From Streptomyces sp. WP-1 (GTDB lineage Bacteria > Actinomycetota > Actinomycetes > Streptomycetales > Streptomycetaceae): a stretch of DNA of 64,000 nucleotides. The DNA lies in NCBI RefSeq assembly GCF_030450125.1, contig NZ_CP123923.1, forward strand, positions 6,147,501 to 6,211,500, read 5' to 3'. Under the pieces are notes generated by a model. It was not told where the DNA came from, made no database searches, and worked only from the letters and a program-made list of their open reading frames with translations. The stretch's first letter is position 1; the number at the start of each line of letters is the position of its first letter. The position numbers were made by a program, and so were the translations under genes. Of the stretch, positions 1-64,000 are shown piece after piece.

Positions 1-254
1 TGCTGGTTGCTCATGGGTGGAACGTTGACTACTCGGCCGGATGTTCGGGTCGGGGGCTGTTAGTACTGCTCTTCGGAGTGTGGAACGCATGATCCTCGGA
101 CGGGTTCTGGTCGGGCACGCTGTTGGGTGTCTGAGGGAATGATCTGATCTTCTCCTCAGTCGCCGGCCCCAGTGCACTCGAACTCCTGGTGGGTTCGGGG
201 TGATGGGTGGCTGGTCGTTGTTTGAGAACTGCACAGTGGACGCGAGCATCTGTG
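1..254 (+). other. 16S-23S internal transcribed spacer (3' part)
   Basis: This non-coding stretch lies directly before the 23S gene. The 16S 3' end is not in the window, so only the end of the spacer is present. It holds a boxA-like TGCTCTT at 67-73, a possible antitermination site, and just before the 23S gene one arm of the processing stem. No tRNA gene is visible in it, as is usual for Streptomyces rrn spacers. The short ORFs crossing it have no recognisable product. Confidence 0.85.
233..247 (+). other. 5' arm of 23S precursor processing stem
   Basis: ACAGTGGACGCGAGC at 233-247 is perfectly complementary over 15 bp to GCTCGCGTCCACTGT at 3379-3393, on the other side of the 23S gene. Stems enclosing 23S rRNA are the known RNase III substrate in rRNA maturation. 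The complementarity is seen in the sequence. The role follows from that knowledge. Confidence 0.8.
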
Positions 255-3374
<3,120 letters not shown>

Positions 3375-3476
3375 AGTTGCTCGCGTCCACTGTGTTAGTT
3401 CTGAGGCAACGAACAGTTGCCGGCTAGAGCTGAACGCATAACTACAAAGTGTGCTTGTTCGCTCGAAACCATTAGG

Positions 3477-3595
3477 GTTTCGGTGGTCATAGCGTAGGGG
3501 AAACGCCCGGTTACATATCGAACCCGGAAGCTAAGCCTTACAGCGCCGATGGTACTGCAGGGGGGACCCTGTGGGAGAGTAGGACGCCGCCGAAC
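3477..3595 (+). rRNA. rrf: 5S ribosomal RNA
   Basis: The sequence has the 5S hallmarks: TCGGTGGTCATAGCG at the 5' end, CCCGGTTACATATCGAACCCG in the middle, and GGGAGAGTAGGACGCCGCCGAA at the 3' end, which pairs with the 5' end. It lies about 100 bp after the 23S gene and 10 bp before a strong terminator, so it is the last gene of this rRNA operon. Ends are accurate to a few bases. Confidence 0.96.
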
Positions 3596-3605
3596 AATCT
3601 TTGGA

Positions 3606-3644
3606 GGACCCCTGGTCCCAGCGTTCAGCTGGGACCAGGGGTCC
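3606..3644 (+). terminator. rRNA operon terminator
   Basis: A perfect 17-bp inverted repeat (3606-3622 with 3628-3644) with a 5-nt GTTCA loop is followed by TTTTGTTTTT. It is a textbook intrinsic terminator directly after 5S. T-tracts this long are uncommon in Streptomyces terminators and fit a heavily transcribed rrn operon. Confidence 0.95.
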
Positions 3645-3653
3645 TTTTGTTTT

Positions 3654-3659
3654 TACAAT
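3654..3659 (+). promoter_or_regulatory. candidate -10 element, RDD-repeat gene
   Basis: TACAAT lies 29 bp before the ATG at 3688, just after the rrn terminator T-tract. Any -35 element would fall inside the terminator stem (about 3631-3636, GGGACC, a poor match). The next gene therefore has either an unusual promoter or depends on read-through. Confidence 0.35.
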
Positions 3660-3687
3660 GCTTGTGGTACCGAAGACAGGAGTCACC

Positions 3688-5841
3688 ATGTCCACCAACT
3701 CTCCCGACGACCGACCGGAGCGCGATCAGCGGCGACGGGACAGTGGGGACCGTGGCGACCGCGGCGGCTACCGCGGCGACCGTGGTGACCGCAGTGACCG
3801 TGGCGGCTTCCGGCGCGACGACAACCGCGGCGACCGTGGCGGCTTCCGCCGCGATGACCGCCGTGACGACCGCCCCTCGTACGGTCGCCGTGACGACGAC
3901 CGTGGTGGTTTCCGTCGTGACGACCGTCGTGACGACAACCGTGGTGGCGGCGGCTACGGCCGACGCGACGATCGCCGTGAGGGCGACCGTTCCTCGCGTC
4001 CGGGCTTCCAGCGTGACGACCGCGGTGACCGTGGCCCCCGTCGCGACGACCGTGGTGGGCGCCCCGGAGGCTTCCGCCGCGACGACCGCCCCTCGTTCCG
4101 TCGCGACGACGACCGTCCGTCGTTCCGTCGTGACGACGACCGAGGCGGCGACCGGGGTGGCGACCGTGGCGGTTTCCGTCGCGATGACCGTCGTGACGAC
4201 AACCGTGGTGGCGGCTACGGCCGCCGTGACGACCGCCCCTCCTACGGACGCCGTGACGACGACCGTGGTGGTTTCCGTCGTGACGACCGTCGTGACGACA
4301 ACCGTGGTGGCGGCGGCTACGGCCGACGCGACGACCGCCGTGACGATCGACGCGATGACCGCCGGGACGACCGTCCCTCGCGTCCGGGCTTCCAGCGTGA
4401 CGACCGCGGTGACCGTGGCCCCCGTCGCGACGACCGTGGTGGGCGCCCCGGAGGCTTCCGCCGCGACGACCGCCCCTCGTTCCGTCGCGACGACGACCGT
4501 CCGTCGTTCCGTCGTGACGACGACCGAGGCGGCGACCGGGGTGGCGACCGTGGCGGTTTCCGTCGCGATGACCGTCGTGACGACAACCGTGGTGGCGGCT
4601 ACGGCCGCCGTGACGACCGCCCCTCCTACGGACGCCGTGACGACGACCGTGGTGGTTTCCGTCGTGACGACCGTCGTGACGACAACCGTGGTGGCGGCGG
4701 CTACGGCCGACGCGACGACCGCCGTGACGATCGACGCGATGACCGCCGGGACGACCGTCCCTCGCGTCCGGGCTTCCAGCGTGACGACCGCGGTGACCGT
4801 GGCCCCCGTCGCGACGACCGTGGTGGGCGCCCCGGAGGCTTCCGCCGCGACGACCGCCGCGACGACCGTCGGGACAGCCGGGGCGACGACCGCCGCGGCG
4901 GTGGCTACGGCCGCCGTGACGACCGGGACCGCGACCGCGACCGCCACCACGACCGGGAGCCGATCAAGCGGCTGCCGATCCCGGAGGACGTCACCGGCGA
5001 CGAGATCGACAAGGACGTCCGGCAGGAGCTCCAGAGCCTGCCCAAGACGCTCGCCGAGGACGTCGCCCGCAACCTGGTGATGGTCGCGCGGCTCATCGAC
5101 GAGGACCCCGAGGGTGCCTACGGCTACTCCAAGGTGGCCCTGCGCCTGGCGTCCCGTGTGGCCGCCGTACGCGAGGCCGCCGGTTTCGCGGCGTACGCGA
5201 ACCAGAAGTACAGCGAGGCCCTCGCCGAGTTCCGTGCCGCCCGCCGGATGACCGGCGGCGTGGAGCTGTGGCCGGTCATGGCCGACTGCGAGCGCGGGCT
5301 CGGCCGGCCGGAGAAGGCGCTGGACATGGCCGGCGCCCCCGAGGTGCACAAGCTGGACAAGGCCGGTCAGGTCGAGATGCGGCTCGTCGCGGCCGGTGCC
5401 CGGCGGGACATGGACCAGCTGGACGCGGCCATCGTGACCCTCCAGAGCTCGGAGCTGGCCTCCAACTCCATCCAGCCCTGGACCGCCCGGCTGCGCTACG
5501 CCTACGCCGACGCCCTGCTCGCGGTCGGCCGCGAGGGCGAGGCGCGGGAGTGGTTCGCGAAGGCCGTCGAGGCCGACCGGGACGGCAGCACCGACGCCTC
5601 CGACCGGCTCGCCGAGATGGACGGCGTGGAGTTCGTGGACGCCCTGGACGAGGACGAGGAGGACTCCGCCGAGGCCGAGGCCCAGGCCGAGCCCAAGGCC
5701 ACCGCCGAGGTCGAGGCCCCCGAGTCCCCCGAGGCCAAGACCTTCGCGGCCGAGGCCGACGGCGACAGCGCCGACGACGACCTGGTCGAGGACGAGGGCC
5801 GGGGCGACGAAAAGCGCGACGCGGAGCGCGACAAGGACTGA
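3688..5841 (+). CDS. Arg/Asp/Gly-repeat protein with TPR-like C-terminal domain
   Basis: A 717-aa protein. ATG 3688 is chosen because AGGAG lies 6 nt upstream; the frame is open back to 3601 but that part runs through the rrn terminator. Residues of about 15-430 are low-complexity RDDRRDD, GGFRRDD and GGYGRRDD repeats, highly charged and surely disordered, resembling RGG-type RNA-binding tails. Residues of about 435-640 form an all-helical domain with paired helices, such as YSEALAEFRAARR and GEAREWFAKAVEAD, which look like tetratricopeptide repeats. The end is an acidic Glu/Asp/Ala tail. The C-terminal domain belongs to a conserved actinobacterial protein of unknown role. RNA binding is inferred from composition only. 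Long ORFs in the other frames here are artefacts of the repeats. Confidence 0.88.
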   Translation: MSTNSPDDRPERDQRRRDSGDRGDRGGYRGDRGDRSDRGGFRRDDNRGDRGGFRRDDRRDDRPSYGRRDDDRGGFRRDDRRDDNRGGGGYGRRDDRREGDRSSRPGFQRDDRGDRGPRRDDRGGRPGGFRRDDRPSFRRDDDRPSFRRDDDRGGDRGGDRGGFRRDDRRDDNRGGGYGRRDDRPSYGRRDDDRGGFRRDDRRDDNRGGGGYGRRDDRRDDRRDDRRDDRPSRPGFQRDDRGDRGPRRDDRGGRPGGFRRDDRPSFRRDDDRPSFRRDDDRGGDRGGDRGGFRRDDRRDDNRGGGYGRRDDRPSYGRRDDDRGGFRRDDRRDDNRGGGGYGRRDDRRDDRRDDRRDDRPSRPGFQRDDRGDRGPRRDDRGGRPGGFRRDDRRDDRRDSRGDDRRGGGYGRRDDRDRDRDRHHDREPIKRLPIPEDVTGDEIDKDVRQELQSLPKTLAEDVARNLVMVARLIDEDPEGAYGYSKVALRLASRVAAVREAAGFAAYANQKYSEALAEFRAARRMTGGVELWPVMADCERGLGRPEKALDMAGAPEVHKLDKAGQVEMRLVAAGARRDMDQLDAAIVTLQSSELASNSIQPWTARLRYAYADALLAVGREGEAREWFAKAVEADRDGSTDASDRLAEMDGVEFVDALDEDEEDSAEAEAQAEPKATAEVEAPESPEAKTFAAEADGDSADDDLVEDEGRGDEKRDAERDKD
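3993..4858 (+). repeat. 384-bp in-frame tandem duplication, about 2.25 copies
   Basis: Positions 3993-4475 reappear at offset +384 (4377-4858) with no difference that I found by eye. The period is exactly 128 codons, so the array stays in frame inside the RDD-repeat gene. A diverged partial copy precedes it (3917-3992) and differs by a 21-bp (7-codon) RDD insertion. Such identity in third positions indicates recent expansion. Confidence 0.9.
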
Positions 5842-5873
5842 CGTCCGTCACTGACGCTCGTCGGTGAGTGAAC

Positions 5874-5909
5874 AAAGGGGGCAGGTTCCCGACGGAACCT
5901 GCCCCCTTT
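5874..5909. terminator. bidirectional terminator between convergent genes
   Basis: A perfect 16-bp inverted repeat (5874-5889 with 5894-5909, loop CGAC) begins AAA and ends TTT, so it can serve both the upstream RDD-repeat gene and the convergent DUF1015 gene. Confidence 0.85.
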
Positions 5910-5933
5910 CGCATGCCCGGAGCCGCCCCGGGA

Positions 5934-7217
5934 TCAGATCTCCAGCGCGCGCAGCACCAGCCCCGACGCCGGCTTCGGCCCGAACGACGTCGACTTGCGC
6001 GGCATCGTCACGCCCTGGCGGGCCAGATCGCGTACGACCTCCTCGCGCACCGGGTGCATCAGCACGGCCGTACCGCCGTCGCGTTCGGCCTTCGCCACGG
6101 TCGCGGCCGTGTCGTGGATGTAGGCGATGTGCGCCGGGGAGTCCTCGGGGATGCGCCAGACGTGTTCCAGCAGGGCGGTGTGCAGGACCGTGGCGTCCAG
6201 GGAGCGCCAGGCGGCCGGGCGGTCCGCCGGGACCGTGCGGGCCAGCAGCGCGGGGTCCGGGCGGTCCAGCAGATGGAAGGCGCCGTCACCGGCCAGCAGG
6301 AAGGCGTTGCCCGCGCAGGACGCGTCCGCCAGCGCGGCCAGGGCCTCGGCCAGCGGTACCTGGAGGTGTCGTACCTGGAACAGGCCCTCCACGGCGGCCA
6401 GCGCGTCCGCCACCGGCAGGCCGTGCAGCAGCCGGTGGATGGCGCGTACGCGCAGCGGGTAGCGGGCCGTGTCGACCAGCAGGACCAGGCCGTGGTCCCA
6501 GGGGCCGGGCGCGGGCTGCTCGTCGCGCAGCCGCAGATAGGTGGCCCAGCGGTGGTGTCCGTCGGCGATCAGGGCCTGGTGATGGGCCAGGTCGGACTGG
6601 ATCAGGGCCACGTCGGCGGCGTCCGTGATCGCCCACAGGCGGTGCCGGAAGCCGTCCTCGGTGGTGGTGGCCAGCAGCGGCGGCTTCTCCGCGGTGCGCT
6701 CCACGACCTCGGCGGCCGTGCCGTCGCCGCGGTAGGTCAGCAGCAGCGGCTCCAGGTTGGCGCGGGTGGCGCGCATCAGGGCGGCGCGCTCGGCGACCAC
6801 CGGCGCCATGACGCCCTCGTGCGGCAGCACCACGCCCTCGGCCGGCTCGGAGACCCGCAGCGTGCCGATGACGCCGCGCTGGAGCATGCCCTCGCCGTCG
6901 CTCTGCTCGTACACGTACAGGGCGGGTTCGGGGTCCGCGGTGAGGATGCCCTCGGCGAGCCAGCGGCGCAGCGTGTCGGCGGCCTGCTCGGTGCGTTCGC
7001 TGGGCGTGTGGGCCTCGGGGAGGATCAGCCGGACGATGTTGTGGGGGTCCGCCGACTGGAGGTGGTGCACCCCGTCGGGCCGTACCACGACGTCGTACGG
7101 CGGGGAGGTGACGGAGGCCAGGCTGCCGACCCGGTCGGGGTCGTATCGAAGGCCGCGGAACGGGGTGAGTTCCAGGCCCCGGCGCGCCATTGCTTCCGAG
7201 TGACCTGCATTGTCCAT
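5934..7217 (-). CDS. DUF1015 family protein
   Basis: A 427-aa protein from ATG 7217; ATG 7190, nine codons in, is an alternative with a slightly better Shine-Dalgarno (GGAAG). The N-terminus LTPFRGLRYDPDRVGSLA followed by SPPYDVV is the DUF1015 (SerC-like HTH) signature. Later segments HPVREEVVRDLARQGVTMP and STSFGPKPASGLVLR, and the central DGHHRWATYLRLRDE, are also characteristic of the family. The biochemical function is unknown. It is divergent from the HAD phosphatase, with 69 bp between. The much longer frame running on to 9464 is antisense artefact over that phosphatase and the permease. Confidence 0.9.
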   Translation of the reverse strand: MDNAGHSEAMARRGLELTPFRGLRYDPDRVGSLASVTSPPYDVVVRPDGVHHLQSADPHNIVRLILPEAHTPSERTEQAADTLRRWLAEGILTADPEPALYVYEQSDGEGMLQRGVIGTLRVSEPAEGVVLPHEGVMAPVVAERAALMRATRANLEPLLLTYRGDGTAAEVVERTAEKPPLLATTTEDGFRHRLWAITDAADVALIQSDLAHHQALIADGHHRWATYLRLRDEQPAPGPWDHGLVLLVDTARYPLRVRAIHRLLHGLPVADALAAVEGLFQVRHLQVPLAEALAALADASCAGNAFLLAGDGAFHLLDRPDPALLARTVPADRPAAWRSLDATVLHTALLEHVWRIPEDSPAHIAYIHDTAATVAKAERDGGTAVLMHPVREEVVRDLARQGVTMPRKSTSFGPKPASGLVLRALEI

Positions 7218-7286
7218 CCCGGCATCGTATGTCAGTGGCATGCGGGATGATCGGGGGTAAGCGAGCGATCGAGGAGCGATGCGGAT

Positions 7287-8315
7287 ATGAGCGACGGCGT
7301 CAGGACCGGACCCGACAGCAGTGGTCGGCCCCTGAGCGAGGCGTACGACACGGCGCTGCTCGACCTCGACGGTGTGGTGTACGCGGGTGGGCACGCGATC
7401 GCGCACGCCGTCGACTCCCTGGAGCGGGCCCGCGCCGGCGGAATGCATCTGGCGTACGTCACCAACAACGCGCTGCGCACGCCCGAGGCGGTCGCCGGGC
7501 ACCTGACCGAGCTGGGGATACCGGCGGCGGCCGAGGACGTCATCACCTCGGCGCAGGCGGTGGCGCGGCTGATCGCGGAGCAGGTGCCGGCCGGGGCGCG
7601 GGTGCTGGTGATCGGCGGCGAGGGGCTGCGGGTGGCGCTGCGCGAGCGTGGCCTGGAGCCGGTGGAGTCGGCGGACGACGATCCGGCGGCGGTGGTGCAG
7701 GGGTACGGCGGGCCCGAGCTGACCTGGGGCCGGTTCGCGGAGGCGTCGTACGCGGTGGCGCGCGGTGTGCCGTGGTTCGCGTCGAACACCGATCTGACGA
7801 TCCCGAGCGGGCGCGGGATCGCGCCGGGCAACGGGGCGGCGGTGGAGGTCGTACGGATCGCGACGGGCAAGGAGCCGCAGGTGGCGGGCAAGCCGCTGCC
7901 GCCGATGCACCGGGAGACGGTCATCCGCACCGGCGCGAAGCGGCCGCTGGTGGTGGGGGACCGGCTGGACACCGACATCGAGGGCGCGTTCAACGGCGGG
8001 GTGGACTCGCTCCTGGTGCTGACCGGCGTCACCGACGGCGCCCGGCTGCTGGCCGCGAAGCCGGAGCACCGGCCGACGTATGTGGACGCGGATCTGCGGG
8101 GCCTGCTCACCGGCCAGCCGGAAATCACCCGAGAGGGTGAGGGTTTCCGGTGCGGTGGGTGGACGGCGACGGCCGGGGACACCCGGCTGGAGCTGGACGG
8201 CGACGGCGAGGCCCTCGACGGGCTGCGGGCGCTGTGCGCGGCGGCGTGGACGGCGGCCGGGGAGGGCTCCTGCGAGCTGGACGGGGGGAAGGCGCTGGAG
8301 CGGCTCGGGCTCTGA
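7287..8315 (+). CDS. HAD-IIA family hydrolase (NagD/phosphoglycolate-phosphatase-like)
   Basis: A 342-aa protein. ATG 7287 lies 11 nt after GAGGAG. HAD motif I is DLDGVVYAG near residue 27, with the first Asp the nucleophile. Motif II is YVTNNALRTP. Motif IV is VVGDRLDTDIEGAFNGG near residue 220. The cap sits between motifs II and III, which makes it type IIA, as in NagD and AraL. It is therefore a cytosolic phosphatase of sugar or nucleotide phosphates; the substrate cannot be read from sequence. The last 80 residues (from about 262) are an extra small domain outside the HAD core. Confidence 0.9.
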   Translation: MSDGVRTGPDSSGRPLSEAYDTALLDLDGVVYAGGHAIAHAVDSLERARAGGMHLAYVTNNALRTPEAVAGHLTELGIPAAAEDVITSAQAVARLIAEQVPAGARVLVIGGEGLRVALRERGLEPVESADDDPAAVVQGYGGPELTWGRFAEASYAVARGVPWFASNTDLTIPSGRGIAPGNGAAVEVVRIATGKEPQVAGKPLPPMHRETVIRTGAKRPLVVGDRLDTDIEGAFNGGVDSLLVLTGVTDGARLLAAKPEHRPTYVDADLRGLLTGQPEITREGEGFRCGGWTATAGDTRLELDGDGEALDGLRALCAAAWTAAGEGSCELDGGKALERLGL

Positions 8316-8391
8316 GTCGGTCTCAGATCGGCGGCGGGCGGCCCTCCGTGGCCTCGCGCGGCTTCCGGTACCCGGGGATCCCGGCCTCAAA

Positions 8392-8410
8392 GGAGGATAG
8401 GCTAACCTAA
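8392..8410 (+). promoter_or_regulatory. iron box (DmdR1/IdeR-type operator)
   Basis: GGAGGATAGGCTAACCTAA matches 16 of 19 positions of the iron-box consensus TTAGGTTAGGCTAACCTAA. It ends 4 nt before the GTG of the first permease gene and covers the likely -10 (TAGGCT, 8398-8403). Repression by the Fe(II)-bound DtxR-family regulator is expected. AGGAGG at 8391-8396 is too far (18 nt) from the start to act as a normal ribosome site. Confidence 0.85.
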
Positions 8411-8414
8411 CCTC

Positions 8415-9458
8415 GTGTTGGTCGACAGTCCTCCGGAACCGCGCGCGGCGGCCGCCCCCGCGCCCCCAACCCGCCGGGCGGTGCGGCCCCTTGGGCTGCT
8501 GCTCTCCGTCGCGCTCCTGGTGCTGGTCGCCGTGGCGAGCATCGCGATCGGGGCGAAAGCGCTCACCTTGGCACAGGTCTGGCACGGCCTGTTCCACGAC
8601 TCGGGCACGTACGGCGACGTCGTCGTGGACGAGCGGCTCTCGCGCACCGTGCTCGGGCTGCTGGCCGGCGCCGCGCTCGGCCTGTCCGGCGCGGTGCTCC
8701 AGGCGCTCACCCGCAATCCACTGGCCGACCCCGGACTGCTCGGCATCAACGCCGGCGCCTCGGCAGCCGTCGTCACCGCCATCTCCTTCTTCGGCGTCAC
8801 CAGCCTGAGCGGCTATGTGTGGTTCGCCTTCCTCGGCGCCGCGGCGGTGGGGGCGCTGGTCTGGTTCCTCGGCGGCAGCCGGGGCGCCACTCCGGTCCGC
8901 CTCGCCCTCGCCGGTACGGCGATCAGCGCCGCCCTGTACGGCTATCTCCAGGCCGTGATGATCATGGACGACGCGGCGCTCGGCCGGATGCGCTTCTGGA
9001 CCGTGGGTTCGCTGGCCTCCGCGAGCGGGTCGACCATCACGCAGGTGCTGCCCTTCCTCGCGGCCGGCACCCTGCTCGCGCTCGCCCTGGCCCGGCCGCT
9101 GAACGCCGTGACCATGGGCGACGACACCGCCCGCGCCCTCGGCGCCCATCTGAACCGCACCCGCGCCCTGGCCATGCTGGCCGCCACCGTGCTGTGCGGC
9201 GCCGCGACCGCCGCCTGCGGTCCCATCGTCTTCGTCGGCCTGATGGTCCCGCACGCGGTGCGCTCCTTCACCGGACCCGACCTGCGCTGGATCCTGCCCT
9301 ACGCCGCCGTCCTGTCGCCCGTGCTGCTGCTCGGCGCCGATGTCGTCGGCCGCGTCGTGGCCCGCCCCGCGGAACTCCAGGTCGGCATCGTCACCGCGGT
9401 GATCGGCGGCCCGGTCTTCATCTTTCTGGTACGACGACGGAGGACGGCCCAGCTGTGA
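8415..9458 (+). CDS. FecCD-family iron-siderophore ABC permease, subunit 1
   Basis: A 347-aa membrane protein with a short cytoplasmic N-terminus and about nine hydrophobic helices. The FecCD hallmarks are present: LSRTVLGLLAGAALGLSGA, ALTRNPLADPGLLGINAGA, and the ATPase-coupling stretch near FVGLMVPHAVRSFTG. An in-frame stop at 8403-8405 forces initiation at GTG 8415 or the adjacent TTG 8418. With the -10 at 8398-8403 the message is probably leaderless. It is the first gene of a three-gene operon repressed through the iron box. No substrate-binding lipoprotein gene is adjacent. Confidence 0.93.
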   Translation: MLVDSPPEPRAAAAPAPPTRRAVRPLGLLLSVALLVLVAVASIAIGAKALTLAQVWHGLFHDSGTYGDVVVDERLSRTVLGLLAGAALGLSGAVLQALTRNPLADPGLLGINAGASAAVVTAISFFGVTSLSGYVWFAFLGAAAVGALVWFLGGSRGATPVRLALAGTAISAALYGYLQAVMIMDDAALGRMRFWTVGSLASASGSTITQVLPFLAAGTLLALALARPLNAVTMGDDTARALGAHLNRTRALAMLAATVLCGAATAACGPIVFVGLMVPHAVRSFTGPDLRWILPYAAVLSPVLLLGADVVGRVVARPAELQVGIVTAVIGGPVFIFLVRRRRTAQL

Positions 9459-10501
9459 GGACACACCCCAGGAGCCGTGCCGTACGCGTCCCCGGCGGGC
9501 TGTCGCTGCGGCTGGACCCGCGTGCGCTGATCGTCGTCGTCGTGCTGGTGGCCGCCGCGCTCGCCGCCGGTGTCGCGCTGATCGGCACCGGCGACGCGCA
9601 GATCCCCGCGGCCGACGTGCTGAAGACGCTCGCCGGGAACGGCAACGCCTACCAGCACTTCATCGTCCATGAACTGCGCCTGCCCCGGGTCCTCGTCGGG
9701 CTGCTGGTCGGCGCCTCGCTCGGGCTCGGCGGCGCGCTGTTCCAGTCCGTCTCCCGCAACCCGCTGGGCAGCCCGGACGTGCTGGGCCTGTCGCAGGGGG
9801 CGACGGCGGGCGCCCTGGTGGTGATCGTGCTGCTGTCCGGCAGCGCCGCCGAGGTCACCCTCGGCGCGCTGATCGGCGGCCTGGTCACCGGGTTCGCCAT
9901 CTATCTGCTCGCCTGGAAGCAGGGCGTGCACGGATACCGGCTCGTCCTGGTCGGCATCGGAGTCTGCGCGGTCGTCACCGCCGTCAACGGCTATCTGCTC
10001 ACCAAGGCCGACCTGGTCGACGCGGCCCGCGCGGTCGTCTGGATGACCGGCTCGCTCGACGGCCGCGACTGGGACCAGGTCTGGCCGCTGCTCGGGCTGT
10101 GCGCCGTACTGCTGCCGCTGGTCCTCACCTACGGCCGGGGCCTGCGGATGCTGGAGATGGGCGACGACACCGCGGGCGCCCTCGGGGTGCCGGTGCAGCG
10201 GGTGCGGCTGGTGCTGATGGTCAGCGCCGTGCTGCTCACCGCGGCCGCCACCGCCGCCGCCGGACCGGTCAGCTTCGTCGCCCTCACCGCCCCCCAGCTC
10301 GCCCGCCGCCTCACCCGCTCGCCGGGCCCCAACCTCGTGGCCTCCCTCTGCATGGGCGCCGCCCTCCTCGTCACCGCCGACTGGGCCTCGCAGCGCGTCT
10401 TCGGCGCGGGCCGGCTGCCCGTCGGCGTGGTCACCGGCGTCCTCGGCGGCGCCTATCTGCTGTGGCTGCTGGTCACCGAGCGCCGGGCCGGCCGGATATG
10501 A
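9455..10501 (+). CDS. FecCD-family iron-siderophore ABC permease, subunit 2
   Basis: A 348-aa permease, the heterodimer partner of the preceding subunit. GTG 9455 overlaps the upstream stop (GTGA), with GGAGG 11 nt before. An Arg-rich N-terminus precedes the first helix (ALIVVVVLVAAALAAGVAL). Family motifs are LRLPRVLVGLLVGASLGLGG, SRNPLGSPDVLGLSQGA, the paralogous MGDDTAGALGVPV, and FVALTAPQLARRLTRS near the end. Start-stop coupling indicates matched production of the two permeases. A longer frame from 8819 is antisense to nothing but simply runs through the first gene and is not used. Confidence 0.93.
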   Translation: MRTHPRSRAVRVPGGLSLRLDPRALIVVVVLVAAALAAGVALIGTGDAQIPAADVLKTLAGNGNAYQHFIVHELRLPRVLVGLLVGASLGLGGALFQSVSRNPLGSPDVLGLSQGATAGALVVIVLLSGSAAEVTLGALIGGLVTGFAIYLLAWKQGVHGYRLVLVGIGVCAVVTAVNGYLLTKADLVDAARAVVWMTGSLDGRDWDQVWPLLGLCAVLLPLVLTYGRGLRMLEMGDDTAGALGVPVQRVRLVLMVSAVLLTAAATAAAGPVSFVALTAPQLARRLTRSPGPNLVASLCMGAALLVTADWASQRVFGAGRLPVGVVTGVLGGAYLLWLLVTERRAGRI

Positions 10502-10527
10502 GCGCCACCGATTTCTCTAGGAGCACC

Positions 10528-11364
10528 GTGAACCGCCTGTCCGCCGACCATGTCACCCTCGCCTACGACCAGCGGGTCATCGCCGAGCAGCTGTCGGTGG
10601 AGATCCCCGACCACTCCTTCACGGTGATCGTCGGACCGAACGCGTGCGGCAAGTCGACGCTGCTGCGCGCCCTGTCCCGGATGCTGAAGCCCAGCCAGGG
10701 CAAGGTCCTCCTCGACGGGCAGACCATCCAGTCGCTGCCCGCCAAGCAGGTCGCCCGCACCCTCGGCCTGCTCCCGCAGTCGGCCGTCGCGCCCGACGGC
10801 ATCACCGTCGCCGACCTGGTCGGCCGGGGCCGCTATCCGCACCAGGGGCTGCTGCGCCAGTGGTCCGCCGAGGACGAGCGGGTCGTCCAGGAGTCCATGC
10901 GGCAGACCGGGGTCGCGGAGCTGGCCGAGCGGTTCGTGGACGAGCTGTCCGGCGGGCAGCGGCAGCGGGTGTGGATAGCCATGGCGCTCGCCCAGCAGAC
11001 CCCGCTGCTGCTCCTGGACGAGCCCACCACCTACCTCGACATCCAGCACCAGATCGATGTCCTCGACCTGTGCGCCGAACTGCACGAGACCCAGGGCCGC
11101 ACCCTGGTCGCCGTTCTGCACGACCTCAACCACGCGGCCCGCTACGCCACCCATCTGATCGCCCTGCGCGGCGGCGAGGTGATCGCCGAGGGCGCGCCGA
11201 ACGACATCGTCACGGCCGAACTGGTGGAGCAGGTGTTCGGGCTGAAGTGCCAGGTCATCGAGGACCCGGAGACGGGGACCCCGCTGGTGGTGCCGGCCGC
11301 GCGCAAGGCACGCGCTCAGCGGGTCACGGCGGTTCCCACCGCCTCGGTCACAGCAGCTTCCTGA
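10528..11364 (+). CDS. iron-siderophore ABC transporter ATP-binding protein (FecE/FepC-like)
   Basis: A 278-aa ATPase. The start is GTG 10528, with AGGAG four nt upstream; ATG 10498, overlapping the permease stop as ATGA, would add ten residues. The Walker A is GPNACGKST, the signature LSGGQRQRVWIAMALAQQ, the Walker B LLLLDEPTTYLDI, and the switch HDLNHAARY. All are intact and FecE-like, so this subunit powers import of ferric siderophore. The gene end overlaps the convergent SCP2-like gene by 17 bp. Confidence 0.94.
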   Translation: MNRLSADHVTLAYDQRVIAEQLSVEIPDHSFTVIVGPNACGKSTLLRALSRMLKPSQGKVLLDGQTIQSLPAKQVARTLGLLPQSAVAPDGITVADLVGRGRYPHQGLLRQWSAEDERVVQESMRQTGVAELAERFVDELSGGQRQRVWIAMALAQQTPLLLLDEPTTYLDIQHQIDVLDLCAELHETQGRTLVAVLHDLNHAARYATHLIALRGGEVIAEGAPNDIVTAELVEQVFGLKCQVIEDPETGTPLVVPAARKARAQRVTAVPTASVTAAS

Positions 11365-11695
11365 GCCGGAACAGATCCAGCAGGCTCGCCTCCAGCCGCA
11401 CCCGGCCCCTGCCCCAGGCGGTCGCGAAGTGCAGCCGGCCGTCCACCAGGGCCCGCAGATCGTCACCGGCCATCGCCAGCCGGATCTGCGCCCGCTCGCG
11501 CGGCGGCCCGGACAGGGTCTCGTCCACCTCCAGGCGGCCCCCGGTCATCCGGCCCGCGAAGGTGACGTCCAGGTCGGTGATGTGGCAGCTCACCGAGCGT
11601 TCGAGCGCGGCGGCGTCCCGTACGTCGCCCTCGGCGCCGCCCAGGGTGTCCGAAAGCTTTCGCAGTGCGGTGCGGCACTCCTCGATCGTGGCCAT
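11348..11695 (-). CDS. SCP2 sterol-binding-domain-like protein
   Basis: A small 115-aa soluble protein from ATG 11695. The pattern of a short helix (ECRTALRKLSDTL), then beta strands (CHITDLDVTFAGRM, GRLEVDETL), ending RAQIRLAMAGDDLRALVDGR and LHFATAWGRGRVRLEA, fits the SCP2 lipid-binding fold known from conserved Streptomyces proteins at this locus. No enzymatic residues can be pointed out. Its 3' end overlaps the convergent ATPase gene by 17 bp. TACCGT at 11704-11709 may be a -10 for a leaderless transcript. Confidence 0.75.
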   Translation of the reverse strand: MATIEECRTALRKLSDTLGGAEGDVRDAAALERSVSCHITDLDVTFAGRMTGGRLEVDETLSGPPRERAQIRLAMAGDDLRALVDGRLHFATAWGRGRVRLEASLLDLFRLRKLL

Positions 11696-11725
11696 CGCCA
11701 CCGACGGTACCCCAGCGGTTCGAGG

Positions 11726-11731
11726 TAGCGT
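11726..11731 (+). promoter_or_regulatory. -10 element of leaderless promoter for the tlyA operon
   Basis: TAGCGT is followed by six bases (CTGGGC) and then ATG 11738, the arrangement typical of leaderless Streptomyces transcripts. No Shine-Dalgarno is present. It probably serves the small hypothetical, tlyA and nadK together. Confidence 0.6.
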
Positions 11732-11737
11732 CTGGGC

Positions 11738-12067
11738 ATGAGCGAGTCCGTGTCCGAGGCCGAGATCGCCGGGAGCGCCGGGCGGCCCGAGCCCCCGGCT
11801 GAACCCCCGGCCGAGTCCCACGCGGTGTCCGAACCCGCGTACGACCCCGCGGCCCCGGCCCCCCTGGACCTCCCGCGCACCCCCACCGGCGACGCCGAGG
11901 TGGACGCCCGGCTGGCGCGGCTGGCCGATGCCGACCACCTCGCCACCGACGGACATGTCGAGGTGTACGAGGATGTACACCGGGGGCTGCGCGACGCGCT
12001 GACCGCGCTCGACGGCCGCCCGGGACCTCCGGTCCCCTCACCGTCGTACGAACAAAGCAGGAGCTGA
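11738..12067 (+). CDS. conserved hypothetical protein upstream of tlyA
   Basis: A 109-aa acidic protein. Residues 1-50 are rich in Pro, Glu and Ala and probably disordered. Residues of about 50-95 (DAEVDARLARLADADHL, EVYEDVHRGLRDALTALDG) are a conserved helical segment. There is no signal peptide, membrane segment or recognisable domain. It is translated from a probable leaderless start and is followed 7 bp later by tlyA, so it is likely co-transcribed. A partner role in ribosome modification is possible from context only. Confidence 0.8.
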   Translation: MSESVSEAEIAGSAGRPEPPAEPPAESHAVSEPAYDPAAPAPLDLPRTPTGDAEVDARLARLADADHLATDGHVEVYEDVHRGLRDALTALDGRPGPPVPSPSYEQSRS

Positions 12068-12074
12068 ACCGAAC

Positions 12075-12890
12075 GTGGCAGGAGTCGCACGCCGTCGTCT
12101 GGACGCGGAGCTGGTCCGCCGGAAGCTCGCGCGCTCGCGTGAGCACGCCAGCCAGCTGATCGCCGCCGGGCGGGTCACCGTCGGCAAGGCCGTGGCGACC
12201 AAGCCGGCCACGCAGGTGGAGACCGCCGCCGCGATCGTGGTCCAGGCCGACGACAGCGATCCCGACTACGTCTCCCGGGGCGGCCACAAGCTCGCCGGCG
12301 CCTTCGCGGCCTTCGTGCCGCTGGGCCTGGTGGTGGAGGGCCGGCGCGCGCTGGACGCCGGCGCGTCCACCGGCGGCTTCACCGATGTCCTGCTGCGCGC
12401 GGGCGCCGCCCATGTGGTGGCCGTGGACGTCGGCTACGGGCAGCTCGCCTGGTCGTTGCAGAGCGACGCCCGGGTCACCGTCAAGGACCGTACGAACGTA
12501 CGGGAGTTGACGCTCGACGCGATCGACGGGGAACCTGTTGATCTCGTCGTGGGTGATCTCTCCTTCATCCCGCTCGGGCTGGTGCTGCCCGCCCTGAAGC
12601 GGTGCGTGAAGGAGGACGCCGACCTCGTGATGATGGTCAAACCGCAGTTCGAGGTGGGTAAGGAACGACTCGGCAGCGGGGGTGTCGTACGGAATCCGCA
12701 GCTGCGGGCGGAGGCCGTGCGAGGGGTGGCCGAGAAGGCCTGGGAGCTGGGACTCGGGGTGCGGGGGGTCACCGCGAGTCCGCTGCCGGGGCCCTCGGGC
12801 AATGTCGAGTACTTCCTGTGGCTGCGGTCCGGCGCCCCCCGCCTGGACCCGGCCGATGTCGACCGTGCAGTGGCGGAGGGGCCGCGTTGA
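12075..12890 (+). CDS. tlyA: TlyA family rRNA 2'-O-methyltransferase
   Basis: A 271-aa protein from GTG 12075 with AGGAG eleven nt upstream. Residues 4-60 form an S4 RNA-binding domain (RRRLDAELVRRKLARSREHA). Residues of about 75-260 are an FtsJ/RrmJ-like SAM methyltransferase with the SAM loop LDAGASTGGFTDVLL, then AVDVGYGQLAW, LVVGDLSFIPL and the catalytic-lysine strand VMMVKPQFEVGKE. TlyA proteins methylate ribose in 23S (C1920) and, in the long form, 16S (C1409), which gives capreomycin sensitivity in mycobacteria. Its stop overlaps the nadK start, so the two are coupled. Confidence 0.94.
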   Translation: MAGVARRRLDAELVRRKLARSREHASQLIAAGRVTVGKAVATKPATQVETAAAIVVQADDSDPDYVSRGGHKLAGAFAAFVPLGLVVEGRRALDAGASTGGFTDVLLRAGAAHVVAVDVGYGQLAWSLQSDARVTVKDRTNVRELTLDAIDGEPVDLVVGDLSFIPLGLVLPALKRCVKEDADLVMMVKPQFEVGKERLGSGGVVRNPQLRAEAVRGVAEKAWELGLGVRGVTASPLPGPSGNVEYFLWLRSGAPRLDPADVDRAVAEGPR

Positions 12891-13789
12891 CACAGAATCT
12901 GGCGCGTACTGTTTTCCTGCTGGCCCACACCGGGCGGCCGGCGGCGATCCGCAGCGCGGAACTCGTCGTCAAGGGCCTGCTCAGGCATGGCATCGGTGTG
13001 CGGGTGCTGGAGGAGGAGGCGCGCGACCTGCCGCTCCCCGACGAGGTGGAGCTGGAGCGGGAGGCGACCCCGGCCTGCCTCGACGGCTGCGAGCTGCTGA
13101 TCGTGCTCGGCGGCGACGGCACGCTGCTGCGGGGCGCGGAGTTCGCCCGTGCCTCCGGGGTGCCGATGCTCGGCGTCAACCTGGGGCGCGTGGGATTCCT
13201 CGCGGAGGCGGAACGCGATGACCTCGATCGGGTGGTCGACCGGGTGGTGGAGCGGTCGTACGAGGTCGAGGAGCGGATGACCGTCGATGTGGTGGTGCAC
13301 CGCAACGGGGACATCGTGCACACCGACTGGGCGCTCAACGAGGCGGCCGTGCAGAAGGCCGGCGCGGAGAAGCTGCTGGAGGTCGTGCTGGAGATCGACG
13401 GGCGGCCGGTGACGGGGTTCGGCTGCGACGGGGTGGTGCTGTCCACGCCGACCGGGTCCACGGCGTACGCGTTCTCCGCCGGGGGGCCGGTGGTGTGGCC
13501 GGAGGTGGAGGCGCTGCTGATGGTGCCGATCAGCGCGCACGCGCTGTTCGCGAAGCCGCTGGTGACGTCGCCGGACTCGGTGCTCGCGGTGGAGGTGCTG
13601 CCGCACGTCCCGCCGGGGGTGCTGTGGTGTGACGGGCGGCGGACGATCGAGTTGCCGCCGGGCGCGCGGGTGGAGGTGCGGCGGGGGGCGGTGCCGGTGC
13701 GGCTGGCCCGGCTGCATCACTCCTCGTTCACCGACAGGCTGGTGGCGAAGTTCGCCCTGCCGACGACGGGGTGGCGGGGGGCGCACTAG
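12887..13789 (+). CDS. nadK: NAD kinase
   Basis: A 300-aa enzyme phosphorylating NAD to NADP in the cytosol. TTG 12887 overlaps the tlyA stop (TTGA) and has GGAGG eight nt upstream; an earlier in-frame GTG at 12818 would lie within tlyA and has no ribosome site. Signature motifs are GGDGTLLRGAEFA with the catalytic Asp, LGVNLGRVGFLAE, the NE-containing LNEAAVQK, and DGVVLSTPTGSTAYAFSAGG. It ends 148 bp before recN, which appears to have its own promoter. Confidence 0.95.
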   Translation: MTQNLARTVFLLAHTGRPAAIRSAELVVKGLLRHGIGVRVLEEEARDLPLPDEVELEREATPACLDGCELLIVLGGDGTLLRGAEFARASGVPMLGVNLGRVGFLAEAERDDLDRVVDRVVERSYEVEERMTVDVVVHRNGDIVHTDWALNEAAVQKAGAEKLLEVVLEIDGRPVTGFGCDGVVLSTPTGSTAYAFSAGGPVVWPEVEALLMVPISAHALFAKPLVTSPDSVLAVEVLPHVPPGVLWCDGRRTIELPPGARVEVRRGAVPVRLARLHHSSFTDRLVAKFALPTTGWRGAH

Positions 13790-13924
13790 TTTCCGGCGGG
13801 GTTCCGTTCGGTCGGCGGGCGCGGGTGGTCCGTGGTCGCTCGCGCGGTTCCCCGCGCCCCCGGGTGGGGACACCTCGCCGAGTGAGAAGGGCCGGGGCAT
13901 GTGCGCTCGCCGCCCCGGACCTCG

Positions 13925-13930
13925 TATGGT
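13925..13930 (+). promoter_or_regulatory. -10 element of leaderless recN promoter
   Basis: TATGGT stands seven bases before GTG 13938, with no Shine-Dalgarno at that start. The GGAGGAG at 13943-13949 touches the internal ATG at 13950 and is too close to serve it. I saw no LexA-type box in the 148 bp before recN. Confidence 0.55.
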
Positions 13931-13937
13931 CTGTTCC

Positions 13938-15668
13938 GTGTTGGAGGAGATGCGGATACGGTCGCTCGGGGTCATCGACGATGCCGTCGTCGAGTTGTCG
14001 CCGGGGTTCACCGCGGTCACCGGTGAGACGGGTGCGGGCAAGACCATGGTGGTCACCAGCCTGGGGCTGCTGCTCGGAGGGCGGGCCGACCCGGCGCTCG
14101 TGCGGATAGGGGCCGGCAAGGCGGTCGTGGAGGGGCGGATCTCGGTGCCCGCGGGCGCCGCCGCCGTCGTACGCGCCGAGGAGGCCGGGGCCGAGCTGGA
14201 CGACGGCGCCCTGCTGATCAGCCGTACCGTCTCCGCCGAAGGCCGCTCGCGGGCCCACCTGGGCGGGCGCAGCGTGCCCGTGGGGCTGCTCGCCGAGCTG
14301 GCCGACGACCTGGTGGCCGTGCACGGGCAGACCGACCAGCAGGGGCTGCTGAAGCTGTCCCGGCAGCGCGGCGCCCTCGACCGGTACGCGGGCGACGCGG
14401 TCGCGGTGCCGCTCGCCAAGTACGGCGAGGCGTACCGCCGGCTGCGGGCCGTCGCCGTCGAGCTGGACGAGATCACCACGCGGGCACGGGAGCGGGCGCA
14501 GGAGGCCGACATGCTCCGCTACGGCCTCGACGAGATCGCCGCCGTGGAGCCCCGGCCCGGGGAGGACGCGGAGCTGGCCGAGGAGGCCGAGCGGCTCGGG
14601 CACGCGGAGGCGCTGGCCTCCGCCGCTACGGCCGCGCACGCCGCGCTCGCGGGCAACCCCGAGGACCCCGAGAGCATCGACGCCCAGGCCCTGGTCGCGG
14701 GCGCCCACCGGGCCCTGGAGGCCGTGCGCGCCCATGACCCGGCGCTCGCCGTGCTCGCCGAGCGGATCGGTGAGGTCGGGATCCTGCTCGGCGATGTGGC
14801 CGGGGAGCTGGCCGGGTACGCCGGTGACCTGGACGCCGATCCGCTGCGGCTCGCCGCGGTCGAGGAGCGCCGGGCCGCCCTGACCGCCCTGACCCGCAAG
14901 TACGGCGACGATGTGAACGCCGTGCTCGCGTGGGCCGAGCGGAGCGCCGCGCGGCTGACCGAGCTGGACGGCGACGACGAGCGGATCGAGGAGCTGACCG
15001 CCGAGCGGGACGCGCTCGGCGCCGAACTGGGCGGGCTGGCCCAGGCGCTGACCGACGCCCGGACCGAGGCCGCCGAGCGGTTCGCCGCCGCGGTGACCGC
15101 CGAACTGGCCTCGCTGGCCATGCCGCACGCGCGGGTCTCCTTCGACATCCGGCAGACCGAGGATCCCGAGGGCGTCGAGGTCGGCGGGCGTACGGTCGCC
15201 TACGGCCCCTCGGGCGTGGACGAGGTCGAGCTGCTGCTCGCCCCGCACCCGGGCGCCCCGCCGCGGCCCATCGCCAAGGGCGCGTCCGGCGGTGAGCTGT
15301 CCCGGGTGATGCTCGCGGTGGAGGTCGTCTTCGCGGGCACGGACCCGGTGCCGACGTATCTGTTCGACGAGGTCGACGCGGGCGTCGGCGGCAAGGCGGC
15401 GGTCGAGATCGGCCGGCGCCTCGCCAAGCTCGCCCGGAGCGCCCAGGTCGTCGTCGTCACCCACCTGCCCCAGGTCGCCGCCTTCGCCGACCGGCAGCTG
15501 CTGGTGGAGAAGACCAACGACGGCTCGGTGACCCGCTCCGGGGTCAAGGTCCTGGAGGGCGAGGACCGCATCCGCGAACTCTCCCGCATGCTCGCGGGCC
15601 AGGAGGACTCGGAGGCGGCCCGCGCCCACGCGGAGGAACTGCTGGCGACGGCACGGGCGGACCAGTAG
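13938..15668 (+). CDS. recN: DNA repair protein RecN
   Basis: A 576-aa SMC-like ATPase acting early in double-strand-break repair. GTG 13938 is preferred; it is probably leaderless and keeps the conserved N-terminus LEEMRIRSLGVIDDAVVEL. ATG 13950 is the alternative. The Walker A is GETGAGKTMVV near residue 35. A long coiled-coil middle lies at about 170-390. The C-terminal signature is GASGGELSRVMLAVEVV with Walker B VPTYLFDEVDAGVGG, then VVVTHLPQVAAFADRQ. Its stop codon TAG (15666-15668) is the first base triplet of a 42/21-bp tandem repeat. Confidence 0.95.
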   Translation: MLEEMRIRSLGVIDDAVVELSPGFTAVTGETGAGKTMVVTSLGLLLGGRADPALVRIGAGKAVVEGRISVPAGAAAVVRAEEAGAELDDGALLISRTVSAEGRSRAHLGGRSVPVGLLAELADDLVAVHGQTDQQGLLKLSRQRGALDRYAGDAVAVPLAKYGEAYRRLRAVAVELDEITTRARERAQEADMLRYGLDEIAAVEPRPGEDAELAEEAERLGHAEALASAATAAHAALAGNPEDPESIDAQALVAGAHRALEAVRAHDPALAVLAERIGEVGILLGDVAGELAGYAGDLDADPLRLAAVEERRAALTALTRKYGDDVNAVLAWAERSAARLTELDGDDERIEELTAERDALGAELGGLAQALTDARTEAAERFAAAVTAELASLAMPHARVSFDIRQTEDPEGVEVGGRTVAYGPSGVDEVELLLAPHPGAPPRPIAKGASGGELSRVMLAVEVVFAGTDPVPTYLFDEVDAGVGGKAAVEIGRRLAKLARSAQVVVVTHLPQVAAFADRQLLVEKTNDGSVTRSGVKVLEGEDRIRELSRMLAGQEDSEAARAHAEELLATARADQ

Positions 15669-15826
15669 CCGGAACCGGCGGATCGGTGGCCGGACTTGGC
15701 GGGCCAGTAGCCGGAACCGGCGGACCGGTGGCCCAACTTGGCGGGTCGGGAGCGGTGACCGGCGGCCCGGGAGCGGGAGTCGGCGGTCCGGGAGCGGGAG
15801 TCGGCGGTCCGGTAGCGGGACTTAGG
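15666..15826 (+). repeat. 21/42-bp tandem repeat beginning in the recN stop codon
   Basis: Two 42-bp units (15666-15707 and 15708-15749, both starting TAGCCGGAACCGGCGGA) are followed by three 21-bp units of the type GAGCGGGAGTCGGCGGTCCGG and a partial one. The first unit includes the recN stop and resembles the last recN codons (GCGGACCAGTAG). The array fills most of the space before the next gene. Confidence 0.85.
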
Positions 15827-15897
15827 GTGTCGGGAGGACCGGCTCCCGAAAGTCCCGCGCCTTCCTGCTGTCCGCCGCGCTCACCCGGGCCGGTTTC

Positions 15898-16581
15898 GTG
15901 GCGTTGCGCGCCAATGCGCCGGGCGGGCCCGCGTGTTGGGAGCGGACCAACCACGCGGGCCGGACCGTCGAGCTGCACGCCGGGCCCGCCGTGGCGGCCG
16001 GTACGGCGCTCGCCGCCGCCCGGGTGCACCCCGCGGCCGGGCTCGCCGTGTTGGCGGCGGGGGCCTGCGGGGCGTACGACGACGCGGCGGGCGACCGTCG
16101 ACGCGGCTTCCGGGAACACCTCGGCGCCCTGCGCGAGGGCGAAGTCACCAGCGGTGCCGTCAAGTTGTGCGGGATCTCCGCCGCAGCCCTGCTCGCGGGC
16201 GCGCTGCTGACGGTGCGGCCGCTGGACAGGCTGCTCGCCGGAGTCGTCATCGCGGGCGCCGCGCACGGCGTGAACCTGGTCGACGTACGACCGGGACGCG
16301 CGCTCGGCGCGGTGCTCGCGCTCGGCGCCCCGGGGATGCTCGGCGAGGGACCCGGCGCGGAACTGGCGGCCGTCGCCACGGGCGGCGCGGCGGCGGTGCT
16401 GCGCGAGGACGTCGGCGAGCGCACGATGCTCGGGGACACGGGGGCGCACGCCCTCGGCGCCGCGCTGGGGGCGGCCGTGGTGGCGGGCGGCGGGCGCGCC
16501 GCACTGCTCGCGGGCGCCGTCGCGGTCGTGGCCGCCGCCGTGCACGGGGACCGGGTCACCGGGTGGGCGCGGCCGTCGTGA
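15898..16581 (+). CDS. MraY/WecA-like integral membrane protein, 5' end uncertain
   Basis: A 227-aa protein from GTG 15898, with about six hydrophobic segments. AYDDAAGDRRRGFREHLGALREG resembles the Asp-Asp loop, HGVNLVDVRPGRALG the N-x-x-D loop, and MLGDTGAHALGAALGA the GDxGS motif of polyprenyl-phosphate sugar-1-phosphate transferases. It lacks strict motif identity, so activity is unproven. Coding-like sequence continues upstream (RAFLLSAALTRAGF, first helix) to a stop at 15823, but there is no ATG, GTG or TTG in it. The annotated start thus loses the first helix, or an unusual codon such as CTG is used. The repeat array just upstream may have removed the original start. Confidence 0.7.
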   Translation: MALRANAPGGPACWERTNHAGRTVELHAGPAVAAGTALAAARVHPAAGLAVLAAGACGAYDDAAGDRRRGFREHLGALREGEVTSGAVKLCGISAAALLAGALLTVRPLDRLLAGVVIAGAAHGVNLVDVRPGRALGAVLALGAPGMLGEGPGAELAAVATGGAAAVLREDVGERTMLGDTGAHALGAALGAAVVAGGGRAALLAGAVAVVAAAVHGDRVTGWARPS

Positions 16582-16850
16582 CCGCCTGACCTCGGGGAAA
16601 CGAGGAGGATCCCGTCACCTCGGAACCGGACTTCCTCACCCGTGTGGGTGATGTGCTCCGGCGCATTGCCCCGGCCCGCCGCCCCGTGCGCCCACCCGGT
16701 ATTGCCCCGGGGGCCCTGCCTGCTGACATGCTGGACGGGCACAGCGACCGCGCGGGAGGCGCGCGGGGCACATTCCGCCGCCCCCGTGCGCCCGCTACTT
16801 TCTGTACGTTGCCTCGTGACCGCCCCACGCCGAACCAGGAGCCCGGCCTC

Positions 16851-17987
16851 GTGAGCCCCCTGAGCAGCAACGCACCGCACGGCCGGCCGCCGCTGCGCAC
16901 CGTGCAGGTGCTGGGCGGGGGCAACGCCGGCGGGAGCGCGCATGTGCGCTCCCTGACCGCGGGTCTGGTCGCCCGGGGCGTGCGGGTCACGGTGTGCGCC
17001 CCCGTCGAGGCCGACCGTACCTACGACTTCGCCGGGACCGGTGCCGGCCACATCCATGTGCCGCGCAGCAGCGACCCCGCCTCGGTGGCCGCGCTCCGGG
17101 CGGCCTGCGCGGACGCCGACGTGGTGCACGCACACGGACTGCACGCCTCCTTCCGGGCCGTGCTCGCGCTCGGCGGACGCACCACTCCGCTGGTCGTCAC
17201 CTGGCACGACCGGACGTACGCCGAGGGCGCGCGGGCCCATCTGCTGCGCCTGCTGGAGCGGCGCGTGGCCCGGTCCGCGACCGTGGTCCTCGGCACCAGC
17301 CCGGACCTGGTGGACCGCGCCCGCAGGACCGGCGCCCGGGACGCCCGGCTCGCCGCCGTGACCCTGCCCCGCCGCGCCCGCCCCGCCCCCGCGCCCGACG
17401 GCCCCGACCCGCTGCGGCCCAAGGCCCGTGCCGAACTCGGCGCCACCGGCCGCCCGTTGATCCTCTCCGCCGGACCCCTCGACCGGCACCGCGGCCACGA
17501 GACCCTGCTGGACGCGGCCCGCGCCTGGCGGGACCTGGACCCCGCGCCGCTGGTCGTCATCGCGGGGGAGGGCCCGCTGCGGCCCCTGCTCCAGCGGCGC
17601 ATCGAGGCCGAGCGGCTCCCGGTACGGCTGCTCGGCCACCGCGAGGACCTGCCCGGACTGCTCGGCGCCGCCGACCTGGCTCTGCTGACCGGCCGCTGGG
17701 AGTCCCGCTCCGCCCTCGCCCAGGAGGCGCTGTACGCGGGCGTTCCGCTGGTGGCCACCCGGGTCGGCGGCATCCCCGACCTGGTGGGCGACGGCGCCGA
17801 ACTCGTGCCGTACGGCGATCCGTCGGCCCTCGCCGACCGCGTCGGACGGCTGCTCGCCGACCCGGCACGGCGCGAGCTGCTGCGCCGCAAGGGAGCACGG
17901 CAGGCCGCCGGCTGGCCGAGCGAGGACGAGACGGTCGCCCAAGTCCTCAGCGTCTACGACGAGTTGACCCGGCCCCTCATTCTCTGA
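16851..17987 (+). CDS. GT4-family glycosyltransferase
   Basis: A 378-aa cytosolic or membrane-associated glycosyltransferase of GT-B fold. GTG 16851 has AGGAG nine nt upstream; an earlier frame start at 16644 has no ribosome site. The N-terminal Rossmann half has VQVLGGGNAGGSAHVRSL and VVHAHGLHASFRA. The C-terminal half has LILSAGPLDRHRGHETLL, VVIAGEGPLRPLLQRR and the EX7E motif ESRSALAQE ahead of GVPLVATRVGGIPDLVGDG. These are the marks of GT4 retaining transferases using nucleotide sugars. Adjacency to the MraY-like gene hints at a shared cell-envelope glycan task (inference). Confidence 0.9.
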   Translation: MSPLSSNAPHGRPPLRTVQVLGGGNAGGSAHVRSLTAGLVARGVRVTVCAPVEADRTYDFAGTGAGHIHVPRSSDPASVAALRAACADADVVHAHGLHASFRAVLALGGRTTPLVVTWHDRTYAEGARAHLLRLLERRVARSATVVLGTSPDLVDRARRTGARDARLAAVTLPRRARPAPAPDGPDPLRPKARAELGATGRPLILSAGPLDRHRGHETLLDAARAWRDLDPAPLVVIAGEGPLRPLLQRRIEAERLPVRLLGHREDLPGLLGAADLALLTGRWESRSALAQEALYAGVPLVATRVGGIPDLVGDGAELVPYGDPSALADRVGRLLADPARRELLRRKGARQAAGWPSEDETVAQVLSVYDELTRPLIL

Positions 17988-17991
17988 AGGG

Positions 17992-19641
17992 CTAGGGCGC
18001 GTGTCGGCGGGCGCGCAGGGCGAGGCTCAACGCCAGGACGGTCTGCGGGTCGTCGAGATCGGTGCCCAGCAACTCGCCGATGCGGGCGAGGCGGTTGTAC
18101 AGCGTCTGCCGGTTCAGATGGAGTTCGCGGGCGGTCTCCGCCTTGCGGCCCGCGTGCGCGAGATACGTCTCCAGGGTGGGCAGCAGCGGCGGCTTGGAAC
18201 GCCGGTCGTGGTCGCGCAGCGGGCCGATCGCCCGGTCCACGAAGGCCGCGAGGTCCGGATGGTCGCGCAGCCGCCACAGCAGCAGGTCGATGTCGAGGCG
18301 GCGGGCGTCGTACCAGGGGCGGTCGGTCAGGCCCTGCGCGGCCGTCGCCGTCTCCGCCGCGTGCCGCAGCCCCGCCGAGGCCGCCGCCCAGCCGCCCGCC
18401 ATGGCGACGACCACCACCGGCGGGGGAGTGCCGGGCCTGCGCATCCCGGCGCGCTCGACGCCCGCCCGCAGTGCCGCCGCCACCCGGTCGGCGACCGCCG
18501 CGCGCTCCGACTCCGAGCGCAGCCCGAGCAGCACCAGCACCCGGCCCTCCACCGGCCGCACGCCCAGCAGCACCGGCAGGCCCACCGCGGCCAGCTCCTC
18601 GGAGACCGCGCGGGCGAGCACCGCCCAGCCGCCCCCGGCGGGGGAGAGGGGGTCCCCGACCCGCATCACCACCGGCAGCAGCGGACTGCCACCGGGCTTG
18701 AAGCCGAGCACCCGGGCCTGGGCGGGCGCGTCCTTTGCGGAGATACGGCCCTCGGCGAGATCGGTGAGGAAGTCGCCGCGCCCGCGCGCCGCCAGCTCCT
18801 CCTCCTGCCGGGCCTGCATCAGCACCACGGCCAGGATGCCCGCGGCCCGCTCGGCGGCGATCCGGTGCACCGCCGACAGCGGCGAGCGCACCGGCAGCAG
18901 CACCAGACGGGCACGCACCGAGCCCGCCGTACCGGGGCCGCCGCCGGGTACGTCCACCAGCACCGAACCGGCGGGCGGCGGCGCGTTCTTGTGCGGGCCG
19001 CGCAGCCCCTCCCACACCTGGAGCGGGTCCGCGCCCTCGGGCCCCTCACCGGCCGCGTACAGCAGCCGGCCGTCGGCGGTCTCCAGGAACACCGGGTTGC
19101 CGCTGAACCCGGCCAGGATGCCCAGCACCTGCGGCACCCCGCCGCCGCCCAGCAGCGCCTCGGTGCAGCGCCGGTGGACCTCCTCGGCCCGCTGGAGCAG
19201 CGCGTAGTGGCCGTTGACGATCTCGGTGTGGATCTCCTCGGTGACCGCGACGAACGGCACCTCGCGATGCAGCTGCACCAGCGGCAGATCGGCCGAACGC
19301 GCGGTGTCCACCAGCGCGGCCGGCAGCCGGCTGAAGCGCGGGCCCAGCTCCACCACCAGCGCGGCGATCCCGCGCTCGGCCAGCGTGCGCACGAACGCCC
19401 GCTGCTCGGCCGGCCGGGTGCCCAGGCCGTAGCCCGTGGTGAGCAGCAGCTCGCCGCCCTTGAGCAGTGAGGCGATGTTCGGCACCTCGCCCGCGTGCAC
19501 CCAGCGCACGGTACGGCTGAGCCGGTCCGCGCCCGCGACGATCTCCGGCAGCCCGCTGCGCAGTCCCGGCAGCTCCAGGGCCCGCTGAACGGTGATCCCC
19601 GCGCCGTGGGTGTCGGGCCTGCTGTCCGTACCGCTGTCCAT
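17992..19641 (-). CDS. PucR-family transcriptional regulator
   Basis: A 549-aa protein from ATG 19641. The N-terminal PucR ligand domain runs from about 15 to 145 (GAGITVQRALELPGLRSG, WVHAGEVPNIASLLKGGELLLTTG with short breaks). A GAF-like and middle region follow. The C-terminal PucR helix-turn-helix is at 480-549 (YLAHAGRKAETARELHLN, then TLYNRLARIGELLG). Members sense purines or amino acids and control catabolic operons. It lies 56 bp downstream of the FAD-oxidase gene on the same strand and may regulate or be co-transcribed with it. The target is not visible here. Confidence 0.92.
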   Translation of the reverse strand: MDSGTDSRPDTHGAGITVQRALELPGLRSGLPEIVAGADRLSRTVRWVHAGEVPNIASLLKGGELLLTTGYGLGTRPAEQRAFVRTLAERGIAALVVELGPRFSRLPAALVDTARSADLPLVQLHREVPFVAVTEEIHTEIVNGHYALLQRAEEVHRRCTEALLGGGGVPQVLGILAGFSGNPVFLETADGRLLYAAGEGPEGADPLQVWEGLRGPHKNAPPPAGSVLVDVPGGGPGTAGSVRARLVLLPVRSPLSAVHRIAAERAAGILAVVLMQARQEEELAARGRGDFLTDLAEGRISAKDAPAQARVLGFKPGGSPLLPVVMRVGDPLSPAGGGWAVLARAVSEELAAVGLPVLLGVRPVEGRVLVLLGLRSESERAAVADRVAAALRAGVERAGMRRPGTPPPVVVVAMAGGWAAASAGLRHAAETATAAQGLTDRPWYDARRLDIDLLLWRLRDHPDLAAFVDRAIGPLRDHDRRSKPPLLPTLETYLAHAGRKAETARELHLNRQTLYNRLARIGELLGTDLDDPQTVLALSLALRARRHAP

Positions 19642-19697
19642 GAAGCGGACGCTACCTGCGAAAACGCGTCAGCAACATCTCCGTGCGCGGCCGAGTG

Positions 19698-21080
19698 CTA
19701 CACCGGCCTGATGTCGCGGCCGAACCGGAAGACGTCGTCGGGGTCCCAGCGCCGCTTCACCTTCTCCAGGCGCAGCGTGTTCCCCTCCCCGAGGCCCGCC
19801 CGGACCCGCTCGGGGCCCTCGTCGCCGATGAGGTTCGGGCAGACGTCCCCCGTGCTCCAGGGCCGGACGGCCGCGCGGACCTCGCGCACCCAGCCGACGC
19901 ACCGCTCGTCGTCGGCCGGGTCCGCCCAGCAGGCGGCCGGGTGCACGACCCAGGGCGCGTCCCGGTACGGCATCGGGTAGGCGCGCGGTCCGGACGCGAC
20001 CGCCCCGCCCTGCGGGAACAGCGCGTGCCGGGAGAGGGCCGGGACCGGCATGCGCTCGCCGAGGGCGCAGTGGACGTCCACCGCGTCGTCCGGCAGCTCG
20101 CGCAGGCACTCCGCGGACCAGTGGTTCCGCAGCCCCGCCGGGGCGTCGAGCAGGCACTGCGCCTCGGCGTACGGCAGCTCGCCCAGGGCCTGGGCCTCGT
20201 GCGGCGGCGCCAGCAGGGGTCCGGCGAGCCCCCGCAGCTCCTCCTCGGCGCCCGCGTAGGTCAGCAGGGCGAGGCACAGCCGACGGCCCACCAGGCGGGG
20301 CGGTACGACATCCGTGGGAGGACCGGTGAGGTACAGCAGCGCCCCGCCGAGCGCGTCGGGGCCGGTGCGCAGGATCTCCCGGAAGGCGCGCGCCACCGGT
20401 GGGCCGTACTCCGGCGGGAAGAGCAGCGACGCCACGCAGAACCGCGGGAGTTCGTGCAGCTCAAGGGTGAGCGCGGTGGCGATACCGAAGGTGCCGCCCC
20501 CGCCGTGCAGCGCCCAGAACAGCTCCGGGTTCTCGTCGGCGCTCGCCCGCGTCCGCCCGGTGTCCGCGGTGACCAGCTCCACCCCGAGGAGGTTGTCGGC
20601 GGCCGGCCCGAACGCGCGGTCCAGCCAGCCGCTGCCACCGCCGAGGACGAACCCGCCGACCCCTGTGCCGGAGGCCCGGGCCCCGGTCGTCGCCAGCGCG
20701 TACGGCTGGGTCGCCCGGTCCAGGTCGCGCATCGTGGCCCCGCCCTCGACCCGCACCGCCCGCGCGGCCGGGTCGACCGTGACCCCGCGCATCCGGCGCA
20801 GGTCCACCACGAGCGCGCCGTCACCGAGCGCGGAGCCCGCCACACCGTGGCCGCCCCCGCGCACCGCGACCGGCAGGTCCAGCTCCCGCGCGAAGCGCAC
20901 CGCGCGCACGACATCGGCCGCGCCCGCGCACCGCGCGATCACGGCCGGGCGCCGGTCGACCATCCCGTTGAACACCGCGCGGGCGTCGTCGTAACCGGGG
21001 TCCTCCGGGACGAGGACCTCACCGGCCAGATCGCCACGGAGAGCGGCGAGGGCCCTCCACGCCTTGGAACGGCAAGCCAC
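19698..21080 (-). CDS. FAD-linked oxidoreductase, berberine-bridge-enzyme/GOOX-like
   Basis: A 460-aa protein from GTG 21080. The N-terminal FAD_binding_4 domain has VAVRGGGHGVAGSALGDG, where the His is the 8-alpha covalent flavin site. SGTGVGGFVLGGGSGWLDR follows. The position where bicovalent family members have a Cys (GxCxxVG) reads GARASGTGVGG here, so only single His attachment is expected. The C-terminal BBE segment ends RLEKVKRRWDPDDVFRF. There is no signal peptide, so it is cytosolic. Family members oxidise sugars, alkaloids or antibiotic intermediates; the substrate is unknown. It lies between GH15 and PucR genes on the same strand. Confidence 0.88.
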   Translation of the reverse strand: MACRSKAWRALAALRGDLAGEVLVPEDPGYDDARAVFNGMVDRRPAVIARCAGAADVVRAVRFARELDLPVAVRGGGHGVAGSALGDGALVVDLRRMRGVTVDPAARAVRVEGGATMRDLDRATQPYALATTGARASGTGVGGFVLGGGSGWLDRAFGPAADNLLGVELVTADTGRTRASADENPELFWALHGGGGTFGIATALTLELHELPRFCVASLLFPPEYGPPVARAFREILRTGPDALGGALLYLTGPPTDVVPPRLVGRRLCLALLTYAGAEEELRGLAGPLLAPPHEAQALGELPYAEAQCLLDAPAGLRNHWSAECLRELPDDAVDVHCALGERMPVPALSRHALFPQGGAVASGPRAYPMPYRDAPWVVHPAACWADPADDERCVGWVREVRAAVRPWSTGDVCPNLIGDEGPERVRAGLGEGNTLRLEKVKRRWDPDDVFRFGRDIRPV

Positions 21081-21103
21081 GACTTCCAGCGTAGGCGCCT
21101 CCT

Positions 21104-21174
21104 ACGGCGCGCCCTCAGCCCACGGCGCGCTCTCAGCCCCGGCACCGCCGCCCCGTACGGGGCGCTCTCAGCCG
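21104..21174 (-). repeat. 18-bp tandem repeat containing the GH15 stop codon
   Basis: Units at 21104-21121 and 21122-21139 (ACGGCGCGCYCTCAGCCC on the + strand) are nearly identical. A degenerate 17-bp stretch follows, then a third clear unit at 21157-21174. The last one holds the TGA stop of the GH15 gene (TCA at 21168-21170). The array extends away from the gene end into the spacer. Confidence 0.75.
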
Positions 21175-22994
21175 CCGTACGCCCCCGACGCCGTCAGCCG
21201 CAGGGCCGTGTCGATCAGGGGCACATGGCTGAACGCCTGCGGGAAGTTGCCCACCTGGCGTTGCAGCCGGGGGTCCCACTCCTCGGCGAGCAGTCCGAGG
21301 TCGTTGCGCAGCGCGAGCAGCTTCTCGAACAGCTTGCGGGCCTCGTCGACGCGGCCGATCATCGCGAGGTCGTCGGCCATCCAGAACGAGCAGGCGAGGA
21401 ACGCGCCCTCGTCGCCCGGCAGACCGTCCACGCCCTCGGACTGGCCCTCCGTGGGGTAGCGCAGGATGAAGCCGTCGGAGGTGGACAGCTCGCGCTGGAT
21501 CGCCTCGATGGTGCCGATCACGCGCTTGTCGTCCGGCGGCAGGAAGCCCATCTGCGGGATCAGCAGCAGGGAGGCGTCCAGCTCCTGGGAGCCGTAGGAC
21601 TGGGTGAAGGTGTTGCGCTCCTTGTCGTAGCCCTTCTCGCACACGTCCCGGTGGATGTCGTCGCGCAGCTCGCGCCAGCGCTCCAGCGGGCCGTCCGCGT
21701 CCCCGGACTCGATCAGCTTGATGGTGCGGTCCACCGCGACCCAGGCCATCACCTTGGAGTGCACGAAGTGCCGGCGCGGGCCGCGCACCTCCCAGATGCC
21801 CTCGTCCGGCTCCTGCCAGTGGTCCTCCAGGTAGCGGATCAGCTTCAGCTGGAGCAGCGACGCGTAGTCGTTGCGGGCGAGGCCGGTCATGTGGGCCAGG
21901 TGCAGGGCCTCGGTGACCTCGCCGTACACATCCAGCTGGAGCTGGTGGGCCGCGCCGTTGCCGACCCGGACCGGGGCCGAGTCCTCGTAGCCGGGCAGCC
22001 AGTCCAGCTCGGCCTCGCCCAGCTCGCGCTCGCCCGCGATGCCGTACATGATCTGGAGGTTCTCCGGGTCGCCCGCGACCGCGCGCAGCAGCCACTCGCG
22101 CCAGGCGCGGGCCTCCTCGCGGTAGCCGGTGCGCAGCAGCGAGGACAGCGTGATCGCGGCGTCGCGCAGCCAGGTGTAGCGGTAGTCCCAGTTGCGCACG
22201 CCCCCGATGTCCTCGGGCAGCGAGGTGGTGGGGGCCGCGACGATGCCGCCGGTCGGCGCGTACGTCAGCGCCTTCAGGGTGATCAGCGAGCGGATCACGG
22301 CCTCGCGGTACGGCCCGTGGTACGTGCACTGCTCGACCCAGTCGCGCCAGAAGCTCTCCGTGGCCTCCAGCGACTGCTCCGGCTCCGGCAGGGCGGGCGG
22401 GCGCTTGTGCGAGGGCTCCCAGGAGATCGTGAACGCGATCCGGTCACCCGGGGCGACCGTGAAGTCGGCGTAGGTCGTCAGGGACTTCCCGTAGGTCTCG
22501 GCCTCGGTGTCGAACCACACCGAGTCGGGCCCGGCGACGGCGACCGTGCGGCCCTCGTGCTTGTGCACCCAGGGCACGACCCGGCCGTAGGAGAACCGCA
22601 TCCGCAGCGCCGAGCGCATCGGCACCCGGCCGGTGACGCCCTCCACGATCCGGATCAGCTGGGGCGCGCCGTCACGCGGGGGCATGAAATCGGTCACGCG
22701 GACCGTGCCGCGCGGGGTGTCCCACTCCGATTCCAGGATCAGCGAGTCGCCCCGGTAGCCGCGGCGGGCCGCCGTGGGCGGCTCGGCGTCGGCCGCGTGC
22801 GCCGGGCCGAGCCGCCAGAAGCCGTGCTCCTCGGTGCCCAGCAGGCCGGCGAAGATGGCATGCGAGTCGAAGCGGGGCAGGCACAGCCAGTCCACCGTGC
22901 CGTCCCGGCAGACCAGTGCGGCGGTCTGCATGTCTCCGATGAGTGCGTAGTCTTCGATGCGCCCGGCCACGTGCAACTCCAGTCGAACGGCCAC
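21168..22994 (-). CDS. glycoside hydrolase family 15 protein (trehalase/glucoamylase-like)
   Basis: A 608-aa cytosolic enzyme from GTG 22994. The N-terminal beta-sandwich domain begins RIEDYALIGDMQTAALVCRD. The (alpha/alpha)6 catalytic domain has GGVRNWDYRYTWLRDAAIT (general-acid region), EEWDPRLQRQVGNFPQAFSH (general-base region), and GIWEVRGPRRHFVHSKVMAW. This pattern matches the actinobacterial GH15 group that includes mycobacterial-type trehalases. No signal peptide is present. In the mRNA, CCCCCT-CGCGC-GGGGG (genomic 23001-23016) could form a hairpin covering the GGGGG ribosome site. It is divergent from pyrG across a 590-bp spacer. Confidence 0.92.
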   Translation of the reverse strand: MAVRLELHVAGRIEDYALIGDMQTAALVCRDGTVDWLCLPRFDSHAIFAGLLGTEEHGFWRLGPAHAADAEPPTAARRGYRGDSLILESEWDTPRGTVRVTDFMPPRDGAPQLIRIVEGVTGRVPMRSALRMRFSYGRVVPWVHKHEGRTVAVAGPDSVWFDTEAETYGKSLTTYADFTVAPGDRIAFTISWEPSHKRPPALPEPEQSLEATESFWRDWVEQCTYHGPYREAVIRSLITLKALTYAPTGGIVAAPTTSLPEDIGGVRNWDYRYTWLRDAAITLSSLLRTGYREEARAWREWLLRAVAGDPENLQIMYGIAGERELGEAELDWLPGYEDSAPVRVGNGAAHQLQLDVYGEVTEALHLAHMTGLARNDYASLLQLKLIRYLEDHWQEPDEGIWEVRGPRRHFVHSKVMAWVAVDRTIKLIESGDADGPLERWRELRDDIHRDVCEKGYDKERNTFTQSYGSQELDASLLLIPQMGFLPPDDKRVIGTIEAIQRELSTSDGFILRYPTEGQSEGVDGLPGDEGAFLACSFWMADDLAMIGRVDEARKLFEKLLALRNDLGLLAEEWDPRLQRQVGNFPQAFSHVPLIDTALRLTASGAYGG

Positions 22995-23584
22995 GTCACA
23001 CCCCCGCGCGAGGGGGCTGTCGCTAGTGCGGTCAAGGGTTCGTTGTTGTGCGTCGTTGAGCGGTGAAGCAAAGCAGCCCGCCGAGCCCTGAGGCAAAACG
23101 ACAGTCTTTGCTCAACGAACTGCCGCGCTCTCGTTGTTCCGGGGGAACCAGGCGGGGGTGTGCCGTCGTCCGGCCGGGCCCGGCAGGGAATGTCCGAGCA
23201 GGATACGACGCACCCACAGGATCCGCGTGCCGCTCCGGGCAACCCGTGTGAGCCGAACGAGTGACCCCCCGGTGATGATCGTGTGTTCCCCGCGGGACTG
23301 TGCTCATGCCTGGGACGCCTGGGGGAGCTGTGGCGTCGTACCTCCCCCGTCCGGGCCGGTGCGGGCACCGCCGTGCGCGTCCCCGTGCGGAAGGTGGCCG
23401 AAAGTCGACGCATCCGTGTACGGAGCGTGGCCGGAAGCCATCCCCTCCGGGCGCTGATACCCTGGTAGCCCGTGGACCGGTGGGCCCAAAACCCCCGAAC
23501 CGCAGCGACGGCACCCTCGGAGCGATCCGGGACGTACAGCCGCACCGCACGACAGCCAGCGACCACGGGAGCCCCCTCTTGGCC
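22995..23584. other. 590-bp intergenic region between GH15 and pyrG
   Basis: No gene of credible composition was found on either strand. It contains the divergent promoters. On the minus strand TTGACC (about 23039-23034) is a -35-like hexamer before the GH15 start. On the plus strand GATACCCT near 23456 is a weak -10 for pyrG. No riboswitch or repeat was recognised. The plus frame open from 23300 is only the upstream extension of pyrG. Confidence 0.6.
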
Positions 23585-25234
<1,650 letters not shown>

Positions 25235-25248
25235 CCCAGGCGCTGTAC

Positions 25249-25293
25249 GGTGGCCGGGGCGCGCGCATCCGAACGGAGCGCGCCCCGGCCACC
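25249..25293 (+). terminator. 16-bp hairpin between pyrG and the Nudix gene
   Basis: GGTGGCCGGGGCGCGC at 25249-25264 pairs perfectly with 25278-25293, with a 13-nt loop. No T-tract follows, so it may be an L-shaped Streptomyces terminator or an mRNA processing or stability element. Confidence 0.65.
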
Positions 25294-25317
25294 TGCGCAC
25301 ATGGGGAAGGACAGGGC

Positions 25318-25947
25318 ATGACGACGATCAAGGACACCCCCGAGGAGTGGGAGATCCGGGCGACGGAGACCCCCTTCGTCGGCAACAAGACCTCGGTGCG
25401 CACCGACGACGTGGTCATGCCCGACGGCTCGGTGGTCCACCGCGACTACCAGGTCCACCCGGGCTCGGTCGCCGTCCTCGCCCTCGACGAGCAGGACCGG
25501 GTGCTGCTGATCAACCAGTACCGCCACCCGGTGCGGCACAAGCTGTGGGAGATCCCGGCCGGACTGCTCGACGTGCCCGGCGAGAACCCGCTGCACGCCG
25601 CCCAGCGCGAGCTGTACGAGGAGGCGCACGTCAAGGCCGAGGACTGGCGGGTGCTGACCGACGTGTACACCACCCCCGGCGGCTGCGACGAGGCCGTACG
25701 GATCTTCCTCGCCCGGGGGGTCTCCGAGGCCGAGGGGGAGCGCTTCGCGGTGGAGCACGAGGAGACCGACATGGCGTACGCGCGGGTGCCGGTCGACGAG
25801 CTGGTGCGCCGTGTCCTCGCCGGTGATGTGCACAACAACTGCCTGGTCGTCGGGGTCCTCTCGCTGGTGGCCGCGCGCGGCGGGGACGGCCTGGACGCGC
25901 TGCGCCCGGCGGACGCCGAGTGGCCGGCCCGGCCCTTCACGTCCTGA
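25318..25947 (+). CDS. Nudix hydrolase, ADP-ribose pyrophosphatase-like
   Basis: A 209-aa cytosolic enzyme. ATG 25318 has GGAAGGAC just upstream. The N-terminal strand region VVMPDGSVVHRDYQVHPGSVAVLAL and INQYRHPVRHKLWEIPAGLLD match the NudF/ADPRase group. The Nudix box is present (RELYEEAHV), but the usual Gly of EExGU is His here. The metal-binding RELYEE core is kept, so hydrolysis of ADP-ribose to AMP and ribose-5-phosphate is expected. The gene lies 83 bp after pyrG, with a hairpin between. Its 3' end is embedded in a 23-bp tandem repeat. Confidence 0.9.
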   Translation: MTTIKDTPEEWEIRATETPFVGNKTSVRTDDVVMPDGSVVHRDYQVHPGSVAVLALDEQDRVLLINQYRHPVRHKLWEIPAGLLDVPGENPLHAAQRELYEEAHVKAEDWRVLTDVYTTPGGCDEAVRIFLARGVSEAEGERFAVEHEETDMAYARVPVDELVRRVLAGDVHNNCLVVGVLSLVAARGGDGLDALRPADAEWPARPFTS

Positions 25948-26021
25948 ACGCCGGGCCCTTCACGTCCTGGGCGCCCGCACCTTCAGGTCCTGAGCGCCCG
26001 GCCCTCCCGTCCTGGCCACCG
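25931..26021 (+). repeat. 23-bp tandem repeat covering the Nudix gene stop
   Basis: Four units (25931, 25954, 25977, 26000) of the type GGCCCTTCACGTCCTGAACG plus CCG. The first holds the last codons and TGA stop of the Nudix gene. The second is identical for 16 bp, and the third and fourth are more diverged. This is the third case in the window of a stop codon lying inside a short tandem array. Confidence 0.8.
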
Positions 26022-26208
26022 TCGCCGGATCCCGCCCGGGACCGTCGCCCGCATTGGTGTGACCATCGCCTGATCCGATCGGGCGATGTCCCCGCCGTGC
26101 CCGCCGTGCTCCGAGCGGAACGTCGCAGAGAGTGAACTAGGCTCTGGAACGCCCGTACCGGAAGATCCGGCGGGCTTGCGCGTGCGGTGTGGGACGGGAG
26201 TGTGGCCC

Positions 26209-28293
26209 GTGACGGATCAGGCGGTGGACACAGGCGATGCGCGGCTGTCCGCGCCCTCGGCCGACGGGGACCGATTCCTGGGCCGTGCACGGGAGTTGAA
26301 GGAGTTGCGCGCCGACATCGAGCGCGCGGGCCTGGACACCCTCGCCGGCCGCAAGCCGCCCCGCGCGCGGGTGCTGCTGATCGCGGGCCGCCCCGGATCC
26401 GGCCGCACCACCCTCGCCGAGGAACTCGTCCGCCAGGTCGCCCACCGTTACCCCGACGGGGTGCTGCGCGCCCGGCTCGCCGACCCCGACGGCACCCCCG
26501 TACCGGTCGAGCGTGCCGCCCGCGAACTGCTCGGCGCGCTGCGCGTGCCCGCCCCGGCCGGCGCCGCCGAGGACGACCTCGCCCAGGCCCTGCGCACCGC
26601 CCTCGCCGACCGCAAGAAGCTCCTGCTGCTGGACGACGCGACCGGCGCCGAACAGGTCGACGCCCTGCTCCCGGACGCCCCGGACTGCCTGGTGGTGGCC
26701 GTCTCCAAGGGCCCGCTCACCGGCATCTCGGACGTCCGTCCCTGCACCCTGGGCGGCCTGGACACCAAGTCCGCGCTCGAACTGCTCACCCGCTACACCG
26801 GCTCGGTCCGCATCACCGTGGACCCGCGCTCCGCCGAGAGCCTGGTGGAGGCGTGCCAGGGCCACCCGGCCACGCTGGTGCTGGCCGGCGGCTGGCTCGC
26901 CGCCCGCCCCCAGGCGTCCGTCGCCGACCTGGCCAGGCGGATGCACACCCCGGGGGAGGGCGCGGAGGAGCCGGACGCCACCCCGCTGGCCCGGATCTTC
27001 CGGCTGGTCCACGAGGCACTGCCCGGCCCCGCCGCCCGGACCCTGCGCCTGCTGAGCCTCGCCCCGGCCGGCCCGGTCGACGACCAGACCGCCTCCGCGC
27101 TGGCCGGCTGCTCCGTCGAGGCCGCCCGCGCCACCCTGGACGACTTCGTCGCCCTCGGCCTGCTGCGCCCGGCCGACTCGCCGCTCGCCGAGTACGACAT
27201 CCCCGGCTGGCTGCACCCGCTGCTGCGCTCGCTCGCCGAGGCCCAGGAGCGGCCGGGGGAGCTCCAGCTGGCCCGGGCGCGGATGCTGGAGCGGACCGTA
27301 CGGCTGCTGCACTCCTGCCGGACCATCACCGAGACGGACAGCGACCGCTCCCGGGAGAAGATCCAGGGCCTGCCCCGGCCGCTGCGCTTCGCCGACCCCC
27401 GCGCGGCCGCGGAGTGGCTGCGCGTCCGCAAGCCCGCGCTGCTGGCCTCCGCCCGGCTCGCGGTGGCCGACGGAGAGCTGGACACCCTGGCGAGGCGGCT
27501 GCTGTCGCAGCTGGTCAGGGCGCTGGCCGCGCATATCGGCACCCAGGCCGCCGCCGTCGATCTGTACGGCGTGCACGGCCTCGTCCTCGATGTCGCCGAG
27601 CGGCGCGGACTGCCCCGGGAGCGGGCGGCGGCGCTGCTGAACCTGGGCGATCTGGACGCCCAGACCGGCCGTACCCAGGGCGCGCTGGCCCGCTTCCGGG
27701 CCGCGCTGGACGCCGGACGCGAGGCGAACGACCCGTACGCGACCGGCCGCGCGATGGAATCCGTAGGCGGCGCCCATCTGGAGCTGGGGGACTACGACCG
27801 GGCCGCCGACTGGTTCGGGCGCGCGCTGGCCGACCGGCTGGCCCGCGGTGAGCGCGCCGAGGCCGCGCGGCTCTACGGCCGGATCGCCACCGCCCACACC
27901 TACGCGGGCCGTTACGGCGAGGCGCTGCGCAACTGGCGGGCGGCCTGCGCGGCCTACCGCAAGGGCGGCGATGTGGCCGCCCTGGCACGGGCGTTGAGCG
28001 AGACGGCCCGGGTGCAGGAGTACGCGGGGCGCCCCCAGGAATCGCTGCGCACCTGCCAGGACGCGGTGGAGTGGGCGCGGCGCGCGGAGGACGTCCGCCT
28101 CCAGGCCGCGTTGCAGCTGCGTCTCGCGGACACCCTGGAGCGCCTCGGCGACCCGACGGCGGCCCGGTTGCACCGGGCGACGGCCGGGCGTCTCCTCAGC
28201 GAGGAGGCACCGCAGCAGCCGTCACAGCAGGCCACAAGCCCGGAACGGGACCCTGACGCCTGCGAAATCCGCAGTGCATCCGATGAAGATTGA
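26209..28293 (+). CDS. STAND-type NTPase with TPR repeats
   Basis: A 694-aa protein from GTG 26209, eight nt after GGGAG; GTG 26200 and ATG 26086 are in frame but less supported. The NTPase domain has Walker A IAGRPGSGRTTLAEEL near residue 60 and Walker B KKLLLLDDA near 140, then an NB-ARC-like winged helix region (LLSLAPAGPVDDQTASALAG). From about 455 there are tetratricopeptide repeats: LNLGDLDAQTGRTQGALARF, GGAHLELGDYDRAADWFGRA, GRIATAHTYAGRYGEALRNW. It lacks the DNA-binding domain of SARP/AfsR regulators. Such stand-alone NTPase/TPR proteins are signal-transduction or scaffold candidates; the partner is unknown. A -10-like TAGGCT sits at 26138-26143. Confidence 0.85.
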   Translation: MTDQAVDTGDARLSAPSADGDRFLGRARELKELRADIERAGLDTLAGRKPPRARVLLIAGRPGSGRTTLAEELVRQVAHRYPDGVLRARLADPDGTPVPVERAARELLGALRVPAPAGAAEDDLAQALRTALADRKKLLLLDDATGAEQVDALLPDAPDCLVVAVSKGPLTGISDVRPCTLGGLDTKSALELLTRYTGSVRITVDPRSAESLVEACQGHPATLVLAGGWLAARPQASVADLARRMHTPGEGAEEPDATPLARIFRLVHEALPGPAARTLRLLSLAPAGPVDDQTASALAGCSVEAARATLDDFVALGLLRPADSPLAEYDIPGWLHPLLRSLAEAQERPGELQLARARMLERTVRLLHSCRTITETDSDRSREKIQGLPRPLRFADPRAAAEWLRVRKPALLASARLAVADGELDTLARRLLSQLVRALAAHIGTQAAAVDLYGVHGLVLDVAERRGLPRERAAALLNLGDLDAQTGRTQGALARFRAALDAGREANDPYATGRAMESVGGAHLELGDYDRAADWFGRALADRLARGERAEAARLYGRIATAHTYAGRYGEALRNWRAACAAYRKGGDVAALARALSETARVQEYAGRPQESLRTCQDAVEWARRAEDVRLQAALQLRLADTLERLGDPTAARLHRATAGRLLSEEAPQQPSQQATSPERDPDACEIRSASDED

Positions 28294-28430
28294 TGCAATG
28301 AAAGGCTAGACACGCGGAACACCTTCATTAAACTGGCTCTGCCGCATGTCCCCGCGGTGTCTCCCGGTATGCCTGGGCATGTCTGGGTACACCCGTATAT
28401 GCACCCCCCAAACCCTCTGAGCCAAGGACC

Positions 28431-29555
<1,125 letters not shown>

Positions 29556-29632
29556 CCCTCGCGTCCCGGTGAGTCACTGAGTCGCCACTGGTAAAAGGCG
29601 ATTCGTCAACACGTCTCGTCAACCGCCCACGC

Positions 29633-29665
29633 CCGGCCGGACCTTGCCCGACAAGGTCCGGCCGG
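29633..29665 (+). terminator. terminator downstream of ald
   Basis: A perfect 14-bp stem (29633-29646 with 29652-29665, loop CCCGA) rich in GC, without a T-tract. It lies 78 bp after the ald stop. Confidence 0.7.
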
Positions 29666-29926
29666 ATGTGTGTATGGTCACTTTGCGACGCTCGGTCAAC
29701 TCGCCTCGAACGTAACCGTTCAACCGATTCGCACCCCGGTGAAACCTGCTGTGCGACGGCCGTACGCCCTTGACAGCGACATGTTTCATTGCCGACACAT
29801 CCTGCCGGGTCCGGCGGATTGTGTTGCTGCGGACCGCCGACACGCCATAGAGTCGCCAACCGTCGGCATGGTGCCACGCTGACCTTGTCTAGAAGTTTCC
29901 TGGTCACCAAGGAGGTAAGACGACTT
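29666..29926 (+). other. promoter region of the parA/scpAB operon
   Basis: With the ald terminator before it, this makes up a 371-bp gap between genes. It is a little less GC-rich than its surroundings and has no credible gene. The frame open from 29789 lacks a ribosome site until GTG 29927. TTGACAGCGACATG at about 29771 offers a -35-like TTGACA. The -10 is not clear. Confidence 0.5.
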
Positions 29927-31102
29927 GTGAATGAGTCGACATTTTCTCCCGGGGGTGGTCAACCAGGAATGCCCGCAGGGGGCCAGGGGCCCGCGGGATT
30001 CGAGGCTGTCGGCTCCGTAGCTGTGCGCACCTTCGCAGCCCACCAGAGTCCGGGAACCCAGATGCCCCGGACAGCACACCAGAGCATGGATGGCCATCAC
30101 GTGAACGCCATGGCCGGCGACGGAAGTGGCGCGCCCCACAACCCACTCGCCGACTACGACGAACTGCCCGAGGGGCACTTCTACGACCCCGACGCCGAGT
30201 ACGAGCCCGATCCGGAGTACGCGGCCACGCTCGCGCCCGACGCGGCCCGCCAGCGCCGTGAGCGCGTCGGTCCCACCGGTCGCCCGCTGCCGTACTTCCC
30301 GATCCCGGGCCCGCTGACCGACCACGGCCCCGCGAAGATCATCGCGATGTGCAACCAGAAGGGCGGCGTCGGCAAGACGACGTCGACCATCAACCTGGGT
30401 GCCGCGCTCGCGGAGTACGGCCGGCGGGTACTGCTCGTGGACTTCGACCCGCAGGGCGCGCTGTCGGTGGGTCTCGGCGTCAACCCCATGGAACTCGACC
30501 TCACGGTCTACAACCTGCTCATGGAGCGGGGCATGTCCGCGGACGAGGTCCTGCTGAAGACCGCGGTCCCCAACATGGACCTGCTGCCCTCCAACATCGA
30601 CCTGTCGGCCGCCGAGGTCCAGCTGGTCTCCGAGGTCGCGCGCGAGTCCACGCTGCAGCGGGCGCTCAAGCCGCTGCTGCCCGACTACGACTACATCGTG
30701 ATCGACTGCCAGCCCTCGCTGGGCCTGCTCACGGTGAACGCGCTGACCGCCGCGCACAAGGTGATCGTGCCGCTGGAGTGCGAGTTCTTCGCGCTGCGCG
30801 GTGTGGCCCTGCTGACCGAGACCATCGAGAAGGTCCAGGAGCGGCTCAACCCCGACCTGGAGCTGGACGGCATCCTCGCCACCATGTACGACTCGCGCAC
30901 GGTCCACAGCCGCGAGGTCCTGGCCCGGGTGGTCGAGGCGTTCGACGACCACGTCTACCACACGGTCATCGGGCGTACGGTCCGCTTCCCGGAGACCACG
31001 GTCGCCGGTGAGCCGATCACCACCTACGCCTCCAACTCCGTCGGTGCCGCCGCCTATCGTCAGCTCGCCAGGGAGGTGCTCGCCCGGTGTCACGCCGAGT
31101 GA
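29927..31102 (+). CDS. ParA-like ATPase (ParH-type orphan)
   Basis: A 391-aa protein. GTG 29927 has a near-perfect AAGGAGGT ten nt upstream. Residues 1-130 are a Gly/Pro/His-rich, probably disordered extension unlike canonical ParA. The deviant Walker A is CNQKGGVGKTTSTINLG near residue 145, Walker A' VDFDPQGALSVGLG, and Walker B IVIDCQPSLGLLTVNAL. It is not next to parB. It leads an operon with a ribbon-helix-helix protein, scpA and scpB. By gene order I equate it with the S. coelicolor ParA-like protein described as ParH (recall). A role in chromosome positioning is likely. Confidence 0.9.
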   Translation: MNESTFSPGGGQPGMPAGGQGPAGFEAVGSVAVRTFAAHQSPGTQMPRTAHQSMDGHHVNAMAGDGSGAPHNPLADYDELPEGHFYDPDAEYEPDPEYAATLAPDAARQRRERVGPTGRPLPYFPIPGPLTDHGPAKIIAMCNQKGGVGKTTSTINLGAALAEYGRRVLLVDFDPQGALSVGLGVNPMELDLTVYNLLMERGMSADEVLLKTAVPNMDLLPSNIDLSAAEVQLVSEVARESTLQRALKPLLPDYDYIVIDCQPSLGLLTVNALTAAHKVIVPLECEFFALRGVALLTETIEKVQERLNPDLELDGILATMYDSRTVHSREVLARVVEAFDDHVYHTVIGRTVRFPETTVAGEPITTYASNSVGAAAYRQLAREVLARCHAE

Positions 31103-31623
31103 GTCTGCCGGGGGCCGACGAACTCTTCCGTACGACAGGGGGGATGGCGCTCCAGCCGTCGACACCCCGGCGCGCCGGGGGCGCCGAGGCCCGGGTGCCG
31201 GCACCCGCGCAGGACAGCGACGACGTGGCCGCCGCCGAGGACGCGCCGCAGGCCGTGCCCGTGCAGAGCGGGGACGGCGAGGGCGCGGAGCACGTGGCGG
31301 CGGAGGCCGAACCGGCCGACGCCGAGTCCCGCGCCCGGCGCCGGGGGCCCGCGCCGGACGGTTCCGCAGCCGAGCCGCGCAAGCGGGGCCGGGCGGCGAA
31401 CCGGCGGCCCAGCGGGCGCGAGCGGCACGACGAGAAGATCACCGTGTACGTCTCCGCCGAGGAGCTGATGGACCTGGAGCACGCCCGGCTGGTGCTCCGG
31501 GGCGAGCACGGACTCGCGGTGGACCGCGGCCGCATCGTGCGCGAGGCGGTGGCCGTGGTGCTGGCCGACCTGGAGTCCCGCGGGGACGCGAGCATCCTCG
31601 TACGGCGGCTGCGGGGGCGTTAG
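31087..31623 (+). CDS. ribbon-helix-helix-like protein, partner of ParA-like ATPase
   Basis: A 178-aa protein. GTG 31087 overlaps the parA-like gene by 16 bp, implying coupled translation. Residues 1-110 are Ala/Pro/Arg-rich and probably disordered. Residues of about 115-175 read as strand KITVYVS, helix AEELMDLEHARLVLRGEHG, then helix DRGRIVREAVAVVLADLE, the strand-helix-helix pattern of small DNA-binding partners of ParA proteins (ParG/Omega class). The fold is my inference from pattern; no known centromere site was identified. A conserved hypothetical in Streptomyces. Confidence 0.8.
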   Translation: MSRRVSLPGADELFRTTGGMALQPSTPRRAGGAEARVPAPAQDSDDVAAAEDAPQAVPVQSGDGEGAEHVAAEAEPADAESRARRRGPAPDGSAAEPRKRGRAANRRPSGRERHDEKITVYVSAEELMDLEHARLVLRGEHGLAVDRGRIVREAVAVVLADLESRGDASILVRRLRGR

Positions 31624-31641
31624 CGGTAGCCTGCGGGGGCT

Positions 31642-32664
31642 ATGACCTCGTCCGACCGCTCCCCCTCCGGCAACGCCGGTCCTCGGCGTGCGCTCGGCCG
31701 GGGTCCGGGCGCGTCCGTGGCCGAGGCCGGGGACACGGCGGAGCCCGGTGGGCCGCCGCGCCCACCCGTTCCGCCGCGCGCAGCGCCTGCCCACGGCGGC
31801 GGCCCGCACCAGGAAGTGTCCGGCGCCGCCGAACCCGAGGAGGCGCCCGACGGTGTCTTCAAGGTCCGGCTCGCCAACTTCGAGGGGCCCTTCGATCTGC
31901 TGCTCCAGCTGATCTCCAAGCACAAGCTGGACGTGACCGAGGTCGCGCTGTCCAAGGTCACCGACGAGTTCATGGCGCACATCCGCGCGATGGGGCCGGA
32001 CTGGGACCTGGACCAGACGACCGAGTTCCTCGTCGTCGCGGCCACGCTGCTCGACCTGAAGGCGGCCCGGCTGCTGCCCGCCGCCGAGGTGGAGGACGAG
32101 GGCGACCTGGCGCTGCTCGAAGCGCGCGACCTGCTGTTCGCGCGGCTGCTCCAGTACCGGGCGTACAAGCAGATCGCCGACATCTTCAGCGCCCGCGTCG
32201 ACGAGGAGGCCCGCCGCTACCCCCGTACCGTCGGCCTCGAACCCGAGCACGCCGAGCTGCTGCCCGAGGTCGTGATCAGCATCGGGCCCGAGGGCTTCGC
32301 GAAGCTCGCGGTCAAGGCGATGCAGCCCCGGCCCGAGCCGCGGGTGTACGTCGACCACATCCACGCCCCGCTGGTCAGCGTGCAGGAGCAGGCCCAGGTC
32401 GTGGTCGAGCGGCTGCGCGAGCTGGGCGAGGCCAGCTTCCGGGTGCTCGTCGCGGACACCGACGACACGCTCACCGTCGTGGCCCGCTTCCTGGCACTCC
32501 TGGAGCTGTACCGGGAGAAGGCCGTCGCCCTGGAGCAGGAGGCCGCCCTCGGGGAGCTGCTGGTGCGCTGGACCGGCGGGGACGGGGCGGCGCAGCCGAG
32601 GGTCACCGACGAGTTCGACCGGCCGCCCGAGCTCCCCGGGCCCGAGGAGGAGAGGAAGCCGTGA
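31642..32664 (+). CDS. scpA: segregation and condensation protein ScpA (kleisin)
   Basis: A 340-aa protein, the kleisin subunit that bridges SMC heads. The ATG 31642 has GGGGG as its ribosome site. Residues 1-70 are a Pro/Gly-rich extension. The ScpA core starts at FKVRLANFEGPFDLLLQLI near 73, followed by LDVTEVALSKVTDEFMAHI, EFLVVAATLLDLKAARLLP and a C-terminal winged helix (VARFLALLELYREKAVALEQ). It is longer than usual only because of the N-terminal extension. The scpB gene overlaps its end by 4 bp (GTGA). Confidence 0.93.
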   Translation: MTSSDRSPSGNAGPRRALGRGPGASVAEAGDTAEPGGPPRPPVPPRAAPAHGGGPHQEVSGAAEPEEAPDGVFKVRLANFEGPFDLLLQLISKHKLDVTEVALSKVTDEFMAHIRAMGPDWDLDQTTEFLVVAATLLDLKAARLLPAAEVEDEGDLALLEARDLLFARLLQYRAYKQIADIFSARVDEEARRYPRTVGLEPEHAELLPEVVISIGPEGFAKLAVKAMQPRPEPRVYVDHIHAPLVSVQEQAQVVVERLRELGEASFRVLVADTDDTLTVVARFLALLELYREKAVALEQEAALGELLVRWTGGDGAAQPRVTDEFDRPPELPGPEEERKP

Positions 32665-33308
32665 GCGAGACCACCGAGGCCCCCGCGGGCCCGGGCGACG
32701 TCGCCGGCCTGGAGCTGCGGCCCGCCCTGGAGGCCGTCCTCATGGTCGTGGACGAGCCCGCGACCGAGGAGCACCTCGCCAGGATCCTGGAGCGGCCCCG
32801 GCGGCAGATCGCGGACGCGCTGCGGGCGCTGGCCGACGAGTACACCGCGCAGGGCCGCGGCTTCGAGCTGCGCCAGGTCGCGGGCGGCTGGCGCTTCTAC
32901 ACCCGCGCCGCCTACGCGCCCGCCGTGGAGCGGCTGGTCCTGGACGGCCAGACGGCCCGGCTCACCCAGGCCGCGCTCGAGACCCTCGCGGTCGTCGCCT
33001 ACCGCCAGCCGGTCAGCCGCAGCCGGGTCTCCGCCGTACGCGGAGTGAACTGTGACGGTGTGATGCGCACCCTGCTCCAGCGCGGTCTGGTCGAGGAGGC
33101 GGGCGCGGAACCCGAAACAGGTGCGATCCTGTACAGGACGACGAACTACTTCCTGGAGCGGATGGGCCTGCGCGGCCTGGACGAGCTCCCGGAACTCGCG
33201 CCCTTCCTCCCCGAGGCGGAGGCGATCGAGGCCGAGACCCAGGAGGGAGTCCCGTCGTTCGACCCGGACGCGCCCGACGCGCCGGGTGCAGAGGACGCAG
33301 ACGACTAA
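32661..33308 (+). CDS. scpB: segregation and condensation protein ScpB
   Basis: A 215-aa protein with two winged-helix domains that bind ScpA and help SMC condense chromosomes. GTG 32661 overlaps the scpA stop. The motifs are LEAVLMVVDEPATEEHLARIL, FELRQVAGGWRFYTRA, LTQAALETLAVVAYRQPVSR and VRGVNCDGVMRTLLQRGLVEE, all standard for ScpB. The last 35 residues are acidic. Followed 12 bp later by the pseudouridine synthase, so one operon runs from parA to there. Confidence 0.94.
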   Translation: MSETTEAPAGPGDVAGLELRPALEAVLMVVDEPATEEHLARILERPRRQIADALRALADEYTAQGRGFELRQVAGGWRFYTRAAYAPAVERLVLDGQTARLTQAALETLAVVAYRQPVSRSRVSAVRGVNCDGVMRTLLQRGLVEEAGAEPETGAILYRTTNYFLERMGLRGLDELPELAPFLPEAEAIEAETQEGVPSFDPDAPDAPGAEDADD

Positions 33309-33320
33309 GACGGAACTTTG

Positions 33321-34382
33321 ATGCGAAGCAGCGGCAGCGGCAAGAGTGGCGGGCGCGGTAACCACCGCGGCGCCGGCAACAACCGGGACGAGCGCCAGGG
33401 GCAGGGCCGTCCCAGCAAGCCCCGCCCCGAGGAGCGCCGCTACGACGTGGGCTCCGGCGCGACCAAGGACGGCCCCAAGTCCGGGCGCGGCGGCGCGGCG
33501 CGCGGCGGCGCCAAGGGCGGCCCGCGGCGGCCCCAGCAGGGCGGCCGTACGGAGCCCTCGCGCTCGCGTGAGTACGAGACGCGGGCCGAGGAGCGCAACC
33601 GGGACCGGTACGCGGGCAAGAAGGACATCAAGCTGCCCAAGACCTTCCCGGGCGCCGAGCAGGAGGGCGAGCGGCTCCAGAAGGTGCTCGCGCGCGCGGG
33701 CTACGGCTCCCGGCGCGCCTGCGAGGAGCTGATCGAGCAGTGCCGCGTCGAGGTCAACGGCGAGATCGTCACCGAGCAGGGCAAGCGGGTCGACCCGGAG
33801 AAGGACGAGGTCAAGGTCGACGGCCTGACGGTCGCGACCCAGTCGTACCAGTTCTTCTCGCTGAACAAGCCCGCCGGTGTGGTCTCCACCATGGAGGACC
33901 CGGAGGGGCGCCAGTGCCTCGGCGACTACGTCACCAACCGTGAGACGCGGCTCTTCCACGTCGGCCGGCTGGACACCGAGACCGAGGGCGTCATCCTGCT
34001 CACCAACCACGGTGAGCTGGCGCACCGCCTGACCCACCCCAAGTACGGCGTGCAGAAGACGTACCTCGCGCACATCGTCGGCCCGATCCCGCGCGACCTC
34101 GGCAAGCGCCTGAAGGACGGCATCCAGCTGGAGGACGGCTACGCGCGCGCGGACCACTTCCGCGTGGTGGAGCAGACCGGCAAGAACTACATGGTCGAGG
34201 TGACCCTGCACGAGGGGCGCAAGCACATCGTGCGGCGGATGCTCGCGGAGGCCGGGTTCCCGGTCGACAAGCTGGTGCGGACCGCGTTCGGCCCGATCAC
34301 CCTGGGCGACCAGAAGTCCGGCTGGCTGCGGCGGCTGTCGAACACCGAGGTCGGCATGCTGATGAAGGAAGTCGAACTGTAG
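33321..34382 (+). CDS. pseudouridine synthase, RsuA/RluB family
   Basis: A 353-aa enzyme from ATG 33321, preceded directly by an in-frame TTG at 33318. Residues 1-110 are a Gly/Arg/Lys-rich basic tail. The S4 domain is at about 113-160 (RLQKVLARAGYGSRRACEEL). The catalytic domain has the essential Asp in VGRLDTETEGVILLTNHG, then HPKYGVQKTYLAHI and EGRKHIVRRMLAEAGFPV. The RluB group modifies 23S rRNA U2605, which is the likely target. It is commonly downstream of scpB in Gram-positive bacteria, as here. Confidence 0.92.
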   Translation: MRSSGSGKSGGRGNHRGAGNNRDERQGQGRPSKPRPEERRYDVGSGATKDGPKSGRGGAARGGAKGGPRRPQQGGRTEPSRSREYETRAEERNRDRYAGKKDIKLPKTFPGAEQEGERLQKVLARAGYGSRRACEELIEQCRVEVNGEIVTEQGKRVDPEKDEVKVDGLTVATQSYQFFSLNKPAGVVSTMEDPEGRQCLGDYVTNRETRLFHVGRLDTETEGVILLTNHGELAHRLTHPKYGVQKTYLAHIVGPIPRDLGKRLKDGIQLEDGYARADHFRVVEQTGKNYMVEVTLHEGRKHIVRRMLAEAGFPVDKLVRTAFGPITLGDQKSGWLRRLSNTEVGMLMKEVEL

Positions 34383-34401
34383 GACGGGCTTCGAAAGCGC
34401 C

Positions 34402-34430
34402 TTGCGTCGATCATCATCCCCCTTTATTGT
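34402..34430 (+). promoter_or_regulatory. promoter of the ADP-ribosylglycohydrolase operon
   Basis: TTGCGT (34402-34407) and TATTGT (34425-34430) are separated by 17 bp. The predicted start of transcription is near 34437, inside the palindrome, leaving AAGGGGG (34444-34450) nine nt before ATG 34460. Confidence 0.55.
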
Positions 34431-34456
34431 CACCGTGACGATAAAGGGGGATGATG
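34412..34456. promoter_or_regulatory. 45-bp near-perfect palindromic operator
   Basis: Centred on C34434, the 22-nt arms match at 21 positions; the only exception is T34428 against G34440. The core is TTATTGTCACCGTGACGATAA, flanked by CCCCC/GGGGG and CATCAT/ATGATG. It overlaps the -10 and the ribosome site of the next gene, so binding of a dimeric or tetrameric regulator would block transcription. It lies 29 bp after the pseudouridine synthase stop and could also act as a hairpin in read-through RNA. Confidence 0.8.
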
Positions 34457-34459
34457 CAC

Positions 34460-35467
34460 ATGTCCAAGCGGCCCGCGACCGGCTCGCTCCTCGGACTCGC
34501 GCTGGGGGACGCCCTCGGCTTCCCGACCGAGTTCACCAAGGTGCCCGAGATCCTGGCCAGGTTCGGGCCCTGGCGCGAGATGCCGCTCGCGCGGCGCGCC
34601 TTCGTCTCCGACGACACCCAGATGACCCTCGCCCTCGGCCGGGGGCTGCGCACCGCCATGGAGCGCGGCCGTCTCGCGCCGAAGCGGCTGGAGCGGCCGG
34701 TGCGCGAGGAGTTCGTGGACTGGTACCACTCGCCGGACAACGACCGGGCGCCCGGGAACACCTGCCTGACCGCCTGCCGGCTGCTGGAGGACGGGGGCCG
34801 GGCCTGGCAGGACGCCAGCCGGCTCGGTTCCAAGGGCTGCGGCGCCAATATGCGCGTCGCGCCGATCGGGCTCGCGCCCGGCCTGAGCGAGGAACAGCGG
34901 GCGGGCGCCGCCCAGTTGCAGTCCGGGCTCACGCACGGCCACCCCACCGCGCTGGCCGCGTCCGATCTCACCGCCCGCGCGGTCCACCTGCTGGCGCGGG
35001 GCACCGAACCGGGCGCACTCGTCGGGGAGTTGCGTCACTACGCCCTCGCGAACCGCACCCGGTACGACGAGACGTGGCTCGGCGATCTGTGGACCCGTTC
35101 CGAGGACCCCACGCCCGAGCACTTCGCGGCGCGCGGCTGGGACGAGTGCCTGGCCATCCTGGACCGGCTCCAGGAGGCGGTGCGCACCCATTCCCCGGAG
35201 GACGATCCGTGCGGGGCCACCGGGGAGGGCTGGATCGCCGAGGAGGCGTTCGCCACCGGGCTGCTGTGCTTCCTGCTCTTCCCCGACGAGCCGCTGACCG
35301 CCCTGCGGCGGGCCGCCTGCACCGCCGGTGACTCCGACTCCATCGCCTGCCTGACCGGCGCCTTCGCGGGCGCGTGGCTCGGTGCGGACGCCTGGCCGGC
35401 GGACTGGGCCGACCGGATCGAGTACCGGGAAGATCTGTTGGCGCTCGGCACACTCTGGGACGCTTAG
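34460..35467 (+). CDS. ADP-ribosylglycohydrolase (DraG family)
   Basis: A 335-aa all-helical hydrolase. ATG 34460 is chosen because AAGGGGG is nine nt upstream; ATG 34451 and 34454 touch it. The N-terminal GSLLGLALGDALGFPTEF, the metal-binding SDDTQMTLALGRGL, and the C-terminal metal site CTAGDSDSIACLTGAFAGA are all present, so the binuclear Mg site appears intact. Such enzymes remove ADP-ribose from protein (Arg) or other acceptors. It is followed 4 bp later by an RlaP-like nucleotidyltransferase. Control through the 45-bp palindrome is inferred. Confidence 0.9.
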   Translation: MSKRPATGSLLGLALGDALGFPTEFTKVPEILARFGPWREMPLARRAFVSDDTQMTLALGRGLRTAMERGRLAPKRLERPVREEFVDWYHSPDNDRAPGNTCLTACRLLEDGGRAWQDASRLGSKGCGANMRVAPIGLAPGLSEEQRAGAAQLQSGLTHGHPTALAASDLTARAVHLLARGTEPGALVGELRHYALANRTRYDETWLGDLWTRSEDPTPEHFAARGWDECLAILDRLQEAVRTHSPEDDPCGATGEGWIAEEAFATGLLCFLLFPDEPLTALRRAACTAGDSDSIACLTGAFAGAWLGADAWPADWADRIEYREDLLALGTLWDA

Positions 35468-35471
35468 GCCC

Positions 35472-36224
35472 ATGATCGACAACCTCGACATAGACCTCGC
35501 GCCCGTGGTCGCCGGACAGCCCGATCCCCTGCTGTTCGCCACCGTCTCCGGGGCCCATCTGTACGGCTTCCCCTCGCAGGACTCGGACGTGGACCTCAGA
35601 GGCGTCCATCTGCTGCCCGCCGCGGACCTCGTGGGCCTGCGCGAGCCGGAGGAGACCCGGTCGAAGACGTGGGTGCACCACGGAGTCGAGCTGGACCTCG
35701 TGACGCACGATCTGCGCAAGTTCGTACGGCTGATGCTGCGCCGCAACGGGTATGTGCTGGAGCAGCTGCTGTCGCCGCTGGTCGTGCGCACCACCGACGC
35801 GCACCGCGAGCTGTCCGCGCTCGCCCCGGACGTGATCACCAGCCATCACGCCCACCACTACCGGGGGTTCGCGGTCACCCAGTGGCGCCTGTTCGAGAAG
35901 ACCGCCGAACTCAAGCCGCTGCTCTACACGTTCCGCGTCCTGCTCACCGGCATCCATCTCATGCGCACCGGCGAGGTTCAGCCCCATCTGCCCACGCTGG
36001 TAAGGGAGTTGGACGCCCCCGCCTACATCCCCGACCTGATCGCCGCCAAGGCCGCCCAGGAACACGGCACCTTCCCCGGCCTCGACCGGCACCGCGTCGC
36101 CGATGACGTGGAACGCCTGCACACAGCCCTCGACGAGGCCCAGGCCGCGTCCTGGCTGCCGGACACGGCGACCGGCCACGAGGCGCTGCACGACTTCGTG
36201 GTACGGATGAGGCTGGGGAGCTGA
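35472..36224 (+). CDS. RlaP-like nucleotidyltransferase 1
   Basis: A 250-aa protein from ATG 35472, four bp after the glycohydrolase stop. VSGAHLYGFPSQDSDVDLRG near residue 27 is the polymerase-beta-type G-x9-DxD motif in the variant of PF10127 (RlaP, RNA-repair-associated polymerase-like family), with GA in place of GS. A later acid lies in GVELDLVTHDLRKFVRLML. The rest is helical. The family transfers nucleotides to RNA or protein and often neighbours RNA ligases, but the substrate here is unknown. It converges on a second, diverged family member at 36319-37017. Confidence 0.85.
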   Translation: MIDNLDIDLAPVVAGQPDPLLFATVSGAHLYGFPSQDSDVDLRGVHLLPAADLVGLREPEETRSKTWVHHGVELDLVTHDLRKFVRLMLRRNGYVLEQLLSPLVVRTTDAHRELSALAPDVITSHHAHHYRGFAVTQWRLFEKTAELKPLLYTFRVLLTGIHLMRTGEVQPHLPTLVRELDAPAYIPDLIAAKAAQEHGTFPGLDRHRVADDVERLHTALDEAQAASWLPDTATGHEALHDFVVRMRLGS

Positions 36225-36318
36225 GGAACGGGGCGGGCCCATTCCGGCCGGCCCGGCCTGGCCCTTTCGGCGTCCGCCCCCGAGCAGCCGTACCCCCCGC
36301 CCCCGAAGCCGGTCCGCC

Positions 36319-37017
36319 TCACCCCGGTCGTGGCGGCTCCGACGCCGAGTCACGGCGTGTGCGGAACAGGAAGTCCGCCACCCGGGCTCGGTCCGGTTCC
36401 GGGGGGAGTGGGGTGTGGCGCAGGGCGGTTTCCGTCTCCGTGGCCAGGCGGGTCATCCGGGATTCGACGGCCGTCCAGGGGACCTCGCCCCGTTTCACCG
36501 CCAGCAGGGGCTCGCGCTGGTCGCCCACGTCGAGGTGCAGCTCGCCGGTGCGCAGCAGTTCGCGGCAGGAGGCCAGCAGGCGCAGCAGATGCATGGCGTG
36601 CTTCCAGCGCGGGGCGCCCGTCGTGCGCACGTCGGCGTCCAGCTTCCTGCGCTGGCCGAGGGCGTAGCGGGTGAAGGTGTCGTACACCTTCACGGAGAGG
36701 AACGCCCCGCGCAGGGACAGCAGTTCGCGGCCGGTGTCGTCCAGGTGTTCCACCAGCGGGGAGTGCAGGCACTCCAGGATGTTCGGATTGCCGCGCAGCG
36801 CCAGCTCGCAGAACCGCTCCAGCTCCCAGGAGAACTGTTCCTCGCCCGGCCCCTCCACATGCGCCGGCGGCTTCTCGAACCGCCAGAACAGGGCGGTGGG
36901 CGCGAGATACACGCCCCGCCGGTCGGTGTCGCTCGCGTCCGTGGCCAGGCCGAAGGCCCGGGACCCCATGACGCAGGCGTAGATCGTGTGGTCGCGTACC
37001 AGGTCCTCGGGCTGCAT
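36319..37017 (-). CDS. RlaP-like nucleotidyltransferase 2
   Basis: A 232-aa protein from ATG 37017. ACVMGSRAFGLATDASDTD followed by RRGV near residue 15 is the G-S-x-DxD active-site motif of the same family as the facing gene, and here the GS is canonical. The third acid is probably in FSWELERFCELALRGNPN. The C-terminal part is helical with a basic stretch. TAGGCT lies six nt before the ATG, suggesting a leaderless promoter of its own 21 bp after the Rieske gene. Two diverged copies converging with a DraG gene suggest one functional module. Confidence 0.85.
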   Translation of the reverse strand: MQPEDLVRDHTIYACVMGSRAFGLATDASDTDRRGVYLAPTALFWRFEKPPAHVEGPGEEQFSWELERFCELALRGNPNILECLHSPLVEHLDDTGRELLSLRGAFLSVKVYDTFTRYALGQRRKLDADVRTTGAPRWKHAMHLLRLLASCRELLRTGELHLDVGDQREPLLAVKRGEVPWTAVESRMTRLATETETALRHTPLPPEPDRARVADFLFRTRRDSASEPPRPG

Positions 37018-37038
37018 GCCCGGAGCCTACGCGGCCCC

Positions 37039-37515
37039 TCAGCTCAGCTGGATGGAGTTTCCGTCGACCTTGATCGGGCGCTCGGCCAGCGGCTTCGTCG
37101 CCGGACCGTCGGCCACCGAACCGTCCTCGATCTTGAACCGGCTGCCGTGGCAGGGGCAGTCGATGGTGCCGTTCTGCACCCGGCTCACCGTGCAGCCCAT
37201 GTGCGTGCAGACCGCCGAGAACGCCTTGAACTGCCCCTTCACCGGCTGCGTCACCACGATCTTCTGCGCGTCGAAGACCTTGCCCCCGCCCTCGGGGATG
37301 TCACCCGTGCTCGCGAGCTTCTTCGCGTCCGCCTCCGGGGACGTACCCGTACCGGTCGGGGACGCCGAAGCCGCGGGGCTCGTCGGACCCGTCGGCGAGG
37401 GGCTGTCCGTGCCGTCGGCGGCCGCGCTCGTGTCGCTCTTGCCACCACCGCAGCCGGTCGCGAGCGCCGCCGCGCTCGTCGCGATCACCATGCGCCGCGT
37501 CGCGCCCTGGTTCAT
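37039..37515 (-). CDS. Rieske [2Fe-2S] protein, Tat-type lipoprotein
   Basis: A 158-aa exported protein. ATG 37515 has GGAG seven nt upstream. The signal [18 protein letters not shown] has the twin Arg of Tat export and ends in a lipobox-like ATGC (Ala at -3 is atypical), predicting Cys 22 lipidation. A Ser/Thr/Pro linker spans 25-65. The C-terminal Rieske domain carries CTHMGC and CPCHGS, giving two Cys and two His ligands. It is not beside cytochrome bc genes, so it is a stand-alone electron carrier of unknown partner. Confidence 0.9.
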
Positions 37516-37720
37516 GTCACCACTCCGTACACATGTCGGGATGCGGATACCGTTGCCGATGCCTGAGAGAAAGCGTGGAAACCGGGATGAACCGGACCGC
37601 ACGTATCGTCTCAGCGATCGGGCGCCGCGCGCCGTGCCCACGCGGGCTGACTAGGCTGGACGGGCGAGCACGACAACACCTGTCGGCACCTGTCAGCACT
37701 GGTTAGCGAGGAGCAGCACC

Positions 37721-38083
37721 GTGGCGGTACGAGCGGTCCGGGGGGCCGTCCAACTGGAGCGGGACGAAGCCGGACACATGGGCGAGCGGGTCGGAGCCCT
37801 GCTCACCGCCGTCCTGGAGCGGAACGGCCTGACCGCGGACGACCTGATCAGCATCTGGTTCACCGCCACCCCCGATCTGCGCAGCGACTTCCCGGCCGCC
37901 GCCGCCCGGGCGCTCGGCATCGTCGACGTGCCCCTGATCTGCGCCCAGGAACTGGACATCGCCGGCGCCATGCCCCGTGTCGTCCGCGTCCTCGCCCACG
38001 TCGAGTCGGACCGTCCGCGCGCCGACATCGCCCACGTCTACCTCGGCGCCGCGGCCGCCCTGCGCAAGGACATCGCCCAGTGA
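37721..38083 (+). CDS. aroH: chorismate mutase, AroH class
   Basis: A 120-aa enzyme turning chorismate into prephenate for Tyr and Phe synthesis. GTG 37721 follows GAGGAG by seven nt. The trimeric AroH fold is shown by VRAVRGAVQLERDEAGHM, ISIWFTATPDLRSDFPA, IVDVPLICAQELDI and RVLAHVESDR, with the catalytic Arg and Glu residues kept. It overlaps tyrA by 4 bp, so the two consecutive steps are translated together. Confidence 0.93.
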   Translation: MAVRAVRGAVQLERDEAGHMGERVGALLTAVLERNGLTADDLISIWFTATPDLRSDFPAAAARALGIVDVPLICAQELDIAGAMPRVVRVLAHVESDRPRADIAHVYLGAAAALRKDIAQ

Positions 38084-39165
38084 GAACCGCACTCGTCATC
38101 GGCACCGGCCTGATCGGCACCTCCGCCGCCCTGGCCCTGACCCGGCGCGGCGTCACCGTGCACCTCGCCGACCACGACCCGGAGCAGGCCCGTACCGCCG
38201 CCGCGCTCGGCGCCGGCACCGACACCGCCCCCGAGGGACCCGTCGACGTGGCGATCGTCGCCGCCCCGCCCGCCCATGTGGCGGGGCTCCTCGCCGACGC
38301 CATGCGCCGGGGACTGGCCCGCGGCTACCTCGACGTGGCCAGCGTCAAGGGCGGCCCGCGCCGGGAGCTGGAGGCGCTCGGCCTCGACCTCGGCGCCTAC
38401 CTCGGCACCCACCCGATGTCCGGCCGGGAGAAGTCGGGCCCGCTGGCCGCGACCGGCGATCTCTTCGAGGGCCGGCCCTGGGTGCTCACCCCCACCCGGG
38501 ACACCGACACCGAGGTGCTCAACCTCGCCCTGGAACTGGTCTCGCACTGCCGTGCCGTCCCGGTCGTCATGGACGCCGACGCCCACGACCGCGCCGTCGC
38601 CCTCGTCTCGCACATGCCCCACCTGGTCTCCAGCATGGTCGCCGCCCGCCTGGAGCACGCCGACGAGGCCGCCGTACGACTGTGCGGGCAGGGCATCCGG
38701 GACGTGACCCGGATCGCCGCCTCCGACCCGCGCATGTGGATCGACATCCTCTCCGCCAACCCGGGCCCGGTCGCCGACCTGCTCGCCGACGTCGCCGCCG
38801 ACCTGGAGGAGACCGTGGGCGCCTTGCGCGCCCTTCAGTCCTCCGACGAGGACAAGCGCCGCACCGGCAGCACCGGCATCGAGGCCATGCTGCGCCGCGG
38901 CAACGCGGGCCAGGTGCGGGTGCCCGGCAAGCACGGCAGCGCGCCGCGGGCCTACGAGACCGTCGTCGTGCTCATCGACGACCAGCCCGGCCAGCTGGCG
39001 CGCATCTTCGCCGACGCGGGCCGCGCCGGGGTCAACATCGAGGACGTGCGCATCGAGCACGCCACCGGGCAGCAGGCCGGTCTGGTGCAGCTCTCGGTCG
39101 AACCGGGGGCCGTGCCGGCGCTCACCGACGCGCTGCGCGAGCGGGGCTGGGCGCTGCGGCAGTAG
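38080..39165 (+). CDS. tyrA: prephenate dehydrogenase
   Basis: A 361-aa NAD(P)-dependent enzyme of tyrosine synthesis, coupled to the mutase gene by GTGA. The Rossmann motif is VIGTGLIGTSAALALTRRG at the N-terminus. The substrate loop is GTHPMSGREKSGP, and DAHDRAVALVSHMPHLVSS carries the helical dimer domain. Residues of about 285-361 look like an ACT domain (VLIDDQPGQLARIFADAG), suggesting allosteric inhibition by tyrosine. Length is as expected for the ACT-containing form. Confidence 0.93.
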   Translation: MRTALVIGTGLIGTSAALALTRRGVTVHLADHDPEQARTAAALGAGTDTAPEGPVDVAIVAAPPAHVAGLLADAMRRGLARGYLDVASVKGGPRRELEALGLDLGAYLGTHPMSGREKSGPLAATGDLFEGRPWVLTPTRDTDTEVLNLALELVSHCRAVPVVMDADAHDRAVALVSHMPHLVSSMVAARLEHADEAAVRLCGQGIRDVTRIAASDPRMWIDILSANPGPVADLLADVAADLEETVGALRALQSSDEDKRRTGSTGIEAMLRRGNAGQVRVPGKHGSAPRAYETVVVLIDDQPGQLARIFADAGRAGVNIEDVRIEHATGQQAGLVQLSVEPGAVPALTDALRERGWALRQ

Positions 39166-39294
39166 CCCGGCACGGGCGGGGCGGGGCCCGGCGGTGATAT
39201 GCGTCCGGACGAGTGACCCACACCCAGTAACCTTGTGCGGGGCGCTCTCGCTCCCCGCCCCCGCCCGCACACCGCACCAGGAAGGTGTCCCCCC

Positions 39295-39990
39295 GTGGAA
39301 AACGGCGCCGCCCCGACCGCCAAGCCCGTGATCGTCGCGATCGACGGTCCCTCCGGCACGGGCAAGTCGAGCACGTCGAAGGCCGTGGCCGCACAGCTCG
39401 GACTCAGCTACCTGGACACCGGCGCCCAGTACCGGGCGATCACCTGGTGGATGGTGCACCACGGCATCGACCTGGCGGACCCGACCGCCATCGCCGCCGT
39501 GGCGGGCAAGCCCGAGATCGTCTCCGGCACCGACCCGTCCGCCCCGACCATCACGGTCGACGGCGTGGACGTGGCCGCCCCGATCCGCACCCAGGAGGTC
39601 ACCTCCAAGGTCAGCGCGGTCAGCGCGGTGCCCGAGGTGCGCACCCGGATCACCGAGCTGCAGCGCTCGCTGGCCGTGGGCGCCGAGCGGGGCATCGTGG
39701 TCGAGGGCCGGGACATCGGTACGACGGTGCTGCCGGACGCCGACCTCAAGGTCTTCCTCACCGCCTCCCCGGAGGCCCGCGCCGCCCGCCGCAGCGGTGA
39801 GCTGAAGGGCGCGGACCTGCACGCCACCCGTGAGGCGCTGATCAAGCGCGACGCCGCCGACTCCAGCCGCAAGACCTCCCCGCTCGCCAAGGCCGACGAC
39901 GCGGTCGAGGTGGACACCACCGAGCTCACCCTCGCCCAGGTCATCGAGTGCGTCGTCACCCTGGTCGAGGAGAAGCGGGCAGGGAAGTGA
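39295..39990 (+). CDS. cmk: cytidylate kinase
   Basis: A 231-aa kinase phosphorylating (d)CMP. GTG 39295 lies nine nt after AGGAAGG; the frame is open to 39235 but without a ribosome site. The P-loop is IDGPSGTGKSSTSK, the NMP-binding residues lie in YLDTGAQYRAITW, and VEGRDIGTTVLPDADLKVFL and RDAADSSRKTSPL are Cmk signatures. It overlaps the acyltransferase gene by 4 bp. In the same region pyrG makes CTP, so both ends of cytidine nucleotide supply are in this window, though in separate operons. Confidence 0.95.
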   Translation: MENGAAPTAKPVIVAIDGPSGTGKSSTSKAVAAQLGLSYLDTGAQYRAITWWMVHHGIDLADPTAIAAVAGKPEIVSGTDPSAPTITVDGVDVAAPIRTQEVTSKVSAVSAVPEVRTRITELQRSLAVGAERGIVVEGRDIGTTVLPDADLKVFLTASPEARAARRSGELKGADLHATREALIKRDAADSSRKTSPLAKADDAVEVDTTELTLAQVIECVVTLVEEKRAGK

Positions 39991-40673
39991 GCCCGGCCCT
40001 GGAGAGACGGGACGCGGGCCTGCCCTCCGAGAAGGGCGCCGAGGTCGGTCGGCGCATCGGCGTCGGCCTGATGTACGGGCTGTGGCGGCCGCGCGTGCTC
40101 GGCGCCTGGAAGGTGCCCGCGAGCGGCCCGGTGATCCTCGCCGTCAACCACTCGCACAACATCGACGGACCCATGGTCATGGGGGTGGCACCCCGGCCGA
40201 CGCACTTCCTGATCAAGAAGGAGGCGTTCGTCGGCCCGCTGGGCGCCTTCCTGAGCGGCATCGGCCAGCTGAAGGTGGACCGCACCGCCGCCGACCGCGC
40301 CGCCATCACCCGGGCCCTCGACCTCCTGGCGGCCGGGGGAGTGCTGGGCATCTTCCCGGAGGGCACCCGGGGCGAGGGCGACTTCGCCTCGCTGCGTTCG
40401 GGCCTCGCCTATTTCGCGGTCCGCAGCGGGGCGCCGATCGTGCCGGTGGCCGTCATGGGAAGCTCGGACCGGCCGGGACGGTTGATAAAGGCGCTGCCCC
40501 CGGTGCGCTCGCGGGTGGACGTCGTCTTCGGGGACCCGTTCGACGCGGGCGACGGGAGCGGGCGGCGCACGCGCCGGGCGCTGGACGAGGCGACCGAGCG
40601 CATCCAGAAGCAGCTCACCGCCCACCTGGAAAACGCCAGGCGCCTGACCGGGCGCTGGGCGACACTTGAGTAG
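39987..40673 (+). CDS. 1-acyl-glycerol-3-phosphate acyltransferase-like protein (PlsC family)
   Basis: A 228-aa membrane-associated enzyme from GTG 39987, overlapping the cmk stop. The catalytic block I is NHSHNIDGPMVMG (HX4D), block II is near KVDRTAADRAAI, block III is IFPEGTRGEGDFASLRSG, and block IV is IVPVAVMGSSD. It would acylate lysophosphatidic acid or a similar acceptor. The order cmk-plsC-der is common in actinobacteria. There is no strong membrane helix beyond a weak N-terminal one. Confidence 0.92.
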   Translation: MSPALERRDAGLPSEKGAEVGRRIGVGLMYGLWRPRVLGAWKVPASGPVILAVNHSHNIDGPMVMGVAPRPTHFLIKKEAFVGPLGAFLSGIGQLKVDRTAADRAAITRALDLLAAGGVLGIFPEGTRGEGDFASLRSGLAYFAVRSGAPIVPVAVMGSSDRPGRLIKALPPVRSRVDVVFGDPFDAGDGSGRRTRRALDEATERIQKQLTAHLENARRLTGRWATLE

Positions 40674-40751
40674 TGGATCAGCCCACCGAGGGATAAGCCC
40701 ACCAGGGCCTGTTCCACCGATCACCACGATGAACAACGAGGTACGGACTTC

Positions 40752-42233
40752 ATGAACGACGACATCCAGCCCGACGGCTCGGCCGCGCACGAGTACGAGC
40801 ACGGGGCTCTCGGCGACGCCGAGTACGCGGAGTTCATGGAGCTCGCCGCGGTCGAGGGCTTCGACATCGAGGACGTCGAGGGCGCCATCGAGGCGGCGGG
40901 CCACGGCCCGCTGCCCGTGCTCGCCGTCGTCGGCCGCCCGAACGTCGGCAAGTCGACCCTGGTCAACCGGATCATCGGCCGCCGCGAGGCGGTCGTCGAG
41001 GACAAGCCCGGCGTCACCCGCGACCGCGTCACCTACGAGGCCGAGTGGGCGGGCCGCCGCTTCAAGGTGGTCGACACCGGCGGCTGGGAGCAGGACGTCC
41101 TCGGCATCGACGCCTCCGTGGCCGCCCAGGCCGAGTACGCGATCGAGGCCGCCGACGCGGTGGTCTTCGTGGTCGACGCCAAGGTCGGCGCCACCGACAC
41201 CGACGAGGCGGTCGTACGACTGCTGCGCAAGGCCGGCAAGCCGGTGGTGCTGTGCGCCAACAAGGTCGACGGCCCGAGCGGCGAGGCCGACGCCTCGTAC
41301 CTGTGGAGCCTCGGCCTCGGCGAGCCCCACCCCGTCTCCGCGCTGCACGGCCGCGGCACCGGCGACATGCTGGACGCCGTCCTGGAGGCGCTGCCCGAGG
41401 CGCCCGCGCAGTCCTTCGGCACCGCCATCGGCGGGCCCCGCCGCATCGCCCTCATCGGCCGCCCGAACGTCGGCAAGTCCTCCCTGCTGAACAAGGTCGC
41501 GGGCGAGGAGCGCGTCGTCGTCAACGAGATGGCGGGCACCACCCGCGACCCGGTCGACGAGATGATCGAACTCGGCGGCGTCACCTGGAAGTTCGTGGAC
41601 ACCGCGGGCATCCGCAAGCGCGTCCACCTCCAGCAGGGCGCGGACTACTACGCCTCGCTGCGCACCGCCGCCGCGGTGGAGAAGGCCGAGGTCGCGGTCG
41701 TCCTGATCGACGCCTCGGAGAACATCTCCGTGCAGGACCAGCGGATCGTCACCATGGCCGTGGAGGCGGGCCGGGCGATGGTCGTCGCCTTCAACAAGTG
41801 GGACACGCTGGACGAGGAGCGCCGCTACTACCTGGAGCGGGAGATCGAGACCGAGCTGGCCCAGGTCGCCTGGGCGCCCCGGGTGAACGTGTCGGCGCGC
41901 ACCGGCCGCCACATGGAGAAGCTGGTCCCGGCCATCGAGACGGCCCTCGCCGGCTGGGAGACCCGCGTCCCCACCGGCAGGCTCAACGCCTTCCTCGGCG
42001 AGCTGGTCGCGGCCCACCCGCACCCGGTCCGCGGCGGCAAGCAGCCGCGCATCCTCTTCGGCACCCAGGCCGGCACCAAGCCCCCGCGCTTCGTGCTCTT
42101 CGCCTCCGGCTTCATCGAGGCGGGCTACCGGCGCTTCATCGAGCGCCGGCTGCGCGAGGAGTTCGGCTTCGAGGGCACCCCGATCCATATCTCGGTGCGG
42201 GTGCGCGAGAAGCGCGGCGCCAAGAAGAAGTAA
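40752..42233 (+). CDS. der: ribosome biogenesis GTPase Der (EngA)
   Basis: A 493-aa double GTPase needed for 50S assembly. The ATG 40752 has GAGG ten nt upstream. Residues 1-52 are an acidic extension typical of actinobacteria. G domain 1 has [16 protein letters not shown] with DTGGW, and domain 2 has [16 protein letters not shown] with DTAGIRKR and NKWD. The C-terminal KH-like domain ends [12 protein letters not shown]. It is followed by a strong terminator, so it is the last gene of the aroH-tyrA-cmk-plsC-der run. Confidence 0.96.
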
Positions 42234-42248
42234 CCGCGGTACGACGCG

Positions 42249-42281
42249 AAGGGCGGCCCCTGTCCGGCAGGGGCCGCCCTT
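42249..42281. terminator. terminator between der and convergent gene
   Basis: A 14-bp perfect stem AAGGGCGGCCCCTG (42249-42262) pairs with 42268-42281 around a TCCGG loop and ends TTGTGTG. It can end both der and the convergent small gene. Confidence 0.85.
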
Positions 42282-42294
42282 GTGTGTGCGGGTG

Positions 42295-42693
42295 TCACGC
42301 GCCGCGGCGCGGTCCGGGGGGCAGCGCCGCGGGCACATGGTGCATCCCGGTGTCCTGCTGCGGCCGCCCGAGGGTGCCGACGCGCTGCCACTGCGACTGC
42401 TGGCGGGCGCTGTAGGCCCCCGCGCTGTAGGCGCTGTACGAGCTGCTGAACGAACCCGCGCGATGGCCGCCGTACGACCACCCGGTGCGGTCCGGCAGGC
42501 CGAAGGGGACGAACCTCATCCCCTCCTCGCCGCTGCGGTCGCCCGGCAGGGTGCGGAAGGCCTTGACCCACTCCGAGGCGAGCATGTCGAAGATCGGCGT
42601 GGCCGAGGCACCACCCGCCCCTTCGTGCCCCGTCCGGGCGGACGGAACGGAGGAGAACGAGGACCGTCGGGGCGAAGTGTCGTATGCGTGCAC
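42295..42693 (-). CDS. hypothetical protein, low complexity C-terminus
   Basis: About 132 aa if started at GTG 42693; the frame is open further to 42858 with no better start. The N-terminal half is Ser/Arg-rich, the middle has a short conserved-looking segment FDMLASEWVKAFRTLPGDRS, and the C-terminal half is Ser/Ala/Tyr/Gln-rich (SSSYSAYSAGAYSARQQSQW). No signal peptide or known domain. Codon use is compatible with a real gene, and I recall a similar small protein at this place in other Streptomyces. Start and function are uncertain. Confidence 0.55.
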   Translation of the reverse strand: MHAYDTSPRRSSFSSVPSARTGHEGAGGASATPIFDMLASEWVKAFRTLPGDRSGEEGMRFVPFGLPDRTGWSYGGHRAGSFSSSYSAYSAGAYSARQQSQWQRVGTLGRPQQDTGMHHVPAALPPGPRRGA

Positions 42694-42772
42694 GTATGTC
42701 CAAACGACAGCGCGCGAGAAGAGATGCGGTTTCGCAACCTTCCTTTGGACGCGGCCCCTTGGACGCGCGGGC

Positions 42773-43555
42773 TCAGGTGCCGGCGAGCGGGAGCGCGGCG
42801 GCGACCAGCCTGCCGCCCGCCGCCGCCCTGTCGAGGGAGTCCCGCAGCAGGTCCTCACGCGGCTGACGGCCGATGGAGCCCACCGGCGCGGCGAACATCA
42901 GCACCTGCTGGTGCTTGTTGGCCGCGGCCCGCCAGCCGTCGGTGACCTGGAGCGGCTGATGGGCCTGCCACCAGGCGACCGGGTGGCCGCCGGTCGGGCC
43001 CGGCTGGAGGACCGCGTGCAGCTGGCCCACGGCCAGCAGCACCGACCAGCCGTGCAGCACCGGCGGGACCGCGGCCAGCTCGGTCACCGGCATGAAGCCC
43101 TGCTCGACGAGGAGCGGCAGGAAGTCGTCCCCGGGCCCGATGGTGCCGGGGCGCACGATGGGCGAGGTGGGCTCGACCACCAGGGCGGGGTGCAACTCGC
43201 CCTCGATGAGGACGAGTCCGCTGGTCACACCGAGCACCGCCTGCTCGGGCACGGGCCGAGGCGGCGCGCCGCCCTCGGCCTGCGCGCCGATGGAGCGGAC
43301 GGCGCCCTGCAACTGCTCCTCGGTCACCTGGACGACCTGCGAGGGCAGGCAGCTGGCGTGGGCGAAGGCGAGGACCGCCGTCTCCTCGCCGACGAAGAGG
43401 ACGGTGCTGGTGCGCTCCTGCTCGGAGTCGCCCGGGGTGCGGCAGGACGTGCAGTCGTAACTGCCCGGGGCGTTCTCTCCGGCGAGCAGCCGGTCGGCTT
43501 CTTCGTCGCCGATCTCGGCGCGTACGGCGTCGCTGACGTCGAGCATGCGCGGCAC
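42773..43555 (-). CDS. conserved hypothetical Streptomyces protein, SseB-like
   Basis: A 260-aa protein. GTG 43555 is preceded by GGGAG six nt upstream; ATG 43546 is an internal alternative. The N-terminus is DVSDAVRAEIGDEEADRLL and then SYDCTSCRTPGDSEQ, a CxxC pair that could bind metal. Two similar alpha/beta halves follow (VLFVGEETAVLAFAHASC and VLLAVGQLHAVLQPGPTG). No membrane segment. It may belong to the SseB-related group seen with type VII secretion neighbours, but I am not sure. The function is unknown. Confidence 0.8.
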   Translation of the reverse strand: MPRMLDVSDAVRAEIGDEEADRLLAGENAPGSYDCTSCRTPGDSEQERTSTVLFVGEETAVLAFAHASCLPSQVVQVTEEQLQGAVRSIGAQAEGGAPPRPVPEQAVLGVTSGLVLIEGELHPALVVEPTSPIVRPGTIGPGDDFLPLLVEQGFMPVTELAAVPPVLHGWSVLLAVGQLHAVLQPGPTGGHPVAWWQAHQPLQVTDGWRAAANKHQQVLMFAAPVGSIGRQPREDLLRDSLDRAAAGGRLVAAALPLAGT

Positions 43556-44766
<1,211 letters not shown>

Positions 44767-44773
44767 GCAGCGC

Positions 44774-46465
44774 TCAGTCCCGCGCCTGATGGCCCCTCGG
44801 CTCCGGCTGGGGGGCCTGTGCCGCGTACGCCGGGTGGTGCAGGTCGAACGCCGGCGACTCCGAGCGGATCCTCGGCAGCGTCACGAAGTTGTGCCGCGGC
44901 GGGGGACAGGACGTCGCCCACTCCAGGGAGCGGCCGTAGCCCCAGGGGTCGTCGGTGTCGACCTTCTCGCCGTGGCGGGCCGTCTTCCAGACGTTGCAGA
45001 GGAAGGGCAGCGTCGACAGACCGAGCAGGAACGCGCCGATGGAGGACACGGTGTTGAGCGCCGTGAAGCCGTCCGCCGCCAGATAGTCCGCGTACCGGCG
45101 CGGCATCCCCTCCGCCCCCAGCCAGTGCTGCACCAGGAACGTGGTGTGGAAGCCGACGAACAGCGTCCAGAACTGGATCTTCCCCAGCCGCTCGTCCAGC
45201 ATCTTCCCGGTGAACTTCGGCCACCAGAAGGCGAACCCCCCGAACACCGCGAAGACGACCGTGCCGAAGACGACGTAGTGGAAGTGCGCGACCACGAAGT
45301 ACGAGTCCGTGACATGGAGGTCCATCGGCGGCGACGCGAGGATCACCCCGGTCAGCCCGCCGAACAGGAACGTCACGAGGAAGCCCAGCGCCCACAGCAT
45401 CGGCGTCTCGAAGGACAGCGAGCCGTGGATCATCGTGCCGGTCCAGTTGAAGAACTTCACCCCGGTCGGCACCGCGATCAGGAACGACATGAAGGAGAAG
45501 AACGGCAGCAGCACCGCGCCGGTGGCGAACATGTGGTGCGCCCACACCACGATCGACAGACCGGTGATCGCCATCGTCGCGCCGACCAGCGTCAGATACC
45601 CGAAGATCGGCTTGCGGCTGAAGACCGGGATGATCTCCGTGACGATCCCGAAGAACGGCAGCGCGATGATGTAGACCTCGGGATGCCCGAAGAACCAGAA
45701 CAGGTGCTGCCACAGCAGCGCCCCGCCGTTCGCCGCCTCGAACACCCGCGCCCCGAAGTGCCGGTCCGCCTCCAGCACCAGCAGTGCCGCCGCCAGCACC
45801 GGGAACGCCAGCAGGATCAGGATCGAGGTGAACAGGGTGTTCCAGGTGAAGATCGGCATCCGGAACATCGTCATGCCCGGCGCCCGCATCGCGATGATCG
45901 TGGTGATGAAGTTGACCGCGCCGAGGATCGTCCCGAACCCGGACAGCGCGAGCCCCATGATCCACAGGTCGGGGCCGGCCCCGGGGGAGTGCGTCGCGTC
46001 GTTGAGCGGCGCGTAGGCGAACCAGCCGTAGTCGGCGGGCCCGTCCGGGGAGAGCAGGGAGCCCAGCACGATCAGGCCGCCGAACAGGAAGAACCAGTAC
46101 GACAGCATGTTCAGCCGGGGGAAGGCCACGTCCGGGGCGCCGATCTGGAGCGGCATCAGCTCATTGGCGAACCCCGCGAAGCTCGGTGTCGCGAACAGCA
46201 GCAGCATGATCGTGCCGTGCAGGGTGAACAGCTGGTCGTACCTCTCCGCGCTCATCAGCTGGAGCCCCGGCCGGGCGAGTTCGGCCCGCATCAGCAGCGC
46301 CATCACCCCGGCGGCCAGGAAGAAACCGAAGCCGGTGATCAGATACAGATGGCCGATCTTCTTGTGGTCCGTGGTGGTGAGCCAGTCCACCACCACCCGG
46401 CCCGCCCGCCCCCGCCCCCGGCCGCGCACCGGTCCCGGCGCCGCGCTCGCGGTCTCGGTCGCCAT
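44774..46465 (-). CDS. ctaD: cytochrome c oxidase subunit I, orphan copy
   Basis: A 563-aa heme-copper oxidase subunit with 12 membrane helices. ATG 46465 has AAGGGG seven nt upstream. The low-spin heme His is in [11 protein letters not shown], the His-Tyr cross-link and Cu-B ligand in [10 protein letters not shown], further Cu-B ligands in AHHMF, the K-channel Lys in [10 protein letters not shown], and heme ligands in [11 protein letters not shown]. All key residues are present. No genes for subunits II, III or heme assembly are near, so it would need subunits from elsewhere in the genome. The main ctaCDE operon of Streptomyces is not at this place. Confidence 0.95.
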
Positions 46466-46828
46466 CGCTCGCCCCTTCGCGTCGGCACGCCCCGGGCCGC
46501 GCACCGGCATGTGCGGAATCCGTGAAATTTCCCATGCGGTGTCAGCTCCGGTGGCATAGCGCCGGATTCCCCCGGGGAATCATGCTCCCGGGCCCGTCCC
46601 GATCCTCACCACGGCACTTTCCGCCGGGTAATTCGAGGGGGTGGTACGACACGCGGGAATTCAGTTCGAATCCCCCGGTGGGTGGTACGGAAACCCCCGA
46701 ACGTGTGAGGAAGTTCGACCGAAACGGGTCCCCGGAAGCTGTGACAGAAGTGTGACGGGAGTCTGGCCCCGCTCTTACCCTGCCGCGCCCGGCTTCCGTC
46801 ACCGCGTGTGTCGCCCTAGCGTGGCCCC
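46466..46828. other. 363-bp divergent promoter region, ctaD and I78 genes
   Basis: No gene seen. Two short direct repeats GGGTGGTACG lie near 46639 and 46680. AT-containing patches such as GAATTCAGTTCGAATC near 46660 stand out. TAGCGT at 46817-46822 is a -10 for the I78 gene with ATG seven bases later (leaderless). Confidence 0.5.
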
Positions 46829-47044
46829 ATGGCACCGATTCCCACTCCGCCAGCGGAGCCCCAGGACAGCCCGGACGGGTACGTCGGCCTCGACGCCGAG
46901 CAGGCCGAGCGGCGCGCCCGGGAGCGCGGCTGGTCGACCGTGCGCGCGCTGCCGCCGGGCGCGATCATCACCATGGAGTACCGCGTGGGGCGGCTCAACT
47001 TCGAGGTGCGCGACGGCCGGGTGGCCCGCGCCTGGAAGGGCTGA
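46829..47044 (+). CDS. small I78-family peptidase-inhibitor-like protein
   Basis: A 71-aa protein from ATG 46829, probably leaderless (TAGCGT six nt before). The core GWSTVRALPPGAIITMEYR, then VGRLNFEVRDGRVARAW, is the I78 pattern, a potato-inhibitor-I-like fold. No signal peptide, so it would act in the cytosol. Whether it inhibits a protease is unknown. It is a single gene, ended by a hairpin. Confidence 0.8.
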   Translation: MAPIPTPPAEPQDSPDGYVGLDAEQAERRARERGWSTVRALPPGAIITMEYRVGRLNFEVRDGRVARAWKG

Positions 47045-47071
47045 CCGGCCTCGCCGCGCCCGCGGACGGCG

Positions 47072-47108
47072 CGAAGGCCCCGCTCCCGGGAAGGGGGCGG
47101 GGCCTTCG
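47072..47108. terminator. terminator between I78 and PAP2 genes
   Basis: CGAAGGCCCCGCTCCC (47072-47087) pairs with GGGGGCGGGGCCTTCG (47093-47108) with one G-T pair; it lies between convergent genes and can act both ways. Confidence 0.75.
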
Positions 47109-47141
47109 TCGTGTGCGTACCGGGGTTCGCCGCCCGGGTCC

Positions 47142-48167
47142 TCAGCCGCCCGTCAGGGGGCGGGCCGGGGAGGTGCCGCGCGGTGCCCGGTCGGCGCCGG
47201 GCGGGCGGCGGGGGCCCGCCGGGGTGACCGGGCTGCGCTCCGAACGGGCCGTGTGCGGGCCGGGCGCCAGGTGCGCCAGGCCCCGGGAGGCGCGGGTCGA
47301 GGAGACCGGCTCGCGGGCCGGCGCGGACTGCTCGGCCGAGGCGGCGCGCGGCCCGGTGAGCACCACCGGGGCGACGGGGACGGCCGGTTCGCGCACGGGC
47401 CGGCTGCGCCGGGCGCGCCAGCGGTCGCGCAGGTCGAACAGCCACATCTCGGTGCGGGCGATCAGTGATTCGAACCAGGGCAGGGCGAGCAGGATCAGCA
47501 GACCGGCGGCCCAGCCGAGGAGCACATCGCTGAGCCAGTGCGTACCGAGGTAGACGGTGGTGAGGCCGACACCGAGCGAGGTGATCGCGGAGACGGCCGA
47601 CAGCCAGCGGCGGGCGCGCGGGGTGGAGGCCAGGTAGGCCAGGATGCCCCAGGTGACCACCGCGTTGGCGGTGTGGCCGCTGGGAAATATATCGCCGCCC
47701 CTGACCATCTCGTTCGAGCCGATCACGGTCGCGTAGTGCGGACCGAGCCGTCCCATGCCGTACTTGGCGGCGCCGACCGTGATGTTCAGCAGCAGCAGCG
47801 ACGTGGCGAGGGTGAGCAGCGGGCGCAGCGTGTGCTGTCGCCAGGAGCGCCAGCCCAGCCAGGCCGCGACCATCACCGCGGTGGGGCCGCGCTGGCCGAG
47901 CACCACGTAGTAGTCGAGGAAGGCGTGGATCTGCGGCCACTGCTGGTACGGCCGGAAGAACATGACCTGCCAGTCGAGCCGGACGAGCCAGGAGGTGGTC
48001 ACCACGGCCCACACGATCGCCAGGTAGAAGGCGAGGGTCGCGGAGAACAGCACGACCCGGTGCCGGCTCATCACCGGCACATCGATATGGGCCGGCCGTT
48101 CCGGCTCGCGGTCCAGCCTGGCGAACACCCGGTCCAGACGCCGGGTGAGGTTCCGTTCGGTACGCAC
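47142..48167 (-). CDS. PAP2-family membrane phosphatase
   Basis: A 341-aa membrane protein. GTG 48167 begins the protein; TAACGT seven nt upstream suggests a leaderless transcript. Five or six helices occur between residues 40 and 245. The phosphatase motifs are KYGMGRLGP, IFPSGHTANAV with the catalytic His, and TTVYLGTHWLSDVLLGWA. The last 95 residues are Pro/Arg/Ala-rich and cytosolic. Substrates are lipid phosphates such as undecaprenyl pyrophosphate or phosphatidate. Confidence 0.9.
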   Translation of the reverse strand: MRTERNLTRRLDRVFARLDREPERPAHIDVPVMSRHRVVLFSATLAFYLAIVWAVVTTSWLVRLDWQVMFFRPYQQWPQIHAFLDYYVVLGQRGPTAVMVAAWLGWRSWRQHTLRPLLTLATSLLLLNITVGAAKYGMGRLGPHYATVIGSNEMVRGGDIFPSGHTANAVVTWGILAYLASTPRARRWLSAVSAITSLGVGLTTVYLGTHWLSDVLLGWAAGLLILLALPWFESLIARTEMWLFDLRDRWRARRSRPVREPAVPVAPVVLTGPRAASAEQSAPAREPVSSTRASRGLAHLAPGPHTARSERSPVTPAGPRRPPGADRAPRGTSPARPLTGG

Positions 48168-48405
48168 CCAATCGACGTTACAGCGAGTGAGCTGTGGTCC
48201 CGGTCGAAACAGCGTCTTTGTGATGACGATGTGATGTGGGAAACCTCTCAAGGGCGGCTGAATTTCACAGGATTCCGCAATCCGGTGGAGCCGTCCTCTG
48301 TAATTCCTTTGATCATGCCGGGTGTTGTTTATATGGCACTTATAAATGCGTTAACCCGGTCCTGGGCCGCAATTCTCCGGGGCGTCATCGGCCCGCCGGA
48401 GTGGA

Positions 48406-49623
48406 TCATGGAGGCCCCGAGCCGTTCAGCCAGAACGCCCCGTACACCGCGGAGACGACCGCCAATCCCACCGTGACCAGGGCGGATCGGGAGGTCCGCA
48501 GCCGGGCGAGCGCGGCGGCGAGCGGGAGGAGCACCGGGAAGGCGGGCAGCAGCAGCCGGGGCTTGGAACCGAAGTAGCTCGACGCGCACAGTGCGAGCGC
48601 GAGCACCACACCGGTGTACACGAGCAGTTCGAGCGGCTGGCCCCGGCGCACGCCGGTGACGTACAGCCAGAGCAGCAGCCCGACGCCCGCGATCAGGCCG
48701 ACGCCCGCGAGCGCGCCGGGGAACGACGTGAACTTCTCGGCCACGAAACGCGCGAAGGCGTACCCGCCGTCGAAGCCGTTGCGCCATCCGGCCTGGACGT
48801 CCAGATAGCCGAGCGGGCCCCTGCCGGTGCGATGGCCCACCCACAGGACGTAACCGGCCGCGCCGAGCGGGGCGAGCGACACGCCGAGGAGACGGCGGAC
48901 GGTGGAGTGCGCGGGGGCGCCTGCCGGTGACCGCGCGCCGTCCGCACGCGCCGCGCTTCGGTCCCGCACGAACGAGACCGCGGCCGCGACCCACACCGCC
49001 GCCACCACCGCGCCGCCCACCGGCCGGGTCAGCCCCGCGAACGCCGCGAGCAGCCCCGCCCCCACCCACCGCCCGGTCAGCAGCGCGTACAGCGCCCAGG
49101 CCGCCAGCGCCGTGAACAGCGACTCGCTGTACGCCATCGACTGCACGGCCGCGACCGGCAGCACCGCCCACAGCAGTACGGCGCAGATGCCGACCCGCGG
49201 CCCGTACACCCGCTCCGCCACCGCGAAGATCCCCGCTGCCGCGGCCAGCGAGGCCACCAGGCTCACCACGAGGCCCGCGTGCGGGTACGACAGCGGGGTG
49301 AGCGCGTGCAGCAGCCGCTCCAGCCAGGGCAGCAGCGGGAAGAACGCCAGGTTCGAGTGGATGTCGCCGTTCGGCAGCCGCACCTGGTAGCCGTAGCCCA
49401 GTTCGGCGACCCGGGTGTACCAGAGGGAGTCCCAGCGCGCGGTCAGCAGGGTCAGCGCGCTCGTGCCGCGCGCGGCGCTCCACACCGCCAGCACCACCAG
49501 GCCCAGGGCACGGACCGCCGCGTACGCCAGCACGGCCGGCACCGCCCGGCGGAGCAGCGGGGCGGCGGGCGGGTCCTGGGGCGGGGCGTGGGGTGCGGCC
49601 ACGCCGGTGCTGAGATCGGTCAC
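48406..49623 (-). CDS. PIG-V-like mannosyltransferase family membrane protein
   Basis: A 405-aa protein from GTG 49623 with about ten hydrophobic helices. The extracytoplasmic first loop has TARWDSLWYTRVAELGYGY, the Trp-Asp motif shared by PIG-V/GT-C glycosyltransferases, and later SNLAFFPLLPWLERLL and MAYSESLFTALAAWALYAL. These are the family marks and suggest lipid-linked mannose transfer outside the membrane. The frame continues upstream to 50058 but without an acceptable start. GATAAT just before the start may be a -10. Confidence 0.85.
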   Translation of the reverse strand: MTDLSTGVAAPHAPPQDPPAAPLLRRAVPAVLAYAAVRALGLVVLAVWSAARGTSALTLLTARWDSLWYTRVAELGYGYQVRLPNGDIHSNLAFFPLLPWLERLLHALTPLSYPHAGLVVSLVASLAAAAGIFAVAERVYGPRVGICAVLLWAVLPVAAVQSMAYSESLFTALAAWALYALLTGRWVGAGLLAAFAGLTRPVGGAVVAAVWVAAAVSFVRDRSAARADGARSPAGAPAHSTVRRLLGVSLAPLGAAGYVLWVGHRTGRGPLGYLDVQAGWRNGFDGGYAFARFVAEKFTSFPGALAGVGLIAGVGLLLWLYVTGVRRGQPLELLVYTGVVLALALCASSYFGSKPRLLLPAFPVLLPLAAALARLRTSRSALVTVGLAVVSAVYGAFWLNGSGPP

Positions 49624-49882
49624 GGGCTCGATTATCGACCGGACGGGGGAACGCGCCGGCCGCCGGGGAGCGGCCGGGCCGCCGCGGCGTGGCGCACCCC
49701 ACAGGGCCGCCGCCCCGGGGTGAGAGGTCCGCCACGTGGGGGCGCGACGGACTCGCGTAGGCTGACGAGCCATTCCCGTGGGTTCAGCGGGGTCCGGGAA
49801 CACCGCTCCGTCCCGGCCGTACGACATAAAGGGAGAGCCTGTCGCTCCGCCCCGCACGAGGGAACATCTGGGAGGTACGTAC

Positions 49883-51628
49883 ATGTCCGGGACGACCACG
49901 GCCGCGCTCCGGCCGCGCCGTCGGACGACCGGGCCCGGTGCCGACCGCTGGGTCGTCCTCGTCGTCCTCTGCGCCAGCCTGCTGCTCGTCGCCCTCGACG
50001 CGACCGTGCTGCACGTGGCCGTCCCCGCGGTCAGCGAGGACCTGCGGCCCAGCGCCATCCAGCTGCTCTGGATCGTCGACGTCTACCCGCTGGTCTGCGC
50101 CGCGCTGCTGATCCTCTTCGGCACCCTGGGCGACCGCGTCGGACGCAGACGCGTGCTCCTGCTCGGCTACGCCCTGTTCGGCGTGGCCTCCGCGGTGGCC
50201 GCCTGCGCGCACACCGCCGAGGTGCTGATCCTCGCCCGCGCCCTGCTCGGCGTCGGCGGCGCCATGATCATGCCCGCGACCCTGTCGATCCTGCGCCAGG
50301 TCTTCCCCGACCGGCGCGAGCGCGCCCTCGCCATCGGTGTCTGGAGCGCGGTCGCCGCGGTCGGCGCGGCGGTCGGACCACTGCTCGGCGGGTTCCTGCT
50401 GGAGCACTTCTGGTGGGGCTCGGTCTTCCTGGTCAACATCCCGCTGATGCTGATCAGCCTCCCCGTCGGACGGCTGCTGCTGCCCGAGTCCCGGGGCACG
50501 GCCGACGGCCCCTGGGACGTGACCGGCGCGCTGACGGCGGCCGCGGGTCTGTTCGGCGTCGTCCTCGGTGTGAAGCGGCTCGGCGGCGGCGAGGACCCCA
50601 CGAGCCCGCTCACCCTGCTGCCGCTGCTGGCCGGCGCGGCCCTGCTGGTGCTGTTCGTACGGCGCCAGCGGCGGCTGCCGCATCCGCTGGTGGACCTGTG
50701 CATGTTCCGCAGGCCCGCCTTCAGCACCTCGGTGGGCTGCATCGTGCTGGCCATGCTCGCGCTGGTCGGCCTGGAGCTGATCGCCGCGCAGTATCTGCAA
50801 CTGGTGCTCGGCCTCTCCCCGCTCGCCACCGGGCTGCGGCTGCTGCCACTGACCGTGGCGGCGATGGCGGCCGGTCTGCTGGGCGCGCGCGTGCTGCGCC
50901 GGTTCGGGCCGCGCCGGATGGTGTGCACCGGCTTCTGCCTGACGGCGGCCGCGGTGCTGGCCCTGACCGCGATGGGCACCGCCGACAACTCCCCGCTGCT
51001 GCTGTCCGGCTTCGTGCTGCTCGGCTTCGGCCTGGAGACCACGTTGTTCGGCGCCTACGAGTCGATGCTCAGCGAGGCCCCCGCGGACCGGGCCGGCGGG
51101 GCGGCGGCGATCGGCGAGACGTCGTACCAGCTGGGCGCCGGCATCGGCATCGCACTGCTCGGCAGTGTGATGAACGCCGCCTATACGCCCCGGCTGCGCG
51201 CGGTCCCCGGGGTCTCCGCCCCGGACGCGACCGCCGCCGGGCACTCCCTGGGCGAGGCGTACGACGTCGCCGGCCGGCTCGGCGGCCCCACCGGGACCCT
51301 GCTCCGCCGGGTGGCCCGGGACTCCTTCGTGCACGGGCTGCATCTGACGCTGCTGGTGAGCGCGGGCCTGTTGCTGCTGGGCGCGGTGATGGCGCTGCGG
51401 CTGCCGCGGATCATGCAGTGCGGCGCGGAACCGGAGACCGGCGCGGAACCGGAGACCGGCGCGGGGGCGGAGTCCGGCGCCGGGTTGGAGTCCGGGGTTT
51501 CGGCGGGGGCCGGCGTGGAGGCGGGCGCCGAGCCGGGCGCCGCCGGGGTGCCCTCCCCGCGTGTCTCCGGCAAGCAGCGCGCCTCCGGCACGCCGCAGGT
51601 CCCCGAGAAGCCGCGGGTCTCCGCCTGA
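49883..51628 (+). CDS. DHA2-family MFS drug efflux transporter
   Basis: A 581-aa membrane protein. ATG 49883 has GGAGG seven nt upstream. There are 14 predicted helices. Motif A is GTLGDRVGRRRVLLLG, motif C region ARALLGVGGAMIMPATLS, and antiporter motif D1 is near LLLVALDATVLHVAVPAV. This is the QacA/EmrB group exporting lipophilic cations or antibiotics. Residues of about 515-581 are an unusual disordered tail with repeats (GAEPETG twice, then GAESG, GLESG) that starts at the DNA level as 18-bp repeats. No regulator gene is adjacent. Confidence 0.93.
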   Translation: MSGTTTAALRPRRRTTGPGADRWVVLVVLCASLLLVALDATVLHVAVPAVSEDLRPSAIQLLWIVDVYPLVCAALLILFGTLGDRVGRRRVLLLGYALFGVASAVAACAHTAEVLILARALLGVGGAMIMPATLSILRQVFPDRRERALAIGVWSAVAAVGAAVGPLLGGFLLEHFWWGSVFLVNIPLMLISLPVGRLLLPESRGTADGPWDVTGALTAAAGLFGVVLGVKRLGGGEDPTSPLTLLPLLAGAALLVLFVRRQRRLPHPLVDLCMFRRPAFSTSVGCIVLAMLALVGLELIAAQYLQLVLGLSPLATGLRLLPLTVAAMAAGLLGARVLRRFGPRRMVCTGFCLTAAAVLALTAMGTADNSPLLLSGFVLLGFGLETTLFGAYESMLSEAPADRAGGAAAIGETSYQLGAGIGIALLGSVMNAAYTPRLRAVPGVSAPDATAAGHSLGEAYDVAGRLGGPTGTLLRRVARDSFVHGLHLTLLVSAGLLLLGAVMALRLPRIMQCGAEPETGAEPETGAGAESGAGLESGVSAGAGVEAGAEPGAAGVPSPRVSGKQRASGTPQVPEKPRVSA

Positions 51629-51678
51629 CCCCTCTGGACGTGCGGGACACTGCGCCGTAACGTCGGCCGCACAGCCGT

Positions 51679-51695
51679 AACTAGCGCTGCTAGTT
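51679..51695. promoter_or_regulatory. inverted repeat in promoter of acyl-CoA dehydrogenase gene
   Basis: AACTAGC-GCT-GCTAGTT is a perfect 7-bp-arm palindrome 22 bp before ATG 51718. It overlaps a -10-like TAGTTT. It has the look of a TetR-type operator. No regulator is next to it. Confidence 0.55.
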
Positions 51696-51717
51696 TTCCG
51701 TATCCGGAGGGTGTCCC

Positions 51718-52902
51718 ATGTCCGCGAAGCTGCCCCCGTTCGACGCCGCCGACCCGCTCGGGATCGACGATCTGCTGGACCCGGAGGACCTGGCGATCCG
51801 GGACACCGTGCGCGGCTGGGCGGCCGACCGGGTGCTGCCGTACGTCGCCGACTGGTACGAGAAGGGCGAGCTGCCCGGGATCCGGGAGCTGGCCCGGGAG
51901 CTGGGCGGGATCGGCGCCCTCGGGATGTCCCTCAGCGGGTACGGCTGCGCGGGCGCGTCGGCCGTGCAGTACGGACTGGCCTGCCTGGAGCTGGAGGCGG
52001 CCGACTCCGGGATCCGCTCGCTGGTCTCCGTGCAGGGCTCCCTCGCCATGTACGCCATCCACCGCTTCGGCAGCGAGGAGCAGAAGCAGGAGTGGCTGCC
52101 GCGGATGGCGGCGGGCGAGGTGATCGGCTGCTTCGGCCTGACCGAGCCCGACCACGGCTCCGACCCGGCCTCCATGCGCACGCACGCCAAGAAGGACGGC
52201 GACGACTGGGTGCTCAACGGGCGCAAGATGTGGATCACCAACGGATCGGTCGCCGGGGTCGCCGTCGTCTGGGCGCAGACCGAGGAGGGCATCCGCGGCT
52301 TCGTCGTACCGACCGGCACCCCCGGTTTCTCGGCGCCCGAGATCAAGCACAAGTGGTCCCTGCGCGCCTCCGTCACCAGTGAACTCGTCCTGGACGACGT
52401 GCGGTTGCCCGCGAGCGCGGCGCTGCCGGAGGTCGTCGGGCTGCGCGGCCCGCTGAGCTGTCTCTCGCACGCCCGCTACGGCATCGTGTGGGGCGCGATG
52501 GGCGCCGCGCGCAGCAGCTTCGAGTCGGCCGTGGAGTACGCGAAGACCCGCGAGCAGTTCGGGCGGCCCATCGGCGGCTTCCAGCTCACCCAGGCCAAGC
52601 TCGCCGACATGGCGGTCGAACTGCACAAGGGGATCCTGCTCGCCCATCATCTGGGGCGGCGGATGGACGCCGGCCGCCTGCGTCCCGAGCAGGTCAGCTT
52701 CGGCAAGCTGAACAACGTCCGCGAGGCCATCGAGATCTGCCGTACGGCGCGGACGATCCTCGGTGCCAACGGGATCTCCCTCGAATACCCCGTGATGCGG
52801 CACGCGACCAACCTCGAATCGGTGCTCACCTACGAGGGCACCGTCGAGATGCACCAGCTGGTGCTGGGCAAGGCGCTCACCGGGCTCGACGCGTTCCGGT
52901 GA
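51718..52902 (+). CDS. acyl-CoA dehydrogenase, glutaryl-CoA-dehydrogenase-like
   Basis: A 394-aa flavoenzyme. ATG 51718 has GGAGGG eight nt upstream. FAD and substrate motifs are CFGLTEPDHGSDPASM and WVLNGRKMWITNGSVAG. The catalytic base is the Glu of TYEGTVEMHQLVLGKALTG, which is the GcdH placement and is absent from many other acyl-CoA dehydrogenases. It probably oxidises glutaryl-CoA in lysine breakdown. It is preceded by a palindrome and is a single gene, convergent with sflA. Confidence 0.93.
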   Translation: MSAKLPPFDAADPLGIDDLLDPEDLAIRDTVRGWAADRVLPYVADWYEKGELPGIRELARELGGIGALGMSLSGYGCAGASAVQYGLACLELEAADSGIRSLVSVQGSLAMYAIHRFGSEEQKQEWLPRMAAGEVIGCFGLTEPDHGSDPASMRTHAKKDGDDWVLNGRKMWITNGSVAGVAVVWAQTEEGIRGFVVPTGTPGFSAPEIKHKWSLRASVTSELVLDDVRLPASAALPEVVGLRGPLSCLSHARYGIVWGAMGAARSSFESAVEYAKTREQFGRPIGGFQLTQAKLADMAVELHKGILLAHHLGRRMDAGRLRPEQVSFGKLNNVREAIEICRTARTILGANGISLEYPVMRHATNLESVLTYEGTVEMHQLVLGKALTGLDAFR

Positions 52903-52939
52903 GCCACCGGATGGAGCGGGGCCGGTGAGCGGCCCCGCC

Positions 52940-53377
52940 TCAGCTCTGGTTGAAGAAGCCGTCCGTGCGGTGCGCGGACGCGTCACCGCTGATGATCTCC
53001 GTGTCGGCCGGGGTCAGCAGGAACACCCGCGTGGAGACCCGGTCGATGGAGCCGCGCAGACCGAAGATCAGCCCCGCCGCGAAGTCCACGACCCGCTTGG
53101 CGTCGCCGGGCTCCATGCTGGTGAGGTTCATGATGACCGGGACCCCGTCCCGGAACAGCTCGCCGATGGCACGGGCGTCCCGGAAGCTGTCCGGGGTGAC
53201 CGTGGCGATCCGCCGGCTCTTCTCCTCGGCCTTGTCCGCGGCCACCTGGACCCGCGGGTCGGTCACCCAGGCGTCCCCGGACGTGGGGCCCTCGGCGTAG
53301 TCGTCGTCGTAATAGCGCTCGTCATCGTTGTCGTCGACGAGGCCGAGCCACGCACTCGCCTTGCGTACCGATCCCAT
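52940..53377 (-). CDS. sflA: SepF-like protein SflA
   Basis: A 145-aa protein from ATG 53377 with AGGAGG upstream. The N-terminus [20 protein letters not shown] is the membrane-targeting part, followed by an acidic linker. The SepF domain at about 55-135 has [20 protein letters not shown], then [19 protein letters not shown] and [11 protein letters not shown]. It is a paralogue of the main SepF, which lies elsewhere next to ftsZ. The gene order fits S. coelicolor SCO1749, known as SflA, reported to keep FtsZ and dynamin from mislocalising during sporulation (recall). Divergent from the DUF5685 gene. Confidence 0.85.
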
Positions 53378-53567
53378 GGACGCCTCCTCTCACAGCGGTC
53401 TCTCGTGCTTCCGCACCTTCCCCTATGGTCATCCATGATGCTGACAACGCGCCAAGTGGATAGTCGCCGCACGGGGGGTTTGTGACGGTACTGGTGCACA
53501 GCCGATCCGTCGAGACTCCTTGTCCCCCAAGGGTTGTGACACGTACGGCTGCTGACTGTGAGTGAAA

Positions 53568-53573
53568 TATGAT
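53568..53573 (+). promoter_or_regulatory. candidate -10 for DUF5685 gene
   Basis: TATGAT in a short AT-richer patch, 74 bp before GTG 53648. No good -35 is seen 17-18 bp upstream. The 270-bp spacer between sflA and this gene holds nothing else recognisable. Confidence 0.4.
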
Positions 53574-53647
53574 GGTCGGCGGCGGATGGGTGATGCCCGG
53601 TGCGTCCGGGTGAAGCCGATACCACCTCAACACACGGGGGAAACGCT

Positions 53648-54874
53648 GTGTTCGGAATAGTCAGACCGTGCTCGCATCGGCTCGGTGACCGCCTCACATC
53701 CGAGTGGATGGCGCATCTGTGCGGGCTCTGCCTCGCGTTGCGCCGCGACCATGGTCAGCTCGCACGTGTCGTCACCAACTATGACGGTTTGTTGATCTCC
53801 GTGTTGACGGAGGCTCAGCTCGGCCGGAGCGAGGGCGGACGACGCCTGGCGGGGCCGTGCGCGCTGCGCGGGATGCGGACGGCGTCCGTCGCGCAGGGCG
53901 AGGGCGCGCGGCTCGCGGCCGCCGTCTCCCTGGTGCTCGCCGCGGCGAAGGTCCGCGACCATGTCGCCGACCGGGACGGGCTGCTGGCCCGCAGACCCGT
54001 GGCCGCCGCCGCCCGCAAGGTCGCGGCGAGCTGGAGCCGGGACGGGGAAGCGGGCGGGGCGGCGGTCGGCTTCGACACCGGTGTCCTGGTGGACGCCGTC
54101 GACCGGCAGCTCGGCATCGAGACGCCGGCCGGGCCCGGCACCCCGCTGCTGACCGTCACCGAGCCCACCGAGACGGCTACCGCGGCCGCGTTCGCGCACA
54201 CCGCGCGGCTGTCCGGCCGGCCCGGCAACGCGGCCCCGCTCGCCGAGGCCGGGCGGCTCTTCGGGCGGCTCGCGCATCTGCTGGACGCGGTGGAGGACCA
54301 GGAGGCCGACGCGGCCGGCGGCGCCTGGAACCCGCTCACCGCCACCGGAACCTCCCGCGCCGAGGCCCGCAGGCTCGCCGACGACGCGGTGCACGGCGTC
54401 CGACTCGCCCTGAAGGAGGCCGAGTTCAGCGACGGCGCGCTGATCCATCTGCTGCTGGTGCACGAGCTGCGGCGCTCGGTGGACCGGGCGTTCGGCACGA
54501 CGACCTGTGGACACACGGGCGCGCAGGGCGCGTTCGGACCGCCGACCGGGCCGTACGCGCCGGGGAACCCGGGGAATCCGGGACCTCAGGGGCCGTACGC
54601 GCCGGGCGGCCCGTACGGCAACCCCTACGGCACCCCTCACGGCGGCGGGCCGCAGGGCCCGGACAAGCGGGGTTTCTGGGCCGGTTGCGCCGCCGCGCTC
54701 GCCGTGTGCTGCACCTGCAAGGTGTGCTGCGCCGACTCGTTCGAGGGGCCGTGGTCGCGCAAGCGGCGCGACGGCTGCTGCGCCTCCTGCGACTGCAACT
54801 GCGACGGGTCGTGCTGCGAGGCCATGGAGTGCTGCGAATGCTGCGAGTGCTGTGCCTGTGACTGCGGCTGCTGA
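53648..54874 (+). CDS. DUF5685 family protein with Cys-rich tail
   Basis: A 408-aa protein from GTG 53648, seven nt after GGGGG. The N-terminal IVRPCSHRLGDRLTSEWM then AHLCGLCLALRRDHGQ holds three conserved Cys and His, a probable metal site. A helical domain extends to about 300. Then comes a Gly/Pro/Tyr linker (GPYAPGNPGNPGPQGPYAPG), and the last 66 residues contain 22 Cys as CC, CxC and CCE repeats. The tail could bind metals or Fe-S clusters. The family is a conserved actinobacterial hypothetical. I do not know its function. Confidence 0.85.
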   Translation: MFGIVRPCSHRLGDRLTSEWMAHLCGLCLALRRDHGQLARVVTNYDGLLISVLTEAQLGRSEGGRRLAGPCALRGMRTASVAQGEGARLAAAVSLVLAAAKVRDHVADRDGLLARRPVAAAARKVAASWSRDGEAGGAAVGFDTGVLVDAVDRQLGIETPAGPGTPLLTVTEPTETATAAAFAHTARLSGRPGNAAPLAEAGRLFGRLAHLLDAVEDQEADAAGGAWNPLTATGTSRAEARRLADDAVHGVRLALKEAEFSDGALIHLLLVHELRRSVDRAFGTTTCGHTGAQGAFGPPTGPYAPGNPGNPGPQGPYAPGGPYGNPYGTPHGGGPQGPDKRGFWAGCAAALAVCCTCKVCCADSFEGPWSRKRRDGCCASCDCNCDGSCCEAMECCECCECCACDCGC

Positions 54875-54900
54875 GCCCGGCTCGGGCCGCTGACCCCCGC

Positions 54901-55845
54901 TCAGCCCTTGATCTCCGGCGGGGAGATCTGTGACTTCGTGATCGCCGAGCCCGTCGTGCCCCACTTCTTCAGGATCTTGTCGTAGGTCCCGTCGGCGATC
55001 AGCCGGTCCACCGCCGCCCGGAAGGCGGGCGCGAGTCTCGTGCCCTTCTTGAAGGCGAAGCCGACGTCCAGGCGGTGGAACTCATCGAGGAACTTCAGGC
55101 CCGGCTGCTGTGCGACGGCGTAGCGCAGCCCGTTGATCGTGGACATCACGACATCGCTGCGGCCCTGCTGCACCGAGGACCAGACCGCGCTCGGCTCGGC
55201 GTACGTCTGCACCTGGTACGGCTTCTTGCCCGCGTCGGAGCACAGATGCCTGCTCTCCTCCAGCGTGGCCTCGAAGGTGGTGCCGGCGCCGGTCGCCACG
55301 TTCAGCCCGCACAGCTGCTTCAGATCGGTGATCTTGCCCAGCTTGCTGTCCTTGCGGGTGGCGAAGCCCTGGCCGTCGTTGATGTAGGTGACGAAGTCGA
55401 TGGTCCTGCGCCGCTCGTCGGTGACCCCGAAGTTGCTCGCGCCGAAGTCGTACTTGCCGCTGTCCAGGGCGGGCAGGATCGCCTCGAAACTCGCCTGGTC
55501 CACGGTCAGCTTCAAGCCCAGCACCTTGGCGACCGCCTTGGTGAAGTCGACGTCCTGCCCGGTCAGCGTTCTGCCGTCGGCGAGGTAGGTGGTGCCGGGC
55601 GGGGTGCCGCCGACGCTGATCGCGACGGTGAGGTGGCCGGTGCCGGGCGGCAGCAGCTTCGCCGCCGCCGGGTCGGTCTTCTCTGCCGACACCACGTCCG
55701 CGGTCGGCACCGCCGCGGGCGTGGCCGCCACCCCCGAGGCGTCCGCACCGCCCGTGCCCGAGCCGGAACCGCACGCGGTGAGGAGCAGGGCGGCCGAGGT
55801 CAAGGCGGTGAAGGGCATGACAAATCGATACTTCGGCATACGCAT
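54901..55845 (-). CDS. amino-acid ABC transporter substrate-binding lipoprotein
   Basis: A 314-aa exported lipoprotein. ATG 55845 has AGGAG ten nt upstream. The signal peptide ends in the lipobox LLTAC, making Cys 25 the lipidated residue. The SBP_bac_3 domain follows: TYLADGRTLTGQDVDFTKAV, GKYDFGASNFGVTDERR, GLNVATGAGTTFEATLEE and DVVMSTINGLRYAV. This is the polar amino-acid binding family. It lies on the minus strand after a leader-peptide ORF and faces the permease gene on the plus strand, so both halves come from one divergent promoter region. Confidence 0.93.
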   Translation of the reverse strand: MRMPKYRFVMPFTALTSAALLLTACGSGSGTGGADASGVAATPAAVPTADVVSAEKTDPAAAKLLPPGTGHLTVAISVGGTPPGTTYLADGRTLTGQDVDFTKAVAKVLGLKLTVDQASFEAILPALDSGKYDFGASNFGVTDERRRTIDFVTYINDGQGFATRKDSKLGKITDLKQLCGLNVATGAGTTFEATLEESRHLCSDAGKKPYQVQTYAEPSAVWSSVQQGRSDVVMSTINGLRYAVAQQPGLKFLDEFHRLDVGFAFKKGTRLAPAFRAAVDRLIADGTYDKILKKWGTTGSAITKSQISPPEIKG

Positions 55846-56016
55846 CGGCGGCGTTCTCCTGAACGGGAAAAGGGTGTGCGGAAGCGCGAGGGGAGGGGCG
55901 CGTGTGAAGGCGCGGTGGGGCGAGGAACAACGAGAGAAGCGCGGGAACGCGGAAGAGCGGAGATGCGCAGAGCGCGAAGCGGGCCCGCCGGAGGCGGGCG
56001 AGCGCAGGGGGTCAGC

Positions 56017-56088
56017 TCAACAGGAGGAGGACCACACGCGACCGAAGTCGATGTGGGAGCGGGTGACCAGCCACTGCTGTGGATGCAT
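56017..56088 (-). CDS. putative leader peptide of sulfur-related operon
   Basis: A 23-residue ORF from ATG 56088: MHPQQW, then LVTRSHIDFGRVWSSSC. The LVTRxHIDxxRVxSxxC pattern is that of a family of Streptomyces leader peptides found before sulfur and methionine transport genes (recall). The terminal residue is Cys. The promoter (TTGACG at 56123-56118, 17 bp, TCCACT at 56100-56095) puts the transcript start at the ATG, so the message is leaderless. It precedes the binding-protein gene by 171 bp and may sense Cys supply by ribosome stalling. Confidence 0.75.
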   Translation of the reverse strand: MHPQQWLVTRSHIDFGRVWSSSC

Positions 56089-56094
56089 GGGGCA

Positions 56095-56123
56095 AGTGGA
56101 ACAGGCATCCGGTTCCGCGTCAA
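56095..56123 (-). promoter_or_regulatory. promoter of the leader peptide/binding-protein unit
   Basis: Read on the minus strand: -35 TTGACG (56123-56118), 17-bp spacer, -10 TCCACT (56100-56095), then six bases to ATG 56088. Confidence 0.6.
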
Positions 56124-56159
56124 CTGACTTGAGACGTACCGCCCACACTATGGACACCC

Positions 56160-56190
56160 TTGACAGCGTGGGCGACCGCTTGCGTACTCT
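56160..56190 (+). promoter_or_regulatory. promoter of the permease-led operon
   Basis: TTGACA (56160-56165) and TACTCT (56185-56190) with a 19-bp spacer, about 115 bp before the permease ATG 56304. The divergent minus-strand promoter lies only 37 bp away, so one regulator could control both. No leader peptide was found on this side. Confidence 0.5.
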
Positions 56191-56303
56191 CGGTGTACGG
56201 CCCTGCTGAGGGGCTCGGCCGTGACCGCGCCGCTCGTCCGGCGCACCTGTGTGAAGGCACCACCCGTTCCGACGTTCGACCGATCGCGTCACGGAGCCTT
56301 CGC

Positions 56304-57161
56304 ATGTCATCCGACACCCTCGCCCAAGCACCCACCGCCCCGGAGATACCCGGGCCCGCGGCCGTCCCCCGGATCGTGCCGCAGCGCCGCTACGGACAGT
56401 GGACCGCCGCCGTCGTCGTCCTCGTCCTGCTCGGCCTCGCCGTCACCTCCGTCGTGCGCAACCAGGCGTTCCAGTGGGACGTGGTCGCCGCGTACTTCAC
56501 CACCGGCTCGGTGCTGCGCGGACTGTGGCTCACGCTCTGGCTGACCGCCGTGGTGATGGTCCTCGGCTTCGCCCTCGGCACCCTGCTCGCCGCGTTCCGG
56601 CTCTCCGCCAACCCCGTGCTGCGCGCGGTCGGCTGGGGCTACGTCTGGCTGTTCCGGTCCATCCCGATCCTGGTGCAGCTGCTGCTGTGGTTCAACATCG
56701 GGGCGCTGTACCCGACGGTGCTCGGGGTGAAGACGGTCGACCTGCTCAGCCCGGTCGCCGTGGCCATCGTCGGCCTCACCCTCCACGAGGCCGCCTACGC
56801 CGCCGAGGTCGTGCGCGGCGGCATCCTCTCCGTCGACCGGGGCCAGATCGAGGCCGCCCAGGCGCTCGGTCTGAGCCGGTGGCGCCGCTGGTGGCGGATC
56901 GTGCTGCCGCAGGCGATGCGCTCCATCGTGCCGCCCGCCGGCAACATGCTGATCGGCACCCTCAAGGGCACCTCCATCGTCAGCGTGATCGCCGTCAACG
57001 ACCTTTTGTTCTCGGCCCAGTTGATCTACCACCGCACCTACCAGGTCATCCCGCTGCTGATGGTCGCCACCCTCTGGTACGCCGTCGTCACCACCGTGCT
57101 CGGCATCGGCCAGCACTACGTGGAGAAGCACTACGCGCGCGGCACGGGCGGGACCCGATGA
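56304..57161 (+). CDS. amino-acid ABC transporter permease
   Basis: A 285-aa membrane protein. ATG 56304 has GGAG seven nt upstream. There is one N-terminal helix (WTAAVVVLVLLGLAVTSVV) before the core of about five helices. The EAA loop EAAQALGLSRWRRWWRIVLP and NMLIGTLKGTSIVSVIAVND are typical of HAAT-family permeases for polar amino acids such as cystine, glutamine or arginine. It is overlapped by the next gene (ATGA). It pairs with the ATPase at 58946 and the lipoprotein on the opposite strand. Confidence 0.92.
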   Translation: MSSDTLAQAPTAPEIPGPAAVPRIVPQRRYGQWTAAVVVLVLLGLAVTSVVRNQAFQWDVVAAYFTTGSVLRGLWLTLWLTAVVMVLGFALGTLLAAFRLSANPVLRAVGWGYVWLFRSIPILVQLLLWFNIGALYPTVLGVKTVDLLSPVAVAIVGLTLHEAAYAAEVVRGGILSVDRGQIEAAQALGLSRWRRWWRIVLPQAMRSIVPPAGNMLIGTLKGTSIVSVIAVNDLLFSAQLIYHRTYQVIPLLMVATLWYAVVTTVLGIGQHYVEKHYARGTGGTR

Positions 57162-58915
57162 GGCCCCAGCTGGTGATCGTGGGTGCCGGGCCGCGGGGGA
57201 CCGGCCTCCTCGAACGCATCGCCGCCAACGCCCCCGAGCTGTATGCCGCCTCGGGCCTCGACATCCATCTCGTGGACCCGCATCCACCGGGCGGCGGACG
57301 CATCTGGCGCCAGGAGCAGTCGCCGCTGCTGTGGATGAACTCGCACGCCGAGGACGTCACCATGTTCACCGACGACACGGTGCGCATGGACGGACCGGTG
57401 CGCGAGGGGCCCACGCTGCACGAGTGGGCCGCCCTGGACGGCCGTACCTTCGCCGACCGCCGGCTCCAGGGCGGATACCTGCGCTTCGTGTACGAACGGG
57501 CCCTGGCCGAGCTGCCCCCGGACATCACCGTGCACCACCACCCCACCCGCGCGCTGCGCGTCGGCGGTCCCCGCGAGGGGCGCCAGCAGGTCTGGCTGGA
57601 GGGCCGGGCGCGCCCCCTCCTCGCCGACCTGGTGATTCTCGCCCTCGGCCACCTCGACGCCGAACTCGACCCGGAGCAGGTCAAGTTGGCCGCGTACGCC
57701 CGGACGCACAACCTGGTGCACCTGCCGCCCGACTTCACCGCCGACACCGACCTGTCCGCGCTGGAACCCGGCGAACCGGTGCTGGTGCGGGGCTTCGGAC
57801 TGGCCTTCGTCGACCTGATGGTGCTGCTCACCGAGGGCCGCGGCGGCCGGTACGACGGCGACACCTATCTGCCCTCGGGACGGGAGCCGGTGCTGTACGT
57901 CGGCTCGCGGCGCGGGGTGCCGTACCACTCGAAGATCGGCTACGACTGGAGCGGCGACCGGCCCCCGCTGCCCCGCTTCCTCGGCCCCGCCGAGATCGCG
58001 GAACTGCGGTCCCGGCCGGGCGGCTTCGACTTCCGGCGCGATGTGTGGCCGCTGGTCGAGAAGGAGCTGGGCTTCGCCCACTACCACCGGCTGTTCACCG
58101 CCCACCCGGAGCGCACCACGAGCGCCTGGGCCGACTTCGAGGAGAAGTACGCGGCCGCCGACGGCCCCGCCGAACGGGACGCGCTCGCCGCCGCCGCCGT
58201 ACCGGACCCGGCCGACCGGCTCGACCTCACCGCGCTCGACCATCCGCTGGCCGGGGTGCGCCACGCCTCGCACGAGGACCTCCAGGGCGGACTGCGCGCC
58301 TATATCGAGGCCGACCTCTCCAGACGCCACGACCCCTCCCACAGCGCCGACCTGGGCGTCTTCCTCGGGCTGCTCTCCGTCTACGGGCAGCTGGTGCGGC
58401 TCGGCGACATCGGGCCCTGGTGGCACGGGTTCTTCAGCTGTCTGGCGTCCGGGCCGCCCGGCCCCCGGCTGCGGCAGATGCTCGCGCTGTCCCGGGCGGG
58501 GCTGCTGCGGTTCCTCGGCGCCGGGATGACCGTCACCGCCGGGGACGGGGTGTTCCGGGCGGCGGGCCCCACCGTGCCCGGGTACTCGGTCACGGCCCGG
58601 GCGCTGGTCGAGGCCCGGCTGCCCGAGCCCACCGTGGCCCGCGCCCGCGATCCCCTGCTGCGCGAACTGCACGCCGACGGCGCCGCCGAGACCCCCGAGG
58701 GGCTGCTGCGGGTCGACCCCCGCGACGGCCGCCTCCTCGACGGCGCCGGGCGCCCGCACCCCCGCCGCTTCGCGCTCGGCCCCTACACCGACGCCCGCAC
58801 CCCCGGCGCCTTCACCCGGCCGCGCACCGGCGGACCCGCCTTCCGGCAGAACGACGCCACCGCACGGGCCGCGCTGGCCTTCCTGCGTGCCGGAGCCGGC
58901 CGCGCCGTCGCGTGA
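57158..58915 (+). CDS. FAD/NAD(P)-binding protein in ABC transporter operon
   Basis: A 585-aa protein from ATG 57158, coupled to the permease. The N-terminal dinucleotide fold VIVGAGPRGTGLLERIA is of the NAD_binding_9 type, followed by VDPHPPGGGRIWRQEQSP and a second Rossmann segment, VLVRGFGLAFVDLMVLLTEG. It is cytosolic. Members include monooxygenase-like and oxidoreductase proteins of unclear chemistry. Placement between a permease and its ATPase, with a luciferase-like oxygenase downstream, suggests it takes part in metabolising the imported compound (inference). Confidence 0.85.
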   Translation: MRPQLVIVGAGPRGTGLLERIAANAPELYAASGLDIHLVDPHPPGGGRIWRQEQSPLLWMNSHAEDVTMFTDDTVRMDGPVREGPTLHEWAALDGRTFADRRLQGGYLRFVYERALAELPPDITVHHHPTRALRVGGPREGRQQVWLEGRARPLLADLVILALGHLDAELDPEQVKLAAYARTHNLVHLPPDFTADTDLSALEPGEPVLVRGFGLAFVDLMVLLTEGRGGRYDGDTYLPSGREPVLYVGSRRGVPYHSKIGYDWSGDRPPLPRFLGPAEIAELRSRPGGFDFRRDVWPLVEKELGFAHYHRLFTAHPERTTSAWADFEEKYAAADGPAERDALAAAAVPDPADRLDLTALDHPLAGVRHASHEDLQGGLRAYIEADLSRRHDPSHSADLGVFLGLLSVYGQLVRLGDIGPWWHGFFSCLASGPPGPRLRQMLALSRAGLLRFLGAGMTVTAGDGVFRAAGPTVPGYSVTARALVEARLPEPTVARARDPLLRELHADGAAETPEGLLRVDPRDGRLLDGAGRPHPRRFALGPYTDARTPGAFTRPRTGGPAFRQNDATARAALAFLRAGAGRAVA

Positions 58916-58945
58916 ACCTCCCCTCTATCCGAAGGAATTGACCCC

Positions 58946-59707
58946 ATGACCGTCATGGTCGACATCCGGTCGGTGCACAAGAGCTTCGGCCCGCTCGACG
59001 TCCTCAAGGGCATCGACCTCCAGGTCCGCACCGGCGAGGTCACCGTCGTGCTCGGCCCCTCCGGATCCGGCAAGTCCACACTGCTGCGCACCATCAACCA
59101 CCTGGAGAAGGCGGACCGGGGCGAGATCACGGTGGACGGCGCGCCAGTCGGCTACCGGCGCGCCGGGGACCGGCTGCACGAGCTGCCCGAACGCGAGGTG
59201 CTGCGCCACCGCACCAAGATCGGCTTCGTCTTCCAGAACTTCAACCTCTTCCCGCACCTCACCGTCCTGGACAATGTGACCGAGGCGCCGGTGTCCGCGC
59301 TGAAACGGCCCCGCCGGGAGGCGGAGGAGGACGCGCGCCGGCTCCTCGCGCGGGTGGGACTCGCCGACAAGTCGGACGCGTACCCACGGCAGTTGTCCGG
59401 CGGTCAGCAGCAACGCGTCGCCATCGCCCGGGCGCTGGCGCTGAAGCCCCGGCTGCTGCTCTTCGACGAGCCGACCTCGGCGCTCGATCCCGAACTGGTC
59501 GGCGAGGTCCTCGACGTCATCCGCGATCTCGCCGCCCGGGGCACCACGATGATCGTCGTCACCCATGAGATCGCCTTCGCGCGGGAGGTCGCCGACAGGG
59601 TGGTCTTCATGGCCGACGGCCGGATCGTCGAACAGGGCCCGCCCGCCGCGGTGCTGGACGCGCCGCGCGAGGAGCGGACCCGGGCGTTCCTGGCGAAGGT
59701 GTTGTGA
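58946..59707 (+). CDS. amino-acid ABC transporter ATP-binding protein
   Basis: A 253-aa ATPase. ATG 58946 has AAGGA eight to nine nt upstream; ATG 58955 is internal. Walker A GPSGSGKSTLLRTI, Q-loop IGFVFQNFNLFPHLTV, signature LSGGQQQRVAIARALAL, Walker B LLLFDEPTSALDPELVG and switch VTHEIAFAREV are complete. It is the GlnQ/HisP group. It overlaps the next gene by 4 bp (GTGA). It energises the permease of this cluster. Confidence 0.95.
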   Translation: MTVMVDIRSVHKSFGPLDVLKGIDLQVRTGEVTVVLGPSGSGKSTLLRTINHLEKADRGEITVDGAPVGYRRAGDRLHELPEREVLRHRTKIGFVFQNFNLFPHLTVLDNVTEAPVSALKRPRREAEEDARRLLARVGLADKSDAYPRQLSGGQQQRVAIARALALKPRLLLFDEPTSALDPELVGEVLDVIRDLAARGTTMIVVTHEIAFAREVADRVVFMADGRIVEQGPPAAVLDAPREERTRAFLAKVL

Positions 59708-61479
59708 GGATGGGCGGGCGGTACCACCGCGGGATGCTCCATCTCGCCGCCGCCCTCGACCTCTCCGACCGCCCCGGCACCGGCCCCCGCACCGAACTGG
59801 TACGGCTCGCCGAGCAGGGCCGGCTGGACTTCGTGACCCTGGACCACCTCTCGGGGCGGCCGGGGCCCGAGGTGCTCGCCCTGGTGTCGGCGATGGCGTC
59901 GGCGACCCGGCGGATCGGGCTGGTGCCGAGGGGGACGGGGATGTCCGGCCTCCTGGACCGGGTCGCCCAGGGCCGTGCGGGCCGGTGGGCCGAGACACCC
60001 GGTGCCGGGTCCGACGCGGGGGCGCGGGAGGCCGACCGCGCGAACGGGGTGCCGGGCGCGGGCGAAGTCCCGTTCCGCGCCGGTGAGTTGTGGGACCAGC
60101 CGGAGGATGCCCCCGGTGTCCCGGGGGAGGGGCACGGTCCCGGTGCCGGCCCGTCGTACCGCCTCGCCCCCCTCCGCCTCGTCGACGCGAGCACCCGGGA
60201 CGCCCGGGCCCTCGCCGCCCGGTACGCCGATGTGGCCCTGGTCAGCGCCGTGACCCCGGCGCAGGCCACCGCCGTGCGCGAGGAGCTGCGGGCCCGGGCG
60301 GCGAGGTCGGGGCGGGAGCCCGGCGCCCCGCGGGTCCTGGTGAGCCTGCGGGTCGACCTCGGCGGCGGGGAGTGCGCGGCCGAGCCCGGGCACGGCGGGG
60401 GCGGCCCCCGGCCCACCGCGCGGGGCCCGCTGTACCGGGGCGGCCCGGTCGATCTCGCGGACCTGCTCGCCGACTGGCACGCCGAGGGCGCCGCCGACGG
60501 CTTCCACCTGGTCCCCGTCGAACCCCGCCGCGACCTGGAACGGCTGGTCAACGGCACGGTGGCGTTACTCCAGCACCGCGGCCTGTTCCGCACCTTCTAT
60601 CCGGGCGGCACCCTGCGCGAGCACCTGGGCCTGGCCCGCCCCGCGCCGAGGCCGAAGCAGACAACACATACCCAGCACGCACAGAGATGGAACAGCATGG
60701 CAATCGACGCGTTCGACGCATGGAAGCAGTGGCGGGAGAAGCGGGAGGAGTCGGTCACCGCGCCCTACGGACCGCTCGCGCTGACCGGCACCCACTGGAT
60801 CGAGGACCGGCCGGAGGGACGACTTCCGGACATTCCCGGGACTTGGCTGGCGGATGGTGACGGCATGGTCCTGACGGCCACCGAGGCCGACGGCATCCAG
60901 GTGGACCGCCGCCCCTTCGCCGGGGAGGTCCGGCTGACCGCCGACACCGGCCCGGAGGCCGCCGCCCGGGTCTCGATCGGCGAGAAACGGCTGGTCGTGC
61001 TGGTGCGCGAGGGCATCTGGGGGGTGCGGGTCTACGACCCCGGCGCCGCGGCGCGCCGGGCCTTCCGGGGCATCGAGGCCACCGAGTACGACCCGAGCTG
61101 GTCGGTGCCGGGCCGCTTCACGCCGTACGACGCGCAGCGCGTGCTGCGGCTCGGCAACGCGGACGGCCGGACCCGGGGGTTCGCCCTCGCCGGTGAACTC
61201 GCCTTCACCCTGGCCGGCCGGGAGCGGACGCTGGCCGTGGCCCGGCAGGGCGAGGGGCCGCTGTGGGCGGTGTTCGCCGACGCCACCAGCGGCGACACCA
61301 GTTTCCGGTTCCGCTTCCTCTATCCGCAGGCACCGGACGCGGAGGGCCGTACGACCGTCGACTTCAACCGCGCCCAGCTGCCGCCCTGCGCCTTCGCCGA
61401 CCACTTCCTCTGCCCCTTCCCGCCGCCCGGGAACACGCTGGAGGTTGCGGTGGAGGCGGGGGAGCGGGCGCTGAGCTGA
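59704..61479 (+). CDS. luciferase-like monooxygenase fused in frame to DUF1684
   Basis: A 591-aa frame from GTG 59704, overlapping the ATPase stop. Residues 1-325 look like a divergent LLM-class flavin-dependent enzyme ([91 protein letters not shown]), shorter than usual and with a Gly/Ala/Glu-rich insertion at 100-140. Residues 332-591 are a full DUF1684 protein ([17 protein letters not shown], then [19 protein letters not shown] and [15 protein letters not shown]). No stop separates them. The DUF1684 part could also start alone at ATG 60697. I recall these as two genes in other Streptomyces. Confidence 0.75.
60697..60699 (+). other. possible internal start of the DUF1684 part
   Basis: ATG 60697 begins [12 protein letters not shown], where DUF1684 proteins normally start. 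The preceding ribosome site is weak (GAGATGGA, about six nt). Separate translation would give a 260-aa product. Confidence 0.45.
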
Positions 61480-61692
61480 CGCCAACAGGAGTCGAAGCGA
61501 CGGCCGTTGGGCAAAGGAGGGATAAAGTCCGACGGCCGAAAGGCACCCTTGTGCCTACCGGTCGGTCGGCCGAATACTCCCCCTCAGCGCTTGTCAGGGA
61601 CATGAGAAACCGGAACCCGGTCACGGCCCTGACTGCGCCTCACGGGCCCCGACCCCACGCGGGCCCCCGACTCCCCTTGGAGGGAACGAAAA

Positions 61693-62592
61693 GTGAGGAT
61701 CAAGCGCACCACCGCCCCGAGCGGCCCGGCGAGACGGACCCGGTTGATCGCCGTTGCCGCGGGCTTCCTGGCCGCAGCGGCGTTCGCCGCCCCCACGGCG
61801 AGCGCCAGCGACGCCCACCCCTTCAGCGCCGCCCAGCTCACCCGGGCGAGCGACTCGGTGATGAAGGCGGACGTCCCCGGCACCGCCTGGGCCGTCGACG
61901 CCAAGAACAACCATGTCGTCGTCACCGTCGACAACACGGTCTCCCAGGCCGGGATCGCCAGGATCAAGGAGCAGGCCGGCACCGACGCGGGCGCGCTCAC
62001 CATCAAGCGCACGGCCGGCACGTTCAAGCCGCTGATCAGCGGCGGCGACGCCATCTACGGCGGCCAGTACCGTTGCTCGCTCGGCTTCAACGTGCACAGC
62101 GGCAGCACCTACTACTTCCTGACCGCCGGGCACTGCGGCCAGGCCGCCTCCACCTGGTACAGCAACTCCGGGCACACCACCACGCTGGGCACCAACGTGG
62201 GCTACAGCTTCCCGGGCAACGACTTCGCCCTGGTCAAGTACACCAACTCCGCGGTCGCGCACCCGAGCGCGGTCGGCAGCCAGACCATCTCCAGCGCGGC
62301 CACCCCGAGCGTGGGCCAGACCGTCTACCGGCGCGGCTCGACCACCGGTACGCACAGCGGCAAGGTCACCGCGCTCAACGCCACCGTCAACTACGGCAGC
62401 GACGGCATCGTCTCCGGCCTGATCCAGACCACGGTCTGCGCCGAGGGCGGCGACAGCGGCGGCCCGCTGTACAACGGGTCCGTCGCCTACGGCCTGACCT
62501 CCGGCGGCAGCGGCGACTGCACCTCCGGCGGTACGACCTTCTTCCAGCCGGTGACCGAGGCGCTGAGCTACTACGGCGTCACGCTCCCCTGA
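61693..62592 (+). CDS. streptogrisin B-like secreted serine protease precursor
   Basis: A 299-aa preproenzyme of family S1E. GTG 61693 has GGAGGG eight nt upstream. Residues 1-38 are a signal peptide. Residues of about 40-114 are the pro-region that assists folding. The mature enzyme begins at Ile115 ([10 protein letters not shown]) and has 185 residues, the length of SGPB. The catalytic triad is His147 (TAGHC), Asp177 (GNDFALV) and Ser255 (GDSGGP), with disulfide Cys at 128/148 and 249/276. It degrades extracellular protein. A terminator follows, so it is a single gene. Confidence 0.95.
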
Positions 62593-62622
62593 AGCGGCCC
62601 CGGCTTCGGCCGGGTCGCTGTG

Positions 62623-62654
62623 AGCCCCCGCACAGATGCGCCTGTGCGGGGGCT
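62623..62654 (+). terminator. terminator of first protease gene
   Basis: AGCCCCCGCACAG (62623-62635) pairs with 62642-62654 (13 bp, loop ATGCGC), followed by TCTTCATGT. It starts 30 bp after the stop. Confidence 0.85.
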
Positions 62655-62945
62655 TCTTCATGTCCGGCTTGTGAAGGAAGGGCGACGGCGGCGAATGAAA
62701 CAAGCCACGCCTCGTCGTCACGTTCCGATGAGCGCCACTCGCCCGTAGTGTTTGCGCCCCGGAATTTACTCGGTGGTGACGGTGGGTCACCTGTGAACGG
62801 GCGTGCGAGGGCCGTTCCCCGGTGCGTCCGGAACTCGGCCTTGTGGGTTCCCTGTGGGTTTCGGAAGAGTGAGCGCTCGTCAACCAGCCTTCCGGTCGTC
62901 GGATCCCCACAATCCGGCGGTCGTCCCCCCACAGGAGGACATGAG
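62655..62945 (+). other. 291-bp intergenic region before second protease
   Basis: No gene. It carries the promoter of the second protease but no clear hexamers. AGGAGG at 62933-62938 is the ribosome site of the TTG start. Confidence 0.5.
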
Positions 62946-64000
62946 TTGAAGCACCGACGCATACCCAGGCGCCGGCTCGTGATGGCCGGCGCGGGTGTCG
63001 CCGCGCTGGCCGCAGCGGGTGTCACCTTGCAGAATGCGAACGCCAGTGAGCCCGCGAAGCCCGCTGTCCAGGCCCGGCCGCTGTCCGCTCCGGCGGCCGC
63101 GACGCTGGCCTCCGACCTGACCGCCCGTCTCGGCGCGGACACGGCGGGCAGCTACTACGACGCCAAGGCCAAGAGCCTCGTCGTGAACGTGCTCGACAAG
63201 ACGGCCGCCAAGGCGGTCGAGGCCAAGGGTGCCAAGGCCAGAATCGTCACCCGCACCCTCGCCCAGCTCGACGGCGCCCGTGCGACGCTGAAGAAGGACG
63301 CGACCATCCCGGGCACGTCCTGGTCCGTCGACCCGGTGTCGAACAAGGTCGTCGTCACGGCCGACAAGTCCGTCACCGGCGCCCGGTGGGACAAGCTGAG
63401 CAAGGTGGTCGGCGGGCTCGGCGGCGCGGCCGAACTCAAGCGGTTCCAGGGCGAGTACAAGCCCTTCATCGCCGGCGGCGACGCCATCAACGGCTCCGGC
63501 GGCCGCTGCTCGCTCGGCTTCAACGTGGTCAAGGACGGGCAGCCGTACTTCCTGACCGCCGGGCACTGCACCGCGGACATCTCCAGCTGGTCGGACGCCG
63601 ACGGCGACGCGATCGGGCAGAACGCGGAGTCGCACTTCCCGGGCACCGACTTCGGGCTGGTCAAGTACACCTCGGACGCCGCCCACCCGAGCGAGGTCGA
63701 CCTCTACGACGGCTCGACCCAGAAGATCACCGGCGCCGCCGAGGCCACGGTGGGCATGAAGGTCACGCGCAGCGGGTCCACCACCCATGTGCACGACGGC
63801 ACGGTCACCGGTCTGAACGCCACCGTGAACTACCAGGAGGGCTCGGTCAGCGGGCTGATCCAGACCGACGTCTGCGCCGAGCCCGGCGACAGCGGCGGCT
63901 CGCTGTTCTCCGGTGACAAGGCGATCGGCCTGACCTCCGGCGGCAGCGGCGACTGCGGCTCCGGCGGGGAGACCTTCTTCCAGCCGGTCACCGCCGCCCT
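62946..64000 (+). CDS. sprD: streptogrisin D-like secreted serine protease precursor (3' end cut by window)
   Basis: At least 351 aa, running off the window. TTG 62946 has a perfect AGGAGG seven nt upstream; the ATG at 62941 meets a stop at once. The N-terminus [19 protein letters not shown] has twin arginines and a hydrophobic run (a Tat-like or Sec signal), then a long pro-region ([28 protein letters not shown]). The mature part begins [19 protein letters not shown], close to SGPD. The triad is in TAGHC, GTDFGLV and GDSGGS. It is a paralogue of the gene before it, with a longer pro-region. Confidence 0.92.

What the first reader, a model, noticed from the sequence alone, without database searches (positions are those of the whole stretch)
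34412..37017. Candidate nucleic-acid or protein ADP-ribose repair module: DraG hydrolase plus two facing RlaP-like nucleotidyltransferases
An ADP-ribosylglycohydrolase and an RlaP-like nucleotidyltransferase form a 4-bp-spaced operon, and a second diverged RlaP-like gene converges on it. Both have the DxD motif (QDSDVDLRG; DASDTDRRG) and the hydrolase keeps both metal motifs. RlaP proteins are known from RNA-repair neighbourhoods, where ADP-ribose chemistry also occurs (Tpt1/KptA and macro-domain pathways). A module that adds a nucleotide and removes ADP-ribose would be a coherent repair or modification switch. No ligase, RtcB or toxin is in the window, so it would be a minimal form.
Basis: partly seen in the sequence, partly recalled or inferred. 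Interest (0 to 1): 0.8.

Follow-up and report, generated by a model that had tools for sequence, protein, structure and literature searches.

The report
NAD-linked operon with RNA-repair nucleotidyltransferases
A Streptomyces gene cluster puts an ADP-ribose-removing enzyme next to two enzymes related to those of a bacterial RNA-repair system, apparently under a switch that senses NAD breakdown products, which suggests a link between NAD metabolism and RNA repair that can be tested.

Summary
The three genes are real and correctly placed: a DraG/ARH hydrolase, an RlaP-family nucleotidyltransferase (NT1) 4 bp downstream, and a second RlaP gene (NT2) converging on them. Two things were missed. (1) A 45-bp palindrome starts at 34412. 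In 37 of 48 Streptomyces genomes with full-length draG (61 examined), a Nudix-winged-helix NrtR-type regulator (nrtA) lies directly upstream of draG, sometimes after pnuC-nadR (NAD salvage), and an NrtR-like box usually precedes it. The window's strain lacks nrtA but keeps a box, of a changed type sharing a half-site with the site of a paralogue, nrtB. Where a box was found, its type follows nrtA without exception (85 of 85 versus 21 of 21). (2) NT1 and NT2 are, one to one, the closest relatives (50-52% and 48-50% identity) of the two nucleotidyltransferases behind Hen1 in Deinococcus RNA-repair operons. Hen1-Pnkp is encoded elsewhere in the window's genome. So the RNA-repair idea is partly right, but the module is neither minimal nor obligatory: NT1 is often lost, and draG-RlaP linkage was not seen in the 15 non-Streptomyces hits checked. 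Best reading: an NrtR-type, ADP-ribose/NAD-responsive operon joining ADP-ribose removal to RNA-end restoration. Regulation and relationship are well supported; substrates are inferred. New variant of a known kind.

The parts
34412..34456 (.). Palindrome, 22-nt arms around a NrtR-like box (core TATTGTC-N5-GACGATA at 34425-34443); proposed operator. The 3' arm holds the likely ribosome-binding site, so as RNA it would also form a hairpin over it.
34463..35467 (+). draG: ADP-ribosylglycohydrolase (ARH/DraG family, PF03747); in-frame alternative starts at 34451 and 34454
35472..36224 (+). NT1: RlaP-family nucleotidyltransferase (PF10127), relative of the second NT (NTb) behind Hen1 in Deinococcus operons
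36319..37017 (-). NT2: RlaP-family nucleotidyltransferase (PF10127), convergent; relative of the first NT (NTa) of those operons
33318..34382 (+). rluB-like pseudouridine synthase: upstream syntenic marker, not part of the module
37039..37641 (-). Rieske protein: downstream syntenic marker, not part of the module

Best explanation
The locus is a NAD/ADP-ribose-responsive stress operon of Streptomyces that carries RNA-end-repair enzymes. An NrtR-type repressor holds it off: in most relatives nrtA inside the operon, and in this strain most likely its paralogue nrtB encoded elsewhere. The repressor binds the palindrome at 34412-34456 and lets go when ADP-ribose (or a related NAD product) rises. 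DraG strips ADP-ribose from damaged or modified macromolecules, plausibly including ADP-ribosylated RNA ends made by Tpt1/KptA. NT1 and NT2 put back nucleotides on broken RNA ends for the Hen1-Pnkp machinery encoded elsewhere in the genome. In some relatives the same operon also refills NAD through PnuC and NadR. Shown by comparison: the operon, the regulator and box association, the operator switch, and the relationship of NT1 and NT2 to Hen1-operon genes. Inferred: the ligand, the NrtB takeover, the substrates of DraG and the NTs, and the joint role.
For: nrtA (NUDIX plus NrtR_WHD, PF21906 E 1.7e-15) lies directly upstream of draG in 37 of 48 full-length draG genomes; a nadR relative was in the stretch read in 20 of the 48, and pnuC (PF04973 E 8.6e-59), nadR, nrtA and draG follow one another in G042. 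Boxes of the TATAGTC-N5-GACTATT type precede nrtA or pnuC. In 124 draG loci the base after the right GAC is T or C in 85 of 85 nrtA+ loci with a box and G or A in 21 of 21 nrtA- loci with a box; 18 loci (15 nrtA+, 3 nrtA-) had no box within one mismatch. nrtA presence changed at least 7 times and the operator type at least 5 times on the draG tree; 3 independent supported pairs all agree. nrtB is the genome's only close NrtR relative (62% identity to nrtA); its upstream site TATCGTC-N5-GACGACTAT is in 20 of 20 genomes read and shares the TATCGTC/GACGATA half-site. NT1 matches Deinococcus NTb at 50-52%, NT2 matches NTa at 48-50%, cross-matches 25-29%; these NTs sit directly behind Hen1 on three Deinococcus plasmids, with full Pnkp in two. 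Two adjacent, remoter NTs also follow Pnkp in Asticcacaulis and Hymenobacter. Hen1 is in 58 of 61 Streptomyces genomes, with Pnkp next to it here. In G035, which lacks this draG, a different PF03747 gene (29% identical) lies divergently beside the NT2-NT1 pair. PMC11833690 (abstract and passages): an ARH-like S. coelicolor enzyme reverses phosphate-end RNA ADP-ribosylation made by the Tpt1/KptA-like SCO3953.
Against: No binding, expression or enzyme data were made here. NT1 is absent or broken in 22 of 48 full-length draG genomes and both NTs are absent at the locus in 6. Seven of the 13 genomes without full-length draG have RlaP matches, so draG and the NTs are separable. Two nrtA- genomes (G009, G026) have no box and a third (G014) only a two-mismatch one. 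Hen1 is nearly universal in these Streptomyces whether or not RlaP is present, so genus-level co-occurrence gives little support. Only 5 of 14 plasmid Hen1 loci read have the NT pair. The ARH enzyme tested in PMC11833690 is a different DraG-like protein, and ARH enzymes there were inactive on guanosine- and 2'-OH-linked RNA ADP-ribose. [quoted passage not shown] the ligand may differ. Only three supported independent pairs back the operator switch (sign test 0.25).
Confidence: 0.5

Rival explanations
1. Pure NAD homeostasis: the operon only salvages NAD and disposes of ADP-ribose; NT1 and NT2 have been recruited to act on a nucleotide-like small molecule, not RNA.
For: pnuC-nadR-nrtA-draG-NT1 order in relatives; operator association.
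Against: NT1 and NT2 each keep their own one-to-one relationship with the two NTs behind Hen1 in Deinococcus; NT2 is not in the operon and often persists where NT1 is gone (16 of 22); NadR, where present, already supplies an adenylyltransferase.
Confidence: 0.2
2. Anti-conflict (antiviral) ARG system: DraG removes ADP-ribose that phage enzymes put on host molecules, induced by ADP-ribose through a Nudix regulator; the NTs repair phage- or toxin-cut RNA.
For: PMC9503650 section 3.8 (read) predicts ARG systems with Nudix-HTH regulators and this induction logic.
Against: No PADLOC hit for the three proteins; the locus sits at a fixed place, with rluB and/or Rieske beside it in 42 of 48 genomes, the other 6 having short stretches read; no rhodanese-phosphatase or chaperone domain among the ten window proteins scanned with Pfam.
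Confidence: 0.15
3. The palindrome is not an NrtR operator but an RNA element: a hairpin masking the draG ribosome-binding site, or the terminator of rluB.
For: -34.7 kcal/mol fold; arms of 16 nt or more in 17 of 21 nrtA- sites; on 16 related sequences 4 pairs with two-sided changes and 96.5% of cells paired.
Against: The same dyad core lies before nrtA or pnuC in relatives, with shorter arms (mean 13 versus 19), and its half-site type follows the regulator's presence. Both roles may hold.
Confidence: 0.15
4. No functional link: draG, NT1 and NT2 are merely neighbours that drift apart.
For: Frequent loss of NT1 and survival of NTs without draG.
Against: 4-bp spacing, 78 of 80 adjacency, and a second, independent PF03747 gene beside the NT pair in G035.
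Confidence: 0.1

Closest known systems
NrtR family (Nudix-related regulators of NAD metabolism; e.g. MsNrtR, PMC6800001, passages seen)
   Same: Nudix domain plus NrtR winged helix, palindromic site beside its own gene and NAD genes (pnuC, nadR in some relatives).
   Different: Precedes an ADP-ribosyl hydrolase and a RlaP gene; Nudix motif intact; in this strain the regulator gene is not at the locus; site TATNGTC-N5-GACNATA differs from the mycobacterial site given in that paper.
Hen1-Pnkp bacterial RNA repair operons with a RlaP pair (Deinococcus plasmids)
   Same: The same two NT types, adjacent.
   Different: In Streptomyces the pair is usually convergent, away from Hen1-Pnkp, and next to draG.
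ARG-centric systems with Nudix-HTH regulators (PMC9503650, section 3.8 read)
   Same: ADP-ribosylglycohydrolase with a Nudix-HTH regulator.
   Different: No phosphatase or chaperone partner seen; the word RlaP does not occur in that paper's main text.
D. radiodurans ligase-PARG-kinase/phosphatase operon (DRB0100-0098, discussed in PMC11833690, passages seen)
   Same: An ADP-ribosyl hydrolase joined to RNA/DNA end-repair enzymes.
   Different: PARG macrodomain rather than DraG; ligase and kinase rather than nucleotidyltransferases.

Membership tests
DraG/ARH ADP-ribosylglycohydrolase (PF03747) | Profile match and metal-binding motifs | tested here: met
   E 5.7e-64, 217 bits against cut-off 26.2; DDTQ and GDSDS conserved in at least 98% of 48 relatives; best solved chain by sequence is DraG 2woc. 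That these are the metal motifs is recalled.
DraG/ARH ADP-ribosylglycohydrolase (PF03747) | Equivalog of dinitrogenase-reductase DraG or Tri1 | tested here: not met
   78.6 and 63.4 bits against cut-offs of 337.05 and 490
RlaP (PF10127) | Profile match and Pol-beta acidic residues, both genes | tested here: met
   177.7 and 113.5 bits against cut-off 23; conserved acids in 26 of 26 and 40 of 40
RlaP (PF10127) | Linkage to an RNA ligase or RNA-repair operon | tested here: inconclusive
   Not linked in the Streptomyces loci read; the closest full-length relatives outside Actinomycetota in the plasmid collection stand behind Hen1; Hen1-Pnkp elsewhere in this genome
NrtR regulon | Nudix plus NrtR winged helix regulator adjacent, with a palindromic box | tested here: met
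   Adjacent regulator in 37 of 48 relatives counting the window; in the window strain box only, regulator paralogue elsewhere
NrtR regulon | Regulator binds the box and is released by ADP-ribose | not testable with these tools
   Needs binding assays
ARG-centric conflict system | Phosphatase and/or chaperone partners, variable neighbourhood | tested here: not met
   Fixed neighbours; no PADLOC hit for the three proteins; Pfam of ten window proteins

The most novel reading that the evidence does not exclude
RNA repair in Streptomyces is wired to NAD state: ADP-ribose released by DraG from RNA ends (caps left by Tpt1/KptA or by ADP-ribosylating toxins) is the inducer that frees an NrtR-type repressor, which then turns on more DraG, the nucleotidyltransferase that rebuilds the RNA end, and (in some relatives) NAD refilling; the repressor's intact Nudix site then destroys the signal and resets the switch. 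Related boxes before the SPFH operon that converges on Pnkp-Hen1 would bring both loci under one regulator.
Probability: 0.2. Interest if true: 0.85.

Novelty: new variant of a known kind. Interest (0 to 1): 0.6.

Why it matters
As far as I know (recalled), RlaP nucleotidyltransferases have no tested substrate, and the DraG-like SCO1766 is listed as uncharacterised (PMC5087735, passages); the function of RNA ADP-ribosylation in bacteria is open. An operon that puts both kinds of enzyme behind a probable NAD/ADP-ribose-sensing regulator gives a concrete test bed in laboratory Streptomyces. The repeated loss of the local regulator with a matching change of operator is also a clean natural case of one paralogous repressor perhaps taking over another's target.

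Tried and rejected
Rejected: 'minimal module with no RNA-repair partner' (Hen1-Pnkp found). My first counter-idea, that the locus had nothing to do with RNA repair (notebook), was dropped after the Deinococcus operons. PADLOC gave nothing for the three proteins. No relative of NT1 in viral contigs by short peptides; phage records hold remote relatives (96 records, at most 31% identity in the 20 listed). No solved structure matches NT1 or NT2 by sequence at E up to 1. Embleya and Nonomuraea carry NT1 relatives with no draG, nrtA, nadR, Hen1 or Pnkp found in the 7 kb on either side; Nonomuraea has Hen1 and Pnkp elsewhere on the same record. The one-mismatch box near Pnkp-Hen1 was followed to other species: two tandem related boxes, each within two mismatches, occur in 6 of 6 loci that have the SPFH gene, of 21 Hen1 loci read including the window genome's own; the link to Hen1-Pnkp is only that the operons converge. 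A structure prediction for NT1 was not finished at the polls, so no fold comparison was made. The original NrtR and RlaP papers are not held; what I say of them is recalled or taken from the papers cited.

Searches behind statements on print: (9 of 10 allowed); by titles and starts of abstracts none listed a paper on a NrtR-DraG-RlaP operon, and the library lacks most subscription journals. SCO1766 is listed in PMC5087735 (passages) as one of seven uncharacterised DraG homologues. SCO1767, annotated as a DNA hydrolase, rises (log2 1.92 and 1.81) with recA, lexA and dnaE2 in topA-altered S. coelicolor (PMC6637917, table passages). That SCO1766 and SCO1767 are the draG and nrtA of this locus is recalled, not tested: S. 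coelicolor was not among the named loci read. PMC6800001 was listed for SCO1767, but its main text does not hold the word.
Full report
Observation. The window lies in a 7.6 Mb, one-contig genome; the 80 best named NT1 loci are 79 Streptomyces and one record named Kitasatospora aureofaciens. The three genes are as described: draG 34463-35467 (+), NT1 35472-36224 (+) and NT2 36319-37017 (-). Both NTs match PF10127 (RlaP) well over the cut-off, and DraG matches PF03747 at 5.7e-64. They are the genome's only RlaP matches. Between rluB and draG lies a palindrome, 34412-34456, with 22-nt arms, whose 19-bp core TATTGTC-ACCGT-GACGATA occurs once without mismatch in the genome.

The locus in relatives. 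draG was found in 50 of 61 Streptomyces genomes, 48 of them full-length. Reading these 48, rluB and/or Rieske lie beside it in 42; the other 6 were read only as stretches of 4 kb or less. The order is rluB, [pnuC, nadR], [nrtA], draG, NT1, then NT2 and Rieske on the other strand. nrtA, a Nudix plus NrtR winged-helix protein, lies directly upstream of draG in 37 of 48, and a nadR relative was in the stretch read in 20 of 48. In G042, pnuC (PF04973), nadR (AAA_28 kinase and a weak CTP_transf_like match), nrtA and draG follow one another, with a box TATAGTC-ACAGT-GACTATT before pnuC. So this is an NAD-salvage and ADP-ribose operon in some relatives, and box-draG-NT1 in the window strain.

The operator switch. 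Combining the 61-genome set with the 80 best NT1 loci of genome contigs gave 124 usable draG loci (121 different sequences; of 126 candidates, 48 and 78, two fell out on length; some strains may be in both sets). A box within one mismatch was found in 106. The base after the right-hand GAC is T or C in 85 of 85 loci with nrtA, and G or A in 21 of 21 without. Without a box: 15 loci with nrtA and 3 without. On the draG tree nrtA presence changed at least 7 times and the operator type at least 5; three supported independent pairs agree, too few for significance. The window genome has no nrtA but one close paralogue, nrtB (62% identity), with the same two domains. Upstream of nrtB is a site TATCGTC-N5-GACGACTAT in 20 of 20 genomes read; its half-site TATCGTC is the reverse complement of GACGATA, the half-site of the nrtA-less draG operators. 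I infer that nrtB took over where nrtA was lost. The Nudix motif is intact in 99 of 100 nrtA and 20 of 20 nrtB, so these regulators might also hydrolyse their ligand.

A possible second layer. Arms reach 16 nt or more in 17 of 21 nrtA-less sites, and in the window the 3' arm includes the likely ribosome-binding site; the strand folds to -34.7 kcal/mol. On 16 of these sequences 96.5% of cells are standard pairs, with 4 pairs changed on both sides. These are close relatives, and the same symmetry is expected of a DNA operator, so this does not decide between operator and hairpin.

The nucleotidyltransferases. In the plasmid collection NT1 has full-length matches at 50-53% identity on three Deinococcus plasmids, each as the second of two adjacent NT genes directly behind Hen1. 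A full Pnkp follows in D. ficus (after one more gene) and D. gobiensis; D. taeanensis keeps only a C-terminal Pnkp remnant there. NT1 pairs with NTb (50-52%) and NT2 with NTa (48-50%), cross-matches being 25-29%. Two adjacent, more remote NTs follow Pnkp in Asticcacaulis and Hymenobacter. Of 19 plasmid records with Hen1 I read 14; 5 have the pair, and a translated search found no NT relative in the other 9. Hen1 is in 58 of 61 Streptomyces genomes, and in the window genome Pnkp (PF16542 E 1.2e-174) adjoins it. Tpt1/KptA is present too.

How tight is the association? Of 48 full-length draG genomes: NT1 and NT2 intact 25, NT2 alone intact 13, NT1 broken or partial with NT2 intact 3, NT1 intact with NT2 partial 1, both absent at the locus 6. 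Of 13 genomes without full-length draG, 7 have RlaP matches. In the 396-genome phylum sample RlaP was found in 25 genomes, 15 outside the genus; none of those 15 hits has a draG relative in its flanks of up to 1.5 kb, and one has Pnkp directly beside it. One independent pairing: G035 lacks this draG but has another PF03747 gene (29% identical) divergent from its NT2-NT1 pair.

Mechanism. PMC11833690 (abstract and passages) reports that an ARH-like S. coelicolor enzyme, SCO5809, reverses ADP-ribosylation of RNA phosphate ends made by the Tpt1/KptA-like SCO3953, though ARH enzymes did not act on guanosine- or 2'-OH-linked ADP-ribose; it also describes a D. radiodurans operon joining PARG to a ligase and a kinase-phosphatase. 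PMC7824862 (passage) states the prediction that RlaP enzymes restore lost nucleotides before ligation. PMC6800001 (passages) shows that ADP-ribose releases an NrtR from DNA. Put together, the likeliest reading is an ADP-ribose-inducible operon that removes ADP-ribose adducts, helps restore RNA ends and, in some relatives, refills NAD. The substrates are not shown.

Judgement. My own estimates: regulatory assignment (comparative) about 0.8; NT1/NT2 as the Hen1-operon pair about 0.85; the joint function about 0.4; overall 0.5.

Noticed in passing
L203 (G000:C1:2082000-2099000), 2879-2931: Two tandem dyads of the type T[A/T]TCGTC-N5-GACGA (first one TGTCGTC here) precede an SPFH gene and an unassigned gene that by eye looks like an NAD-kinase relative (no Pfam hit) and converges on Pnkp-Hen1; such pairs are in 6 of 6 loci read that have the SPFH gene.
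   Followed up: partly
G000:C1:2278709-2279461 (L066 8710-9462): nrtB, a second NrtR-type gene with an almost invariant upstream site in 20 of 20 genomes read; its wider regulon is unknown.
   Followed up: partly
G000:C1:5895748-5901005 (L068): Four ADP-ribosylglycohydrolase matches lie in a row within 5.3 kb, possibly the ARG-centric type described in PMC9503650.
   Followed up: no
L204 5445-7998 (G035): A different PF03747 gene lies divergently beside a tandem NT2-NT1 pair in a genome that lacks the draG of this locus.
   Followed up: partly
L173 (G084): In an actinobacterial genome of another class a RlaP gene follows directly on a Pnkp match.
   Followed up: no
L035 (G049): A decaying copy: NT1 is split into two pieces in different frames.
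   Followed up: no
L185 2539-3794 (Deinococcus taeanensis plasmid): A small AAA kinase and a Thg1-like gene lie upstream of Hen1-NTa-NTb where Pnkp is only a remnant.
   Followed up: no
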